The notes beneath the pieces were generated by a model, which had not been told where the DNA came from, made no database searches, and saw nothing but the letters and a program-made list of their open reading frames with translations. DNA of 64,000 nucleotides from Pseudomonadota bacterium (GTDB lineage: Bacteria; Pseudomonadota; Alphaproteobacteria; SHVZ01), in assembly GCA_016195085.1 (NCBI GenBank), contig JACQAG010000012.1, forward strand, positions 1 through 64,000. Reading direction: 5' to 3'. Position numbers and translations under genes: made by a program. Below, piece after piece: positions 1 through 64,000 of this stretch. Position 1 is the first letter of the stretch. Each line of letters starts with the position of its first letter.

Positions 1-286
1 CTCACATGAGGGTGTTGTCGTCAAGGGGTCATTTGGCTCTCCGTCTTTTAGATCCTGGAGCGAGCCTGTTGTCAGCCACGGCGTCGATGCCGTGGAACCT
101 CACATCCGGTCGCCGCTGTTTGCGGCTGGCACCACAATCCCTCATGGACAGGTCATCGGCTCGGCAGGCGGCACCAATCTTGACCACGGCTTTGGAAGCC
201 CTCCGCGCATACGGTCCGCCCTCTCCGGATCCGGTCGAGCTGATCAGGCTCGGCCGAACTTCGTTGTGGTCCTTGTGATCTGCCGG
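1..286. other. Flank of truncated IS110 element, no gene recognised
   Basis: This stretch lies downstream of the transposase gene, which reads on the minus strand. I see short open frames but none with a recognisable protein signature or a convincing ribosome binding site. It may hold the 3' non-coding end of the insertion sequence. IS110 elements lack terminal inverted repeats, so its outer boundary cannot be placed from one copy. Confidence 0.3.
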
Positions 287-1267
287 TCAAACGGGTTTGA
301 AGACGGCGCCTTCCGGCACCACGCCCTGGGTGGCATAGCGCCAGAGCGCGATCAGGAGCTTGCGGGCGAGCGCGACGATGGCGATCCGCCGGATCCGGCC
401 CTTTTGCTGGCCGACCCGCTCATGGAACCAGCGGCTGAGCGCGGAGCCGGGCTGGTATTTGAGCCACAGCCAGGCGAGCTCGATGGCGGTCTTGCGCAGC
501 CGTGGATTGCCGGCCTTGGAGATGCCCTGGTCGTATTCGATGCTGCCGCTGCGCCAGGGGCTTGGCGCCAAGCCGCTGAAGGCTGCGATCTGGCGCCGAT
601 TGGTGAAGGATCGGAACAGGCATTCGAGGTGGAGGGCGGCGGCGAACTGCGGGCCGAGGCTCCTGAGCCGCAGCAGCATCGGGCCGGCAGCGTCGGCTTC
701 CAGTTCGCTCGCGAGCAGGCGGTCGCGGTCGGCTTCAACCGCTGTGATCTGGGCCAGCAGCAGCTCGAGACGATCGAGCGCTCTGGCGAGCTCGCCCTTG
801 AGATGCGGGGGCAGCGCGCGGCCGTCCCCGGTGTGCAGCCCTTCCAGGCGCTTGCGGCGATCCCGGCGCAGCGGATCGTAGTCATGGATGCCCTGGGCCG
901 CCAGCAGGCCGAGGATGCGATTGCTTTCCCGCACGCGCTGGGTGAGCAACGTCTCGCGCTCACGCACGATCCGGCGACGATCCTCCTCGGCAACGCTCGG
1001 CGGCACCACCATCGAGCACACCCGCGGCTCGCCCCGCCGCCACGCCAACAGCGTGCGCAGCAGCGCCTCGCCGTCGATCCGATCGGTCTTCGCCCGTCGG
1101 CGCCGGCGCGATACCGCAACCGAAGCGGCATCGACGACGTGGCTTTCGATGCCCTGCTCTTGCAGCAGCCGGTGCAGCCAGAAGCCATCCAGACCCGCTT
1201 CCTGGATCGCCACCACTCCAACCGAGCCGCCGGTCCTTTGCTCGGCTTTGCCTCGCAGCAGCCGCAA
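287..1267 (-). mobile_element. IS110-family transposase, N-terminally truncated (likely inactive)
   Basis: About 326 residues from a TTG. The sequence matches the IS110 type: EAGLDGFW near residue 24, AKTDRIDGEALLR near residue 59 (two acidic residues of the RuvC-like DEDD domain), and a C-terminal Tnp_20-like part with AAFSGLAPSPWRSGS holding the likely catalytic serine. IS110 proteins normally begin about 50 residues earlier with a strand carrying the first catalytic Asp; that part is missing. In frame upstream of the TTG only about 19 codons remain before a TAG at 1325-1327, which sits in a palindromic repeat. Loss of the first acidic residue and of the 5' non-coding end, where IS110-group elements encode their bridge RNA, suggests a dead copy. 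Confidence 0.8.
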
Positions 1268-1313
1268 AAGCTGCAGCAGCCCGGCGCTATCCCCGCCCTT
1301 AATCGAGTGCTTT

Positions 1314-1377
1314 GATCCGCGTATCTATCTTCGGGCTCGTGCAAAGCACGATGGATACGCGGGTCAAGCCCGCGTAT
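1314..1377. repeat. REP-like palindromic repeat
   Basis: Three nested inverted repeats are visible. ATACGCGGG (1355-1363) pairs perfectly with CCCGCGTAT (1369-1377) across a 5-nt loop. CGTGC (1338-1342) pairs with GCACG (1346-1350). GATCCGCGTATC (1314-1325) pairs with GATACGCGGGTC (1354-1365) with one mismatch. Short palindromes of this type with a GCGGGTCAAGCCCGC core are common dispersed repeats in alphaproteobacteria (established knowledge). It abuts the truncated transposase end. Confidence 0.65.
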
Positions 1378-1481
1378 GACGGTATTAAAATTTTAGGTGG
1401 ACTGCGAATGCGTCGCGTGACCGAGCGAAATGCGCAACCGGAAAGCCGCGGACCGAACCCGCGCTTGACGATCAGCGCTCA

Positions 1482-1940
1482 TCACATATGCAATTTGAGC
1501 CCACCGTCGCGCGCCTTGAGGAAGAGCGTGCTCTGGGGCAGGTCGAAGAGGTGGCTGACCAGCACGGCCGGCTTGAAGCTCAATGACGGCAACCGCTCCA
1601 GATCGATCCAGGCGTGACGGAACTGGTCGGTCTCCCGGCTCGGGATCGGCGCCGTGGGTGCCAGCCGCCGGTCCTCGGCCTGGATGCGGAAATAGAAGCC
1701 GTATTCCCGGATGACGTCGTCGGCCAGCGGGAAGAAGTTCTCGACGACGAAGACGAGCGCGCCGGTGGTCACCGCCACGTCGAACTCTTCGCGGAACTCC
1801 CGGCGGAGCGCGATCTCCAGGGTCTCGCCATCCTCGAGGCGGCCGCCGGGGAGATACCAGAGCTCGGTGCCGAGCGGGTTCTCCAACAGGACCGCCTGGT
1901 CGATGATCAGCAACCCGGCGGCCCGGATGAAGGTCCTCAC
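1482..1940 (-). CDS. NUDIX hydrolase
   Basis: 152 residues. It carries a NUDIX box, GGRLEDGE followed seven residues later by REFREEFDV, matching GX5EX7REUXEEXGU except that Asp replaces the last Gly. NUDIX proteins hydrolyse nucleoside diphosphates linked to another moiety using divalent metal; the substrate here cannot be told. The GTG start at 1938-1940 overlaps the TGA stop of the upstream M20 peptidase (1937-1939) as GTGA, so the two genes are almost certainly translationally coupled. The frame stays open further upstream, but that part lies antiparallel in another frame inside the peptidase gene and lacks family similarity. Confidence 0.8.
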   Translation of the reverse strand: MRTFIRAAGLLIIDQAVLLENPLGTELWYLPGGRLEDGETLEIALRREFREEFDVAVTTGALVFVVENFFPLADDVIREYGFYFRIQAEDRRLAPTAPIPSRETDQFRHAWIDLERLPSLSFKPAVLVSHLFDLPQSTLFLKARDGGLKLHM

Positions 1941-3112
1941 GCCGCCTTCTTCTCCAGATAAGTCTCCACCAGCCGGGCGAAGAAGCTGGCGCCGTAGGGC
2001 AGGATCTCGTTGTTGAAGTCGTAATGCGGGTTGTGGATGATGCAGCCGCCTTCGCCGGCGCCGTTGCCGAGCCAGAACATCGCACCCGGCACCTGCTGCA
2101 GCATGAAGGAGAAGTCTTCGCCGGCCATGAGCGGGCGGATGTTGCGCTCGAGCTTGCCTTTCCCGCACACCTCCTCGGCCACCTTGGCGGCGAAGGCGAC
2201 CTCGTCGGCATTGTTGATGGTCGGCGGATAGCGCCGCATGTATTTGTGGTCGACGGTGGCGCCGAAGGCGGCGGCGGTGTTGCGGGCGATCTCGCCCATG
2301 CGCTTCTCGATCAGATCCTGCACCTCGGGAACCAGCGCGCGCGCCGTGCCGCCGATCTCCACCTCGTCCGGGATGACGTTGTGGGTGTCGCCGCCCTTCA
2401 TGTAGCCGACGCTGACGACGAAGGAATCCAGCGGGTCGACGTTGCGGCTGCCGATGGTCTGCAGCGCCAGCACGATGTGCGCGGCGACGACGAAGGGGTC
2501 GATGCCCTGATGCGGCATGGCGCCGTGGCCGCCGCGGCCCTTGACGGTGATGTGCCAGGAGTCGGAGGCGGCGAGCAGCGGTCCGGCCTTCACCGCCATG
2601 GTGCCGACCGGGAGTCCCGGCAGGTTGTGCATGGCGAAGACCTTGTCGCAGGGAAACTTCTGGAAGAGCCCTTCCTCCACCATCACCCGGCCGCCGCCCT
2701 GGCCCTCCTCGGCCGGCTGGAAGATGAAATGCACCGTGCCGTCGAAGTTGCGGGTCTCGGCCAGATAGCGCGCGGCGCCGAGCAGCATGGTCGTGTGCCC
2801 GTCATGGCCGCAGGCATGCATCTTGCCCGCATGCGTGGAGGCATGGGCGAAGCTGTTCTTCTCCTGGATCGGCAGCGCGTCCATGTCGGCCCTGAGCCCG
2901 ATCGAGCGCGGGCTGTTGCTGGTCCTGAGCGTGCCGACCACGCCGGTCTTGGCGAGCCCGCGATGCACCTCGCACCCATACTCCTTCAGCCTGGCGGCGA
3001 CGATGTCGGAGGTGCGGTTCTCCTCGAAGGCGATTTCGGGGTGGGCGTGGATGTCGTGGCGAATCGCGACGAGATCCTTTTGAAAATCGTTAATGCGCGG
3101 AACGGTCGGCAT
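1937..3112 (-). CDS. M20-family metallopeptidase / amidohydrolase (hippurate hydrolase-like)
   Basis: 391 residues, the normal length for the M20D amidohydrolases. Visible family signatures are ADMDALPIQEK near residue 75, MHACGHDGHTTMLLG near residue 103 (metal-binding His and Asp), FIFQPAEEGQGGG near residue 134 (catalytic and metal Glu) and AGEDFSFMLQ near the C-terminus. These enzymes cleave N-acyl amino acids or similar amides in the cytoplasm using a two-metal centre. The substrate is not determinable. It overlaps the NUDIX gene by 3 nt and forms a two-gene operon. The ATG is preceded by a weak GGGAGC. Confidence 0.88.
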   Translation of the reverse strand: MPTVPRINDFQKDLVAIRHDIHAHPEIAFEENRTSDIVAARLKEYGCEVHRGLAKTGVVGTLRTSNSPRSIGLRADMDALPIQEKNSFAHASTHAGKMHACGHDGHTTMLLGAARYLAETRNFDGTVHFIFQPAEEGQGGGRVMVEEGLFQKFPCDKVFAMHNLPGLPVGTMAVKAGPLLAASDSWHITVKGRGGHGAMPHQGIDPFVVAAHIVLALQTIGSRNVDPLDSFVVSVGYMKGGDTHNVIPDEVEIGGTARALVPEVQDLIEKRMGEIARNTAAAFGATVDHKYMRRYPPTINNADEVAFAAKVAEEVCGKGKLERNIRPLMAGEDFSFMLQQVPGAMFWLGNGAGEGGCIIHNPHYDFNNEILPYGASFFARLVETYLEKKAA

Positions 3113-3187
3113 GGGGGCTCCCGAAGGCGAGGGGAAGCCCGGACTATAGCGAGACCGGCCGATGCATGGCGACTGCGTTTGGGGGAG

Positions 3188-3287
3188 CCCACCCCAACCC
3201 TCCCCCAGCTAAAGCTGGAGGAGGGAGCAAGAGAGCATGCCGCTCTAGCTCCCTCCCTCGCCGAAGGCGGGGGAGGGCTGGGGTGGG
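3188..3287. repeat. Intergenic nested inverted repeat
   Basis: CCCACCCCAACCCTCCCCC (3188-3206) pairs with GGGGGAGGGCTGGGGTGGG (3269-3287) with one mismatch. Inside it GGAGGGAGC (3219-3227) pairs with GCTCCCTCC (3248-3256). The element fills most of the gap between the divergent peptidase and histidine kinase genes. No T tract follows, so it looks like a dispersed palindromic repeat rather than a terminator, though it could fold in RNA or act as a cruciform. Confidence 0.6.
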
Positions 3288-3381
3288 GGCATCACTTAGG
3301 CGGCCTCGCCCGCCGGTTTTACAGTCCGGCGGATATCGTTAGACTGAGGGCAGGGGAGCTTTCACGAAGGGACCGGGGCCC

Positions 3382-6300
3382 GTGCCGCTGGTGACGTCCG
3401 GACGTAAGAAGGCCGGCGCGGCCGGCTCGAACGGCCTTGCCGAGGTGCTGCTCGACAGCATCTCCCAGGGCGTCATCGCCTTCGATAGCAAGATGAAGCT
3501 GGTCGCCTACAACGATCGGCTGGTCGAGCTGCTGGGCGTCTCGCCCGAGGTGCTGCGCGCCGGCGCCACGCGCGACGATTTCATCCGCGACAACGCCATG
3601 CGCGGCGAATACGGGCCCGGGGTCGATCCCGAGCAGGTGGTCGCCCAATATGCCGCCCAAGCCCGGCTCGGCAAGCCGATCTTGACCGAGCGCATGCGGC
3701 CCGACGGCACCGTGCTCGACATCCGCGGCAACCCCACGCCCGGCGGCGGCTTCGTCATCACCTATACCGACATCACCCAGCTCAAGCGCGGCTCGGAGCG
3801 GCTCGAGGAGTCGGTCGCCCTGCGCACCGCCGAGCTGAGCCGAGCGCTGGAGGTGGCGGAGGCGAGCGCGCGGGAGGTGAAGGCCGCCCAGGCGCGACTG
3901 GAAACCATCATCCAAGCCTTGCCCTGCCCGGTGGTCATCACCCGCGCCGACAGCGGCATCGTGGTCTTCCACAACCCGCAGGCGTCGGAGCTTCTGGGCT
4001 ACGCCGGAGAGAGCCTGGTCGGGCGCCGCGCCATGGATTTCTACGGCGACCCGGCGGATCGCAAGCGGCTCTTGGCCGGGCTGGAAGCCCATGGACGCGT
4101 GAGCGACCTGGAGATCGTCCAGAAGAAGCGCAGCGGCGAGCGGTTCTGGGTCAGCCTGTCGGCGATCGGCATGCCCTTCGACGGCGCGGCGGCGGTGATG
4201 GTGGCTTTGACCGACATCACGCCGCGCAAGCAGGCGGAAGAGGTGCTGAAGGCCGGCAGCGATCGGCTGCGCGCGGTTCTCGACAACATGCCCCACCCGG
4301 TCTTCGTGGTCAGGGTCGCCGACAACAAGCTGGTCTACGTCAACCAGCGCGGCCAGCAGGACTATCGCCTGGCCATCGGCGTCTCCATGGCCGACAACAT
4401 CGACCGCCTGTGGGTCGATCCAGGCCAGAACCGGCGCTTCATCGGCGCGGTGCGCGAGCTCGGCCGCGTCACCGATTTCGAGGCGCATGTGCGCAACGGC
4501 GAAGGCGAGCCGTTCTGGGCGTTGCTCTCGGCCGCGACCCTCGACTATGACGGCGATCCGGCGATCTACGTCGTCGCCGTCGACATCTCCGACCGCAAGC
4601 GCCAGGAAGAGGAGCTGGCGCAGGAGCGGGCGATCCTCAAGATCACCTTCGACAGCATCGATCAAGGCATCGCCGTGTTCGACGCGGAGCACCGCATCAT
4701 CAAGGCCAGTCGCCGAATGTCGGAATTGCTCGACCTGCCGATGGAGTTCCTGGAGCGGCAGCCGACGCTCCTCGACGTGCTCCACTATCAGATCGAGCAC
4801 GGCGAATACGCGGACAAGCCCGAGGAGATCCCGGGCTATCTGCGCGACGCCGAGGTGCGTGGCCGCGGTGAGCACTTCTTCGACATCTACGAGCGGACCC
4901 GGCCCAACGGGACCGTGCTCGAAGTCCGCACCGTGCCGCTGCCCAATGGCGGCTCGGCGCGCACCTACACCGACATCACCGCGCGCCGTCGCCAGGAGCT
5001 GGAGCTGGAGCGCGAGCGGGCGATCCTGAAGGCGACTTTCGACAATATCGAGCAGGGCATCGCCGTGTTCGACGCCGAGCTTCGCCTGATCAAGGCCAAT
5101 AAGCGCATCACCGAGCTCCTGGACATGCCGGCGGAATTCCTCGAGCGGCAGCCCTCGATGTTCGAGCTGGTCAAATATCAGACCGATCGGGGAGAATTCT
5201 CCGATACGCCGGAGGCGGCCGAAGCGTATCTCCGCAGCTCGGAGGCGGCCCTCCGCGATCCTCAGACCGGGATCGACGATGCCTTCTTCTACCGCGTCTA
5301 CGAGCGCACGCGGCCCAACGGCACGGTGCTGGAGATCCGCACCGTGCCGCTGCCCGGCGGCGGCTCGGCGCGCACCTTCACCGACATCACCGCGCGCCGG
5401 CGCCAGGAGGTGGAGCTGGAGCGCGAGCGCTCGATCCTGCAGGTCACCTTCGACAACATCGACCAGGGCATCGCGGTGTTCGATGCCGAGAACCGCATCA
5501 TCAAGGCCAATCAGCGGCTCTCGCACCTCCTCGATCTGCCCATGCAGCTCCTGGACCGGCAGCCGACCCTGTTCGACATCATCCGCTATCAGGGCGAGCA
5601 CGGGGAATTCGCCAACACGCCTGAGATGGAGCAGAACTACCTGCGCGATGCCGAGGAACGGCTGCGCGACCGGAACTTCTACGGCGTCTACGAGCGGGTG
5701 CGGCCCAACGGCATGGTGCTCGAGGTCCGCACCGTGTCGTTACCCGACGGCGGCTCGGCCCGGACCTTCACCGACGTCACCGCGCGCCGCCGCCAGCAGG
5801 CCGAGCTGGAGCGCGAACGGGCGATCCTGCAGGTGACCTTCGACAACATCCAGCAGGGGATCGCGGTGTTCGATCCGGCGTTCCGCACGATCAAGATCAA
5901 TCAGCGCGCCGCGGAGCTCCTCGGCCTGCCGATGGACTTCTTCGAAGGTCAGCCGACGCTGTTCGAGATCGGCGACTACCAGGTTCGGCTCGGCGAGTTC
6001 GTCGGGATGCCCGGAACCCCCGAGGAGCTCTCCCGGGGGTTCGCCGAGCGGGCGCGCTCGCCGGAATACTTTTCGACCTATGAGCGCATGCGGCCCAACG
6101 GCACGACCATCGAGGTTCGCACCGTTCGCCTGCCCGATGGCGGCTCGGCCCGCACCTACACCGACGTGACCGCGGCCAAACGGCGCGAGGAGGAGCTGCG
6201 CCAATCCAAGGAGGCGGCGGAGGCGGCCAACCAGGCGAAGTCGGCCTTCGTCGCGGCGATGAGCCACGAGATCCGCACGCCGATGAACGGCGTGCTCGGC

Positions 6301-8211
6301 CTCTTGGAGGCGCTCGAGCACACCTCGCTCGACGACGAGCAGCAGGAATTCGTGCAGGTCGCCTTCCAGTCGGCGGAGGCGCTGCTGACCATCATCGACA
6401 GCATCCTCGACTTCTCCAAGATCGAGGCGGGCAAGCTCGAGGTCGAGCGCACGGAGCTGTCGCCGGCGCAGATCGTCGAGGGGGTCGGCGAGACCATGGC
6501 GCCGGCCGCGCACAAGAAGCGCCTGTCTTTGATGACCTATGTGCATCCCGCGGTACCGACGACGCTGATGGGCGATCCCGGGCGCCTTCGCCAGGTGCTG
6601 CTCAACCTCGTTGGCAACGCCATCAAGTTCACGGACATGGGCGGCGTGGTGGTCGAGGCGGATATCGAGGAGTCGACGCCCGAGCACGTCATCCTCAGGA
6701 TCCGGGTGAACGACACCGGCATCGGGCTGTCGCCCGAGCAGTGCGACCGGCTGTTTCGGCCCTTCGTCCAGGCCGACGGCTCGACCACCAGGCGGTTCGG
6801 GGGAACCGGCCTCGGCCTGTCGATCTGCAAGCGGCTGGTCGAGCTCATGGGCGGCGATATCGGCGTCGCCAGCCGCCCGGCGGAGGGCTCGAGCTTCTGG
6901 TTTCGGATTCCGCTCAGCATGCCGAAAGTCGCAGCGCCGCCGCCGCCGCTACCGTCGCTTGCCGGCCTCGCCGTGCTCGTCGTCGACGACAATCCGTCGG
7001 TTTGCACCATCCTCGGCAGCTATCTCGGGTCGATGGGAGCCCGCGTCGGCCAAGCCCGCGACGCCAGCGAGGCGCTCGATGCGCTGCGCCGCGCCGAGAC
7101 GCCCTATGATGCCGCCATTCTCGACGTGCGGCTGCCGGGCCCCGATGGGCTGGACCTGGCCGAGCGCATCCTGGCCGACCGCCGCCTCAAGGGCACCGGG
7201 CTGGTTCTGCTCACCGCCTATGACGACGACCAGATTCGCGCCCGCGCCGCCAAGATCGGCATCCGCATGCAGCTCAACAAGCCGGTCCGCCGCGCCCGCC
7301 TCGCCGCCGCCGTCGCGGCGGTGACCCGACGCGGCGAGGCGGAGCCGGCGCCCACCGACGCACCGCGCCGGCTGGAGCCATCGAGCAGCGCCGCGGCGGA
7401 CCGGCCGCTCCGGCCCGAACGCATTCTCCTGGTCGAGGACAACGCCACCAACCGCATGGTCGCGCTCTATCAGCTCGGGCGGCTCGGCTTCGCCGCCGAT
7501 GTCGCCGTCGACGGCCAGGTGGCGCTCGATGCGCTGGAACGCGCCCGCTACGATCTCGTGCTCATGGACTGCCACATGCCCGAGGTGGACGGCTACGAGG
7601 CGACGCGCACGATCCGGCGCCGCGAAGCCGCCCAGCCCTCGACCAACGGCAAGGGCCGGCTGCCGATCATCGCGATCACCGCCAACGCCACGGCCGAGCA
7701 GCGCGGGCTTTGCGAAGCGGCGGGGATGGACGATTTCCTGGCGAAGCCGGTGACCTTGACACAGCTGGCCGAAGTGCTCGAGCGCTGGCTCGGCCCCGAC
7801 CCGGCGGCGGCAGCGGCCGAGGCGTCGGCGGGTGCGGAGGCCGAGCCGGCTGCCGGATCCGAGGGCGAGCGCGCCGTGCTCGACCTCGCGCATCTCGCCG
7901 ACATGCTGGGCGACAATCGCGCGATCCTGGCGGAAGCGCTGGAGGAGTTCGTAAGCTCGTCATCGGAGCTGCTGGCGACCCTCGACCGAGGATTGGCCCA
8001 GCAGGCGGGGCGCACGGCGCACGGCGCCGTGCACTCGCTGAAGGGTGCGGCGCGGACGGCAGGCGCCTTCCTGCTGGGCCAGGCGGCTGAAGAGGTGGAA
8101 AATGCGATCGAGCGCGGCGACTGGGCGGAAGCGGCGCGGCGGCGCCCGGACCTGGCGCAAGCCTTCGAGGCGGTCCGCCAGCGTATCCAGCGCCTGAGCA
8201 CGGAGCCGTAA
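3382..8211 (+). CDS. Hybrid sensor histidine kinase with tandem PAS array, two receivers and Hpt
   Basis: 1609 residues from a GTG. Order: PAS_7-like domain (about 20-135), two ordinary PAS domains (about 170-285 and 290-410), then four tandem near-identical PAS_7 units (about 415-544, 545-681, 682-811, 812-937), each starting FDxIxQGIAVFD. Next come HisKA with the phospho-accepting His962 in SHEIRTPMNG, an HATPase with N-box NLVGNAIKFTD and GGTGLGLSICKRL, receiver 1 (Asp1248), receiver 2 (Asp1396) and a C-terminal Hpt domain (His1551 in HSLKGAARTAG). All phosphorelay residues are present. No transmembrane segment is visible, so it is probably a cytoplasmic sensor running a His-Asp-His relay. 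The likely output is the receiver protein encoded 9 nt downstream. Confidence 0.9.
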   Translation: MPLVTSGRKKAGAAGSNGLAEVLLDSISQGVIAFDSKMKLVAYNDRLVELLGVSPEVLRAGATRDDFIRDNAMRGEYGPGVDPEQVVAQYAAQARLGKPILTERMRPDGTVLDIRGNPTPGGGFVITYTDITQLKRGSERLEESVALRTAELSRALEVAEASAREVKAAQARLETIIQALPCPVVITRADSGIVVFHNPQASELLGYAGESLVGRRAMDFYGDPADRKRLLAGLEAHGRVSDLEIVQKKRSGERFWVSLSAIGMPFDGAAAVMVALTDITPRKQAEEVLKAGSDRLRAVLDNMPHPVFVVRVADNKLVYVNQRGQQDYRLAIGVSMADNIDRLWVDPGQNRRFIGAVRELGRVTDFEAHVRNGEGEPFWALLSAATLDYDGDPAIYVVAVDISDRKRQEEELAQERAILKITFDSIDQGIAVFDAEHRIIKASRRMSELLDLPMEFLERQPTLLDVLHYQIEHGEYADKPEEIPGYLRDAEVRGRGEHFFDIYERTRPNGTVLEVRTVPLPNGGSARTYTDITARRRQELELERERAILKATFDNIEQGIAVFDAELRLIKANKRITELLDMPAEFLERQPSMFELVKYQTDRGEFSDTPEAAEAYLRSSEAALRDPQTGIDDAFFYRVYERTRPNGTVLEIRTVPLPGGGSARTFTDITARRRQEVELERERSILQVTFDNIDQGIAVFDAENRIIKANQRLSHLLDLPMQLLDRQPTLFDIIRYQGEHGEFANTPEMEQNYLRDAEERLRDRNFYGVYERVRPNGMVLEVRTVSLPDGGSARTFTDVTARRRQQAELERERAILQVTFDNIQQGIAVFDPAFRTIKINQRAAELLGLPMDFFEGQPTLFEIGDYQVRLGEFVGMPGTPEELSRGFAERARSPEYFSTYERMRPNGTTIEVRTVRLPDGGSARTYTDVTAAKRREEELRQSKEAAEAANQAKSAFVAAMSHEIRTPMNGVLGLLEALEHTSLDDEQQEFVQVAFQSAEALLTIIDSILDFSKIEAGKLEVERTELSPAQIVEGVGETMAPAAHKKRLSLMTYVHPAVPTTLMGDPGRLRQVLLNLVGNAIKFTDMGGVVVEADIEESTPEHVILRIRVNDTGIGLSPEQCDRLFRPFVQADGSTTRRFGGTGLGLSICKRLVELMGGDIGVASRPAEGSSFWFRIPLSMPKVAAPPPPLPSLAGLAVLVVDDNPSVCTILGSYLGSMGARVGQARDASEALDALRRAETPYDAAILDVRLPGPDGLDLAERILADRRLKGTGLVLLTAYDDDQIRARAAKIGIRMQLNKPVRRARLAAAVAAVTRRGEAEPAPTDAPRRLEPSSSAAADRPLRPERILLVEDNATNRMVALYQLGRLGFAADVAVDGQVALDALERARYDLVLMDCHMPEVDGYEATRTIRRREAAQPSTNGKGRLPIIAITANATAEQRGLCEAAGMDDFLAKPVTLTQLAEVLERWLGPDPAAAAAEASAGAEAEPAAGSEGERAVLDLAHLADMLGDNRAILAEALEEFVSSSSELLATLDRGLAQQAGRTAHGAVHSLKGAARTAGAFLLGQAAEEVENAIERGDWAEAARRRPDLAQAFEAVRQRIQRLSTEP

Positions 8212-8220
8212 GAGGAAGCG

Positions 8221-8634
8221 ATGGCCATCGAATACGACAAGCTCCGAGCCATGGTGATCGAGGACAACGAGTTCATTCGCGGCGTCATCGTCAAGATGCT
8301 GCGCGGCGAAAAGCTGCAGGAGGTCGCCGAGGCCCAGGACGGGAAGTCGGCCATCCGGCTGCTGCGCCAGGGCATGGTTCCGGATTTCATCATCTGCGAC
8401 ATCCAGATGGCGCCGATCAACGGGCTGGAATTCGTCGAGTTCATCCGCAACGATTCGGAGCTGCGCAAGCGCAACACGCCGGTCATCATCCTCACCGCCA
8501 ACCCGATCAAGGACAACGTGCTGAAGGCCCGCGCCTATGGCGTGGACGCCTTCCTGGTCAAGCCGGTGTCGCGGGAAAGCCTGCTGTCGCGCATCGAGCA
8601 TGTGCTGACCAACCGCCGCCCGACGTCCTCCTAA
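8221..8634 (+). CDS. Stand-alone response regulator receiver protein
   Basis: 137 residues, one CheY-like receiver domain with no output domain. It has the acidic pair in MVIEDNEFI, the phospho-acceptor Asp in FIICDIQMAPING, the Thr in IILTANP and the Lys in LVKPVS. The ATG follows an AGAGGAAGC sequence 9 nt after the kinase stop, so it is cotranscribed with the hybrid kinase and is its likely phosphorylation target. A degraded relative of this gene lies at 44968-45147. Confidence 0.88.
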   Translation: MAIEYDKLRAMVIEDNEFIRGVIVKMLRGEKLQEVAEAQDGKSAIRLLRQGMVPDFIICDIQMAPINGLEFVEFIRNDSELRKRNTPVIILTANPIKDNVLKARAYGVDAFLVKPVSRESLLSRIEHVLTNRRPTSS

Positions 8635-8637
8635 CCG

Positions 8638-9411
8638 ATGACCGCTCCCGCCACGCCTCGCGCCGCGCTGGTCACCGGCGCTGCCCGGCGCATCGGCCGC
8701 GCGCTCGCCCTCGACCTCGCCCGGGAGGGGTGGGACGTGGCCCTGCACTATCAGAGCTCCGCCGCCGAGGCGGAAGCGGTTGCGGCCGAAATCCGCGGGC
8801 TCGGCCGCCGGGCGGTGGCACTCCCGGCCGATCTCGCGGCGGAGAGCGAAACCGCCTCGCTGGTGCCCGAGGCGGTAGCGGCGCTCGGCCCGCTGGGCCT
8901 CGTCGTCAACAACGCCTCGCGCTTCGAGCGCGACGGCGCGCTCACCGCCACCCGGGCCTCGTGGGATGCGCATCTGGAGACCAATCTCCGCGCCCCCTTC
9001 GTGCTGATTCAAAGCTTTGCCCGGCAGCTGCCGGAGGCGGCGCAAGGCAACGTCGTCAATATCCTGGACCAGCGCGTCTGGAACCTGACCCCTGCCTTCG
9101 TCTCCTACACCCTCAGCAAGGCCGGGCTGTGGACCTTGACCCAGACCATGGCCCTGGCGCTGGCGCCGCGCATTCGCGTCAACGGCATCGGCCCCGGGCC
9201 GACCCTGCCCAGCCCGCGCCAGTCGGCCGAGCACTTCGCCGAGCAATCCGCCAGCACCCCGCTCGGCATCGGCACCACGCCGGAGGAGATCTGCCGGGCA
9301 CTGCGCTTCATTCTGGCCGCGCCGGCGATGACCGGACAAATGATCGCCCTCGATGGCGGCCAGCATCTGTCTTGGGCATCGCCCCGCAAGGGCTGGGTCG
9401 TCCCGGAATGA
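8638..9411 (+). CDS. SDR-family oxidoreductase, pteridine reductase / FolM-like
   Basis: 257 residues, typical for short-chain dehydrogenases. The N-terminal TGAARRIGRALA contains the TGxxxRIG form found in pteridine reductases and FolM rather than the usual TGxxxGIG. NNASRF, the Asp of VVNILDQ and the Tyr and Lys of SYTLSKAGLW fit the Asp-Tyr-Lys catalytic set of that group. The likely reaction is NADPH-dependent reduction of a dihydropterin such as dihydromonapterin; this is inferred from motifs only. It starts 3 nt after the receiver gene, so it may sit in the same transcript although no functional link is obvious. Confidence 0.75.
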   Translation: MTAPATPRAALVTGAARRIGRALALDLAREGWDVALHYQSSAAEAEAVAAEIRGLGRRAVALPADLAAESETASLVPEAVAALGPLGLVVNNASRFERDGALTATRASWDAHLETNLRAPFVLIQSFARQLPEAAQGNVVNILDQRVWNLTPAFVSYTLSKAGLWTLTQTMALALAPRIRVNGIGPGPTLPSPRQSAEHFAEQSASTPLGIGTTPEEICRALRFILAAPAMTGQMIALDGGQHLSWASPRKGWVVPE

Positions 9412-9925
9412 GGGCGGGGGCGTGCTGCCGGCTGCGAATCGGTCCGCGCCGAGATCATTTCCGGCCGGCGCCGCCGCCCTCTTGGAGCCTTCCGGCAGGG
9501 TCGCCCATACCCCGTTCCGGCGCCCGCCCTTGGGGCAAAAAACTCAGGGTTTCTCCGCCAAAACACCCTAAGGGAGTGGCTGTGAGCGGCTGCGGGTAAG
9601 AAAGTTGTGCACAATGGGTCACGGCCTGCGGCGGTGCCACGGAAGTGTCAAGATGAATCTAGATTTGCCGAGCCGGCAATTCGATCGAATCTAATTTATC
9701 TTTCTTCTTCAATGCATTCACGAAAATGCCCAAATTATGGGCAACAACCGGAATCGGCCAGAATGGCTGGATTCAGCCAAAAGCGCGGTCGGCTTCCACA
9801 CAGAGTTATCCACAGGAATCGTGGATATCCGCGAAAGCGGCGGGAATCCGCGGCGCGACGGGCGACTCCAAGGGGTTTCGGCACTTCGATTGACGGGCGA
9901 ATGGCCGCAGAAGGATAGTCCGCCC
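9412..9925. other. AT-rich intergenic region with DnaA-box-like words
   Basis: About 510 bases without a convincing gene. It holds a consensus DnaA box TTATCCACA (9806-9814), the palindrome TTGTGCACAA (9605-9614) which fits a relaxed DnaA box on both strands, the 12-bp palindrome ATTCGATCGAAT (9679-9690), the inverted repeat TGCCCA/TGGGCA (9727-9743), and a run from about 9655 to 9750 clearly richer in A+T than its surroundings. The frame of uvrC is open from 9737, but that extension has no UvrC similarity. The uvrC promoter must lie here. Confidence 0.45.
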
Positions 9926-11872
9926 ATGCCGGAACGGAACGAGGTCAAGCCGCCGGAAGACCCGCCGGAGGAGGCGCCTCGGGCGGAGGAACCGAAGGCG
10001 CCGCGCCGCCGTCGCCATGCGAGCTCGATCGAACACGGCGTGGCGCTGATCCAGGCTGAGCTCAAGAACCTGTCGCCGGGGCCGGGCGTCTACCGGATGC
10101 TCGATGCCGACGGCAATGCGCTTTACGTCGGCAAGGCCCGCAGCCTCAAGAAGCGGGTGGCGAGCTATGCCCACCCGGCGAAGCTCTCCAATCGGATCCG
10201 ACGCATGATCGCCGAGACGGCGTCGCTCGAATTCGTCACCACCCACACCGAGGTCGAGGCGCTGCTGCTCGAGATCAATCTGATCAAGCGGCTGATGCCC
10301 CGCTACAACGTGCTGCTCAGGGACGACAAGAGCTTTCCCAACATCCTGGTGACCGGCGACCACCCCTACCCGCAGATCCTGAAGCATCGCGGCGCCAAGG
10401 CCCGGGCCGGCGACTATTTCGGCCCCTTCGCCTCGGCCGGAGCGGTCGCCCGCACCATCACCGCCCTTCAGCGCGCCTTTCTCCTGCGCAATTGCTCCGA
10501 TGCGGTGTTCGCCCAGCGCACCCGGCCCTGCCTGCAGTACCAGATCAAGCGCTGCTCGGCGCCCTGCGTCGGCCATATCAGCGAGGCGGACTATGGCGCT
10601 CTGGTGCGCCAGGCCAAGGACTTCCTCACCGGCAAGAGCGGCGAGGTGCAAGCCGAGCTCGCCCAAGAGATGCAGCAGGCGAGCGACGCCTTGGATTTCG
10701 AGCGCGCCGCCCGCTCCCGCGACCGCATCCGCGCGCTTGCCCATGTCCGCTCCCATCAGGACATCAACGTCGAAGGCGTCGCCGACGCCGACGTGGTGGC
10801 ACTGGCGCAAGAGGCCGGGCAGACCTGCGTGCAGGTGTTCTTCTTCCGCGGCTCCAGCAACTATGGCAACCGCGCCTATTTCCCCAGCCACGAAAAGGGC
10901 ATGGAGCCGGCCGACGTGCTGGCCGCCTTCCTCGGGCAGTTCTACGACAACAAGCCGCCGCCACCCTTGGTGCTGACCAGCCATGTGCCGGCGGAGCAGG
11001 ATCTCATCGCCGAAGCGCTCTCGCTGAGAGCCGGTCGCCGGGTCGAGCTCTCGGCGCCGCAGCGCGGCGCCAAGCGCAAGCTGATAGAGCATGCGCTCGC
11101 CAACGCCGCCGAGGCGCTGGCGCGGCGCCTGGCCGAAAGCGCCTCCCAGCGCCGCCTGCTGGACGGCGTCGCCGCCGTGTTCGGCCTGGAAGCGCCGCCG
11201 CGGCGCATCGAGATCTACGACAACAGTCATATCTCCGGAACCAATGCGACCGGCGCGATGGTGGTCGCAGGGCCGGAGGGTTCGATGAAGAGCGCCTACC
11301 GCAAATTCACCATCCGCAGCCCCGAGCTCGCTCCGGGCGACGACTACGCGATGATGCGCGAGGTCCTGTCCCGGCACTTCGGCCGCGCGCTCAAGGAGGA
11401 TCCGGAGCGCGCGCGGGGCACCTGGCCCGATCTGGTGCTGATCGATGGCGGCCAAGGCCAGCTCGCCGCCGCGCAGGGCGTGCTGACCGAGCTCGGCGTC
11501 ACCGACGTGCCGCTGGTGGCGATCGCCAAGGGGCCGGACCGGGATGCCGGCCGCGAGCGGTTCTTCCAGCCGGGTCGCAACGAGTTCCAGCTCGAGCCGC
11601 GCGATCCCGTGCTCTATTTCCTGCAGCGGCTGCGCGACGAGGCGCATCGCTTCGCCATCGAGACGCACCGGGCCAAGCGCGCCAAGGCCTTGGGCCGCTC
11701 GGAGCTGGACGAGGTCGCCGGTATCGGCGCTCGCCGCAAGAAGGCCTTGCTCCTGCATTTCGGTTCGGTCCGGGAGATCAAGCGCGCCGGCCTCGCCGAT
11801 CTCGAGCGCGTGAGCGGCATCTCCAGGGCTGTTGCGGCGAGAATCTATTCCCATTTTCATGAGGACGGGTGA
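9926..11872 (+). CDS. uvrC: Excinuclease ABC subunit C
   Basis: 648 residues. An N-terminal GIY-YIG nuclease (GVYRML then ALYVGKA, about 50-130) makes the 3' incision in nucleotide excision repair. A UVR domain mediating UvrB contact (about 225-260), the RNase H-like 5'-incision domain (DNSHISGT near residue 430, [10 protein letters not shown] near 505) and C-terminal helix-hairpin-helix motifs ([28 protein letters not shown]) follow. The start is the ATG preceded by AAGGA at 9911-9915. The first 40 residues form a Pro/Glu/Arg-rich tail seen in many alphaproteobacterial UvrC proteins. Followed by pgsA after 69 nt, the usual alphaproteobacterial order. Confidence 0.96.
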
Positions 11873-11941
11873 GAGGCAGATGCGTTTCCGCCGAGCCCGG
11901 AGTAGACTTGCATCGCCTCCCCTGTACCGGCCCATGAGACC

Positions 11942-12553
11942 ATGCCAGGCAATCTGCCGAACCTATTGACGTTGTCGCGCATCGCCGCCGTGCCCGTGCT
12001 GCTGGCGCTGTTCTACGTGCCCGGCGACTGGGCGCGCTGGCTCGCCTGCGTGGTGTTCTCGCTGGCCGGCGTCACCGATTATGTCGATGGCTATCTCGCC
12101 CGCAGCCTGAACCAGCGCTCCGAGCTCGGCCGCTGGCTGGATCCCATCGCCGACAAGCTCTTGGTCGCCGCGGCCTTGCTGCTGCTCACCGCCTTCGATC
12201 GGCTGGGCCCGTTCGGGCTGCTGCCAGCCCTGGTCATCCTCTGTCGCGAGATCCTGGTCTCGGGCTTGCGCGAATACCTGGCAGAGCTGCGTGTCGGCAT
12301 GCCGGTGAGCCGGCTCGCCAAATGGAAGACCGCCCTGCAGATGCTGGCGATCGGCTTCCTCATTGTCGGCGATTCCGGCTGGGAGCCGGTGCCGATCCAG
12401 CAGATCGGCTGGGTCGGGCTGTGGATCGCCGCCGGTCTCACCCTGATCACGGGCTACGACTATCTTCGCGCCGGGCTGCAGCACATGGACGAGCCGTCGC
12501 GCCGCAGCGAGGCCGCCGTTCCGCCAGGCAAGACCGCGCCCCGGCTCGGCTGA
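11942..12553 (+). CDS. pgsA: CDP-diacylglycerol--glycerol-3-phosphate 3-phosphatidyltransferase
   Basis: 203 residues, hydrophobic, with about five membrane helices. The complete CDP-alcohol phosphatidyltransferase signature is present near residue 40: DYVDGYLAR, then G and D residues in ELGRWLDPIADK. It makes phosphatidylglycerol phosphate at the inner membrane, the first committed step to phosphatidylglycerol and cardiolipin. The N-terminal NLPNLLTLSRIAAVP is typical of PgsA. It stands between uvrC and the molybdopterin genes, probably in one transcript. Confidence 0.94.
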   Translation: MPGNLPNLLTLSRIAAVPVLLALFYVPGDWARWLACVVFSLAGVTDYVDGYLARSLNQRSELGRWLDPIADKLLVAAALLLLTAFDRLGPFGLLPALVILCREILVSGLREYLAELRVGMPVSRLAKWKTALQMLAIGFLIVGDSGWEPVPIQQIGWVGLWIAAGLTLITGYDYLRAGLQHMDEPSRRSEAAVPPGKTAPRLG

Positions 12554-12567
12554 GCCCGGGCCGGCGA

Positions 12568-13065
12568 ATGAAGATCCTGGGCATCGCCGGCTGGAGCGGG
12601 AGCGGCAAGACCACCCTCGTCGCAAAGCTGTTGCCGGAGCTGATCGCCGCCGGGCTCAGGGTCTCGACCCTGAAGCACGCCCATCACGCCTTCGACATCG
12701 ACCGTCCGGGCAAGGACTCCTACGTGCACCGGATGGCCGGCGCCACCGAGGTGATGGTGGGCTCGGCCAACCGTTGGGCGCTCATGCATGAGCTGCGCGG
12801 GGCGGCGGAGCCGAGCATGGGCGAGCTGGTGGCGCGCATGAGCCCGGTCGATCTCCTGCTGGTCGAAGGCTTCAAGCGCGACGGCCACGACAAGCTCGAA
12901 GTGTTCCGCCGGGCGAACGGCAAGCCGTTGCTGGCGCCTGAGGATGATCGCGTCGTCGCCGTCGCTTCCGACGGGGCGGTGCCCGAAGTGGCCCTGCCGA
13001 TCCTCGATTTGAACGACGTACCGGCGATCGCCCGCTTCGTCATCCGCCACACCGGGCTCGCCTGA
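12568..13065 (+). CDS. mobB: Molybdopterin-guanine dinucleotide biosynthesis adaptor MobB
   Basis: 165 residues. P-loop GWSGSGKTT at residues 8-16, the LKHAHHAFDID segment, and DLLLVEGFKRD near residue 95 are MobB hallmarks. MobB is a GTP-binding partner of MobA, which attaches GMP to molybdopterin. The ATG was chosen because the P-loop strand MKILGIAG begins there; the frame is open further upstream only through pgsA. It begins 14 nt after pgsA and is followed 3 nt later by moeA. No mobA is in the window. Confidence 0.93.
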   Translation: MKILGIAGWSGSGKTTLVAKLLPELIAAGLRVSTLKHAHHAFDIDRPGKDSYVHRMAGATEVMVGSANRWALMHELRGAAEPSMGELVARMSPVDLLLVEGFKRDGHDKLEVFRRANGKPLLAPEDDRVVAVASDGAVPEVALPILDLNDVPAIARFVIRHTGLA

Positions 13066-13068
13066 GCC

Positions 13069-14337
13069 ATGGCGCAGCTCAGCAACGATTGCTTCGCCCA
13101 GGACGGCGCCTTGATCACCGTCGCCGATGCGCTGGCGCTCTTGGACCGTGCCGTGGAGCCGATCGTCGAGCCCGAGACGGTGCCGCTGGCGGCCGCCCTC
13201 AACCGCGTGCTGACCGCCGAGGTGAGGGCCGCCATCGACGTGCCGCCGGCGGACAATTCCGCCGTCGACGGGTATGCGGTCTATGCCGCCGATCTCCGTC
13301 CCGATGAGCCCACGCGCCTGCCGGTCGTGGCCCGGATCGCCGCCGGGCATCCCTTGGCGATGCCGATGCGGCGCGGCACGGCGGTGCGCATCTTCACCGG
13401 TGCGGCGATGCCGAAGGGTGCTGCCGATGCCGGACCCGATACGGTGATGATGCAGGAGGATTGCACGCGCGAGGGCGATACCGTGCTGCTGCGTGCGGGC
13501 ATCAAGCCTGGATCCAATCGGCGCCGGGCGGGCGAGGATTTGCGCTGCGGCCAAGTGGCACTCGCCGGCGGAAGGCGCCTGCGGCCCCAGGATATCGGCC
13601 TCGCCGCGGCGCTGGGCCTGACCCAGCTTTCGGTGCGGCGCCGGCTGAAGCTGGCGCTCTTCTCCACCGGCGACGAGCTGGTCGAGCCCGGACGCCCGCT
13701 GGCGTCGGGGCGCATCTACGATTCCAACCGCTTCACCATCCAGGCCCTGCTCGCCGCCTTCGGCGCCGAGGTGAGCGATCTCGGCATTCTTCCCGATCGT
13801 GCCGAGGCGATCCGCGCGGCGCTTGCCGGCGCCGTTGCCGGCCATGATGCGATCGTCACCTCGGGCGGGGTGTCGACGGGCGAGGAGGATCACGTCAAGG
13901 CGGTCGTTCAGGAGCTGGGATCGCTCTATCTCTGGCGGCTGGCGATCAAGCCCGGCCGGCCGGTGGCCCTGGGGCAGATCGGCGCCGTGCCGTTCATCGG
14001 GCTCCCCGGCAATCCGGTCGCGGTGATGGTGACATTCCTCATCCTGGCGCGCCCTCTGCTCCTCAAGCTGGCCGGGGCGGCGGTGGAGCCGGGGCTGCGC
14101 TTTCGCGTGGCCGCGGGGTTCGAATACGCGAAGAAAGCCAACCGGCGCGAATACTTGCGGGCGCGGCTGGAGCCCGGCGAGGCCGGGCTCGTCGCCCGCC
14201 GGTTCCCCCGGGATGGCGCCGGGATCCTGTCCTCGATGGTCGAGTCCGACGGGCTGGTGGAGTTGCCGGAGGCGTTGACCACGCTTACATCCGGCAGCAT
14301 GGTGGATTTCCTGCCGTACAGCGCGGTCTTGAGTTGA
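13069..14337 (+). CDS. moeA: Molybdopterin molybdenumtransferase
   Basis: 422 residues, normal for MoeA. Visible features are the N-terminal ALNRVLTAEV and DNSAVDGYAV segments, the central MoCF-binding domain with FSTGDELVEPG and SGGVSTGEEDHVK, GLPGNPVAVMV, and a C-terminal beta-barrel domain. MoeA inserts molybdate into adenylated molybdopterin to give Moco. Its stop overlaps the first possible TTG of moaD, indicating coupled expression. Confidence 0.95.
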   Translation: MAQLSNDCFAQDGALITVADALALLDRAVEPIVEPETVPLAAALNRVLTAEVRAAIDVPPADNSAVDGYAVYAADLRPDEPTRLPVVARIAAGHPLAMPMRRGTAVRIFTGAAMPKGAADAGPDTVMMQEDCTREGDTVLLRAGIKPGSNRRRAGEDLRCGQVALAGGRRLRPQDIGLAAALGLTQLSVRRRLKLALFSTGDELVEPGRPLASGRIYDSNRFTIQALLAAFGAEVSDLGILPDRAEAIRAALAGAVAGHDAIVTSGGVSTGEEDHVKAVVQELGSLYLWRLAIKPGRPVALGQIGAVPFIGLPGNPVAVMVTFLILARPLLLKLAGAAVEPGLRFRVAAGFEYAKKANRREYLRARLEPGEAGLVARRFPRDGAGILSSMVESDGLVELPEALTTLTSGSMVDFLPYSAVLS

Positions 14338-14345
14338 GGCGCCCC

Positions 14346-14597
14346 TTGAAGCTCTTGTATTTCGCCTGGGTCCGTCAGCGTGTGGGCATGGCCGAGGAGA
14401 CGGTCGAGCTGCCGGACGCGGTGGCAACCGTCGGCGACCTCTTGGCCTGGCTCGAGACCCGCGGCCCCAGCTATGCCGAGGCGCTGGGCGCCAAGGGCGT
14501 GGTCAAGGTCGCGGTCAACCAGGAGTATGCCGGCAGCGACCGCCGCTTGGCCCCGGGCGACGAGGTGGCGCTGTTTCCGCCGGTCACGGGCGGGTAA
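14346..14597 (+). CDS. moaD: Molybdopterin synthase small subunit MoaD
   Basis: 83 residues ending in the obligatory Gly-Gly (PPVTGG), which is thiocarboxylated to carry sulfur for molybdopterin synthesis. Two TTG starts are possible, 14334 (overlapping the moeA stop) and 14346; I prefer 14346 because MKLLYFAWVRQRVG is the usual MoaD start and GAGG lies six bases upstream. No ATG is available. The moaE start follows by one base. Confidence 0.92.
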   Translation: MKLLYFAWVRQRVGMAEETVELPDAVATVGDLLAWLETRGPSYAEALGAKGVVKVAVNQEYAGSDRRLAPGDEVALFPPVTGG

Positions 14598-14598
14598 C

Positions 14599-15069
14599 GT
14601 GATCAGAGTTCAAGAGCAGGACTTCGATGTCGGCGCCGAGATCGACGGGCTCGGCGGCGGCGATCGGTCGATCGGCGGCATCGCCAGCTTCATCGGTCTG
14701 GTTCGCGATATGGCCGGAGGCCAGCGGATCCGGGCCATGACCCTCGAGCATTATCCGGCGATGACCGAACGCGAGCTGAAGCGCATCGAGGCGGACGCAC
14801 GGGCGCGCTGGCCGCTGCAGGCGAGCCTGGTGATCCACCGTTATGGCAGGCTCGAGCCCGGCGACCGCATCGTCTTCGTCGCGACCGCATCGGCGCATCG
14901 GCAAGCGGCGTTCGAAAGCTGCATGTTCCTGGTCGATTGGCTGAAGACCAAGGCGCCGTTCTGGAAGCTGGAGGAGACCGGCGCCGGCGCCGAATGGGTC
15001 GCGGCCAAGGCGAGCGATGACGACGCGGCCGAGCGCTGGAGCCGTCCGGCAAAGAAGGCGGCGGAGTAG
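14599..15069 (+). CDS. moaE: Molybdopterin synthase catalytic subunit MoaE
   Basis: 156 residues from a GTG directly after moaD. Signatures include GGIASFIGLVRD, EHYPAMTERELKRI, IHRYGRLEPGDRIVFV, HRQAAFESCMFLVDWLKTK and the catalytic-lysine region KTKAPFWKLEE. MoaE forms a heterotetramer with MoaD and converts cyclic pyranopterin monophosphate to molybdopterin. The C-terminal 20 residues (Asp/Ala/Lys-rich) extend past the conserved fold. moaA and moaC are not in the window. Confidence 0.94.
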   Translation: MIRVQEQDFDVGAEIDGLGGGDRSIGGIASFIGLVRDMAGGQRIRAMTLEHYPAMTERELKRIEADARARWPLQASLVIHRYGRLEPGDRIVFVATASAHRQAAFESCMFLVDWLKTKAPFWKLEETGAGAEWVAAKASDDDAAERWSRPAKKAAE

Positions 15070-15095
15070 AGCCCGCGGAAGGGGACGGAGGGGAG

Positions 15096-15953
15096 ATGGC
15101 GATGCAGGTCAGGGCGCTGACCCCGGTCTTCGGCGCCGAGATCATCGGCCTCGATGTGGCGGAGCCGCTGGCTGCGGACGCCTTTCGAGGCCTGCGCGAG
15201 ATCTGGCATGCCCAGTCGCTCCTGCTGATCCGTGGGCAGAGCCTGGACGAGACGGCGCTGGTCCGCTTCAGCCGCGGCTTCGGGACGCTGGAATCGCCGC
15301 CGGCCAGCGCCGAGCGTGTATGGGCCGATGGCGGCAGCATCTGCCCGGAAATCTGGGTGATTTCGAACGTGATCGAGAACGGCAAGCCGATCGGCGGGCT
15401 CGGCGCCGGCGAGGCGGAATGGCACACCGACATGTCCTATATCGAGGAGCCGCCCTCGGCGAGCCTGCTCTATGCCCGCGAGATTCCGCCCGCAGGCGGC
15501 GACACCGCCTTCGCCAGCATGCATGCCGCCCTGGAGGCGATGCCGCTGGTGCTCCGCGCCGCCATCGAGGGGCGGCGGGCGAAGCATGATTCTTCCTACA
15601 CCAGCGCCGGCGAGCTGAGACGGGGTGCCAGCGCCGACGTGAATGCGGAGACCGCGCCGGGCGGCGTCCACCCGATCATCCGCACCCATCCCGAGACCGG
15701 CCGGAAGGCGATCTATCTCGGCCGCCGGCGCAACGGGCTCATCGTCGAGCTGCCGCTGGATGAGAGCGAGGCGGTCTTGGACGAGGTCTGGCGCTTCGCC
15801 ACCCAGCTGCAATTCACCTATCGCCACCACTGGCGGCTGGGCGACCTCCTGGTCTGGGACAATCGCGCGCTGGTGCATCGCCGCGACGCTTTCGATCCCG
15901 AGGCGCGCCGCATCATGCTGCGCACCCAGGTCAAGGGCGACCGGCCCCGCTGA
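15096..15953 (+). CDS. TauD/TfdA-family Fe(II)/2-oxoglutarate dioxygenase
   Basis: 285 residues. The iron-binding HxD is in EWHTDMSYIEEPP near residue 110 and the distal His in DNRALVHRRDAFDPEARR near residue 255, with the 2-oxoglutarate-binding Arg in RRIMLRTQVKG. N-terminal TPVFGAEIIGLDV is typical of the family. Members hydroxylate taurine, sulfonates, aryloxyacids or other small molecules; no neighbouring transporter or desulfonation gene fixes the substrate. The ATG is preceded by a long purine tract, GGACGGAGGGGAG. Confidence 0.87.
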   Translation: MAMQVRALTPVFGAEIIGLDVAEPLAADAFRGLREIWHAQSLLLIRGQSLDETALVRFSRGFGTLESPPASAERVWADGGSICPEIWVISNVIENGKPIGGLGAGEAEWHTDMSYIEEPPSASLLYAREIPPAGGDTAFASMHAALEAMPLVLRAAIEGRRAKHDSSYTSAGELRRGASADVNAETAPGGVHPIIRTHPETGRKAIYLGRRRNGLIVELPLDESEAVLDEVWRFATQLQFTYRHHWRLGDLLVWDNRALVHRRDAFDPEARRIMLRTQVKGDRPR

Positions 15954-16046
15954 CCGCCTCGCCGATCTCGGGCGCGCCAGGCCCTTGAAGGTGCCGACCG
16001 ACACAAGTAGGGTGCCGCTCCGCGCCAGCAACTTGCAGATCCGTAG

Positions 16047-17258
<1,212 letters not shown>

Positions 17259-17450
17259 GGCCGGGGCGATCGGCGCCTGCCGCGGCGGCGCCGATTCTCC
17301 GGGCGGTCGAAATCTAGCCTAACTCCCCCCGCCGGCTTTTCCCCTTGCGCGGCGAATTCGCCCCGGCGCAAGCTATCGCTCCAAGGTCGGCCGGTGGGGC
17401 CCACCCCCGGCGGCGCAATGAAGCGAACCGCGCGAGGGAGGCGCTCACGA

Positions 17451-19487
17451 ATGGGAGACCCTGCCAGACCCCGGACCGCCGTGCTGGTCGGACCGTATCT
17501 TTCCGGTAAAACCACGCTGCTCGAGAGCCTGCTGTTCGCCTGCGAGGCGATTCCCAAACGCGGCTCGGTCAAGGACGCGACCAGCGTCGGCGACGGCGCG
17601 CCGGAAGCCCGCGCCCGCAAGATGAGCGTCGAAGCCTCGGCGGCGAGCGCCACCTATCTCGGCGACCCCTGGACCTTCATCGATACGCCGGGCTCGATCG
17701 AGCTCGCGCAAGAGGTGCGCAACGCGCTCATGGTCGCCGACGTGGCCGTGGTCGTGTGCGAGCCGTTGATCGATCGCGTGCAGACCCTGGCGCCGATCAT
17801 GCGCTTCCTCGACGAGCAGGCGATCCCGCACATGCTGTTCATCAACAAGATGGACCAGGCGACGGTGGCCCCGAAGCCGTTGCTGGAAGCCTTGCAAGGG
17901 TTGAGCGAGCACCCGCTGGTGCTGCGGCAAGTGCCGATCTACGATGGCGAGACCTTGACCGGCTATGTCGACCTGGTGAGCGAGCGCGCCTATCGCTACC
18001 GGCCGGGCCAACCCTCCGATCTCATCAAGCTGCCGGAGACCGCGCTCGATGCGGAGAAGTCGGCGCGCACCGGGCTTTTGGAGGCGCTCGCCGATTTCGA
18101 CGACGGCCTGCTCGAAGCCTTGCTCGAGGACACGGTGCCGCCGCCGAAGGAGATCTACAAGCAGCTCACCAAGGATCTGCAGGCCGACAAGATCGTTCCG
18201 GTGTTCCTGGGCGCGGCCGAGTTCGAAAACGGCGTCAGGCGCCTGTTGAAGGCCTTGCGCCACGAGACGCCCGGGCCGGAAGCCGCCGCGGCGCGGCGCG
18301 GCCTCAAGGGCGACGGCGAGGCGGCGGCCGAGGTGTTCAAGACCTACCATGCGGCGCATACCGGCAAGCTCACTCTGGCGCGGGTTTGGCGCGGCAGCGT
18401 CAAGGACGGCCAGACCCTGAGCGGCACGCGTGTCAGCGGTCTCTACCGCATGAACGGCGTCGCCTTCGCCAAGCTGGCGGAGGCGAAGGCCGGCGACGTC
18501 GTCGCCTTCGGCCGGATGGAAGGCATCCACACCGGTGCCGCGCTGACGCCTTCCGGCGCGCGCCCCGTCGGCCTGCAGCCATTTCCGCCACCGTTGCCAC
18601 CGCAATTCTCCCTCGCCATCACTGCCGAGAACCGCAACGACGAGGTCAAGCTGTCGGGCGCCATGGCGAAGCTGACCGAGGAGGATCCGGCCCTCAACTT
18701 CGCCCATGAGCACGACACCGGCGAGCTGGTGCTGCAGGGGCAGGGCGACATCCATCTGCAGATCGCCATGGACCGGCTCAAGAGCAAGTACAATCTGAAA
18801 GTCCGCTCGCGCCGTCCGCGGGTGCCTTACAAGGAAACCATCCGCAAGGGTGTCGCCCAGCATGGGCGGCACAAGCGGCAGAGCGGCGGCCACGGGCAGT
18901 TCGGCGACATCAAGGTGGAGATCAAGCCGCTGCCCCGCGGCGAGGGCTTCGTCTTCATCGACAAGGTCGTCGGCGGCTCGATCCCGCGCCAGTACATCCC
19001 GTCGGTCGAAGAGGGCGTCCGCGAATTCATGGTTCGGGGGCCGCTCGGCTTCCACCTGGTGGATTTCTCGGTGACCTTGCTCGACGGCCAGTACCACGCC
19101 GTCGACTCCTCCGACATGGCATTCAAGACCGCGGCGCGCATCGCCATGAGCGAGGGCATGCCGAAATGCGACCCGGTGCTGCTCGAGCCGATCGCCCATG
19201 TCACCATCTCGGTGCCGAACGACCACACCTCGAAGGTGCAGCGCGTCATCACCGGGCGGCGCGGACAGATCCTGGGCTTCGATGCCAAGCCCGGCTGGAA
19301 GGGTTGGGACGAGGTGACCGCCTATATGCCGCAATCGGAGATCCACGATCTCATCATCGATATCCGTTCGCTCACCCTCGGCGTGGCGAGCTATATCTGG
19401 AAGTTCGACCATCTGGCCGAGCTGACCGGGCGGCTCGCGGACAAGGTGATCGAGGACCACGCGCCGAAGGCGGCCGCGGCGAGCTAA
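17451..19487 (+). CDS. EF-G-like translational GTPase (EF-G2-like paralogue)
   Basis: 678 residues with the five-domain EF-G architecture. G1 is GPYLSGKTT (9-17), G3 is DTPGS and G4 is NKMD. Two things differ from canonical EF-G: the switch I RGITI motif is not recognisable, and the His after DTPG is replaced by Ser. This fits the EF-G-like subfamily found as a second copy in many bacteria, whose role is uncertain. Domain IV has KYNLKVRSRRPRVPYKET and GGHGQFGD. The ATG follows GAGGGAGG by about ten bases. The true fusA is not in the window. Confidence 0.83.
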   Translation: MGDPARPRTAVLVGPYLSGKTTLLESLLFACEAIPKRGSVKDATSVGDGAPEARARKMSVEASAASATYLGDPWTFIDTPGSIELAQEVRNALMVADVAVVVCEPLIDRVQTLAPIMRFLDEQAIPHMLFINKMDQATVAPKPLLEALQGLSEHPLVLRQVPIYDGETLTGYVDLVSERAYRYRPGQPSDLIKLPETALDAEKSARTGLLEALADFDDGLLEALLEDTVPPPKEIYKQLTKDLQADKIVPVFLGAAEFENGVRRLLKALRHETPGPEAAAARRGLKGDGEAAAEVFKTYHAAHTGKLTLARVWRGSVKDGQTLSGTRVSGLYRMNGVAFAKLAEAKAGDVVAFGRMEGIHTGAALTPSGARPVGLQPFPPPLPPQFSLAITAENRNDEVKLSGAMAKLTEEDPALNFAHEHDTGELVLQGQGDIHLQIAMDRLKSKYNLKVRSRRPRVPYKETIRKGVAQHGRHKRQSGGHGQFGDIKVEIKPLPRGEGFVFIDKVVGGSIPRQYIPSVEEGVREFMVRGPLGFHLVDFSVTLLDGQYHAVDSSDMAFKTAARIAMSEGMPKCDPVLLEPIAHVTISVPNDHTSKVQRVITGRRGQILGFDAKPGWKGWDEVTAYMPQSEIHDLIIDIRSLTLGVASYIWKFDHLAELTGRLADKVIEDHAPKAAAAS

Positions 19488-19692
19488 GAGCCTGTCTGAG
19501 CCATAGGCGTGGCCGCGAGGCGGCGATGGCTCGTGCATCGCTCAACTCCTGCGGTCAAGCGATCGGGCGAAAACGGCGCATTCCCAAGGGGTTGCGTCCG
19601 GCTCGGATCGGTTGGTCGCAATCCCCCTTGAATACGCTCGAGGTGCCTGGAAGAGAGGGTGAGATGCGCAGCCAGATCGGGAGGCAGACGTC

Positions 19693-21318
19693 ATGAATTG
19701 GAAACCATCGCGCAGGCAGGTGCTTGGGAGTGGGTTGCTGGCGGCGTTCGGAGCGGCGGCACCCGGGTCTCTCCTGAGCAAGGCGGCATTCGCCCAGGTT
19801 CGCGGCGGAACGCTGACAGTCGGGCTGCCCTACGACGTGGATACGTTGAACGTGTACACCACGGGATTCCTCGGTGACGTGGAGGCCGCCGTCGTCGAAG
19901 GCCTGCTCGCGCCGAACGAGAACGCCAAATACGTCCCGGTTCTAGCAACCGAAGTTCCCACCGTGCAAAACGGCGGCATCGAGCTGCTCGATGGCGGCTC
20001 CAAGATGCGAATCAAATACAAGCTCCGGCCCAACGTGAAATGGCACGATGGGAAACCCTTCACCTCGGCCGACGTCAAGTTCACCTGGGAAGCGGTCAGC
20101 GACCCAAAATTCATCGCCGAGTCGAAGGATGGCACGGCAGATGTCGCGTCGATCGAAACGCCGGACGAGCTCACCGCGATCGTCAACTATAAGAGCGTGT
20201 CGCCGACCTTTGCCTCGACGCTCTTCACCTTCGGCATTCTGCCCAAGCACGCCTTGGAGGGCAAAGACCTCAACAAGGACCCCTACAACGACAAGCCTCT
20301 CGGCACCGGCCCCTTCGTGGTCACCGAGTTCAGGCACGGCCAGCATGTGGTGGTCGAGCGCAACCCGAACTACTGGAGGAAGGACGAGAAGGGGCAGGCC
20401 TTGCCCTATATCGAGCGGATCATCTTCAAGATCATTCCGGACTCGAATACGCTGATGACCCAGCTGAAATCGGGCGAGGTCGCGTTCGCCTACCGCGTCC
20501 CCTACTCGCAAGCAAAGCAGCTTGAGACCGTCGGCAGCCTCGAGCTGCTGAAGGGCCCGCTGCTCTCCTGGCAGCATCTCGACTTCAATTTCCGCGGACC
20601 CAAGTCGCTGCAGGACCTGACTGTGCGGAAGGCGATCGCGCACGCGATCAACCGCGACACCATCGTCCGCGCGCTCGGCGGCTTTCCGGTATCGATCAAG
20701 TCGGTGGTGGTGCCCATCTTCGACTTCCATGATCCGAACACGCCGAGCTACGATCTCGATCCGGCGAAGGCCAACAAGCTCCTCGACGACGCCGGATACG
20801 CGAAGGGCGCCGACGGCGTGCGCGTGAAGGACGGCGAGCGGCTGTCGTACCGGATCGTCTGCCTCGCCGGCCTGGTCGACGACGAGATCACGGAGCAGGT
20901 CCTCATCGCGCAGCTGAAGGCGATCGGCATCGAGGTCAAGCCGGACAACAAGGCCGGCGTCGCCTTCAGGGAGGCCCGCTACAAGGGCAACTACGATCTC
21001 CTGTATGCCCGCTGGATCACCTCCGCCGATCCGGTCTACAGCGTCTTCTTCGGCACCAAGGGGGCCAACAACGGGCAGGGCTACTCCAATCCGAGGCTGG
21101 ATGAGGTCATGCGGCGCATGGAGAGCACCCTCGATCCCGAGCAGCGGCGGCAGAGCGCGAAGGAGATGCAGGCCATTCTGGCGGCGGATCTGCCCACGAT
21201 ACCGCTTACGACCAATGTCGGTGTGATCGCCAAGACCAGGAAGCTGAAGAACTTCATCCCCAACCCGACGAACATGACGAACTTCGTCGACACCAGCCGG
21301 TGGTATCTGGAGACCTAG
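19693..21318 (+). CDS. Peptide/opine-type ABC transporter periplasmic binding protein
   Basis: 541 residues, an SBP_bac_5 protein. The N-terminus SRRQVLGSGLLAAFG followed by a hydrophobic stretch and AFAQ is a Tat-type signal peptide. Family features include VKWHDGKPFTSADVKFTWEA, RNPNYWRK and VRKAIAHAINRDTIV. It delivers a di- or oligopeptide-like ligand to the two permeases encoded downstream. A GGGAGG ribosome binding site precedes the ATG. The ligand is unknown. Confidence 0.92.
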   Translation: MNWKPSRRQVLGSGLLAAFGAAAPGSLLSKAAFAQVRGGTLTVGLPYDVDTLNVYTTGFLGDVEAAVVEGLLAPNENAKYVPVLATEVPTVQNGGIELLDGGSKMRIKYKLRPNVKWHDGKPFTSADVKFTWEAVSDPKFIAESKDGTADVASIETPDELTAIVNYKSVSPTFASTLFTFGILPKHALEGKDLNKDPYNDKPLGTGPFVVTEFRHGQHVVVERNPNYWRKDEKGQALPYIERIIFKIIPDSNTLMTQLKSGEVAFAYRVPYSQAKQLETVGSLELLKGPLLSWQHLDFNFRGPKSLQDLTVRKAIAHAINRDTIVRALGGFPVSIKSVVVPIFDFHDPNTPSYDLDPAKANKLLDDAGYAKGADGVRVKDGERLSYRIVCLAGLVDDEITEQVLIAQLKAIGIEVKPDNKAGVAFREARYKGNYDLLYARWITSADPVYSVFFGTKGANNGQGYSNPRLDEVMRRMESTLDPEQRRQSAKEMQAILAADLPTIPLTTNVGVIAKTRKLKNFIPNPTNMTNFVDTSRWYLET

Positions 21319-21348
21319 CACGGCCGCGGCGGGGCCGGGCTCGGCCGG

Positions 21349-22302
21349 ATGAACTTGAAGTACATTCTCATGCGGGTGATCGGCGCGGTCCCGCTGATCA
21401 TCGGGACATCGATCGTCCTCTTCGGCGTCATCCATCTGGCTCCGGGCGGACCGACCGACGTCTACGCCGACAATCCCTCGGTCACCAAGGAAGCCCTCGA
21501 GCAGATCAGGACGGCCTACGGCCTGGACCGGCCGATCTGGGCGCAATACGCGCTCTGGTTCGGCTCGATGCTGCGCGGCGATTGGGGCTACTCGATCCGA
21601 ACCGGACGCCCGGTCTTCCAGGACGTCGTCGAGCGGCTCGGGCCGACCTTCGAGCTGGGCGGGCTGTCGCTGGCAATCTCCCTTTCATTGGCGCTGCCGC
21701 TCGGCGTCATCGGCGCCGCCCGGCAGAACTCGCCCCGCGACCACGCCCTCACCCTCTTGTCCTTCTCCGGAATCTCCATACCGGTGTTCTGGCTGGCTCT
21801 GCTGCTGCAGCTCCTGTTCAGCATCGTCCTGGGATGGCTGCCCTCGGCGGGCTACCAGTCGATCGGGGACGGCTCCTTCGGCGATCGCCTCGCCCATATC
21901 GCGATGCCGGTCACGGTGCTCTCGCTGGCCACCATCGCCAGCTGGAGCCGGTATGTGCGCGCCGGCATGCTCGACGTCCTGCATCAGGAATACATCCGCA
22001 CCGCCTATGCCAAAGGCCAGACCGAGTGGGGCGTTCTTGTCCATCACGCGTTGCGGAACGCGTTGCTGCCGGCGGTGACGATCATCGCCCTCGATTTCGC
22101 GAGCGTGATCTCCGGGGCGGTGATCACCGAGACGGTCTTCGCCTGGCCGGGCATCGGCCGACTGTTCATCGAAAGCATGGATGGGCGCGACTACCCGGTG
22201 CTCATGGGCCTCATGCTGATGGGTTCGATGGCGCTCATTCTGGCGAACCTGATGGCGGATCTGGTCTATGCGGCCATCGATCCCAGGATCCGCTATGACT
22301 GA
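21349..22302 (+). CDS. ABC transporter permease, DppB type
   Basis: 317 residues with about six membrane helices. N-terminal YILMRVIGAVPLIIGTSIVLF, a DppB-type GLDRPIWAQYALWFG segment and the EAA-loop sequence YIRTAYAKGQTEWGVLVHHALRNALLP are diagnostic for the first permease of dipeptide/oligopeptide ABC transporters. It begins 30 nt after the binding protein and overlaps the second permease by 8 nt. Confidence 0.93.
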   Translation: MNLKYILMRVIGAVPLIIGTSIVLFGVIHLAPGGPTDVYADNPSVTKEALEQIRTAYGLDRPIWAQYALWFGSMLRGDWGYSIRTGRPVFQDVVERLGPTFELGGLSLAISLSLALPLGVIGAARQNSPRDHALTLLSFSGISIPVFWLALLLQLLFSIVLGWLPSAGYQSIGDGSFGDRLAHIAMPVTVLSLATIASWSRYVRAGMLDVLHQEYIRTAYAKGQTEWGVLVHHALRNALLPAVTIIALDFASVISGAVITETVFAWPGIGRLFIESMDGRDYPVLMGLMLMGSMALILANLMADLVYAAIDPRIRYD

Positions 22303-23194
22303 GGCTGCGGCGAGCCGACCCGGCGCGGTCGCCATCCTCGACCATGGCCCCTTGCGGGCGGGTCTCGGCCGGCTCTTGGCCCATCGGCCCGCGGTTGCGG
22401 CGCTGGCGCTGCTCGCCGCCATGGCGCTGATCACCACCCTGGCGCCGCAGCTTCTGCCTTACGAGTATGACGAGCAGGACTTCCAGCTCATCGGCCAGCC
22501 CGGCGGGATGACCGCGGCGCATTGGCTCGGAACCGACCAACTCGGCCGCGACGCGTTGACCCGTCTCGTCCATGGCGGCCGCATCTCGCTATCGGTCGGC
22601 CTGGCGAGCGCCTTGATCGCAACGCTCCTCGGCACGCTGGTAGGAGCCGTCTCGGGCTTCTATCGCGGCCTGGCCGATACGGCGCTGATGCGCGCGACCG
22701 ACGTCATGCTGTCGATTCCGCTCCTGCCGCTCGTCCTGCTCATATCGGGCCTCTTGCGTCCGAACGTGCCGCTGCTCATCGGACTGATCGGGGCCCTCAC
22801 CTGGATGAGCACCGCCAGGCTCGTGCGCGGGCAGTTTCTGGCACTCCGCGAGCGCGAGTTCGTCGAGGCGGCGCGGGCGCTCGGCGCGCGAGGCTCGCGC
22901 CTGATCCTGCGTCATATCTTGCCCAACGCCGTCGGCCCGATCACGGTCTCCGCCACGCTCGCCGTCGGGCGATCGATCATGCTCGAATCCGCCATGTCGT
23001 TCTTCGGTTTCGGCGTCCAGCAGCCGACGCCAACCTGGGGCAATCTGCTGAACACTGCCAGCCCATGGCTCGGCCTGGCGCCTTGGCTCGCGGTGGCGCC
23101 GGGCTTGTGCATCTTCGCGACGGTGCTGGCCGTCAACTTCCTTGGCGACGGATTGCGCGATGCCGTCGAGCCGAGGAGCCGAAAGTCCGCCTGA
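22295..23194 (+). CDS. ABC transporter permease, DppC type
   Basis: 299 residues, about six membrane helices. GTDQLGRDALTRLVHGGRISLSVG and the EAA loop EREFVEAARALGARGSRLILRHILPN are DppC signatures. The ATG overlaps the end of the first permease gene. No ATP-binding subunit gene follows: the next gene is convergent, 15 nt away. The ATPases must be encoded elsewhere or shared with another system. Confidence 0.92.
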   Translation: MTEAAASRPGAVAILDHGPLRAGLGRLLAHRPAVAALALLAAMALITTLAPQLLPYEYDEQDFQLIGQPGGMTAAHWLGTDQLGRDALTRLVHGGRISLSVGLASALIATLLGTLVGAVSGFYRGLADTALMRATDVMLSIPLLPLVLLISGLLRPNVPLLIGLIGALTWMSTARLVRGQFLALREREFVEAARALGARGSRLILRHILPNAVGPITVSATLAVGRSIMLESAMSFFGFGVQQPTPTWGNLLNTASPWLGLAPWLAVAPGLCIFATVLAVNFLGDGLRDAVEPRSRKSA

Positions 23195-23209
23195 GCTACC
23201 GGGCCGATC

Positions 23210-24826
23210 TCATCGGCCGACGCGGCCTGCGCGCGCCATCTCGTCCCTTGCAAAGGCCACGGGTACATGCCCGAATCCGATGAGCGCGTCGTGGAACGCG
23301 CGGGTGCCGCCGCTCCAAGCCTTCCTGAGCGACCGGATGGCGCGGACGCCGAACCAATACATCAGCCGAGACGCCGGAAACATCGAGTTGCGCGTCACTT
23401 CCGCCTCGATGCGTGCCGGCGCGAAGCCGGCCTTCTCTCGGTAGAAGCGCTTGGCTTCGTCGAGCGACCACTGCCCCAGATGCAGCCGAATATCGAGGAT
23501 TGCACTGGCGGCGTTCCGGCGTTCCATGTGCTTCAGCATGAGGGCCTCGGCCGGCGAGTAGTATCCTGGAGCCTCGAGCAAGAGCTCGGCCGCGTGGCAG
23601 GCCCATCCCTCGACCATGGTGCCGCCGGAGAGAAGGGCGATGCCGCTTGCGCAATCCGTACCGCCGATCCGCGCCAGCCGCGACGGGGAGGCGCGCGCGC
23701 GCGCGTTCTGGGTGTGATGCCCGATGCTGCCGTGATGCGCCGCATGCACGGACTTGACGAGCGCCGTGTTATGGGCGCTGAGATCGACCGCCGCGTCCGC
23801 CGCCGGCGTTGCCACCCAATAGACGCTGCCCGTGCCCGCATGCATGGCCGGCGGCGAGCGGTATGAGAGGAAATAGAGCGCCTTGGCAATCTTCCGGAAC
23901 GCCGGGTCGAGCGCCCGGTAGTCGAGGTCGTAGTCCATGGCCGGGCTCACCAGCGTTTGGCCCAGCTCGACCGCGCGGCCTTGCCAATGGCGATAGGAGG
24001 CAAGCACCCCCTCCCGGGTCGGGCAGATCGTCGCGAGGTCGTCCAATTGCTGCCGCCAGGACCGCGACGGGTCGATGCCGGCCGCCATCCGATCGAGCTC
24101 CTGGGTCAGCTCATCGAATGCGGATTCAGCCAAGCGCAACCCCTCATGGGGGCCGAGCCCAAGACCGTGCACGTCGCGCATGAGCATGTCGAGATAAGCC
24201 TCTCCGCAAGCGGGCGAGGTGTCGGGCATGTTGGCGAGCGCCCCGGCGAATTCTTCGAGCGCCCTTGCCGCCGCCTCCGCCGGCTGCAGCCACTCATCCC
24301 GCCAACGCGGATGCAACCGAACATCGCCTTCGAGAAACGCCGCGAAGGCGAGCGTCTCGCGCTTCGCACGCTCGACCCAGCCGCGCGGCGCCGCGTCAGG
24401 CAAGCTTGCCCTTCCGGCGGCGAGAAAGTCGGGAATCAGCTCCAATCTGGCTTTGAGCGATTCGGCCGCGACCGGCATCGACTGCGGCAGCAACAAGCCG
24501 ATGATACCGAAGGCGGCCTCGCCCGAGTACCATGCGGGATTGCGGAACCGCGGGCGGCGATCGAGAGCCGCCTGCGCCATGATGATCTCGGCCCGAGCGA
24601 GCTTGACGTCCAGGCGGTCCGCAACCGACGGGCTCTCGGCAAGCGATCCGATCTTCCGGGCGAGGTCGGCGAGACATTTGCGCTCATCGGCCATCGCCGA
24701 GGCATCGGCTCGGGGCAGGCGGCCGTCGTGGCCCTCGACGCCCATGAACGTCGCGTTCGTCGGATGGAAGGCAAGGTGGAATTCGAGGAAGGCGTCAATT
24801 GCCCCGCGGACGTCGCTCTCGCTCAC
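23210..24826 (-). CDS. DUF885-family protein, putative metallopeptidase
   Basis: 538 residues, mostly helical. The C-terminal half carries HAAHHGSIGHHTQN, a His-rich stretch in the position where DUF885 proteins have a zincin-like HEXXH/HEXPGH-type motif, followed by GWACHAAELLLEAPGY, which resembles the downstream Glu region. I infer a metallopeptidase, but the catalytic Glu is not in its usual place. The GTG start overlaps the TGA of the upstream oxidoreductase gene (GTGA), so translation is coupled. The neighbouring peptide-type transporter suggests a role in peptide or amide use; that is context only. Confidence 0.7.
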   Translation of the reverse strand: MSESDVRGAIDAFLEFHLAFHPTNATFMGVEGHDGRLPRADASAMADERKCLADLARKIGSLAESPSVADRLDVKLARAEIIMAQAALDRRPRFRNPAWYSGEAAFGIIGLLLPQSMPVAAESLKARLELIPDFLAAGRASLPDAAPRGWVERAKRETLAFAAFLEGDVRLHPRWRDEWLQPAEAAARALEEFAGALANMPDTSPACGEAYLDMLMRDVHGLGLGPHEGLRLAESAFDELTQELDRMAAGIDPSRSWRQQLDDLATICPTREGVLASYRHWQGRAVELGQTLVSPAMDYDLDYRALDPAFRKIAKALYFLSYRSPPAMHAGTGSVYWVATPAADAAVDLSAHNTALVKSVHAAHHGSIGHHTQNARARASPSRLARIGGTDCASGIALLSGGTMVEGWACHAAELLLEAPGYYSPAEALMLKHMERRNAASAILDIRLHLGQWSLDEAKRFYREKAGFAPARIEAEVTRNSMFPASRLMYWFGVRAIRSLRKAWSGGTRAFHDALIGFGHVPVAFARDEMARAGRVGR

Positions 24827-25938
24827 CCGCGCATCCTCGGGATCTCTACCCAGCGCCGCTCGAAATGCGCTTGGATGATCGTGTCTACGATCTCCTGGCT
24901 CTTCGCTCCGTCGAAGAAGGTGCACTCCGCCGGTTTGCGATCGAGAATCTCGGCGACGAAATGGCGGATCAGGTTGCGATAGTAGAGCTCTCGCCATGGC
25001 GTATTGATCGTCGTTCCCGGCGGGAAACGCTCGGGCGCCACCGCGATGGGGCGAAACTCGACCGCGTCTGAACGGGCGAAGTGCAGCGTCTCCGCGACGC
25101 CGAATTCGGTGATCAGCCGGGCAATGGCCGCACCCTTCGAGCCGTATACGCGGATTTCGACGCCGGGGTAGTTTCCGACGGCGATGTAGCTCGATTGCAG
25201 CAAGCCTTGCGCGCCGTTCGCGTACTCGATGATCGCAACGGTGCCGTCTTCGACGGGGATTCGTTGCAGCCCTGCCCTGCCGCGCACCTGTCGCTCTGGT
25301 ATGAAGTTCCGCATCGTGCTGGCGACGGATTGGAATTCGCCGCCGATCCAGCGCATGAGATCGACGAGATGCGATCCGTAGCCGATGACCGAGGCGGGTA
25401 TCAATTTGTCGCCCGGCGCATTGGGCGGGACCTGGCGCAACGGGAACTGCGGGTCGAGAAACTGCGAATTCTGCTCGAAGCCGTGGATGTGGAAGATCTC
25501 GCCGAGGGTACCGTCCGCCACCCACTCCTTGACCTGGCGCATCGCCGGCGAGTAGCGGAAGGTGAAGCCGAGCTTGGTCCGCACGCCCTTGGCATCGCCG
25601 GCGCGCCAGGCTCCGAACGCCGCGTCGGCCTCGGTTGCCAGCGGTTTTTCCGATAGCACGTGCTTGCCCGCGGCGATCGCATCGAGACTCAGCTGCAAAT
25701 GGGTATGCGTCGGGGTGCATACGTCGACCATCTGCACGCCCGGATCGGCCAGCAGTTCCCTGTGGTCGCTGTACACGCGCTTGGCACCAAAGCGAGCGGC
25801 CATTGCCTTCGCCCGTTCGACTTCGATGTCGCAGATCGCAACGAGATCGACGCGATCATCCGCCGCGTACCCGGGAAGGTGCGCCTTTTCCGCCCAAGTA
25901 TGAGCTCCCAGAAGTCCGACCCCGAGCTTTGCCGTCAT
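24823..25938 (-). CDS. Gfo/Idh/MocA-family oxidoreductase
   Basis: 371 residues. N-terminal Rossmann strand GVGLLGAHTWAEKAHLPGY, DICD-like VAICDIEVERA, and the family motif AGKHVLSEKPLATEADAA with the catalytic-region Lys of EKP identify the group. They are NAD(P)-dependent dehydrogenases of sugars, inositols or related molecules. An ATG preceded by AGGA was chosen over a GTG nine codons upstream. It overlaps the DUF885 gene and heads a two-gene operon. Confidence 0.88.
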   Translation of the reverse strand: MTAKLGVGLLGAHTWAEKAHLPGYAADDRVDLVAICDIEVERAKAMAARFGAKRVYSDHRELLADPGVQMVDVCTPTHTHLQLSLDAIAAGKHVLSEKPLATEADAAFGAWRAGDAKGVRTKLGFTFRYSPAMRQVKEWVADGTLGEIFHIHGFEQNSQFLDPQFPLRQVPPNAPGDKLIPASVIGYGSHLVDLMRWIGGEFQSVASTMRNFIPERQVRGRAGLQRIPVEDGTVAIIEYANGAQGLLQSSYIAVGNYPGVEIRVYGSKGAAIARLITEFGVAETLHFARSDAVEFRPIAVAPERFPPGTTINTPWRELYYRNLIRHFVAEILDRKPAECTFFDGAKSQEIVDTIIQAHFERRWVEIPRMRG

Positions 25939-26126
25939 GGCGATACTTTCCTGGTCCGTCGACACGGCAGTCCGTGGGAAGATTCCCCAATATCGCGAGG
26001 CGGCCGACCTTGGCCGGATCGCGACGGCAACCCGTCGTGAGCGCGCCGCGACCCGCGCGCCGCGCCGATCTTAGGGTTGGAACGGGCCCGCCGATGCGAA
26101 TTTTATGGCACAGTAAGACTAGGAGC

Positions 26127-26430
26127 TCAACGCGGTGGCGCCTTGTCGCCTTCGAGCGTGTCGGCGAGCTGCTTGATCGACCGCGCGGCGCGGCTGCCGT
26201 GCTGGCGGAGCATGAGGACGGCCAGCATCACCGTGGTGGCGAGGATCGACAACGCCGGGTGCACGAACCAGCCGATGGCGGCGAGCGCGAAGTAATAGGC
26301 GCGCAAGCCGCCGTTGAAGCTAGTGAGCGCCCGGGTCAAGACTATGGTCGGTCAGGATCGTATAGCCGCTCCAGCCGAGCACCAGCCAGGCGAGCGCGAC
26401 CAGATCGAGCGTCGTCAGATCGAACGCCAT
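26127..26430 (-). pseudogene. DUF599 family membrane protein, internally deleted and frameshifted
   Basis: The N-terminal part reads from an ATG at 26428-26430 as MAFDLTTLDLVALAWLVLGW, typical of DUF599 proteins. About 35 codons on, the reading shifts frame directly into a C-terminal DUF599 segment (SFNGGLRAYYFALAAIGWF, then HPALSILATT). The normal middle of about 130 residues with the other membrane helices is absent. The remnant cannot make the full protein; a roughly 70-residue C-terminal piece is still open. Confidence 0.7.
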
Positions 26431-26507
26431 GATGCCACCCGCCACAGTTGCAACCGCTGGGCGATCATTCCCCGTGCGGCGGTGACATGGCAAGCGGACG
26501 ACGGAGA

Positions 26508-26530
26508 CGAAAGGCGCATATCGCCTTTCG
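26508..26530 (-). terminator. Hairpin downstream of serB
   Basis: CGAAAGGCG (26508-26516) and CGCCTTTCG (26522-26530) form a perfect 9-bp stem with a 5-nt loop, 3 nt beyond the serB stop. On the serB strand it is followed by TCTCCGTC, only weakly T-rich. Position and symmetry support an intrinsic terminator for serB; the short T tract leaves doubt. Confidence 0.55.
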
Positions 26531-26533
26531 GCC

Positions 26534-27430
26534 TCACTCCCTGAACTCGTCCTGCCTGTAGCCCTGCAGATAGAGAAGCGCGGTCAGGTCGCCGTGGTTG
26601 ATGGCGAGCCGGGCTTCGGCGGCGACGATGGGCTTGGCGCGGAAGGCGACGCCGAAGCCGGCGGCGCCGAGCATGGCGAGGTCGTTGGCGCCGTCGCCGA
26701 CCGCAAGGCTCGCATCGCCGGCCAGTCCGTGCGCGAGGGTGAACTCCTGGAGCGCGGCAAGCTTGGCGTCGCGATCGACGATCGGGGCGGCGAGACGGCC
26801 GGTGAGCTTGCCGTCGGCTATGTCGAGCACGTTCGAGCGATCGACATGGAAACCGCAGCGCTGGCGGATGGCGCCGGTGAAGAAGGTGAACCCGCCGGAG
26901 ATCAAGGCGGTGAAGGCGCCGTGCTGGCGCATGGTCTGCACCAACGCGCGCGCGCCGGGAGTGAGCTCGGTCGCTGCCAGGGTCTTCTCCAGGGCGGTCA
27001 CCGGCAGGCCCGCCAGCATCGCCACGCGCTCGCGGAGCGCCGCAGCGAAATCGATCTCGCCGTTCATCGAGCGCCTGGTGATCGCCGCGATCTTCTCCTT
27101 CAAGCCCGCGAAGGCCGCCATCTCATCCAGGGTCTCGGTGGTGACGATGGTCGAATCCATGTCGGCGATGAGCAGGCGCTTGCGCCTTCCGGCGGCCTCG
27201 ATCAGGTTCGCATCGACCGGGGTCTCGCCGAGCGCTGCGCGCACCGCCGCCAGGCTCCGCTCCGGCGCAGCGGCGGCGAAGGGCAGATCGAGCGCGATGC
27301 CGGGGGCGAGCCAACGCGCCTCGCCAGGGCGGCTGCCGGCTGCCGCGAGGGCTTCGCGGGCGGCTTCGGCCAGATGGGAATCGACAACGGGCTTGGCCGG
27401 ATTGGCGATGAGGCTGAGGATCGAAGGCAT
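26534..27430 (-). CDS. serB: Phosphoserine phosphatase
   Basis: 298 residues. HAD-family motifs are all present: LIADMDSTIVTTE (motif I, near residue 90), SGGFTFFTGA (motif II) and GDGANDLAMLGAAG (motif IV). The N-terminal 80 residues form the small regulatory-type domain usual in alphaproteobacterial SerB. It makes L-serine from phosphoserine in the last step of the phosphorylated pathway. The ATG (complement of 27428-27430) shares two bases with the divergent miaA ATG; no other credible start exists before the conserved region. Confidence 0.94.
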   Translation of the reverse strand: MPSILSLIANPAKPVVDSHLAEAAREALAAAGSRPGEARWLAPGIALDLPFAAAAPERSLAAVRAALGETPVDANLIEAAGRRKRLLIADMDSTIVTTETLDEMAAFAGLKEKIAAITRRSMNGEIDFAAALRERVAMLAGLPVTALEKTLAATELTPGARALVQTMRQHGAFTALISGGFTFFTGAIRQRCGFHVDRSNVLDIADGKLTGRLAAPIVDRDAKLAALQEFTLAHGLAGDASLAVGDGANDLAMLGAAGFGVAFRAKPIVAAEARLAINHGDLTALLYLQGYRQDEFRE

Positions 27431-28421
27431 GGCGAGGGATAGCCGAGAGCCCGACCGCAAGTCCACCCCGCCATCGGCGGGGCGACGGCCGATCCTCATC
27501 GTTGCCGGGCCGACGGCGAGCGGCAAGTCCGGTCTCGCGGTCGCGCTGGCCGTGTCCCTGGGCGGTACCGTGATCAACGCCGACAGCATGCAGGTCTACC
27601 GCGAGCTGAGTGTGCTGACGGCGCGGCCGACGGAAGCGATGCTCGCCCGCGCCCCGCACCGTCTCTATGGCGTGCTCTCGGCGCGCGAGCTCTGCTCGGC
27701 CGGAAGCTGGCGGAGGCTGGCGCTGGCCGAGATTGCCGCAGCCGAGGCGGCCGGGCAGCTTCCGATCGTGACCGGCGGCACCGGGCTCTATCTCCGGGCG
27801 CTGACCCAGGGCCTGGCGCCGATCCCTCCGATCCCGGCCGAGGTCAGAGACCGCGTGCGCCGGCGCTACGAGGCGATCGGCGCCGCCGCGTTCCAAGCTG
27901 AGCTCGCCGCCCGCGACCCGGTGATGGGCGGCCGGATTCGCCCGGGCGATCGCCAGCGGCAGATACGGGCGGCCGAGGTCCTGGAGGCGACCGGCCGCTC
28001 GCTCGCCGATTGGCAGAGCGAGGCAGGGCAGGCGCCTGGCGAGCACGCCTTCATGACGCTTCTCATCATGCCGCCCCGCGCCGCCTTGTACGCGGCCGCG
28101 AATGCCAGGCTCGCCCGCATGCTGGAAGAGGGCGCGCTCGAAGAGGTGCGCGACCTGATGGCATTGGGCTTGAGCCCGGCGATGCCGGCCTTGAAGGCCT
28201 TGGGCGTGGCGGATCTCGGCCGGCACCTTGCCGGCGAGGTCTCGCTGGATGCGGCGCTGGCCGCTTCCCAGGCAGCGACGCGCCGCTATGCCAAGCGGCA
28301 GGTCACCTGGTTCCGCCACCAGCCCCTCCCGGCCACGATCCTCTTGGAGCAATATTACGAAAGTCTGCCCCCGGAAATCTTTGCGAAAATTCGTCAGTTT
28401 CTGTTGACCCCAGGGGATTGA
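27429..28421 (+). CDS. miaA: tRNA dimethylallyltransferase
   Basis: 330 residues. P-loop GPTASGKSGLA near residue 27, INADSMQVYR, GGTGLYLRAL and RRYAKRQVTWFRHQ identify MiaA, which adds dimethylallyl to A37 of tRNAs reading UNN codons. The ATG at 27429-27431 is the only in-frame start codon before the P-loop strand, and it overlaps the serB start codon on the other strand. Its promoter and ribosome binding site must therefore lie inside serB. The long open frame extending upstream is the antisense of serB. Confidence 0.93.
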   Translation: MARDSREPDRKSTPPSAGRRPILIVAGPTASGKSGLAVALAVSLGGTVINADSMQVYRELSVLTARPTEAMLARAPHRLYGVLSARELCSAGSWRRLALAEIAAAEAAGQLPIVTGGTGLYLRALTQGLAPIPPIPAEVRDRVRRRYEAIGAAAFQAELAARDPVMGGRIRPGDRQRQIRAAEVLEATGRSLADWQSEAGQAPGEHAFMTLLIMPPRAALYAAANARLARMLEEGALEEVRDLMALGLSPAMPALKALGVADLGRHLAGEVSLDAALAASQAATRRYAKRQVTWFRHQPLPATILLEQYYESLPPEIFAKIRQFLLTPGD

Positions 28422-28528
28422 GCTACTAGGTTCGCCCTCCCTAGGGCCGCGCTTGCGCAGCCAAAAGTCCCGGACTCCGGCCGATTTTCGGCCCAGTCGA
28501 CGGGGCAATTCCGCAGGAACTCCGTGCC

Positions 28529-30319
28529 ATGGCCGATCGCCCCGCCCCAAAAGTGACCGCTTCCAACGAGCCGATGTCGGGTGCCGACATCGTTCTCAAG
28601 GCGCTGGTCGACCAGGGCGTCGAGGTCATGTTCGGCTATCCCGGCGGGGCGGTGCTGCCGATCTACGACGCGCTCTTTAAGACCAACTCGGTCCGCCATG
28701 TCCTGGTGCGCCACGAGCAGGGTGCCGTGCATTCGGCCGAGGGCTATGCGCGCTCGACCGGCCGGGTCGGCGTGGTGCTGGTGACTTCCGGGCCGGGTGC
28801 GACCAATGCGGTGACCGGGCTGACCGACGCGCTCATGGATTCGATCCCGGTCGTCTGCCTCACCGGCCAGGTGCCCACGCATCTCATCGGCAACGATGCC
28901 TTCCAGGAAGCCGACACCACCGGCATCACCCGGCCCTGCACCAAGCACAACTACCTCGTCAAAGACATCAACGACCTCGCCCGCACCATGCACGAGGCCT
29001 TCTATGTGGCGCGCTCCGGCCGCCCGGGCCCGGTGGTGGTGGACCTGCCGAAGGACATTCAACTGGCGAAGGGGCCCTATGTCGGCCCCGAGGCGATCGA
29101 GCACAGGAGCTATCGGCCCCGGCGCCAGCCCGAGGCCGACCGCGTGGCCGAGGCGGTGGCGTTGCTCAGCCGGGCCAAGCGGCCGATCATCTATGCCGGC
29201 GGCGGCGTCATCAATTCCGGCCCGCGGGCGAGCGAGCTGCTCAGCCAGTTCGCGCATCTCACTGGCTTTCCCACCACCTTGACCTTGATGGGGCTGGGCG
29301 GTCTGCCCGCGTCCGACCCGCTGTTTCTCGGCATGCTCGGCATGCACGGCACCTACGAGGCCAACCTCGCCATGCACCACTGCGACGTCATGCTGGCGGT
29401 CGGCGCCCGCTTCGACGATCGCGTCACCGGCAAGCTCAGCGCCTTTGCTCCCAATTCGAAGAAGATCCACATCGACATCGACCCTTCCTCGATCAACAAG
29501 AACGTCCGCGTCGACGTGGCGGTGGTGGGCGACGTGGCCGAGACCCTGGAGGCGATGATCCAGTGCTGGAAGCGGACCAAGGCCGCTTCCGACGGCGGCG
29601 CCATCGCCGACTGGTGGAAGTCCATCGACGGCTGGCGGGCGCGCAACTGCCTCAGCTACCGCGGCTCGAAGACGATCATCAAACCGCAATACGCCCTCCA
29701 GCGCCTCTATGCGGCGACCAAGGATCTCGACACCTACATCACCACCGAGGTGGGCCAGCATCAGATGTGGGCGGCGCAGTTCTACAAGTTCGAGAAGCCG
29801 AACCGGTGGATGACCTCGGGCGGGCTCGGCACCATGGGTTACGGCCTGCCGGCCGCCATCGGCGTGCAGATGGCCCATCCCGACGCGCTGGTGATCGACG
29901 TCGCCGGCGAGGCCTCGATCCTCATGAACATCCAGGAGATGTCGACGGCCGTGCAGTACCGGCTGCCGGTCAAGGTCTTCATCCTCAACAACCAATGGAT
30001 GGGCATGGTCCGCCAGTGGCAGGAGCTGATCCATGGCGGCCGCTACAGCGAGAGCTACACCGAGGCGCTGCCGGACTTCGTCAAGCTGGCCGAGGCCTTC
30101 GGCGGTGTCGGCTTGCGCGCGACCAAGCCCAGCGAGGTCGACGACGTCATCGCCGAGATGCTGAAGGCGAAGCGGCCGTGCATCGTCGACGTCCAGGTCG
30201 ACCAGCGCGAGAACTGCTTCCCGATGATCCCCTCGGGTGCCGCCCACAACGAGATGATCCTCGGGCCCGATGAGCAGACTGTGACACCCACCTCCGAGGA
30301 AGGGATGGTCCTGGTCTAG
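28529..30319 (+). CDS. ilvB: Acetolactate synthase large subunit
   Basis: 596 residues with the three TPP-enzyme domains. The catalytic Glu lies in RHEQGAVHSAEGYARSTG near residue 62; FAD/central domain GLGGLPASDPLFLGMLGMHG; and the TPP-Mg binding region GEASILMN with ILNNQWMGMVRQWQ. It condenses pyruvate with pyruvate or 2-oxobutyrate, the first common step to Val, Leu and Ile. The ATG follows AGGA. It heads an ilvB-ilvN-ilvC cluster. The 107-nt upstream gap includes a perfect 6-bp hairpin (28479-28493) of unknown meaning. Confidence 0.96.
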   Translation: MADRPAPKVTASNEPMSGADIVLKALVDQGVEVMFGYPGGAVLPIYDALFKTNSVRHVLVRHEQGAVHSAEGYARSTGRVGVVLVTSGPGATNAVTGLTDALMDSIPVVCLTGQVPTHLIGNDAFQEADTTGITRPCTKHNYLVKDINDLARTMHEAFYVARSGRPGPVVVDLPKDIQLAKGPYVGPEAIEHRSYRPRRQPEADRVAEAVALLSRAKRPIIYAGGGVINSGPRASELLSQFAHLTGFPTTLTLMGLGGLPASDPLFLGMLGMHGTYEANLAMHHCDVMLAVGARFDDRVTGKLSAFAPNSKKIHIDIDPSSINKNVRVDVAVVGDVAETLEAMIQCWKRTKAASDGGAIADWWKSIDGWRARNCLSYRGSKTIIKPQYALQRLYAATKDLDTYITTEVGQHQMWAAQFYKFEKPNRWMTSGGLGTMGYGLPAAIGVQMAHPDALVIDVAGEASILMNIQEMSTAVQYRLPVKVFILNNQWMGMVRQWQELIHGGRYSESYTEALPDFVKLAEAFGGVGLRATKPSEVDDVIAEMLKAKRPCIVDVQVDQRENCFPMIPSGAAHNEMILGPDEQTVTPTSEEGMVLV

Positions 30320-30359
30320 GCGGAAACGCCTGGCCGGAACCGTCCCTCGGTTCGCGACG

Positions 30360-30869
30360 ATGACCCAAGTGAAGATCGACACGCACGTGCTTGCCGTGCT
30401 CGTGGACAACGAGCCGGGCGTGCTGGCGCGCGTCATCGGGCTGTTCTCCGGCCGCGGCTACAACATCGAGAGCCTTACGGTGGCCGAGGTCGAAGCCGCC
30501 AAGCGGCTGTCGCGCATCACCGTCGTCACCTCCGGCACGCCGATGATCATCGAGCAGATCAAGGCGCAGCTCGATCGGCTGGTGCCGGTGCATGCGGTGC
30601 GCGACCTGACCATCGAAGGCCCGCATGTGGCGCGCGAGATGGCGCTCATCAAAGTGGCGGGGACCGGCGAGAAGCGGGTGGAATCGCTCCGCATCGCCGA
30701 CGTCTTCCGCGCCCGCGTGGTCGATTCCACCACCGAGAGCTTCGTCTTCGAGATGACGGGCTCGACCGAGAAGCTGAATGCCTTCATCAACCTCATGCAG
30801 CCATTGGGCCTGGTCGATGTGAGCCGCACCGGCATCGTCGCCATCAGCCGCGGCCCAAAGCCGATCTGA
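30360..30869 (+). CDS. ilvN: Acetolactate synthase small (regulatory) subunit
   Basis: 169 residues. An N-terminal ACT domain (VDNEPGVLARVIGLFSGRGY at 17-36) binds valine for feedback inhibition; the C-terminal half (RVVDSTTESFVFEMTGS, RTGIVAISRG) is the small-subunit dimerisation domain. It starts 40 nt after ilvB and precedes ilvC by 21 nt. Also called ilvH in related genomes. Confidence 0.95.
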   Translation: MTQVKIDTHVLAVLVDNEPGVLARVIGLFSGRGYNIESLTVAEVEAAKRLSRITVVTSGTPMIIEQIKAQLDRLVPVHAVRDLTIEGPHVAREMALIKVAGTGEKRVESLRIADVFRARVVDSTTESFVFEMTGSTEKLNAFINLMQPLGLVDVSRTGIVAISRGPKPI

Positions 30870-31910
<1,041 letters not shown>

Positions 31911-32295
31911 CCGCTGGGCGCCTATCGCCCTCGCCGCAGCGGCCGTCGCCGGTGGCGAGGATGCGGCTGTGGTGATTCGCCGGCCGCCGGGGTGTGGCGC
32001 GAGCGCCAAACGGAATTCGCGCACCACCCTTCGCGTCTGCATGAAAAAAACGCGCAAAGTAGCGGATACACCACACAAAAACGTTGCGAGCGCAGGCACG
32101 AAAAGCGTACACATGTGCTTGCCGCGCCGCGCGTCGGGCAGTGTCCTTCGGGGGGCATGGTCTCGCGCTTCGAGACCCGAGCCGCTGCGGTGGCTCCGGT
32201 CCGCCGGTCTCGGCGGCTTTGAAAGGGGATGGACGGTGCGAACCTATGGGTTCGAAGGGAGTAGCGTGGACGCGGTGCGGGCCGATCGCCGCGCC

Positions 32296-32373
32296 GTGTG
32301 TCGGTTTGCCCCTGCAACCCTGCGGTGCCGTCGTCTCTTCGGGCTCGGGCTGCTGCGACTTAGCCGCCCCTGA
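32296..32373 (+). CDS. Possible leucine-rich leader peptide of leuA
   Basis: A GTG-started frame of 25 codons, MCRFAPATLRCRRLFGLGLL then RLSRP, contains six leucines, five of them in the last 12 codons, using CTC, CTC, CTG, CTG and CTT in the cluster. Its TGA lies in the 5' arm of a hairpin upstream of leuA. This is the layout of a leucine attenuator, known from other proteobacterial leuA genes. No strong ribosome binding site is seen and the start is a guess, so confidence is low. Confidence 0.3.
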   Translation: MCRFAPATLRCRRLFGLGLLRLSRP

Positions 32374-32441
32374 GCGCCACCGTTCGCCATGCGATGCGAC
32401 AGGTGTTCAGGGGTGTGATGGCTAGCGTGAACAGCAACCCC
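32367..32441 (+). promoter_or_regulatory. Competing RNA helices upstream of leuA (possible attenuator)
   Basis: CCCCTGA (32367-32373) can pair with TCAGGGG (32407-32413), extended inside by CACC (32378-32381) with GGTG (32402-32405). The same G-run, as GGGGT (32410-32414), can instead pair with ACCCC (32437-32441). The two pairings exclude each other. No T tract follows, so control would have to act on leuA translation initiation (AAGGA at 32451) or on a factor-dependent terminator. Confidence 0.35.
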
Positions 32442-32464
32442 AATCGGCCCAAGGACCTCCCGCA

Positions 32465-34021
32465 ATGATCTCCGCGACGCCAGACAAAGACCGCGTCGTC
32501 ATCTTCGACACGACCTTGCGCGACGGCGAGCAATCGCCCGGTGCCTCGATGAATCTCGATGAGAAGCTGCGCATCGCCCTCGTCTTGGAAGAGATGGGCG
32601 TCGATGTGATCGAGGCCGGTTTCCCGATCTCCTCCAACGGCGACTTCGAGGCGGTCAGGCGCATCGCAGAAACGATCAAGGCCTCGACCGTCGCCGGTCT
32701 CGCGCGCGCCGCGCGCGGCGACATCGACCGCGCCGCGGAGGCGCTCAAGCAGGCCCGGCGCAAGCGCATCCACACCTTCATCTCGACCAGCCCTCTGCAC
32801 ATGAAGTTCAAGCTGCAGATGGAGCCCCAGCAGGTGCACCAGGCGGTCATCGACAGCGTGAGCCACGCGCGCCGCTACACCGACGATGTGGAATGGAGCC
32901 CGGAAGACGGTTCGCGCACCGAGCATGACTTCCTCTGCCGCTGCGTCGAGAGCGCGATCAAGGCGGGTGCGCGCACCATCAACATCCCCGACACCGTCGG
33001 CTATGCCGTGCCCGAGGAGTTCGGCGGCCTCATCGCCATGCTGAAGAACCGCGTACCCAACATCGACAAGGCGATCATCTCGGTGCATTGCCACAACGAT
33101 CTGGGGCTCGCGGTCGCAAATTCCCTGGCCGCCGTCAACGCCGGCGCGCGCCAGGTCGAATGCACGATCAACGGGCTGGGCGAGCGCGCAGGCAATGCGG
33201 CGCTGGAAGAGATCGTCATGGCGCTGCGCACCCGCGCCGACGCCATGCCCTATACGACCGGCGTCAAGACCGAGCTCATCACCAAGGCCTCGCGCCTGGT
33301 CTCCACCATCACCGGCTTCGTGGTGCAGCCGAACAAGGCGATCGTCGGCGCCAACGCCTTCGCGCACGAGAGCGGCATCCACCAGGACGGGATGCTGAAG
33401 AACGCCCAGACCTACGAGATCATGACGCCGGAGTCCATCGGCCTCAACCGCTCGAAACTGGTCTTGGGCAAGCTCTCGGGCCGCACCGCCTTCAGGTCCA
33501 AGCTGAAGGAGCTGGGCTTCGAGCTGGGCGACAATGCGCTGAAGGAAGCCTTCGCGCGCTTCAAGGACCTGGCCGACAAGAAGCGCCATGTGTTCGACGA
33601 GGACATCGTGGCCTTGGTCGACGACGAGGTGGTGCGGACGAACGATCGCATTCGCTTCGTCAGCCTGCAGGTCGTCTGCGGCTCCAAGGGACCGCAAACC
33701 GCCGAGCTCGAGCTCATGGTCGACGGCGCGCTCAAAGCGACCAAGGCCGCCGGCGACGGGCCGGTCGATGCCACCTTCAACGCCATCAAGCAGCTCTACC
33801 CGCATGAAGCGCGGCTGACCCTGTTCCAGGTGCATGCGGTGACCGAAGGCACCGATGCCCAGGCGCAGGTGACCGTGCGCATGGAGGAGAACGGCAAATC
33901 CGTGAACGGCCAGGGCGCCGACGTCGACACGCTCGTCGCCGCCGCCCGCGCCTACGTGCATGCGCTCAACAAGCTCCTGGTCAAGCGCCAGAAGCACAAG
34001 CCGGAGGCGCTCACCGCCTGA
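32465..34021 (+). CDS. leuA: 2-isopropylmalate synthase
   Basis: 518 residues. The DRE-TIM barrel has [13 protein letters not shown] at 14-26 (DRE catalytic loop) and the metal-binding [13 protein letters not shown] near 202. GTRADAMPY-like and [10 protein letters not shown] segments follow, and the C-terminal 140 residues form the LeuA allosteric domain that binds leucine. It condenses acetyl-CoA with 2-oxoisovalerate, committing carbon to leucine. AAGGA lies about nine bases before the ATG. Confidence 0.96.
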
Positions 34022-34098
34022 GCCGACGCGTCTCCAAGGCTAGGGGGCGGGGGCAGACAGCGGCCGAGGGTCGGACGAAACGAGGAAGGACTAACTAG

Positions 34099-34836
<738 letters not shown>

Positions 34837-34904
34837 CCAAGGAGGGGCGGGGGTGATCCAGGAACAGGCACCGTCTCCTTCCCCTCGCTGACGGGGGAGC
34901 GAAG

Positions 34905-35786
34905 GTGCAGCCGCCGGTCCGACGTTCGTTCACCCGCATCGCCGAGCCGCTGCGCGGCTTGGCGCAGCGCTTTGCCTTCCTGCTTCTGGTGCTGGGCACC
35001 TTCGGCCTGATGGTCGTCGGCAAGGCCGACATCATCCTCATCGATCGGTTGCGCGCGGCCGTCGCCGACGGCGTGGCGCCGATCCTGGCATTCCTCTCCG
35101 AGCCGGCGGCCAGGGTGGCCGACGTGCTGCAGACCATGCGCGAGCTGGGTGAGCTGCGCCAGCAGAACCATGAGCTCAAGGTCGAGAACGAGCGGCTGAA
35201 CCAGTGGCAGTTCGTGGCCAGGCGCATGGAAGCCGAGAACAACGCCTTGCGGCAGCTCTCGCGCCTGGTCATCGATCCGCCGGCGCATTTCATCACCGGC
35301 CGCGTGGTGGCCGATGGCGGCGGCGTGTTCGTGCGTTCGCTCCTGGTCGATGCCGGACGGCGCGCCGGCGCCGAGCGCGGCCAGGCGGTCTTGACCGCCG
35401 AAGGGCTGGTCGGCCGGGTCTCCGAGGTGGGCGAGCGCGCGGCCAGGGTGATCCTGCTGACCGATCTCAACAGCCGCATCCCGGTCTTGATCGAGGCCAG
35501 CCGCGACCGGGCGATGCTCACCGGCGACAACGGCGAACATCCGAGGCTCATGTACCTGCCGGCCACGGCGCGGGCGGTTCCGGGCGACCGCATCGTCACC
35601 TCGGGCGACGGGGGCGCCTTCCCGCCGGGGATTCCCGTGGGCGTGGTGATCGACTCCCCGGACAGCGGCATCCGGGTGCAGCCCTATGTGGACTTCACCC
35701 GGCTCGAATATGTGCGGCTGGTCGATTTCAAGCTGGACGCGCCGAGCGTGACCACCGAGGTGCCGCGCGGCCGGCCGAAGCGATGA
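34905..35786 (+). CDS. mreC: Rod shape-determining protein MreC
   Basis: 293 residues from a GTG. One N-terminal membrane helix (FAFLLLVLGTFGLMVVG, about 25-41), a periplasmic coiled coil (ELGELRQQNHELKVENERL, about 82-100) and the double beta-barrel MreC domain with GLVGRVSEVGERAARVILLTD and GDRIVTSGDGGAFPPGIPVG. MreC scaffolds the lateral-wall synthesis complex and contacts PBP2. Its stop overlaps the mreD start (ATGA). Confidence 0.94.
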   Translation: MQPPVRRSFTRIAEPLRGLAQRFAFLLLVLGTFGLMVVGKADIILIDRLRAAVADGVAPILAFLSEPAARVADVLQTMRELGELRQQNHELKVENERLNQWQFVARRMEAENNALRQLSRLVIDPPAHFITGRVVADGGGVFVRSLLVDAGRRAGAERGQAVLTAEGLVGRVSEVGERAARVILLTDLNSRIPVLIEASRDRAMLTGDNGEHPRLMYLPATARAVPGDRIVTSGDGGAFPPGIPVGVVIDSPDSGIRVQPYVDFTRLEYVRLVDFKLDAPSVTTEVPRGRPKR

Positions 35787-36292
35787 CGCCGGCGATCGCC
35801 CATTGGCTCGACGTCTGGGGCAGGCGATCGACACCGGTCCTTACCATCCTCATGCTCGTGCTCATCGGCGTCGTTCCCTTCTCCGTCCCCGGCCTGCCTC
35901 TGGTGGCACCGGCCGGGCCGATGATCGCGGTCTTCTATTGGGCGGTCTATCGCCCCGACCTCTTGCCGGCGGTCGCCGTCTTCGCCCTCGGCCTGGCTGA
36001 GGACGTGCTCGCGGGCACGCCGATCGGCGTCAGCTCGCTTGTCTATCTCTTCGTCTACGGCACATCCTTGAGCCAGAGGCGGGCGCTCCTCGGCAAGCCC
36101 TTCGTGCTGGCTTGGATGGTGCTTCTGGTGATCGGGCTGGGTGCCGCCGCGATCGCCTGGCTGCTCAACTCGATCCTCTTGAGCGCGCTGGTGCCGCCGC
36201 GCGCCCTCATCTTCCAGACCTTGGCGACGATCGTGCTGTTTCCATGCCTTGCCTGGGCGCTGGTGCGCGTCCACCGCTACCTGGTGCATTAG
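35783..36292 (+). CDS. mreD: Rod shape-determining protein MreD
   Basis: 169 residues with about five membrane helices. PDLLPAVAVFALGLAEDVLAGTPIG is a clear MreD core. The ATG overlaps the mreC stop, and mrdA starts 4 nt after its stop, so mreC, mreD and mrdA are tightly coupled. It is an inner-membrane partner of MreC in the elongasome. Confidence 0.91.
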   Translation: MTPAIAHWLDVWGRRSTPVLTILMLVLIGVVPFSVPGLPLVAPAGPMIAVFYWAVYRPDLLPAVAVFALGLAEDVLAGTPIGVSSLVYLFVYGTSLSQRRALLGKPFVLAWMVLLVIGLGAAAIAWLLNSILLSALVPPRALIFQTLATIVLFPCLAWALVRVHRYLVH

Positions 36293-36296
36293 TCCG

Positions 36297-38192
36297 ATGA
36301 AGTGGAACGACAAGGAGCAGGATCGCTCGCGGCTGTTCACCCGCCGCGCCAGCCTGATTGCCGGCGGCAAGCTGGCACTGCTGGCCACGCTGGTCGGGCG
36401 CATGTACTACCTGCAGATCTTGCAGAGCGACCGCTACCAGAAGCTGGCCGAGGACAACCGCATCAATCTCAGGCTGCTGGCGCCGCCACGCGGCCTCATC
36501 CTCGATCGCCATGGCACGCCGATCGCATCCAATCAGCAGAACTACCGCGTGGTGCTGGTGGCCGAAGAGACCGCCGACATCAATCTCAGCTTGGATGCGC
36601 TCTCGGAGCTGATTCCGCTCGCCGAGCGGGACCGCAGGCGCATCTTGCGCGAGGCCAAGCGCAAGCGGTCGTTCGTGCCGGTGCTGGTGCGCGACAATCT
36701 CTCCTGGGAGGAAGTGAGCCGGATCGAGGTGAACGCGCTCAAGCTGCCTGGGCTCTCGATCGAAGCGGGTCTCACGCGCAGCTACCCTTATGGCGAGACG
36801 ACGACCCATGTCGTTGGCTATGTCGCCCCGGTCTCCGAGCAGGAGCTGACCGGCGACCCGCTTCTGGAGCTGCCGGAGCTCCGCATCGGCAAGAGTGGCG
36901 TTGAACGCTTCCACGATCTCGATCTTCGCGGCAACGCCGGCACCAGCCAGGTCGAGGTCAATGCGCTCGGCCGGGTGATCAGAGAGCTGAGCCGGGACGA
37001 AGGCAAGCCCGGACGCACCATCGGCCTCACCCTCGATATCGGCCTGCAGAACCTGGTCATGGCCCGGCTCGCCAAACAGGAGAGCGCATCGGCGGTGGTG
37101 ATGAGCGTCGCCGACGGCGAAGTGTTGGCACTGGCCTCGCATCCCAGCTACGATCCCGCTGCCTTCGCCCGCGGCTTGACTGGCCAGGAATGGCAAGACC
37201 TGCTCAACCATCCCCGCCAGGCGCTCAACAACAAGGCGATCGCCGGACAGTATCCCCCGGGCTCCACCTTCAAGACGATGACCGCGCTGGCGGCGCTCGA
37301 GAGCGGCCTGCTCACGCCCTCGCACCGGGTCTCTTGTCCCGGGCATTTCGAGCTCGGCACGACGCGTTTCCATTGCTGGAAGCACGAAGGTCACGGCAGC
37401 CTCGACATGCTGCAAGGCATCTGCCAATCCTGCGACGTGTACTTTTACGATGTGGCGCGGCGGGTCGGCATGGAGCGCATCTCGGCCATGTCCCGCCGGT
37501 TCGGGCTCGGGAGCGATCTCGGCTTCGATCTTCCCGGCGTGCGCACGGGGCTTATACCCAGCAATGAATGGAAGCGGGCGTCGACCGGCGAGGCCTGGCA
37601 GCCCGGCGACACGGTCAACCTCGGCATTGGCCAGGGCTACATCACGGTGACGCCGTTGCAGCTGGCGACGATGGCGGCCCGGATTGCCAGCGGCCGTGCG
37701 GTGGTACCGCGCCTCACCCGCGAGCTCATCGGCAGCGATCGGGTGGCCGAAAAGGTCATCGAGGAAGCGCCCGATCTCGGCATCTCCCCGGCCAGCCTCG
37801 CCGTGATCCGCGCCGGCATGGACGCCGTCTCCAACGACATCGTGCATGGCACGGCGCGCAACAAGGATCAGCGTATCGCCGAACCTTCGATGCACATGGC
37901 CGGCAAGACCGGCAGCGCCCAGGTGAAGCGCATCACCCAGTATGAGCGCGACCACAAGCTCTTCGACCAGAAGAAATGGCCCTGGAAGGACCGCCACCAC
38001 GCGCTCTTCATCGCCTTTGCGCCGGTGCAGGCGCCGGCCTATTGCTGCTCCGTGGTAGTCGAGCACGGCATGGGCGGCGCCAGCGCAGCAGCGCCGATCG
38101 CCCGCGATATTCTGCTGGAAGCGCAGACCCGCGACATCTTGCGTCGTGGACCCGTCGATAGGCTCGCCGGAGCGTCGACCACGAAAGGATGA
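36297..38192 (+). CDS. mrdA: Penicillin-binding protein 2 (elongasome transpeptidase)
   Basis: 631 residues. One N-terminal membrane anchor (ASLIAGGKLALLATLVGRM, about 18-36), the PBP dimerisation domain (about 50-230) and a transpeptidase domain with SxxK serine in PPGSTFKTM near residue 322, SCD in CQSCDVYFYD as the SxN-equivalent, and KTGSAQ near residue 540. It cross-links lateral-wall peptidoglycan. rodA normally follows directly; here a tRNA gene follows after 69 nt. Confidence 0.95.
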   Translation: MKWNDKEQDRSRLFTRRASLIAGGKLALLATLVGRMYYLQILQSDRYQKLAEDNRINLRLLAPPRGLILDRHGTPIASNQQNYRVVLVAEETADINLSLDALSELIPLAERDRRRILREAKRKRSFVPVLVRDNLSWEEVSRIEVNALKLPGLSIEAGLTRSYPYGETTTHVVGYVAPVSEQELTGDPLLELPELRIGKSGVERFHDLDLRGNAGTSQVEVNALGRVIRELSRDEGKPGRTIGLTLDIGLQNLVMARLAKQESASAVVMSVADGEVLALASHPSYDPAAFARGLTGQEWQDLLNHPRQALNNKAIAGQYPPGSTFKTMTALAALESGLLTPSHRVSCPGHFELGTTRFHCWKHEGHGSLDMLQGICQSCDVYFYDVARRVGMERISAMSRRFGLGSDLGFDLPGVRTGLIPSNEWKRASTGEAWQPGDTVNLGIGQGYITVTPLQLATMAARIASGRAVVPRLTRELIGSDRVAEKVIEEAPDLGISPASLAVIRAGMDAVSNDIVHGTARNKDQRIAEPSMHMAGKTGSAQVKRITQYERDHKLFDQKKWPWKDRHHALFIAFAPVQAPAYCCSVVVEHGMGGASAAAPIARDILLEAQTRDILRRGPVDRLAGASTTKG

Positions 38193-38261
38193 CGCAGCGT
38201 GGGGCGCCCGCCCTCGACAAGGCGGTGAGGCTTTGCTATACCCCCGCCCTCCCGAGCGGAC

Positions 38262-38336
<75 letters not shown>

Positions 38337-38337
<1 letters not shown>

Positions 38338-38384
38338 CTTTTCAGACTTTAGCGGGAACGGGTTAGCTTCACTTTTCAGACTTT
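38337..38384. repeat. 14-bp direct repeat next to tRNA-Lys (candidate att remnant)
   Basis: ACTTTTCAGACTTT occurs at 38337-38350 and again at 38371-38384. The first copy shares its first base with the tRNA CCA end, and the second begins at the stop codon of the integrase remnant. This arrangement suggests a duplicated integration junction. I did not find the tRNA 3' end repeated elsewhere in the window. Confidence 0.45.
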
Positions 38385-38571
38385 CGTTGCCGCCCTGTCT
38401 CCCGGCGCCAGGCGTCCAGCCTGGTGATGGCGGCCCGCGCCAGGGTGGAATCCCAGGGAAGATAGACCTCGAGGATCCGGGTCACGGTCGCGGATTTGTG
38501 CCCCGAGACGTTGGCGATCTGGAGCGCGGTGCAGCCGTCGCGGCCGGGATTGATGGCGGCCGACCGGATCT
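38369..38571 (-). pseudogene. Tyrosine recombinase/integrase, C-terminal remnant
   Basis: Read on the minus strand, the frame ending at the TGA 38369-38371 gives about 65 residues resembling the end of phage-type tyrosine recombinases: GCTALQIANVSGHKS carries the conserved GH before the catalytic region, followed by RILEVYLPWDSTLARAAITR. The N-terminal part and the catalytic Arg box are gone; upstream the neighbouring hypothetical gene takes over. Its place beside tRNA-Lys fits an integrated element that has since decayed. Confidence 0.6.
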
Positions 38572-39668
38572 CAGCCAGACACGATTGGCGCGGGCGGCGG
38601 CTCGACGGACGGACGTGGATGCAGGCTGGCCAGTCGCATGATCGTGTCCAGCCCCGGCATCATATCCGAAAGAATGAAATTCGCCCGCTTCTCCAGGCTG
38701 GTGCGCCTGCCGACGAACTGCTCCTGCCAGGTCAGGGTCTTCACGTCGAGGCCGCAGAGGATGCCGCCGATGATGTCATGCTGCCGCGTCACCGCATCGC
38801 GAAGATCGCCGAAGGCGTTCATGTTGATGTCATCCCAAAACACCTTCGCGGTCGCATCGAAGCTGTCGAGCAAGCCGCTTGTGGCTTTGCCGATACGGTC
38901 CAGCGCGTCGAGCATTTCCTCGCATTTCTGCTGGAAGCCGGTGTCGACGCGAAACCGCGATCCTTCCGCGGTCTCCCGCGTCCATGCGACGAAATCCGTC
39001 AGCTTCGGCTTGATATGCTCGAAGATGCTCCGGTAGTAGGCCATCGAGAGAAAGACGTCGCCGTATTCCTCGAGGAACGTCGGGATCTCCGCCAAGCCAA
39101 TGCGCATCCGTTGTGCCAGGATCTGCAAATTGTGCAACGCCTCGGTCCGGTCGGGGTGCGAAAACAAGCCCACGAGCTGGTCGAAATCCGTAATCTTGTG
39201 GTCGCCGCCGCCATACACCTTCTGAATCAGCGGCAAGGTGAATACGCGCATGAACTCCACGAGCTTCTGCTTCTTGGCGTTCGACAGCTGGAGATGTTCG
39301 GTCGACGTCACCGCGATGCCAAGCCGGCGCAGCTGAATGCGCATGGTGTAGACATCGAAGCTGGCCATCACGGCGAGCCGCCTGAGGACGCTCAGATCGT
39401 CGAGCAGCTGTGCGCTGCTGTCGAAGTACGTAGGAAGGTCCTCGACCGTGATCTGCCCGCTGACCTTGTTGTCGACGCTGAACACCTCGATCACGGTCTC
39501 GAGACGAACATTCTTGGTCAATCGCCACTTCCGCAAGCCGATGGTTTTCAGGGGCAAGGAGGCCAGCGGCAGGAAATGCAGGGAATCCTTCTCATAATCC
39601 GCAATGCTTGCATGCGGACTCGACGCGGGCTCCTCAGTTGGGCGATCGCCTGATGATGCGTTCGGCAC
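38571..39668 (-). CDS. Hypothetical protein, family not recognised
   Basis: 365 residues from a GTG preceded by AAAGGCGGC; a TTG 23 codons upstream is possible. It appears soluble and helical, with no signal peptide or membrane segment. The segment with EVFSVDNKVSGQITVEDLP may be a small strand-rich part, followed by long helices. I do not recognise the family. It is transcribed away from the low-GC glycosyltransferase region and abuts the integrase remnant, so it is probably island cargo or a disrupted resident gene. Confidence 0.6.
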   Translation of the reverse strand: MPNASSGDRPTEEPASSPHASIADYEKDSLHFLPLASLPLKTIGLRKWRLTKNVRLETVIEVFSVDNKVSGQITVEDLPTYFDSSAQLLDDLSVLRRLAVMASFDVYTMRIQLRRLGIAVTSTEHLQLSNAKKQKLVEFMRVFTLPLIQKVYGGGDHKITDFDQLVGLFSHPDRTEALHNLQILAQRMRIGLAEIPTFLEEYGDVFLSMAYYRSIFEHIKPKLTDFVAWTRETAEGSRFRVDTGFQQKCEEMLDALDRIGKATSGLLDSFDATAKVFWDDINMNAFGDLRDAVTRQHDIIGGILCGLDVKTLTWQEQFVGRRTSLEKRANFILSDMMPGLDTIMRLASLHPRPSVEPPPAPIVSG

Positions 39669-39893
39669 GTATTCGCCGCCTTTCAACCGGTCAGGATGCG
39701 GCGCTGGCCGAGCCCGATACCGTCGCAATACATCCAAATAAGAACGCCAAAATTCACAAAAACAGCCAAAGCCGAGAGATAGTAGTCTCTACGGGAAGAC
39801 AATTCATCGAGAACGCCTTGGGTAAATTCCATCTTCTCTTCGCCGCTGGCTTGAACCAGTCGTCAAAGGCGCCTTGCTGTTATCACGGTCACT

Positions 39894-41585
39894 TTATGCA
39901 ACAAAATATTGATATTTCCGAAGGAAATCCTCGCAGAGCAGACCATTGGAGACTACTCTGTTTCTTTTAAATATTTTGCACGCTTGTCTTTGCTGCTGAC
40001 CAAAGGACGAAGGGTCATGAAAATCGTCCCGTGCCAACCTGCGAAGAAATTCCTTGACCGTCATCAACACCTCTTCCGCACTATTCTCGATTGCAATAAT
40101 ATTGTGGTCGTCCAATACTCTCTGATCGCTGATGTAACGGAATGGCGCGTGCAATAGATAAGACATTGGCACAATTCTATTGCTGATCCTATTCAGGAAT
40201 AGTTTTGTCGAATAGACGCATCGTCCCGGCATCACCCCGTAGGACAGCTGCGCAAGGTTGATGGTGCAACAGGGCTTGTCGAAGGCGATGGCGAGGGAGA
40301 ATGGGCCTGACTCGCTGCCAAAGTAAAAGCTACAAATTCGAAGAATCTCCACGTCCAATTCGGGTGATCTCTTTCCGCTATTGGCGTAGTCAAAAAAACC
40401 GTCCATCGCCTCGTACACAAACGTATTTTGAGCTCCGATCCTAATAATCTTGTAGCCCTGCCGTGTCAGATACAGCAGCGATGATTGAATTTTTCTCGGA
40501 TCGGAGTTGCGAAATCTTTGAGTTTCCCGGTTGACCGTGTCTCGATTAAAGACATCCTCGCGGATGTGAAGGCAGACGATTTTGTCGTCGCGCGTCCATC
40601 CTCTCTCGGCCAGGAGCTTAGAAAATTCGTCTTCACCACGGATATTTGCATTCTTGTTTAGTAGACCACGAAGACCCTTCCTTTCCCACTCTCTCTGAAT
40701 GATGCAATACACAACTGTCTTGAGATAATACCTCTTGCCGTAGGGAAGATAAGTCGTGTTGAGCCGCACGAAGTTCTCCTCGCCGGCAGCGGCAATTCCC
40801 GCCGCGGTTATCGGCTTCACCGATGCAGACCAAAGGTCGAAAGCCGCTGGATTCGAGATCGGCGCCGCGTCGGCGAGGACGTGGATGTCCCCTTTCGGCA
40901 GACGACCCAAGCGGAACATTTTATGAAGATAGTCGAACAGCGCGGCCATTTCTCCGATGTAGCGGGTTGAGTCATCGGTAATTAGATATTTGATCGTGCC
41001 GTTTTTTGATCTTGCCGTTTCGAGGGTCCTGTTAGACGTCGTGCCCAAAATATGAAAAATGTCCGCTAGGCGGCGTGCATCGATGCGGTCCCGAAACCAG
41101 GAGGTAAGGCAATGGGCGCTGTAATCGCGCAGCCCATAGGTGGAAACGGACCGCATCGTCCAAGCGAAAAATACCGCTAACTCCAGCTTGCTCAAGCTAT
41201 GCTTGGATATTTTTACTATATGATATTGTATTACTGAATAAAATGACGATTCTGAGGCCGGGTCCAGGGCAAACAATTTCTTCGCCACCAAGAATAGAGT
41301 CTCGGTATGGTTCTGTTGAGAAAGGGCGTGAAACAGCGAAAACAACGCCAGATAATTATCTGGAGAGATCGCGAGGGCGCGCTCGGCCATCGTCCGGCAG
41401 TCAGAGAAACGTCCCGCATTCAAGGTGCTCAAGCAGTAGGCGACGATGGCATCGAGATGGCTGGGCTCCAATGACAACCGCTGCCGAAGCGCATCGCGGG
41501 TTGTCACCGAGCAATCGTCCCCTGAGGCAGCAATCCCATTCTCGGTCGCGTGGCTCCGCCGAAGTCGCCTCGGCGACGACAACAC
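39894..41585 (-). CDS. TIGR04372-type glycosyltransferase, horizontally acquired
   Basis: About 563 residues; the GTG start is uncertain because the first 40 residues are not conserved-looking. The N-terminal third has TPR-like helices (YCLSTLNAGRFSDCRTMAER). The C-terminal half shows the TIGR04372 pattern: KIVCLHIREDVFNRD, LTRQGYKIIRIGAQ, FFDYANSGKRSPELDVEIL and FGSESGPFSLAIAFDKP. Members are putative glycosyltransferases of surface polysaccharide regions. The gene is clearly AT-richer than its neighbours and uses AT-ending codons, a sign of recent transfer. Confidence 0.75.
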   Translation of the reverse strand: MLSSPRRLRRSHATENGIAASGDDCSVTTRDALRQRLSLEPSHLDAIVAYCLSTLNAGRFSDCRTMAERALAISPDNYLALFSLFHALSQQNHTETLFLVAKKLFALDPASESSFYSVIQYHIVKISKHSLSKLELAVFFAWTMRSVSTYGLRDYSAHCLTSWFRDRIDARRLADIFHILGTTSNRTLETARSKNGTIKYLITDDSTRYIGEMAALFDYLHKMFRLGRLPKGDIHVLADAAPISNPAAFDLWSASVKPITAAGIAAAGEENFVRLNTTYLPYGKRYYLKTVVYCIIQREWERKGLRGLLNKNANIRGEDEFSKLLAERGWTRDDKIVCLHIREDVFNRDTVNRETQRFRNSDPRKIQSSLLYLTRQGYKIIRIGAQNTFVYEAMDGFFDYANSGKRSPELDVEILRICSFYFGSESGPFSLAIAFDKPCCTINLAQLSYGVMPGRCVYSTKLFLNRISNRIVPMSYLLHAPFRYISDQRVLDDHNIIAIENSAEEVLMTVKEFLRRLARDDFHDPSSFGQQQRQACKIFKRNRVVSNGLLCEDFLRKYQYFVA

Positions 41586-41682
41586 ACTCCATTTGTTATA
41601 GATTATAGCAGATTAGGACAACGTTTGGCATATTGGCGCACGCGTCTCGGTAGTTCGTTTCAGGCGGCGAAGGATCTAAGCG

Positions 41683-42663
41683 TTGGCCCCGGCCCATCAT
41701 CCGATCTTCGAACGATTCGTGCGGACGCCGCAAAAGACCGATGGGACGTTCGTCGATAACTTCGTCGGCGCGAAGACCAGAAACGAGTATGAGGCGGCTA
41801 TGCCGCCGATTCCAAAACTGCAGACATTGAATTTCAGTGTCAGCGGTCGAGCGCTCAAGACCGACCCGGATCCGTCGTTGCCGCAGATGCTGAGCGAAGA
41901 TTATTTCGAATGGATCGACACCTTGGAGGCGATCGATCAGGCCGAGGGCGATTTCGTCATGATGGAGCTCGGCGCCGGCTATGGCCGATGGTTGGTCAAT
42001 GCGGCCGCGGCGATCCGACGTCATAAGACCAAGTCGGGCCTTGCGGCGCATTTCACTGCGGTCGAGGCGAGCCCGACCCGCTTCCGTTGGCTGGAGCAGA
42101 ACTTCAAGGACAATGGCCTCGACACCGCCACCCATAGATTACTCTGGGGCGCGGTTTCCGACGGCGCCGAACCAGTGATGTTCCCCATCTACAACGCCAA
42201 TTGGCCTGGCAATCAGGATCACGACTATGGTGCACGCCTGAAGAAGCCGGACGGCTCCGGCTTCCAGCGTGTCAATCTCAAGACCGACCTGAACCAGCTC
42301 TTCCCCGACCTCGAATACTATGAGAGTCCTGCGGCAGAGGGGCAGGTGTTCATTCGAGTCCCGACCACGCCGCTGTCTCACCTTCTCGGCGACCGCTCGC
42401 GCGTGGATTTGCTCGACATGGATGTCCAAGGCGCGGAGTTGGCGATCATCGCCGACAGCATGGACATGCTCAATCGCAAAGTGAAGCGCGTCCATGTCGG
42501 CACCCATGGCGAGGACATCGAGCGCGCAATCAAAGCGACCTTCGTCCAGAACCGATGGGTGAACGTCTGGGATATGCCATGGCACAAGATGCACGGCACG
42601 AGCTATGGTGATATGTACTTCTGCGATGGCATTCAGGGGTGGAAGAACCCGGCTTTCTTGTGA
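41683..42663 (+). CDS. FkbM-family SAM-dependent methyltransferase
   Basis: 326 residues from a TTG with AAGGA about ten bases upstream. SAM-binding motif I is MMELGAGYGRWLVNA near residue 90, followed by HFTAVEASPTRFRWLEQNF. The FkbM-type DLLDMDVQGAELAIIADS near residue 245 is a good match. FkbM enzymes O-methylate sugars or polyketides. Divergent from the adjacent glycosyltransferase, it may modify the same glycan. Confidence 0.8.
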   Translation: MAPAHHPIFERFVRTPQKTDGTFVDNFVGAKTRNEYEAAMPPIPKLQTLNFSVSGRALKTDPDPSLPQMLSEDYFEWIDTLEAIDQAEGDFVMMELGAGYGRWLVNAAAAIRRHKTKSGLAAHFTAVEASPTRFRWLEQNFKDNGLDTATHRLLWGAVSDGAEPVMFPIYNANWPGNQDHDYGARLKKPDGSGFQRVNLKTDLNQLFPDLEYYESPAAEGQVFIRVPTTPLSHLLGDRSRVDLLDMDVQGAELAIIADSMDMLNRKVKRVHVGTHGEDIERAIKATFVQNRWVNVWDMPWHKMHGTSYGDMYFCDGIQGWKNPAFL

Positions 42664-42815
42664 GCCTCGAACGCCGAGGCGATGCGAATTACTCACCGGT
42701 CAGCAATATAGGCGAAATACGGAGCCTTGAAGAACGATCGGACGAGGGCTCGGTTGTTCTGGATACCGATGAGGTCGGCCTCGAAACGTTCTTGGAGCAA
42801 TTCGCTTGAGGCAAC

Positions 42816-42929
42816 CTGCTTGAGCATTGCGACAAATAAATCCGCACTCATCCCGCCCTTATAGGTCGCAAACCAGATGGCCCCTTTGCCACTGACGGTG
42901 GAAGCTGCCGAGATCGACTGTCGTTTTCC
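42816..42929 (-). mobile_element. IS630-family transposase fragment
   Basis: Inside a minus-strand frame at 42693-43046, the segment KRQSISAASTVSGKGAIWFA and then TYKGGMSADLFVAMLKQ matches the IS630/DDE_3 transposase strand before the second catalytic Asp. The sequence on both sides does not continue the transposase. It is a scrap of an insertion sequence. No terminal repeats can be defined. The frame's C-terminal 40 residues are of unknown origin. Confidence 0.55.
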
Positions 42930-43038
42930 GGGCGCTTGACGCTGCTCGGCGCAATGCTCGACCTCGCCATGGGTTGGGGCGCGGCCAGGCCGTAATGAGG
43001 CGTGCGCGTCGATGCCCTTAGGTCGGCAGCGCGGCCGA

Positions 43039-44175
43039 TCAGGCACTTCTTAAGCGGCTCACGTCTGGTGCGCTGACGCCAGCAAGTGGCAGACTCGGGG
43101 TGGGCTTGCCCTCCGCGGCCAGGTGGCGGCGCCAGATTTCCTCGATCAGGCGGAGGTCCTCGAGCGCGTCGCGACCGTTGCCAAGCGGCAGGCTCCCGGT
43201 TCGAACGTCCTTTACGAAGGCTTCCGTCTGCCGACGAAAGGCCCAGCTCCAGTCGATGGCTGGCATGATCGTTTCCCGTGCGCCGCCGGCGCGCTCCAAC
43301 GTCACCTGCGCGGAAGCGTTGCGCAGCAGCGGGGCCGCGAACTCGATGAGCAGCCGCCCCTTCTCGAAGAAGATCTCGAGTCCTTCATGCCAGCCGGGAA
43401 CGCTCGTTTCACCGAGCTCCATGACGCCAAGGCATGTGCCGAAATCAAAGGTCACGATATGGCCGGTAGGTTGGCCCAATCGGACGTCGAGCAATTCAGG
43501 CGTGCGTCCCATGACGTAGCGAAAGGTGTTCACGTCATGGACGAACACATTGAGGAACTGCGCATAGGGCCGAACCCACGCCTCAGGCATCCAGTCCGGC
43601 GCGATTGGCCAGATCTTGAGCCCCTCGGGCCGTTGCTCGGCGGTCATGACGTAGTCGTCGACATTGGCCGCGAAATCGCCCGTGAAGCAGTAGCAGCGGG
43701 CGAAGACGAGCTTGCCGAGCGAGCCATCTGCGAGAAGCGCGTCGAAGAGACGTTTGCCGGTCTGCAGGCCAGCATCGTGACGCTTCATGAAGCCGACGGC
43801 ATAGCGGAGGTTGCGCGCCTCGGCCGCCTCGACCAGCCGCGTTGCCTGGGCCAGCGTGTGGGCCATCGGTTTCTCGGAGAACACCTGCTTGCTGGCTTCG
43901 AGCGCGTCCAGGACCACCGGGCCGGTCGCGGGTCGATTCGTAACGACAACGACCGCTTCGACCGCCGGATCCTGCAAGAGCTCGAGATGCGACCGGTAGA
44001 GCCGCGGGATGCCGAAGCGCTCGCCGACGCGTCTGCACAGCTCGGCTCTGAGGTCGGCCAAGGCGACGATCTGACAATCGTTGAACTGCCGGTAATTGGC
44101 GATATGCGCCACTTGTCCGACGATTCCGGCGCCAACGACGCCGATTCCAAGCATTGGCCCCCCAGCAGCAGTCAT
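43039..44175 (-). CDS. Gfo/Idh/MocA-family oxidoreductase
   Basis: 378 residues. GIGVVGAGIVGQVAH near the N-terminus is the NAD(P)-binding loop, and SKQVFSEKPMAHTLAQATRL carries the EKP motif. The C-terminal domain includes the FVHDVNTFRYVMG helix. The ATG at 44173-44175 is used; a second ATG seven codons in, with a G-rich tract before it, is possible. Such enzymes often act in sugar-nucleotide or cyclitol metabolism, fitting the neighbouring glycan genes. It is not closely similar to the other Gfo/Idh protein in this window. Confidence 0.86.
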   Translation of the reverse strand: MTAAGGPMLGIGVVGAGIVGQVAHIANYRQFNDCQIVALADLRAELCRRVGERFGIPRLYRSHLELLQDPAVEAVVVVTNRPATGPVVLDALEASKQVFSEKPMAHTLAQATRLVEAAEARNLRYAVGFMKRHDAGLQTGKRLFDALLADGSLGKLVFARCYCFTGDFAANVDDYVMTAEQRPEGLKIWPIAPDWMPEAWVRPYAQFLNVFVHDVNTFRYVMGRTPELLDVRLGQPTGHIVTFDFGTCLGVMELGETSVPGWHEGLEIFFEKGRLLIEFAAPLLRNASAQVTLERAGGARETIMPAIDWSWAFRRQTEAFVKDVRTGSLPLGNGRDALEDLRLIEEIWRRHLAAEGKPTPSLPLAGVSAPDVSRLRSA

Positions 44176-44469
44176 TCGGTTCCCAATCGCCGCTCCGCCG
44201 AAGGGGCTCGGTCGGCGGCGCCTCACGCATCCAATTTGATTATCCGGGATTCCCCAGATGAACCCGTGTTTCTGGCAAAACATAGGCCGTCCGGGTCGCT
44301 CCTGGCAATCTCGGTCGCCTTCAATGAACGGGACGCCGATGCCCTAGACATAGCATGCCCTCAGGGAGCGTCCGTCGACAGGACCCGGTCAGGGGTCGGC
44401 CTCGATCGGCCGGAAGGTCGATCCGGTCGAGCCCGCCGCGGTCGGTGATTTTTTGCCGATGGTCGCGCT

Positions 44470-44727
44470 CTAGCTCGGCTGCGGGAAATATCTCCGGCCT
44501 TTGACCCGATAGACGACGAACCCGACGGGGTTGACGGAAGCGAGCTTCCGAGCATCGGCCCGGGCCTCCTCGAGGCTGCCATAGATCTTTCCCGGCTCGA
44601 CCCGGCGCGCTCGCAAGATGGCCCGGCGTAGCCCTGAGGGCCAGGGTTCCGCGAGGTCTTGCCGATAATGAACTGTTTCATCCGTCTGCCCTGGCGTTGC
44701 CGCAAATCTGCCTGCTTCGCCCGGCAT
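44470..44727 (-). CDS. Small hypothetical protein
   Basis: Up to 85 residues; no clear ribosome binding site, so the start may be later. The C-terminal half (KIYGSLEEARADARKLASVN, then PVGFVVYRVKGRRYFPQPS) has the composition of a folded protein, with an alternating charged helix followed by strands. The N-terminal half is less convincing. No family recognised. Confidence 0.4.
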   Translation of the reverse strand: MPGEAGRFAATPGQTDETVHYRQDLAEPWPSGLRRAILRARRVEPGKIYGSLEEARADARKLASVNPVGFVVYRVKGRRYFPQPS

Positions 44728-44967
44728 TCTGAAGGGGTGTGATGCCGGTCACAGCATTGGGACGGCGCGTCGGGTCAGGCTCATCGGGCCGGGTGATGGC
44801 AGGAGGGGAACATGGTTCGGCTCGGGCGTCGGTTGATGGTGTGGATCCGGTTGGGTTTCCTGCGCTCCTACCAGCCTGAACGCCACTACATGCGTGGATC
44901 CTCGACCAGACACGGCTCCTGATCCTCCGCTTCCGCCAAGGCGGAGCACTGTCGATCCGCCGAAGTC

Positions 44968-45147
44968 TGCGACATCAAGATGGCGCCGGTCAGCGGGCTG
45001 GAATTGGTCGAGTTTATCCGCACCGACCCGCAGCTGGGCATGCAAAACACCCCGGTGATCATCCTCACTGCCAATCCGGTCAAGGACAACGTCCTGAAGG
45101 CGCGCTCCTTCGGCGTCGAAGCCTTTCTCGCCAAGCCCGTTTCTCGG
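44968..45147 (+). pseudogene. Response-regulator fragment related to the receiver gene at 8221
   Basis: CDIKMAPVSGLELVEFIRTD and PVIILTANPVKDNVLKARSF match the second half of the intact receiver protein at 8221-8634 nearly residue for residue, including the Asp, Thr and KPVSR Lys positions. Upstream the frame hits a TGA at 44920-44922, and downstream of KPVSR the reading shifts. A 36-codon frame in the same phase, starting ATG 44812 behind a strong AGGAGGGG, ends at that TGA and does not resemble a receiver N-terminus. The gene is broken. Confidence 0.75.
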
Positions 45148-45228
45148 GCGAGCCCCTTTGGCGAAGACCGGCTAGAATGCCCGCCGCTCGTTTCGTCTCG
45201 ATCTTGAAAGAGAGGAGTGCGACCGGCC

Positions 45229-46629
45229 ATGGCGTCCATGACGGATCAGGTGAATTCCCTCGGCGCCCGCTACGCACGCCATGTGCTGCAGGCCTATGGC
45301 GATCTCGATGGGTTGAAGCGTCAGCCGCCGGTCATGGTGACCAAAGCCAAAGGCGTCTACGTCTATGACGACGAAGGCAAGGAATACATCGAGGGTGCGG
45401 CCGGCATGTGGTGCGCGGCCTTGGGCTTCTCCGATCAGGAGCTGATCGAAGCGGCCTGCGCGCAGCTGAGGGAGTTGCCCTGGTATCACAACCTGTTCGA
45501 CAAGGGGCTGCCGATCCTGGGCGAGCTCGCCGAGAAGCTGAAGGCCATCGCGCCGGCGCCGATGGCGCGGGTCTTCTTTGGCAATTCCGGCAGCGAGGCC
45601 AACGACGCCATGGCCAAGCTCGTGTGGTACTACAACAACGCCGTCGACCGGCCGAAGAAGAAGAAGATCATCGCTCGCCATCATGCTTTCCACGGCATCA
45701 CCGGCGTTGCCGCCTCGATGACCGGCATTCCGGTCATGCACCAAGGTTTCGATCTGCCGCTGCCTGGCTTCCTCCACACCGACACGCCGCACTACTACCG
45801 CGACGGCAGGCCCGGAGAGAGCGAGGAGCAGTATGCCAGCCGCTTGGCCGCCAATCTCGAGGCGATGATCCAGCGCGAGGGGCCCGAGACGATCGCGGCC
45901 TTCATCGCCGAGCCGGTCTTGGGCGGCGGCGGCTGCATCGTACCGCCGCGGACCTATTTCGAGAAGATCCAGGCCGTGCTCAAACGCTACGACGTGCTGA
46001 TGCTGGCCGACGAGGTCATCACCGGCTTCGGGCGCACCGGCAACATGTTCGGCTCAGAGACCTTCGCCATCCGCCCGGACATGATGACGGTCGCCAAAGG
46101 CCTGACCTCCTCCTATCTGCCGCTCTCGGCGCTCCTGGTCTCCGAGCCGATCTACGCGGCCATGGAGGCGCAGAGCCGCAAATTCGGCCTTTTTGCCCAT
46201 GCTCACACCACCACCGGACACCCGGCTGCGGTTGCGGTCGCGCTCAAGGTGCTGGAGGTGTTCGAGACGCGCGACCTCCTCGGCCATGTGCGGCGGATCG
46301 CGCCGGATTTCCAAGGGCAGATCGCGAGCTTCGCCGACCATCCGCTGGTCGGCCACACCCGCGGCGTCGGCCTCATGGGCGCGGTCGAGCTGGTCGCCGA
46401 CAAGAAGACCAAGCGGTCGTTCGAGCCGGCGCTCAAGATCAAGAACCGGGTCAGGGTGCGCGCGCAGGAGCTGGGCGCCATCGTTCGGACCAGCACGGCC
46501 GGCGACTCGATCGCCTTCTCGCCGCCGCTGATCATACAGCCTAGCGAATTCGGCGAGCTGTTCCGGCGCTTCCGGCAAGCGCTCGACGACATCCACGGCG
46601 AGATGCTGAAGGAGGGGATCGCCGCCTGA
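45229..46629 (+). CDS. Class III (omega) aminotransferase
   Basis: 466 residues. FFGNSGSEANDAMAKLVWYY, the cofactor-binding ADEVITGFGRTG and the PLP lysine in MTVAKGLTSSYLPLSA are intact. Close in type to the beta-alanine/putrescine/omega-amino-acid:pyruvate transaminases. The start is the ATG 13 bases after GAGAGGAG; another ATG lies three codons later. It precedes a GMC oxidoreductase by 20 nt, suggesting a catabolic pair acting on an amino alcohol or amine. Confidence 0.88.
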   Translation: MASMTDQVNSLGARYARHVLQAYGDLDGLKRQPPVMVTKAKGVYVYDDEGKEYIEGAAGMWCAALGFSDQELIEAACAQLRELPWYHNLFDKGLPILGELAEKLKAIAPAPMARVFFGNSGSEANDAMAKLVWYYNNAVDRPKKKKIIARHHAFHGITGVAASMTGIPVMHQGFDLPLPGFLHTDTPHYYRDGRPGESEEQYASRLAANLEAMIQREGPETIAAFIAEPVLGGGGCIVPPRTYFEKIQAVLKRYDVLMLADEVITGFGRTGNMFGSETFAIRPDMMTVAKGLTSSYLPLSALLVSEPIYAAMEAQSRKFGLFAHAHTTTGHPAAVAVALKVLEVFETRDLLGHVRRIAPDFQGQIASFADHPLVGHTRGVGLMGAVELVADKKTKRSFEPALKIKNRVRVRAQELGAIVRTSTAGDSIAFSPPLIIQPSEFGELFRRFRQALDDIHGEMLKEGIAA

Positions 46630-46649
46630 CTCCGATCTCGCCGGCCACC

Positions 46650-48245
46650 ATGGACTTCGACACCATCATCGTCGGGGCGGGCTCGGCCGGCTGCGTGCTG
46701 GCGGCGCGTCTCAGCGAAGATCCCTCGCATCGGGTCCTGCTCCTGGAGGCGGGCCCCGAGGATCGCAATCCCTGGATCCATATTCCGCTCGGCTACGCCA
46801 AGACCATTCGCGACCCCAGCGTCAACTGGATGTACACGAGCGCGCCAGAGCCGGGCACAGACAATCGGGCGCTGGCTTTACCCCGGGGACGCGTGCTCGG
46901 CGGCTCCAGCTCCATCAATGGACACGGCTTCACCCGCGGCCAGGCCTCCGACTACGACAGCTGGGCGCAGATGGGCAATCGCGGCTGGTCCTTTGACGAG
47001 GTGCTGCCGTATTTCCGCAAGCTCGAATGCTTCGAGGGCGGAGCCGATGCCTATCGCGGCGGCGACGGGCCGTTCCGGGTGAGCCGGGTCAAGGATCGGC
47101 CGGTCGTTTGCGAGGCGTTGCTCGCCGCCGCCGAGCGCCACGGCGTCCGACGCAATTCGGACCAGAACGGGGCCGACCAGGAGGGCATCGACTACTTCCA
47201 GCGCTCGATCAGCCGGGGCCGGCGCGTCAGCACCGCCAGGGCTTACTTGAAGCCGGCGCGGGGCCGCTCAAATCTCAGGGTCGAGACCGGTGCCCTCACC
47301 GAACGCGTTCTCTTCGAGGCTAGACGGGCGGTCGGCGTCGCCTATCGCCAGGGCAGCGAGCGGCGTCAGGCGCGAGTCTCGCGGCAGGTCATTCTCGCCG
47401 CCGGCGCGGTCGGTTCGCCCCAGCTCCTGGAGCTTTCGGGCATCGGTCAAGCCGATCGGCTGCGAAGCCTCGGCCTCGCCGTCGTCCATGATCTACCCGG
47501 CGTCGGCGAGAACCTGCAGGACCACTATCTGGCGCGTCTCACCTGGCGCTTGACCAGGCGTGTCAGCTTCAACGAGCGTACCCGCGGTCTCAGGCTGTTC
47601 GGCGAGGCGCTGAAGTATCTGGTCTTCCGGCGCGGCGTGCTCGATGTCTGCGCCGCCCAGCTCTGCGCCTTCATCCGGTCCCGCTCCGAGCTGGACGCTC
47701 CCGATCTCGAGCTGACAATGACTCCCTGGAGCTTCGACGGCGGACGCATCGGCAGGCTCGAGCGCGAGCCCGGCATGTCGATGGCGGCCTTCCAGCTTCG
47801 CCCGGAGAGCCGGGGCTCTATCCACATCACCGCCGCCGATCCGGCGGTGCCGCCCGCGATCCTGCCGAACTATCTTGCCGCCGAGACCGATCGCCGCGTG
47901 CTGGTCGCAGCGGTGCGCATCGGCCGACGCATCGCCCAAGCATCCGAGCTCGACGGATTTCGCGGCCCCGAGACCAACCCCGGACCCGGCGTCGACAGCG
48001 ATGCGGAGATCGTCGACTATGCGCGACGGACCGGGCTCAGCGTCGGTCACCTCGCTTGCACCTGCAGGATGGGGCTGGATCCGATGGCCGTGGTCGACCC
48101 CGAGCTCAGGCTGCACGGCATCGCCGGCTTGCGCGTGGTCGATGCCTCGGTGATGCCCAGCATGATGTCGGGGCATACCAATGCGCCCACCATCATGATC
48201 GCCGAGAAGGCCGCAGACCTGATCAAGGCATCGATGCGCGCCTGA
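46650..48245 (+). CDS. GMC-family FAD-dependent oxidoreductase (choline dehydrogenase-like)
   Basis: 531 residues. The N-terminal IIVGAGSAGCVLAARLSED binds ADP of FAD. GRVLGGSSSINGHGFTRG is the GMC signature 1 region, and VILAAGAVGSPQLLELSGIG is signature 2. The C-terminal GHLACTCRMG carries the active-site His, and NAPTIMIAEKAADLI ends the fold. It oxidises an alcohol; substrate unknown. Probably cotranscribed with the aminotransferase. Confidence 0.9.
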   Translation: MDFDTIIVGAGSAGCVLAARLSEDPSHRVLLLEAGPEDRNPWIHIPLGYAKTIRDPSVNWMYTSAPEPGTDNRALALPRGRVLGGSSSINGHGFTRGQASDYDSWAQMGNRGWSFDEVLPYFRKLECFEGGADAYRGGDGPFRVSRVKDRPVVCEALLAAAERHGVRRNSDQNGADQEGIDYFQRSISRGRRVSTARAYLKPARGRSNLRVETGALTERVLFEARRAVGVAYRQGSERRQARVSRQVILAAGAVGSPQLLELSGIGQADRLRSLGLAVVHDLPGVGENLQDHYLARLTWRLTRRVSFNERTRGLRLFGEALKYLVFRRGVLDVCAAQLCAFIRSRSELDAPDLELTMTPWSFDGGRIGRLEREPGMSMAAFQLRPESRGSIHITAADPAVPPAILPNYLAAETDRRVLVAAVRIGRRIAQASELDGFRGPETNPGPGVDSDAEIVDYARRTGLSVGHLACTCRMGLDPMAVVDPELRLHGIAGLRVVDASVMPSMMSGHTNAPTIMIAEKAADLIKASMRA

Positions 48246-48282
48246 GCGCCGGCGAGGCGCCGATCCCGGGGAGAAATAGGGG

Positions 48283-49266
48283 CTAGCTGCCGGGCTTGAT
48301 CGCGAAGAACCGGTAGTGCTTGAGCTCGCCCTTGCGCAGGAGCGCCATGCGTCTTGCCCAGATCTCCGCCTCGCGAATGAGGATGGGCATTGTCTCCTGG
48401 CTGATGACGATGCCCTCGGTGGCGATCTGCAGCTGGTCCCAGCCTTCTCGAATGAGCGTGCGATGCCGCTCGCTCATGTCTTCGGCGATGCGCAGGTCGA
48501 GGCCGAGCGCCTGGAGCGCGATGGCGTATCCTTCGACCGACCAGGGTGTGGCGCCGGCCAGCTCCCGATCCTGCCATTCCACGATGCGCGGCGATGGATC
48601 CTCGTTCGTCGGCAACACGTAGTCGGTGAAGCAGAGCTGGCCGCCAGGCCGCAGCGCGCCCGCGATCACCTCCAGCAGATTCGCCTTGTCCGGAACCGTG
48701 AACAGCGCCTCCTTGGAGTAGATGGCATTGAAGCTCTTCGGTTTCAGCGTCAGCCGGTCGCCCGCGTGAAACTGCACCGCTGCCTTCTTCTCCATGCCGG
48801 CCTTGGTGGAACGCTCGACGCCGGCGACCGCCAGCTCCTTCCACCACTCGATGCCGGTAACCCAGGTATTGAAGGTTTTGGCGATGGTTCGTGCCCCTCC
48901 GCCGAGACCGCAGCCGAGGTCGAGAAGCGTCATGGTCTCGTTGAGCGCCATCGGCTTTACCAGCTCGAGGATGTGATCGCCGCCACCAGGCGTGTGGAAG
49001 CCGTCGCCCCACAGCCGCTCGACCACGTGGATGCGGCTGGCCGTCCACACCCTGACTTTCGCCGCCGCAGATTCCGTTGCATCATTGGCCAGCGCCGCCG
49101 GGGGAGCGGCGGGCGCCATGGTGATCGCGGGTGGCGGCGTGGGACGCGGGCAAAGATCGAGGGGGTCGTAGCCGTTCCACCAGGCCTTGAGCTTGGTGCG
49201 GAACGGGATCTTGCCCGGTGCCGGCGGTCCGATCCCGGCGCTGTGGTCAAAGGCGAGGGCGCTCAT
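48283..49266 (-). CDS. SAM-dependent methyltransferase
   Basis: 327 residues. Motif I LLDLGCGLGGGARTIAK is near residue 130, followed by VTGIEWWKELAVAGVER and LCFTDYVLPTNED. The fold resembles class I small-molecule methyltransferases of the phosphoethanolamine or sarcosine N-methyltransferase kind, but the substrate is uncertain. The first 80 residues are a Pro/Ala-rich extension. It is convergent with the GMC gene. Confidence 0.82.
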   Translation of the reverse strand: MSALAFDHSAGIGPPAPGKIPFRTKLKAWWNGYDPLDLCPRPTPPPAITMAPAAPPAALANDATESAAAKVRVWTASRIHVVERLWGDGFHTPGGGDHILELVKPMALNETMTLLDLGCGLGGGARTIAKTFNTWVTGIEWWKELAVAGVERSTKAGMEKKAAVQFHAGDRLTLKPKSFNAIYSKEALFTVPDKANLLEVIAGALRPGGQLCFTDYVLPTNEDPSPRIVEWQDRELAGATPWSVEGYAIALQALGLDLRIAEDMSERHRTLIREGWDQLQIATEGIVISQETMPILIREAEIWARRMALLRKGELKHYRFFAIKPGS

Positions 49267-49281
49267 GATAGGCCTTCTCCA

Positions 49282-49521
49282 TCAATTCCGAGCGATCGCC
49301 TCTTCGACATCGCTCGCACTGATCGTTACACCCGTCATCCTCGAGACGGCATCCGCGGTCGTTTGGATTGCGCTTTTGCGCGCGACGGGCCCGGCGAGGC
49401 CGCGTTGGTGCAGCCGCAGCACGATGGCGGAATAGGCCCTGAGGATGACCCGGTTCGTCGCGTTCAAGGCCCTCCTGCGGTGCCTAAGCGCGGTTACTTC
49501 GATGTCGCTGTCTTCAAGCAT
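49282..49521 (-). CDS. Small hypothetical protein upstream of the methyltransferase
   Basis: 79 residues, basic N-terminal half (ALRHRRRALNATNRVILRAY) and a helical C-terminus (TADAVSRMTGVTISASDVEE). No family recognised and no strong ribosome binding site. It ends 15 nt before the methyltransferase ATG, so it could be its operon partner. Confidence 0.45.
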   Translation of the reverse strand: MLEDSDIEVTALRHRRRALNATNRVILRAYSAIVLRLHQRGLAGPVARKSAIQTTADAVSRMTGVTISASDVEEAIARN

Positions 49522-49560
49522 GTCGTGAATGCCATGATCGGATGCGGTGATCGGAATTGT

Positions 49561-50865
49561 TCAGGCGACCGTCAGCTCGACGCCCCGGGCCTCCCAGATC
49601 TTGAGCCAGCCGCCGAAGGCGTCGGAGGCCATCGGTCGCGCGAAGTGGTAGCCCTGGGCCAGCTTGCAGTCGAATGACCGCAGCATCTCCATCGTCTCGC
49701 GGTTCTCCACCCCCTCGGCGATCACGCCGAGGCCGAGATTGTTGGCAAGGCCGATGATCGACTTGACGATAACCTGCGCCGCCTTGTCGCGGAGAATCGA
49801 GCCGACGAATGAGCGGTCGACCTTGATCAGCGAGACGGGCATGCGGTGCAGCTCGCGCAAGCTGGAATAGCCCGTGCCAAAATCGTCGAGCGCCACGTGG
49901 AAGCCCTTGATTCTGAGCCGTGTCACCTGCGAGGTGGTGAATGCGGGATCGGCCATCGCCGCCGTCTCGGTCACCTCCACGGTCACGCGCGACGGCTTCA
50001 TCCCATGGCGGAAGGCGATCTGCACGAGCTGGTCGGGAAAATGCTGATCGCCTAGGCAGGTGGGCGGTACGTTGATCGCGACCGAGGGCTCGCCGGGCAG
50101 AACCGAAATCGACCCGATCGCGAGCTGCGCGACCTGGAGCGTAAGCGGGAGAATCAGCGCGCTCTCTTCGACCAACGGAATGAACCTGTCGGGATGGATC
50201 AGCCCGCGAACCGGATGCCGCCAGCGGACCAGCGCCTCGGCTCCGACGACCCGACCGGTGGCAATCTCGACCACCGGCTGCATGTGGACGACGAGCTCGC
50301 CGCGCTCGAGCGCCTGCTTCAGCTCCGGCTCGGTTACGGCCGAATGGGTCAAAGCGTATTGGTCCAGGGCGCCTTGCAGCTCGGCGGGATCGAACGGCTT
50401 CCGCATCGGCGCCAGCATGGTGAGGCCGAGGGTACGTCCGAAGGCGACGGCGGACTGCAACACCCTCTCCTCGCAGCCGGTCAACAGCAGAATCGATGAT
50501 TCGCAGGCAATTTCACGAAGGTGACGCAGAACGCTGACGCCGTCGGTCATCCCGAGATTGAGATCCAGCACGACGACATCGGGGGCCGCGCCCTCGGTCA
50601 TGACATGAGAAAATTCATCGACGGTCTGTGTCGCGACGGTTTCGAAGCCGGAGAGCTCCGCGATCGCCGCAACGAGGTCGCAGATGAGCAACTCGTCATC
50701 GAGGACGACGAGCCGGCGCAACATGGATTGCCGGATATCGCCCGTGTCGTCCGCCTCGGCGAGAGATCCGGCGCCGAATGGAGTCGGTTGTCCCTGACAC
50801 ACAACCGCGTTCTGTGCCGTGGGGGAACCACCCTGCGCCGGCGTGAGATCGAATGCGAGGCTCAT
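49561..50865 (-). CDS. REC-EAL cyclic-di-GMP phosphodiesterase
   Basis: 434 residues. After a roughly 45-residue tail, a receiver domain (acidic pair in VVLDDELL, phospho-Asp in VVVLDLNLGMTDG, Lys in MRKPFDP) is followed by an EAL domain (about 180-425). The EAL domain keeps AEALVRWRHP, the Glu of EVTETAAM, DDFGTGYSSL, KVDRSFV and AEGVENRE, so it should hydrolyse c-di-GMP; the usual NxS position reads NVPPTCL. The receiver couples it to a kinase, possibly the chemotaxis system. Motif box A lies 55 nt upstream. GGAGAG precedes the ATG. Confidence 0.9.
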   Translation of the reverse strand: MSLAFDLTPAQGGSPTAQNAVVCQGQPTPFGAGSLAEADDTGDIRQSMLRRLVVLDDELLICDLVAAIAELSGFETVATQTVDEFSHVMTEGAAPDVVVLDLNLGMTDGVSVLRHLREIACESSILLLTGCEERVLQSAVAFGRTLGLTMLAPMRKPFDPAELQGALDQYALTHSAVTEPELKQALERGELVVHMQPVVEIATGRVVGAEALVRWRHPVRGLIHPDRFIPLVEESALILPLTLQVAQLAIGSISVLPGEPSVAINVPPTCLGDQHFPDQLVQIAFRHGMKPSRVTVEVTETAAMADPAFTTSQVTRLRIKGFHVALDDFGTGYSSLRELHRMPVSLIKVDRSFVGSILRDKAAQVIVKSIIGLANNLGLGVIAEGVENRETMEMLRSFDCKLAQGYHFARPMASDAFGGWLKIWEARGVELTVA

Positions 50866-50920
50866 CTATGCTCTCCAAACCAAGGTTGATTTCAAGATCG
50901 TCGATCGCGTCGACACTCGC

Positions 50921-50939
50921 CATCAGTCGAAAGTATGAG
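50921..50939 (-). promoter_or_regulatory. Chemotaxis-locus box A (upstream of REC-EAL gene)
   Basis: Minus-strand sequence CTCATACTTTCGACTGATG, one mismatch from the consensus CTCATACTTTYGTCTGATR shared with the other boxes in this locus. It ends 55 nt before the ATG and points toward the gene. Confidence 0.7.
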
Positions 50940-51065
50940 CGAATTGTTACCGGACCTTCGTCGTCGAATTCCGGTGCGCGCATGGCGCATGCAAGCGCCG
51001 GGTTCACCGTGGTGGCAGTGCGGCCGCGGGCGCCGATGATGGGCGTGGGGACGTTTGTGGTCGCG

Positions 51066-52754
51066 CTAAGCGGCTTTGAGCTCGACCAGGAATGACTCGA
51101 CCTGGCGACGCAAGACGGTGGATTGTTCGCCGACGCTCTCGGCGGCCTCCAAGACCTTCGCTGCCGATTCGCGCGTCGCCTCGGTCGCCTTGGCGACCTC
51201 GGCGATGTTGAGCGAAACGTCGCCGGTGCCGGTGGCAGCCTGCTGAACGTTGCTGGCGATCTCCTGGGTGGCGGCCCCCTGCTGCTCGACCGCCGAGGCG
51301 ATCGCTTGCGAGATGCCGCTGACGTTATCGACGGTTTCGGCGACGCCGGTGACCGCGGCGCTCGCCTCGCCGGTCGCCGATTGGATCATGGCGACCTGCT
51401 GGGAAATCTCCTCGGTGGCTCTTGCCGTTTGCGTGGCCAACGCCTTGACCTCGCTCGCAACCACGGCGAAGCCCTTGCCGGCCTCGCCGGCGCGCGCAGC
51501 CTCGATCGTCGCGTTGAGCGCCAGCAGGTTCGTCTTGCTGGAAATATCGGCAATCAGCTTCACGACCTCGCCGATCCGCTGGGCGGCTTCGCTTAGGCTG
51601 CTAACGGTGCTGGTCGTGCGTTTGACCCGGTCGCTCGCTTCTCCAGCCTTGGCGGCGGTGTCCTGCACGCGGGCACTGATCTCGCGGATCGATGCGGAGA
51701 GTTCCTCGATCGCCGAGGCGACGGTCGCGACATTTCGCGTCGCTTCCTCGCCCGCGGCCGCCACCACCGTCGAACACTTCGCCGTCTCCTTGGCGGTCCC
51801 GGCCATAGTTGCGGCGGCTCCCTTCAGCGTATCGGAGGAGCCGGAGAGCCGATTGGTCACCCGGTCGACCTCTTCAATGAAGCCGTTCACTATGCGGTCG
51901 ACGGCCTGACGCCGCTTCTCCTTGGCTTCCCGCTCGCTCGCGCGTTCGCTCTCGAGAGACGTCGCTTTGATCATGTTCTCCCGGAAGACCAAGACGGCAC
52001 GCGCCATCTCGCCCACTTCGTCGCCGCGCTGGGTGAACTGGATCTCGTCCGCGGTATTACCGGCGGCCAGCGTGCGCATGCAGTGGTTCAGCCGGCGAAT
52101 CGGCCGCGTCACCGCGCCGGCAGCGACCCAGATCGCAAGCGCAAGGCCGAGACCGATGCCCGTTGCCGACACCACGATCAGCAGCATAACGCGACCGTTA
52201 TAGAAGCTTGCGAGTGCCTCGGGCACCACCAGCATCTGCCCGTCGAGGTGGTTGACCAGACTCTCCATCTCCTTGTTCAATGCCTGACGATTGGTCCGGT
52301 TCGCTTCGTTGTCGCCGATCTCACGGGTGACGGCCGGTCCCTGTACGCGCCCGATGGCCACCATCTCGCGGCGGAATTTGATGAACTCGCGACCCTTGAG
52401 CATCGCCGGCAGGGTGATCGAGCCCTCCACGGCAGGAGTGATCGCTTCGAGCTCGGCCAAGCGCTCTTCCATCGCCTTCAGATTGACGACCAGCGGCTTG
52501 GCGTATTTATCCTGCTCCGGCAAATCGCGGGACATGTACATCCCGCGGGAGTCCATCACCACGGCCAGAATGAGGCCGTTGATCTTGTCGGCCAACAGGG
52601 CGCGGCTCGACAAGTTGGCCAACTCTGCGACCTTATGATTATAGGTCTGCATCGCCTGCAGACCGACGCCGCAGACGGAGATCGCGATGAGTGCCAGAAT
52701 GCCGACGGCGCTGCAGATCTTCGCGCTGATGCCGAGCTGACCGAGCATGCGCAT
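51066..52754 (-). CDS. Methyl-accepting chemotaxis protein
   Basis: 562 residues. Membrane helix 1 (about 10-32, [20 protein letters not shown]), a short four-helix-type periplasmic domain, membrane helix 2 (about 187-208, [20 protein letters not shown]), HAMP (about 210-262) and a cytoplasmic signalling domain whose hairpin tip reads [20 protein letters not shown]. It senses an unknown ligand and controls CheA through CheW. It is divergent from cheB. AAGAGG precedes the ATG. Confidence 0.94.
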
Positions 52755-52818
52755 GGCGGGCCTCTTCCGTATTGTGGAATTCGGAGAACCGAAGATGCCG
52801 AAGCATGCGGCCGGAGTG

Positions 52819-52837
52819 ATCTATACGAACGTATGAT
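52819..52837 (-). promoter_or_regulatory. Chemotaxis-locus box B (degenerate, between mcp and cheB)
   Basis: Minus-strand ATCATACGTTCGTATAGAT. The core TCATACNTTCGT agrees with the other boxes; the 3' part fits only with a one-base shift. The core ATACGTTCGTAT is nearly palindromic, so it could serve both the MCP gene (64 nt away) and the divergent cheB gene. Confidence 0.5.
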
Positions 52838-52950
52838 ATCGCCGCTTGGCACCGGGTCCTACAAAGCGCATGGGGCGCGCCAGACGATGGCGGGCCCATG
52901 GCGCTTTCATGGAAGGGCCTGTCCGCGTGAGACCTGCAGAGACAATCGCC

Positions 52951-54126
52951 ATGCCGCCCTCCGTCGCCATGACTGAGCCCTATCGCGTCATGATCGTCGA
53001 CGACTCCGCGGTCATTCGCGGCCTGATCGCCCGCATCCTGGAGGCCGATCCCGAGATCAAGGTGGTCGCCTCTGCGGCCGATGGTCTGATGGCGATCGGC
53101 ACGCTTCGCCACCAACGGGATGGCGGTGCCTCGGCGGAAGTTCTGGTGCTCGACATCGAGATGCCGCGCATGGACGGATTGACGGCGATTCCGAAGCTTC
53201 TGGAGATCGATCCGGACCTGAAGATCGTCATGGCCTCGACGCTGACCCTGCAAAACGCCGAAGCCAGCTTGAAAGCATTGGCGGCAGGCGCCTCCGACTA
53301 TGTGGCGAAACCGACCTCTGCCGGCGCCATCCGCGGCACCGACGAGTTCAAGCAGGGGCTGATCCTCAAGGTGAAGGCGTTGGCCGGCGCACGGCGCGAC
53401 GGCGAGGGCCGGTCACGGCCGCGAGCCGAGCGTGATCCGTCCACGAGGCAGAAGCTGCCGCCGCGGCCGGGAGGCGGACCGGGCTCCAGTCCGACGACTC
53501 ATCCGGCGAAGACACCGATCGCGCTCCGGCAAGCAAATACGATCTCCCCGGAAATCATTGCCATCGGCAGCTCGACCGGCGGTCCGCAAGCCTTGCAGAC
53601 GCTGCTGGCGCGGCTGCCGCAGAATTTGCGGGTGCCGATCCTCATCACCCAGCACATGCCCCCGACCTTCACCACGATTTTGGCCCAGCATCTGGCCCGC
53701 TCGAGCGGAATTCCAGCGGCCGAGGCGGTGGACGGGGAGAGCATTCTCCCCGGGCGGATCTACGTCGCCCCGGGAGACTTCCACATGCTTGCCGAACGGC
53801 GGGCGGACGGCATCGTGCTGCGCCTGGTCAAGGATGCGCCGGAGAATTTCTGCCGTCCGGCGGTGGATCCGATGTTTCGGGCCGTGGCGAGGACGTGGGG
53901 CGCGCGGGCGCTGGCGATCGTGCTCACCGGGATGGGCCAGGACGGACTTGCCGGTGGCCGCGCGCTGATCGAGGCCGGCGCTACGCTCGCAGCCCAGGAC
54001 GAGAAGACCAGCGTGGTCTGGGGCATGCCCGGGGCCGTGGCGACGGCGGGGCTCTGCACCGCCGTGTTGCCGATTCCAGAGCTTTCCGCATGGATGCGCC
54101 GCCGCGCCGGGCTCGAGGCTGCCTGA
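52951..54126 (+). CDS. cheB: Chemotaxis protein-glutamate methylesterase CheB
   Basis: 391 residues; an ATG six codons later (52969) is an alternative start. Receiver domain with MIVDDSAVIRG and phospho-Asp in VLDIEMPRMDG, a Pro/Arg-rich linker, and the methylesterase domain with catalytic Ser in IGSSTGGPQA, His in ITQHMPP and Asp in VLTGMGQDGL. It demethylates or deamidates receptor glutamates for adaptation. The following gene is cheR. Confidence 0.95.
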   Translation: MPPSVAMTEPYRVMIVDDSAVIRGLIARILEADPEIKVVASAADGLMAIGTLRHQRDGGASAEVLVLDIEMPRMDGLTAIPKLLEIDPDLKIVMASTLTLQNAEASLKALAAGASDYVAKPTSAGAIRGTDEFKQGLILKVKALAGARRDGEGRSRPRAERDPSTRQKLPPRPGGGPGSSPTTHPAKTPIALRQANTISPEIIAIGSSTGGPQALQTLLARLPQNLRVPILITQHMPPTFTTILAQHLARSSGIPAAEAVDGESILPGRIYVAPGDFHMLAERRADGIVLRLVKDAPENFCRPAVDPMFRAVARTWGARALAIVLTGMGQDGLAGGRALIEAGATLAAQDEKTSVVWGMPGAVATAGLCTAVLPIPELSAWMRRRAGLEAA

Positions 54127-54193
54127 GCGGCTGCGAACGAAGCGCGGGCGATACGTCCGATGTCTCATCGATTCCAATCCGCCGTCGCGCTCC

Positions 54194-54212
54194 CTCATAC
54201 CTTCGTTGGATA
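54194..54212 (+). promoter_or_regulatory. Chemotaxis-locus box C (upstream of cheR)
   Basis: CTCATACCTTCGTTGGATA, three mismatches from the 19-bp consensus, 88 nt before the chosen cheR start and oriented toward it. Confidence 0.55.
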
Positions 54213-54300
54213 CCGGGCTGAGCCGCATGCCCGTAAGCTTTTTGCGGTATCCAAGTGTCGGGCCGCGACCGGCCCCAGCAATTGAATGGAGCGAGGCTTC

Positions 54301-55152
54301 ATGCAGACCGATGCGTTCCAATTCCTGGCCGGTTTGGTCAAGGATCGCTCCGGAATCGTCCTCACCCCGGACAAGGTCTATCTGCTGGAGAGCCGGCTGA
54401 TGCCGATCGCCCGCAGACTCGGGCAGGCGAGCCTCGACGACCTCGTCGCCAGGGCCCGCTCTCGTGAGGTGCCGAGTGTTCTGGACGAGATCGTCGAAGC
54501 GATGACGACCAACGAATCCCTGTTCTTTCGCGACGTGAAGCCTTTCGACCAGTTTCGGCGCGTGGCCCTGCCGAAGCTCATCGAGGCCCGCGCCGGAGCC
54601 CGGCAGCTCAAGATCTGGAGTGCGGCCTGCTCGAGCGGCCAGGAGCCCTACAGCCTGGCCATGGTTCTGGCGGAGGAAGCGAACCGATTGCAGGGCTGGA
54701 GAGTCGACGTGCTCGGCACCGATCTCTCGAAAGCCATGGTCGAGCGTGCCCGCGGCGGCGTCTATTCGCAGTTCGAGGTGCAGCGCGGCATGCCGGCACC
54801 GATGCTGGCGAAGTATTTCGTCCAAGACGGCGAGAAGTGGTCGGTTGCCTCGACGCTGCGTCCAATGACCCGGTTTCACGAGTTCAATCTCCTGGACGAT
54901 CCGGCGCCCCTCGGCCAATTCGATGTGGTGTTCTGCCGCAATGTGCTGATCTACTTCGATCAGCCGACCAAGGCGAAGATCCTGGAGCAGATCGCGCGCC
55001 GGCTGCCGATGGACGGCTTGCTGTATCTCGGCGGGTCAGAGACGGTCTTCGGCATCACCGATCAATTCGCGCCGGTTCCCGGCGAGCGCGGCGTTTACTG
55101 CCTCACCCGTCAAGCCCTCTCCGTCGCCACGCCGATCCGCGCCGCGGCGTAA
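54301..55152 (+). CDS. cheR: Chemotaxis protein methyltransferase CheR
   Basis: 283 residues. An N-terminal helical CheR_N domain (LTPDKVYLLESRLMPIAR), then the methyltransferase domain with IWSAACSSGQEPYSLAM near residue 105 and VVFCRNVLIYFD near residue 210. It methylates receptor glutamates using SAM. The ATG at 54301 follows GGAGCGAGG; another ATG lies five codons upstream. No C-terminal pentapeptide-binding extension is seen. Confidence 0.95.
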   Translation: MQTDAFQFLAGLVKDRSGIVLTPDKVYLLESRLMPIARRLGQASLDDLVARARSREVPSVLDEIVEAMTTNESLFFRDVKPFDQFRRVALPKLIEARAGARQLKIWSAACSSGQEPYSLAMVLAEEANRLQGWRVDVLGTDLSKAMVERARGGVYSQFEVQRGMPAPMLAKYFVQDGEKWSVASTLRPMTRFHEFNLLDDPAPLGQFDVVFCRNVLIYFDQPTKAKILEQIARRLPMDGLLYLGGSETVFGITDQFAPVPGERGVYCLTRQALSVATPIRAAA

Positions 55153-55202
55153 GGCCGGAAGCGGCGACTGCCGCGGGCCAAGACGGCAGCACGGCGCATC
55201 AC

Positions 55203-55221
55203 CTCATACTTTTGTCTGATG
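55203..55221 (+). promoter_or_regulatory. Chemotaxis-locus box D (upstream of cheY)
   Basis: CTCATACTTTTGTCTGATG, an exact match to the consensus, in the cheR-cheY gap and 85 nt before the cheY ATG. Its presence between two same-strand che genes suggests cheY has its own promoter. Confidence 0.75.
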
Positions 55222-55306
55222 GGCCACCGACGCCCGAATGGGTAACCTCCTGAAGTTAGCGATTTTACTCACCTGACGAGCGGTTTTCGAGAAGGAGCAA
55301 CGTGCT

Positions 55307-55696
55307 ATGACAGTCAGCAAGGAAATGGAAGTCCTGGTCGTCGACGACTATGCGACCATGCGCCGTATCATCAAGAATCTCTTGAACCAGCTCGGCTTCA
55401 AGAATGTGAGCGAGGCAGAAGACGGCGCCGCCGCCTTGGGCAAGCTCCGGGCGAAGCCCGCCGGCCTGGTGATCAGCGACTGGAACATGGAGCCGATGAC
55501 GGGCCTCCAGCTCCTGAAGGAAGTGCGCGCCGACGGCAAGCTGAACGGCGTCCCCTTCATCATGGTGACGGCCGAGAGCAAGACCGAGAACGTGGTCGCC
55601 GCCAAGCAAGCGGGCGTCAACAACTACATCGTCAAGCCCTTCAACGCAGAGACGCTGAAGCAGAAGATGCAGTCAGTGATCGGCGCCTTCGACTGA
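55307..55696 (+). CDS. cheY: Chemotaxis response regulator CheY
   Basis: 129 residues. Acidic pair in LVVDDYATMRRI, phospho-Asp in VISDWNMEPMTG, Thr in FIMVTAESKTENV and Lys in YIVKPFNAETL are all in place, with the DWNM signature typical of true CheY. Phospho-CheY binds the flagellar switch. GGAG lies nine bases before the ATG. Confidence 0.95.
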   Translation: MTVSKEMEVLVVDDYATMRRIIKNLLNQLGFKNVSEAEDGAAALGKLRAKPAGLVISDWNMEPMTGLQLLKEVRADGKLNGVPFIMVTAESKTENVVAAKQAGVNNYIVKPFNAETLKQKMQSVIGAFD

Positions 55697-55736
55697 GCTC
55701 GGGGCGCACCACGTCCCCCGCTTGGATGTATGGACC

Positions 55737-56216
55737 ATGGCGGAATTCGTCATGCCGCCAAGCTCCTTGCGCGACAAGGTCGGCAAGGGCATTCCCGGCG
55801 GCGGGGTCAAAGCCATGCGAGAGGCTGAAGCTGCGGCCAAGCGGCATTTGGAGCGGTCGGACTACGCCAAGATCGCCCAATCCTCGCTCGACCGATTGAG
55901 CGCGGAGCTTCGCTCTCTCATTGCCGATCCCGCCGACAGGCTTGCCGCCAAACGCGCCTATGAGATCGCCCACGACCTCCGCGGAGAAGGCGGCAGCTTC
56001 GGCTATCCCGCCGTCTCCCAAGTGGCGACGCTGATCGTCAAGGTCCTGGATGAGACGACCGGCCTCGCCCCGGATCAGGTCGAGGTCATCCGCCTGCAGA
56101 TTGCCACGCTCCGCGCCATCGTGCGCCTGCGTGCCAAGGGCAGGCCCTACGGCACCACGCTCGAGGTCATCAACGGCCTGGAGCTTCTGGTTGAGCGTCT
56201 CGCCGCTTTCGGCTAG
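55737..56216 (+). CDS. Hpt-like chemotaxis-associated protein
   Basis: 159 residues, helical. RAYEIAHDLRGEGGSFGYPA near residue 80 resembles the histidine phosphotransfer motif HxxRG..GxxxG, so the His in AHDLRG may be phosphorylated. The protein follows cheY by 40 nt, where alphaproteobacterial che clusters often encode a small accessory protein. It could act as a phosphate sink or shuttle for CheY or for the REC-EAL protein; that is inference. A TTG five codons upstream is an alternative start. Confidence 0.65.
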   Translation: MAEFVMPPSSLRDKVGKGIPGGGVKAMREAEAAAKRHLERSDYAKIAQSSLDRLSAELRSLIADPADRLAAKRAYEIAHDLRGEGGSFGYPAVSQVATLIVKVLDETTGLAPDQVEVIRLQIATLRAIVRLRAKGRPYGTTLEVINGLELLVERLAAFG

Positions 56217-56260
56217 GGGCGTCGCCGCCGCCTGAGTGCCTGACGCGCCTGCGCCCACGA

Positions 56261-56980
56261 TCAGGATGAGCTGGAAAGCTCCGCGACGAGGTCGACCAAC
56301 TCGCCCAGATGGGACAGACGCCGGAAACGCGGCTCCTGAACCGGCGCCTCGCAATGCTCGAGTGCCCAGGTGAGCGCGTGCGGTACGTGAACGCCCCAGC
56401 TCCCCGCTTCGATGGCGGGAACGATGTCGGACTTCAGCGAATTGCCCACCATCATGCTTCGGCTTGGGCCATCGCCGTGCCGATTGAATATCCGCTCATA
56501 GGTGGATGCATTCTTTTCGCTGACGATCTCCACCGCATGGAACAGCTCGCCGAGCCCCGATTGCGCCAGCTTTCGCTCTTGGTCGAAGAGATCACCCTTT
56601 GTGATCAATAAAATTCGATAGGACCCAGCCAATTCTTCGAGCGTCTCTCTGACATAGGGGAAGGTTTCGACGGGGTGACCAAGCATGTCCCGACCGACGG
56701 CGAGGATCTCTCCGATGACCGACGCAGGCACGTGCCCTTGGGTCACCTCGATGGCGGTCTCGATCATGGAAAGGGTGAAGCCCTTGATGCCATAACCATA
56801 GAACTGCAGATTCCGCCTTTCCGACTCCAGCAATTTGCGGGCGATGTCGTCCGCCTCCGCATGCTCGGCCAGCAGCGTTGCAAAGCGCGCCTCGGTCAAT
56901 TTGAAGAAGCGTTCATTGTGCCAAAGCGTGTCATCGGCGTCGAACCCGATGGCGGACAACTGAGGCATGCGGGAATGCAT
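56261..56980 (-). CDS. HAD-family hydrolase
   Basis: 239 residues. Motif I is GFDADDTLWHNERFF, motif II lies in ILLITKGDLFDQ, and motif III/IV in MMVGNSLKSDIVPAIEAGSW. The cap between residues 20 and 90 marks subfamily I. It is a small-molecule phosphatase, substrate unknown. Two ATGs four codons apart are possible. It interrupts the chemotaxis cluster, convergent with the Hpt-like gene and downstream of the flagellin-related gene. Confidence 0.85.
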   Translation of the reverse strand: MHSRMPQLSAIGFDADDTLWHNERFFKLTEARFATLLAEHAEADDIARKLLESERRNLQFYGYGIKGFTLSMIETAIEVTQGHVPASVIGEILAVGRDMLGHPVETFPYVRETLEELAGSYRILLITKGDLFDQERKLAQSGLGELFHAVEIVSEKNASTYERIFNRHGDGPSRSMMVGNSLKSDIVPAIEAGSWGVHVPHALTWALEHCEAPVQEPRFRRLSHLGELVDLVAELSSSS

Positions 56981-57098
56981 TGGCGACGCTGCCCTCAAAC
57001 GTTTCTCGGTGACCAAGACCTGGGTCGCAGATCGATGGTTTTCAACGTCCGCGCCTCTGCGGTGCCGAGCGGGCACGCTCGAGATGCGGATGGTGATG

Positions 57099-58244
57099 TC
57101 AGAGGAATTTATCGAGCGTAAGGCCCCGACGCTCGGCTTCAACCTTGTAGACGAGCTTCAGCTGGCTTTCCTGGTTCTTGAGGTCGGTGATGGCTTGGGC
57201 GGGGTCGACCTCTTGCGTCCTCGCAAGCTGCTGGTCGACGGCGATCGCGGTACTGCTCTGTTGCTTGGAGAGGGTCTGCAGCCCGCCTTCCGCGATGGCG
57301 AGCCTGCCGATGACCGCATTGAGGCCCGTCGCCGGCGGCGCCACGGTCGGCACCCCGGCGGGGGCGGCCGCGGCGGCGTTCAATCCTTGATCGATGCGGA
57401 CGCTCGCGGCGTCGAGCAAGCTCAAGAAGCTCTGCCCCGTGGCGGTCGACGCGCCGGCCGGGAGCTGGGTCGCAGCCAGGGTATAGAGGCCCTGCTGGAT
57501 AGCGGCGATCGCCGGATCGTCGCCGCGAAGCGTATAGCCGAGATCGGTGTTGGGTGCCACGCGGGCGCTGACGGCCGCTCCCGACGGTGGGTTGTTGGAG
57601 TAGGGGGCGGTATCGCCGACATAGGGGTAGGTGTTGGCGATGCCGTCGTAGGGTGCCGCGGTCGGCGTGAGGGTCGCGACAGCGGCATTGAAGGCGACGG
57701 CGGCGCCATTGGCGACGTAGTTCGTGCCGGGAGCGGTATTGATGACATTGCCGGCGACGCTCAAGGGCGAAGGGCCATAAAGGGTCGAATTCGCCGGCAC
57801 GGAGGGTGGCGTCGACACCGCCCGGCCGGCAAAGAGGTGACGGCCGTCGAACTCGGTGTTCAACACGCTTTGGATCTGCCCCAGCGCCTCTACGGCACGG
57901 TCCTGCAGGAGCGAGCGCTGCGTCGGGTCGGATTCGAGATAGGGTCTCGCCTGGATGTAGGCGGACTTGAAATCAGCGGCGACGCGGGCGATCTGCACAA
58001 GCCCCTGGCCAATCGTCGCAATTCGTCCTTGGGTCGTCTGCACGCTCGTTTGATAGCTCTGCAGCACCGCCTTCTGGGTGCCGAGCTCGAGGCTGGCGGC
58101 GGCGCCGGCGCCTAGCTCGGCGAAGGACGAACCGGCGAGGCCGGTCGCCGCCTCGGTTTGCAGCGTGTTGAGCCGGCCCTGGATCTTGCCGATCTGGCTG
58201 TGTAGCAGAAGGCTCGAGGTGAGCGTGGAAATGGGGCCCGTCAT
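57099..58244 (-). CDS. Flagellar hook-associated protein FlgL-like (flagellin family)
   Basis: 381 residues with flagellin-like ends. The N-terminal helices (SQIGKIQGRLNTLQTEAATG) and the C-terminal helix (EVDPAQAITDLKNQESQLKL) are the D0/D1 coiled-coil segments, and FDGRHLFAGR is a typical FlgL/flagellin turn. The central domain is Ala/Pro/Thr-rich and variable. The size favours hook-filament junction protein FlgL over flagellin. TATAAT lies about 12 bases before the ATG. No other flagellar structural gene is in the window. Confidence 0.75.
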   Translation of the reverse strand: MTGPISTLTSSLLLHSQIGKIQGRLNTLQTEAATGLAGSSFAELGAGAAASLELGTQKAVLQSYQTSVQTTQGRIATIGQGLVQIARVAADFKSAYIQARPYLESDPTQRSLLQDRAVEALGQIQSVLNTEFDGRHLFAGRAVSTPPSVPANSTLYGPSPLSVAGNVINTAPGTNYVANGAAVAFNAAVATLTPTAAPYDGIANTYPYVGDTAPYSNNPPSGAAVSARVAPNTDLGYTLRGDDPAIAAIQQGLYTLAATQLPAGASTATGQSFLSLLDAASVRIDQGLNAAAAAPAGVPTVAPPATGLNAVIGRLAIAEGGLQTLSKQQSSTAIAVDQQLARTQEVDPAQAITDLKNQESQLKLVYKVEAERRGLTLDKFL

Positions 58245-58333
58245 CGCCAGCCGATTATAGGCCGGGCGGCCGCCCTAGGGAATGCCGCGGCCGGGCGGCG
58301 GTTCAGCTCGATCCGCCGGTTCCGGCCCGCCGA

Positions 58334-58807
58334 TCAGGCGGCCTTTTCCATGAGCAGGCCGCCGATGATCCGCTCGACGTCGAGAATGACCACGAGACCG
58401 GTGTCCAGGCGATAGACGCCCTGGCTCAACCCGGCCCAAGCCGCGTCCATGTTGCTGGGGTTGCGCTCGTAGGCGCTCATTGCCATCCCGCGAACTTCGC
58501 CGACGGCATCGACCACCAGCGCATAGGGTTCGCCGCGGAAATGCACGACGACGTTCATGCTCTTCTGCCCGGCGGGTCGATCGGGCAGCCCCATGAGACG
58601 CCGCGCGTCGATCGCCGTCACGATCCGACCCCGGATGTTCATCACCCCGGAGACCTCACCGGTCGCAAGCGCCACCTGCGTCATCCGTTGCTCGTTCAGG
58701 ATGTCGTGGACGGCCAGGATCGGAATGCCAAATTGCTGATCGGCCAGGGATACCGTCACGTAGTCTTTGACCTGTTCGGTATCGATGCTGGAGAGCGAGT
58801 CTGTCAT
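58334..58807 (-). CDS. cheW: Chemotaxis coupling protein CheW
   Basis: 157 residues, a single CheW domain: VSLADQQFGIPILAVHDIL, GVMNIRGRIVTAIDARRLMG and VVDAVGEVRGM. It bridges MCPs and CheA. A strong AAGGAG precedes the ATG, which lies 32 nt after the cheA stop, so cheA-cheW form an operon. Confidence 0.94.
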   Translation of the reverse strand: MTDSLSSIDTEQVKDYVTVSLADQQFGIPILAVHDILNEQRMTQVALATGEVSGVMNIRGRIVTAIDARRLMGLPDRPAGQKSMNVVVHFRGEPYALVVDAVGEVRGMAMSAYERNPSNMDAAWAGLSQGVYRLDTGLVVILDVERIIGGLLMEKAA

Positions 58808-58839
58808 GGCACAAAGGCTCCTTGGAATGCTTGCCTCAA

Positions 58840-61080
58840 CTACTCGGCCGCCATGCGAAATGCCTGGCTCTCCTCCGGCATGGCGGAGAGCGGCAGGGAA
58901 TCCGCAAAGGCGCGGCTCACGAAGTGCTCAACGTCGATGATCTCGGTCGCCTTACCGGCGATGACCGCGGTTCCGAGCATGCCCAGCCGCTTCGAGGCGA
59001 GCTTGATGTCGAGCGGGGTCTCGACGATGTCGAGGATCTTCTGCACCACCAGGCCCATCGTGCGTTTCTGGTCGCCGAAGACCAGTACGGACAGGTTCCC
59101 GGAGGTCGGGATCTGATCGCGCGGATCGATCGTCGTGAGCGGCATGAGCTCGTCGCGGTACTGCACCACAGGCGCGCCGTCCACGATCTCCACGCGGCTC
59201 GACTCGAGCTCTTCCAGCCGGGCGACCGAGCCGAGCGGCACCGCCTTGGGGGCGGGGTCGGACTCGGTCTGGAACAGGATGAGCTGGGCGATGGTCCTGC
59301 CGGAGCTCACTTGTGCTGCCTTCGAGTCGCGAACCTCCTCCTCGCTGGTGGTGCCGCCGATCGTGGAGGCGAGCCCATTGGGGTCGAGAATCATAATGAC
59401 GCTGCCATCGCCGAGAATGGTGTTGCCGGCGTAAACGGTGAGGGCGCGCAGGATCGGCGCAACCGGCTTCACCACGATCTCCTCGGTGTCGTAGACGCGG
59501 TCGACGACGATGCCGAAGCATTGGCTGCCGACTTGGGTTACGACGATGAAGCCGCCTTCCAGCTTCGACTCGTCCTTCAGCCCGAGCACGCGGCCGAGAT
59601 CGACGAGCGGCAGCAAGCGGTTGCGCAAGCGGAACACCGCAGCCCCGTGCAGATGCTCGATCTGTTCCGGCTTGGCACGAACCAGCGCGGAGACGGCGAT
59701 CTGCGGAATGGCGAAGCGCTGGCCGGACGCGGCCACGATCAGCGCCGCGACGATCGCCAAGGTGAGCGGGATCTTGATCGAAAACGCAGTTCCCTTGCCT
59801 TCCTCGGAAGCGAGCTCGATGGTGCCGCCGATGCGCTCGATGTTAGTGCGCACGACGTCCATGCCGACGCCGCGGCCGGAGACCGCCGTCACCTTCTCCG
59901 CGGTGGAGAATCCCGCCTTGAAGATGAAGGACTGGATCTGCTGGGGGGTCATCTGGGTTGCGGCGGCCTCGGTCACCAGGCCATTCTGGATCGCCTTGCG
60001 ACGAATCTTCTCGACCGGCAGGCCGCGTCCGTCATCCTTGACTTCGATAATGATGTGGCCGCCGCGGTGAAAGGCGTTGAGCGTGATGGTTCCGGTCTCC
60101 GGCTTGCCGGCCGCGAGGCGGTCTTCCGGGCGCTCGAGGCCGTGGTCGGCCGAATTGCGGACCATGTGGGTCAGCGGATCGCGGATCAGCTCCAAGACCT
60201 GGCGGTCGAGCTCGGTCTCGGCGCCGTTCATCTGCAGGTCGATCTTCTTGCCGACATCGACCGTGAGGTCGCGCACCAGGCGCGGCAGCTTGCTCCAGGC
60301 ATTGCCGATCGGCTGCATGCGGGTCTTCATGATCCCCTCCTGCAGCTCCGAGGTGATCTTCGAGAGGTGCTGGAGAGGCACCTGGATGGCCGGGATGTCC
60401 TGGCTGCGCAACGCCTGCAGCAGCTGGTTGCGAGTCAGCACCAGCTCGCTGACGGTGGTCATCAAGCCTTCCAGCAGCTCGACTGCGACCCGGATGGATT
60501 GATTGGCGACCGCGCTCTCGCGCACGCTCGAGGTCTCGCTGCCGGCGGCTTTGCTGTTCGGCTCGACGGGCTCGGGCTTGGTGGCCGCGTTCGGCGGTGC
60601 GGCGGGCGTCGGATCGGAAACGGGCTCGGCCTCGGCTTCGGCTCCTGCGGCGGGCGCCTCGGCCGACGGAGTCGCGACGGCGGCGGTCTCCGCCGGGGTC
60701 TCGCCCTTGTAGATCGCGTCCAGCCGGGCGATGAGGGCGGCATCGTCGCCCTGCGGCTCGACGCCGTCAGCCTGCTCGATGGCCGCCAAGATGCCTTTGA
60801 TGCGATCCAAGGATTCGAGCACGACGCCGATCGAGGCCGGAGCAGCCGTGAGACTGCCCTCGCGGAAGCGTCCCAGCACGTTCTCGCCCGCATGGGCGAG
60901 CTTCTCCAGCCGTGGCAGGCCTAGAAAGCCGCACGTTCCCTTGATCGTATGCACCAGCCGGAAGATTCGGCCGATGAGATCCGCGTTGCCGGGATCCTGC
61001 TCGAGGGCGACGAGGTCGTTGTCGACCTGCACCATGCTCTCGGCGGTCTCCGTCAAAAATTCCCGGATCAAGTCGTCCAT
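58840..61080 (-). CDS. cheA: Chemotaxis histidine kinase CheA with tandem CheW-like domains
   Basis: 746 residues. An N-terminal P1 Hpt domain carries the phospho-His in RLVHTIKGTCGFLGLP near residue 44. An Ala/Pro/Glu-rich linker (about 125-185) stands where P2 would be. Next come the dimerisation helices, the HATPase with MVRNSADHGLERPEDR, DDGRGLPVEKIR and GRGVGMDVV, then two successive CheW-like regions (about 440-575 and 590-735). A second CheW-like domain is unusual for textbook CheA. GAGGGAGC precedes the ATG. Confidence 0.94.
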   Translation of the reverse strand: MDDLIREFLTETAESMVQVDNDLVALEQDPGNADLIGRIFRLVHTIKGTCGFLGLPRLEKLAHAGENVLGRFREGSLTAAPASIGVVLESLDRIKGILAAIEQADGVEPQGDDAALIARLDAIYKGETPAETAAVATPSAEAPAAGAEAEAEPVSDPTPAAPPNAATKPEPVEPNSKAAGSETSSVRESAVANQSIRVAVELLEGLMTTVSELVLTRNQLLQALRSQDIPAIQVPLQHLSKITSELQEGIMKTRMQPIGNAWSKLPRLVRDLTVDVGKKIDLQMNGAETELDRQVLELIRDPLTHMVRNSADHGLERPEDRLAAGKPETGTITLNAFHRGGHIIIEVKDDGRGLPVEKIRRKAIQNGLVTEAAATQMTPQQIQSFIFKAGFSTAEKVTAVSGRGVGMDVVRTNIERIGGTIELASEEGKGTAFSIKIPLTLAIVAALIVAASGQRFAIPQIAVSALVRAKPEQIEHLHGAAVFRLRNRLLPLVDLGRVLGLKDESKLEGGFIVVTQVGSQCFGIVVDRVYDTEEIVVKPVAPILRALTVYAGNTILGDGSVIMILDPNGLASTIGGTTSEEEVRDSKAAQVSSGRTIAQLILFQTESDPAPKAVPLGSVARLEELESSRVEIVDGAPVVQYRDELMPLTTIDPRDQIPTSGNLSVLVFGDQKRTMGLVVQKILDIVETPLDIKLASKRLGMLGTAVIAGKATEIIDVEHFVSRAFADSLPLSAMPEESQAFRMAAE

Positions 61081-61155
61081 GATTGCGCTCCCTCTAGACG
61101 CTGGCGTTCCTGTGCCGATGTCACGACGATCATGGCTGCCCGGTCGGGCGCGTCA

Positions 61156-61174
61156 TATCAGACGAAAGTATGAG
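61156..61174 (-). promoter_or_regulatory. Chemotaxis-locus box E (upstream of cheA)
   Basis: Minus-strand CTCATACTTTCGTCTGATA, an exact match to the consensus, 75 nt before the cheA ATG and oriented toward it. Confidence 0.75.
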
Positions 61175-61203
61175 GCTGGATCATTGGTCTGCCGCGCCGG
61201 CGC

Positions 61204-61560
61204 TCAGATCGCATTCGCGATGACGTGGAGGTCGTCGGGGTCGAGCGCATTGCCGTCCTGGTCGATCGGGCAGGGATCACCCCCAACCATCGCTTTTACG
61301 ACCACCCTGGCGGCCAGCTCCCAAGGTAGATTCTTGATCTCCTCGATCATCTCGTCCCGCCCGCGGTAGAACATGTAGTGGTCGGGCTCGCGCTCGGAGC
61401 CGGTCTCGGCCGATCGGGGGGCATAGAGCCATGCCTCGTAGCATTCGACCTCTCCGAGCAGGCCCCAGGCGAGGCGATGGACCCCGGCCGATCGGGGCAT
61501 CTCCGCCTCGATACCGCGATCTTCGGACCCGCCGGCAAGGCGGGGCGGGGAGATGGTCAT
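61204..61560 (-). CDS. Hypothetical protein upstream of cheA
   Basis: 118 residues, family not recognised. The C-terminal two thirds look like a compact acidic alpha/beta protein (DHYMFYRGRDEMIEEIKNLP, VKAMVGGDPCPIDQDGNALD). A strong AAGGAG lies about seven bases before the ATG, which supports a real gene. It is oriented like cheA, but box E lies between them. Confidence 0.7.
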   Translation of the reverse strand: MTISPPRLAGGSEDRGIEAEMPRSAGVHRLAWGLLGEVECYEAWLYAPRSAETGSEREPDHYMFYRGRDEMIEEIKNLPWELAARVVVKAMVGGDPCPIDQDGNALDPDDLHVIANAI

Positions 61561-61696
61561 TCGAAATCTCCTTAAGAGCCGTTTCCTCGCACCCTCCGAG
61601 TGAAACGGGCCCGATCTCGCAGGGAGCCTACCGGGGTCGCGATCGTCTCGGTATCAGCCGAAAGGTGGAGGGAGTGCGGGAGCGTCTGCCCGGAGG

Positions 61697-61715
61697 CTCA
61701 TACTTTTGTCTGATG
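61697..61715 (+). promoter_or_regulatory. Chemotaxis-locus box F (upstream of unknown gene at 61776)
   Basis: CTCATACTTTTGTCTGATG, identical to box D before cheY, 60 nt before the ATG of the next gene and oriented toward it. Confidence 0.75.
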
Positions 61716-61775
61716 GTCCGGCATTGCCCGTCCGCATAGGGTCCGGCTTGTGACACAAGTCACCGGGGATGACCC

Positions 61776-62780
61776 ATGGACACATTGCTAGACGCCGACA
61801 GCCTGGATGCGAGCCCGCTCGCCGAGATACCGGCGCCCAAGGAAGCAAAGCAGCCCACCGAGTTCACCTTTCGTCATCCCGTATTCGCGATCAAGGGCTC
61901 GTATTTCAGGCTGGCCCGCGACGACTCGACCCCCGTCTATTACGTAAATCTCGGCGACATGCAGGCCGCCATTCCCATCGCGCGGTTGACAGGGTCCTTC
62001 GACATTGCGGAGGGCAGCCCGGACATCGAGCTGCTGGCGATTGTCGAGAAGGGGCTGCGGTTCGTCCGCGAGATCCGTCCGGGCGACACGGTGCCCTCCG
62101 AGCTGCTGGACGGCTCGGCGTCGTGGACCGTGACCAGTCGACACCTCGAAGCCTCGCAGGCGCGGTTCTCGATGCAGCTTGTCTCCTGGCTCAACGGCAA
62201 GCAGCTCGACACCCTGGACGGGCACGCCTTCGCCGACATGCTCGAAGACCCCGAAGTCAAGGCAAAGGTGCAGCACGCGTTCGGCGCGATCGCGCAGAAG
62301 CTCGGTCTCGATTCGGATCGCAGGCAGGAGGTCGTGGACAAGATCGACCAGCTCGTCCGCGAGTTCTCCTATATCGAGGCCTTGCGCAGCCGTTCGTTCA
62401 AAGTGAAGCGGATCTCCTCGAATCTGCGTTCCCTCGGCGCCACCTACAAGCGGGAGCGGTCGATCTACGAGGAAATCGGCCGCGCGCAATCTTTGATCGG
62501 GATTCCCGTCAGCAAGCTCGGTTCCCTCTTCGACCAGATCGACGCCAACACCGGCGAAATCCTTTCCTTGCTGCGCAAGCATGAGGAGACGATCGAATAC
62601 ATTCGCCGCATGCGCGACGACCTGCATCAGCAATTGATGCGCTGGGACGAGCTGATCGCCGCCTGGGATGAGGTAACCATCGAGCGCAGCGCCGACAACG
62701 AGCGGCGAATCCGCCAGACCTACCGCTTCGTCGCCCGCTACTTCCCGCAGACCTCCGATTGGTCTCTCTCCATACGCTGA
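61776..62780 (+). CDS. Uncharacterised protein of the chemotaxis regulon
   Basis: 334 residues, family not recognised. The N-terminal 130 residues look strand-rich (FTFRHPVFAIKGSYFRLARD, VYYVNLGDMQAAIPIARL). The remainder is long charged helices with coiled-coil character (about 165-330), such as KLGSLFDQIDANTGEILSLL and RKHEETIEYIRRMRDDLHQQ. No signal peptide or membrane helix is seen. Box F, identical to the cheY box, lies upstream and a PilZ gene follows 18 nt downstream, so I infer a role in motility or c-di-GMP signalling. Confidence 0.8.
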   Translation: MDTLLDADSLDASPLAEIPAPKEAKQPTEFTFRHPVFAIKGSYFRLARDDSTPVYYVNLGDMQAAIPIARLTGSFDIAEGSPDIELLAIVEKGLRFVREIRPGDTVPSELLDGSASWTVTSRHLEASQARFSMQLVSWLNGKQLDTLDGHAFADMLEDPEVKAKVQHAFGAIAQKLGLDSDRRQEVVDKIDQLVREFSYIEALRSRSFKVKRISSNLRSLGATYKRERSIYEEIGRAQSLIGIPVSKLGSLFDQIDANTGEILSLLRKHEETIEYIRRMRDDLHQQLMRWDELIAAWDEVTIERSADNERRIRQTYRFVARYFPQTSDWSLSIR

Positions 62781-62798
62781 CGGGATCGTCGGGAGATC

Positions 62799-63182
62799 AT
62801 GATGTTGACAGCCGTAAAAGAGTTTTTTTACGCCAAAGACCCGGCGCCACCAGACCGACGGTCCGCGGAGATGCGCCAAGCGCCGCGCGTGCCGACGCCT
62901 CCCCAGTGCGTCGTCAAGATCGACAGCAAGATCTATCCGTTGCGCAACTGGAGCACGCTCGGGTTCCTGGCCGGATCCTATGAGGGCGATCTCATCGTCA
63001 AGCAGCGCATCAAGCTTGCCATCGCCGTCCGCCAGGACCATTTCAACATTGCCTTCGACGCCGAAGCGGTCGTCGTCAGGATCGAAGGCGGAGAAATCGC
63101 CGGCCGCTTCATCTTTCTGCAGCCGGAGAAGCGACGGGAGATCGAAGCCTACTTCGTCCATTATGCTCGAGGCGGGCCGTAG
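62799..63182 (+). CDS. PilZ-domain c-di-GMP-binding protein
   Basis: 127 residues. RQAPR (residues 25-29) fits the RxxxR motif, and NWSTLG about 25 residues later fits [D/N]xSxxG; together they are the c-di-GMP binding signature of PilZ domains. The following strands (LIVKQRIKLAIAVRQDHFNI, GRFIFLQPEKRREIEAYF) fit the barrel and terminal helix. Only one domain is present, so it should act by binding a partner, perhaps the product of the gene 18 nt upstream. Confidence 0.8.
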   Translation: MMLTAVKEFFYAKDPAPPDRRSAEMRQAPRVPTPPQCVVKIDSKIYPLRNWSTLGFLAGSYEGDLIVKQRIKLAIAVRQDHFNIAFDAEAVVVRIEGGEIAGRFIFLQPEKRREIEAYFVHYARGGP

Positions 63183-63338
63183 TGGGGCCACCGAGCGGAG
63201 ACCGGGCTCGAACGGCGCTGCCTTGCTCCTCGCGCAACGAAATTACGTGGGGGCGCCTTTGTGCAGACGCCTTCGCCAGGCTGGTATAAGCTAGCGTCGT
63301 CGCCGTTTGCACGCAGACCCCTGATCCAGAAGCGATCG

Positions 63339-63710
63339 ATGACCGTGCCGACCGTGAACAATACAACTGCATCGGTTCCGCTGGCGCCGTCGCCTTCGCG
63401 GTCGGCCGAGCCTGCGGACGGTGCCGCCGCAGCCGGTCAGCGCCCCAAGCTGCGCCCGGAGCAGGAAATTCGCGCAAGCGACGTCATCGCCCGCTTCACC
63501 AATGGCTATATCGACGAGCGGAAGGCAATCGAGCATCTGACGGCAATCGGCCTCAGCGCCAACGAGGCGGCGGCTCGGCTGCAGCACGCTGTGCCCCACA
63601 GCAAGCCCAGCACGGGCGAGATTGGCGAAGTGCCGTTGCCGAAGGACGCAAGCCCCACGCCTCGCCTTTCCGTCGATGCGCTGCTGACCGCACAAAACGC
63701 CCGTGGCTGA
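63339..63710 (+). CDS. Hypothetical protein downstream of the PilZ gene
   Basis: 123 residues from an ATG; the frame is open upstream to 63261. The ends are Pro/Ser/Ala-rich and probably disordered; the middle (SDVIARFTNGYIDERKAIEH, LTAIGLSANEAAARLQ) predicts a short helical hairpin like those in small adaptor proteins. Family not recognised. Confidence 0.5.
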   Translation: MTVPTVNNTTASVPLAPSPSRSAEPADGAAAAGQRPKLRPEQEIRASDVIARFTNGYIDERKAIEHLTAIGLSANEAAARLQHAVPHSKPSTGEIGEVPLPKDASPTPRLSVDALLTAQNARG

Positions 63711-63760
63711 GCCGGTCCGCGCTCGTCGCGAATCGTTCGACGCGCGCCGACGGCCGACCA

Positions 63761-64000
63761 TCAGCGCCGGCGGCGCGCCGCCTCGGCCGTCGCCAGGACG
63801 ACCCTGATCCGGTCAACCACGTCCTTGGGCGCAAATGGTTTGCGGATGATGCCGACGACTCCCGGCGGCGGATTGCGGTCATCCAGCACCTTGGCTGAGA
63901 AGGCCGTGCAGATGAGCACGGGCATGTCGGACCTGAGCGCGTGCGCCGTCTCGGCCAGCATCGTTCCGGTGACGTTCGGCATGGTCTGGTCGGTGACGAT
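63761..64000 (-). CDS. Receiver domain protein, partial at window edge
   Basis: About 80 C-terminal residues on the minus strand; the start lies beyond the window. TMPNVTGTMLAE follows a phospho-Asp site read as IVTDQ, the Thr is in VLICTAFS, and the Lys in IIRKPFAPKDVV. The pattern (DQTMPxxTG) is that of the C-terminal receiver of a hybrid kinase or of an atypical single receiver. Confidence 0.75.
   Translation of the reverse strand: MVTDQTMPNVTGTMLAETAHALRSDMPVLICTAFSAKVLDDRNPPPGVVGIIRKPFAPKDVVDRIRVVLATAEAARRRR

Follow-up and report, generated by a model that had tools for sequence, protein, structure and literature searches.

A PilZ gene and an unnamed alphaproteobacterial protein family beside chemotaxis genes: a candidate link between c-di-GMP and the chemotaxis relay

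Chemotaxis is one of the best understood bacterial signalling systems. To our knowledge, links from c-di-GMP to chemotaxis have been worked out in a few species only. In Pseudomonas aeruginosa, MapZ is a PilZ adaptor that inhibits CheR1 (PMC6370697). The phosphodiesterase Pch is coupled to CheA in a complex at the pole (PMC3861689), while Tlp1 (PMC6406031) and Cbp1 (PMC6454048) are chemoreceptors with a PilZ domain of their own. MotL, finally, is a stand-alone PilZ regulator of the flagellar motor (PMC8203827).

The window, i.e. the whole stretch of 64,000 nucleotides analysed here, carries several che genes and, near its end, a gene of an unnamed family. The product of this gene (61776) is labelled X below; P0002 denotes the PilZ protein starting at 62799, and P0003 the ORF starting at 63339. 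The genes considered are as follows.

49561..50865, minus strand: REC-EAL gene, product a putative c-di-GMP phosphodiesterase (motifs EAL and DDFG)
54286..55152: cheR, with a box upstream
55307..55696, plus strand: cheY
58840..61080, minus strand: cheA, with orthologues divergently adjacent to X in two relatives
61204..61560, minus strand: protein of 118 aa, its gene lying between cheA and X and divergent from the latter
61776..62780, plus strand: X, 334 aa, unnamed alphaproteobacterial family
62799..63182, plus strand: single-domain PilZ protein (P0002), 127 aa, RQAPR and NWSTLG motifs
63339..63710, plus strand: possible ORF of 123 aa (P0003), judged to lie outside the X/PilZ set

Compared with the described systems, the locus resembles that of MapZ in having a single-domain PilZ protein which would carry c-di-GMP into the chemotaxis pathway. 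MapZ acts on CheR1 directly, however, whereas the PilZ gene of the window is paired with X, and we know of no X-like partner of MapZ. As with Tlp1 and Cbp1, a c-di-GMP input into alphaproteobacterial chemotaxis would be involved, but their PilZ domain lies inside the receptor and P0002 is a separate protein paired with X. The REC-EAL gene recalls Pch as a c-di-GMP phosphodiesterase in a chemotaxis system; Pch forms its complex with CheA at the pole, whereas REC-EAL is linked here by a common box alone. Members of the MotL/YcgR group are likewise PilZ proteins linked to motility, but their target is the flagellar motor, in contrast to the linkage with che genes and an additional helical protein found here.

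The original prediction described the genes at 61776 and 62799 as a compact same-strand pair, and this was borne out. Both ORFs were located, 18 bp apart on the same strand, and GC content by codon position was of the coding type for X (0.61/0.41/0.84) and for the PilZ gene (0.62/0.41/0.77). The two genes are presumably carried on one transcript. A scan of positions 61560-63400 for consensus promoters and terminators found nothing. P0003, which had been included with reservation, was left out of the set because it has no box, follows after a gap of 156 bp, and no relative of it occurs in the remaining six genomes of the family. The divergent 118-aa protein had no match in a Pfam search.

About 130 members of the X family were examined. 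Members occurred in 51 of the 385 alphaproteobacterial genomes sampled and in 7 of 399 genomes of a phylum sample, where the family was confined to the Alphaproteobacteria and no member was found outside this class; none was found on viral contigs. The window protein, itself a row of A1, matched the A1 family profile over its full length (440.9 bits). Searches of Pfam and NCBIfam, covering 44 members, and of the PDB gave no match above cut-off and returned coiled-coil noise only, in agreement with the earlier view of X as an uncharacterised protein. In an alignment of 44 members P107, L240, W290 and Y316 were invariant, and D83, D104, E109, H123, E196, E201, R204, D256, R277, R280 and D281 nearly so. 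The N-terminal part carries the signature D..LL..V...L..V..IRPGDSIP.E.LDG.ASW, and D256, R277, R280, D281 and W290 lie in long C-terminal helices.

AF2 gave a poor model of X from one sequence. The model from two sequences (pTM 0.57, mean pLDDT 58) had confident long helices from about residue 190 to 322; its N-terminal third, including the first 100 residues, was unreliable. The arrangement foreseen for X, strands followed by long helices, agrees with this low-confidence model, for which Foldseek (mean pLDDT of the query 58) found no match at E<=0.001. CheZ (PF04344) is also a helical protein and its gene recurrently adjoins X, but X shows no similarity to the CheZ profile (hhalign probability 0.45%, no Pfam CheZ match), and the X loci of families f107 and f102 have a separate cheZ. 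A relationship of X to PilZ was rejected by profile comparison. Since there is neither CheZ or PilZ homology nor a fold match, the activity of X is not readable from its sequence.

P0002 contains the motifs RQAPR (26-30) and NWSTLG (50-55), which fit the c-di-GMP motifs RxxxR and [D/N]xSxxG, as had been predicted. Its match to Pfam PilZ (PF07238; E=0.0015) covered nearly the full model, at a score of 19.3 bits that lies below the gathering score of 22.5 bits. A profile built from its relatives matched PilZ domain structures of Alg44 in the PDB (E=0.0013). P0002 is a probable c-di-GMP sensor.

The box that connects X to the che genes has the genome-wide form CATACTTTNGTCTGAT, often with a -10-like TA 22 nt downstream. 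The following sites were found in the window.

50922..50937, minus strand: box upstream of REC-EAL, 1 mismatch, TA at the usual spacing absent
54196..54211, plus strand: box upstream of cheR, 3 mismatches, 22-nt spacing to TA
55205..55220, plus strand: box upstream of cheY, same letters as the X box
61157..61172, minus strand: box upstream of cheA, without the exact 22-nt TA spacing
61653..61668, minus strand: box-like site before the divergent gene for the 118-aa protein, with 4 mismatches and TAGGCT 22 nt on
61699..61714, plus strand: box upstream of X, CATACTTTTGTCTGAT, with the -10-like TAGGGT (61737) 22 nt on

Allowing 3 mismatches, the window has five sites, against 0.09 expected from shuffles. 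The X box CTCATACTTTTGTCTGA (61697-61713) equals that of cheY (55203-55219) in 17 of 17 bases, which confirms the identity originally noted. The REC-EAL gene had also been placed under the box; its site is present, and its product contains an EAL domain (Pfam, E=1.5e-69) with EAL at residue 210 and DDFG at 327. Across several contigs the box marks a chemotaxis regulon of cheY, cheA, cheR, REC-EAL, cheZ and MCP genes, the CheZ and MCP identities having been checked with Pfam. TA(G/A) follows 22 nt on at X, cheY, cheR, two sites before an MCP gene (C22), C12:74965 and C23:13756, and the exact TA spacing is absent before cheA, REC-EAL, the CheZ gene (C12:74461) and an MCP gene on C3.

In 4 of the 7 genomes of the family, the box pattern with a spacing of 20-24 nt was found at 12 sites, and the reversed control pattern at 0. 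Among the relatives, boxes precede cheY (G001, G004, G005), cheR (G005), and also cheA and X; the X gene of G001 has a box with 3 mismatches and TAGGGT at 22 nt. These sites, together with those of the window genome, tie X to a che regulon that includes the REC-EAL gene. Further box sites in the relatives precede non-che genes, and usage of the box seems to extend past chemotaxis. In G005 (contig C8), three near-identical boxes stand in a row next to an MCP-like gene (L137:3429, 4586, 6145), ahead of genes for a substrate-binding-type protein, a cytochrome b561-like protein and a third gene.

If the TA belongs to a -10 element, the box would be centred near -42, which is the position of class II activators. 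A LuxR-type response regulator is encoded within the cheZ cluster of both the window genome (C12:76075-76770) and G005, and is a candidate for binding the box. In these clusters (L024:13380-16771 on contig C12; L138:3-2301), two adjacent CheZ-type genes are followed by the LuxR-type gene, an arrangement kept in G005.

Neighbourhoods were compared for 129 X genes, counting cheA/B/R/W/Z within 300 bp as che neighbours. Such a neighbour (cheA, cheB or cheZ) was found for 16 of the 129, compared with 11 of 2028 control ORFs from the same loci, every one of which was traced to a che gene that itself lies within about 300 bp of X. A looser state, with CheY-like genes included and a distance of 1.2 kb, changed 11 times on the X tree. 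In the window, cheA lies 696 bp from X with one small gene between, and in two relatives of the same family, G001 (X 58% identical) and G005, X and cheA are divergent neighbours. At 13 loci of family f107 X stands divergent from a CheZ gene, and the CheZ neighbours of X were confirmed by Pfam. Family f102 is more varied: X lies 18 bp after cheZ (L186), adjoins a cheZ-cheY-cheA cluster (L187), cheB (L188) or a CheY-like gene (L189), or has a complete che cluster at a distance of one kilobase and an MCP gene on its other side (L092). X thus recurrently adjoins che genes, in three taxonomic families. A role limited to chemotaxis was not supported, however, as the majority of X copies are away from che, being solitary and in housekeeping or metabolic neighbourhoods, e.g. 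in Azospirillum, whose plasmid copies have no che neighbours.

Two of the cheA-linked loci were unusual. In G001, the cheA gene next to X runs in frame into an EAL domain (L057:10187-12379; Hpt, kinase, partial CheW, EAL). This may be a genuine fusion of CheA with a phosphodiesterase, or the stretch between cheA and REC-EAL may have been lost in assembly. In G005, the X next to cheA (L062:9102-9914) is without residues ~140-230, and is possibly a decaying copy.

A small single-domain PilZ gene directly follows X on the same strand at 8 of the 129 X genes, in four families. Apart from the window (f1), these are f45 (L077, gap of 13 bp, CheY-like gene nearby), f128 (L086, L239 with two, L256 and L267; overlaps of 4-19 bp by called start) and f102 (L199, overlap of 1 bp). 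The short overlaps suggest translational coupling. Among 1741 control ORFs there were 16 motif matches, of which one was on reading a plausible PilZ protein (L066). The X-linked PilZ sequences diverge strongly from family to family, and three of the four types fall under the Pfam gathering cut-off; L199 scored above it (38.8 bits), while those of the window, L077 and L256 have PilZ as their best match and contain both motifs. PilZ linkage changed 4 times on the X tree, in which the PilZ-linked X of L077 and L199 have long, uncertain branches. Because counts within one family are non-independent and two of the X sequences are on such branches, the safe claim is recurrence in four families. This recurrence could reflect repeated gain, or an old pair that was often lost.

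The suggestion that P0002 is the partner of X gains independent support from this gene order (8/129 against 1/1741 in the control). As to whether the pair is kept next to che genes, X was found beside che in three families and X-PilZ in four, but a fixed X-PilZ-cheA block is not conserved, since the two nearest relatives with a cheA-linked X have no PilZ gene there. A literature search found no published account of X-PilZ pairing. On contig C15 (L133:6672-7988) there are three tandem PilZ-type matches, the third of which is 63% identical to P0002 and a possible source of the X-adjacent PilZ gene.

The original interpretation as a whole is thus partly supported. With a probability of roughly 0.45, we read X as a cytoplasmic adaptor of an undescribed family which couples PilZ and c-di-GMP to the CheA-CheY-CheZ relay. 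Through its N-terminal module and its long C-terminal helices, X would bring P0002, a stand-alone PilZ protein expressed from one transcript with it, to the phosphorelay of CheA, CheY and CheZ. REC-EAL, which would lower c-di-GMP, or other enzymes would shift the level of the nucleotide; P0002 would bind it, change its state and, in complex with X, alter CheY phosphorylation or its read-out in one direction or the other. In this way c-di-GMP would tune turning and swimming, and X would be a motility effector, as had been proposed. This reading is based on the identical box, the che regulon, the linkages of X to che and PilZ genes, and the precedents of MapZ-CheR1 and Pch; it is weakened by the solitary position of most X genes, by the closest cheA-linked X being without PilZ, and by the lack of a fold match. 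Put more broadly, and held as a tentative view short of even odds, X would be an undescribed alphaproteobacterial chemotaxis component that passes a PilZ/c-di-GMP signal (elsewhere one from a pentapeptide-repeat partner) to the CheA-CheY-CheZ relay, with a single uncharacterised regulon box shared by che and X. What is new is an unnamed protein family within a known kind of process. The family provides a concrete candidate for a link between c-di-GMP and chemotaxis and may thereby join the two signals on which the choice between swimming and settling depends, and the box yields a predicted chemotaxis regulon with the LuxR-type response regulator as candidate regulator.

The recurrent neighbours of X are not restricted to che and PilZ genes. 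A gene for a pentapeptide-repeat protein lies within 1.2 kb of 21 of the 129 X genes; in f107 and f128 these proteins (435-505 aa) are encoded downstream of X on the same strand, and in f52 at most 1.1 kb away on the opposite strand. This spread, the occurrence of several X copies in each genome from G133's order, the CheY-like or hybrid-kinase genes next to X in one family and the many solitary copies would fit X as a general signalling or polar scaffold for many phosphorelays, with che proteins, PilZ, CheY-like regulators and pentapeptide-repeat proteins as clients. We consider such a scaffold unlikely, though worth keeping in mind, as the sharp enrichments measured apart from pentapeptide proteins were those for PilZ and core che genes, and the box in the window links X to che specifically.

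An action of X and PilZ as a c-di-GMP brake or clutch on the flagellar motor, rather than on the Che relay, appears improbable. YcgR, on which such a mechanism could be modelled, has an extra N-terminal domain, which the 127-aa P0002 is without, and the neighbours of X are cheA, cheZ, cheB and cheY, not motor genes. Stand-alone PilZ regulators of the motor do exist (MotL, PMC8203827), and the X/PilZ pair is co-regulated with che genes. It would be more surprising still if X and PilZ were merely co-expressed with chemotaxis and acted on a different output of c-di-GMP in swimming cells, e.g. surface polysaccharide. Genomes carry several P0002-like paralogues, which lie in unrelated contexts, and the closest PDB match to the profile of this group is Alg44, a PilZ protein of polysaccharide synthesis; against this, X is repeatedly linked to che in lineages that were found without use of the box.

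The pentapeptide-repeat proteins encoded after X at L240:8177-9508, L242:8070-9401, L166:6320-7750 and L171:9093-10514 (443-505 aa) were found in the genomes of two families, in one of which the gene is followed by that for a single-domain CheY-like regulator. A second unnamed family, a sister set of proteins of around 320 aa (~313-344 aa; L183, L200, L269-L272, L276), resembles X in the N-terminal module alone, with the signature G..iPsEl.DG.pSW, and has a different C-terminus.
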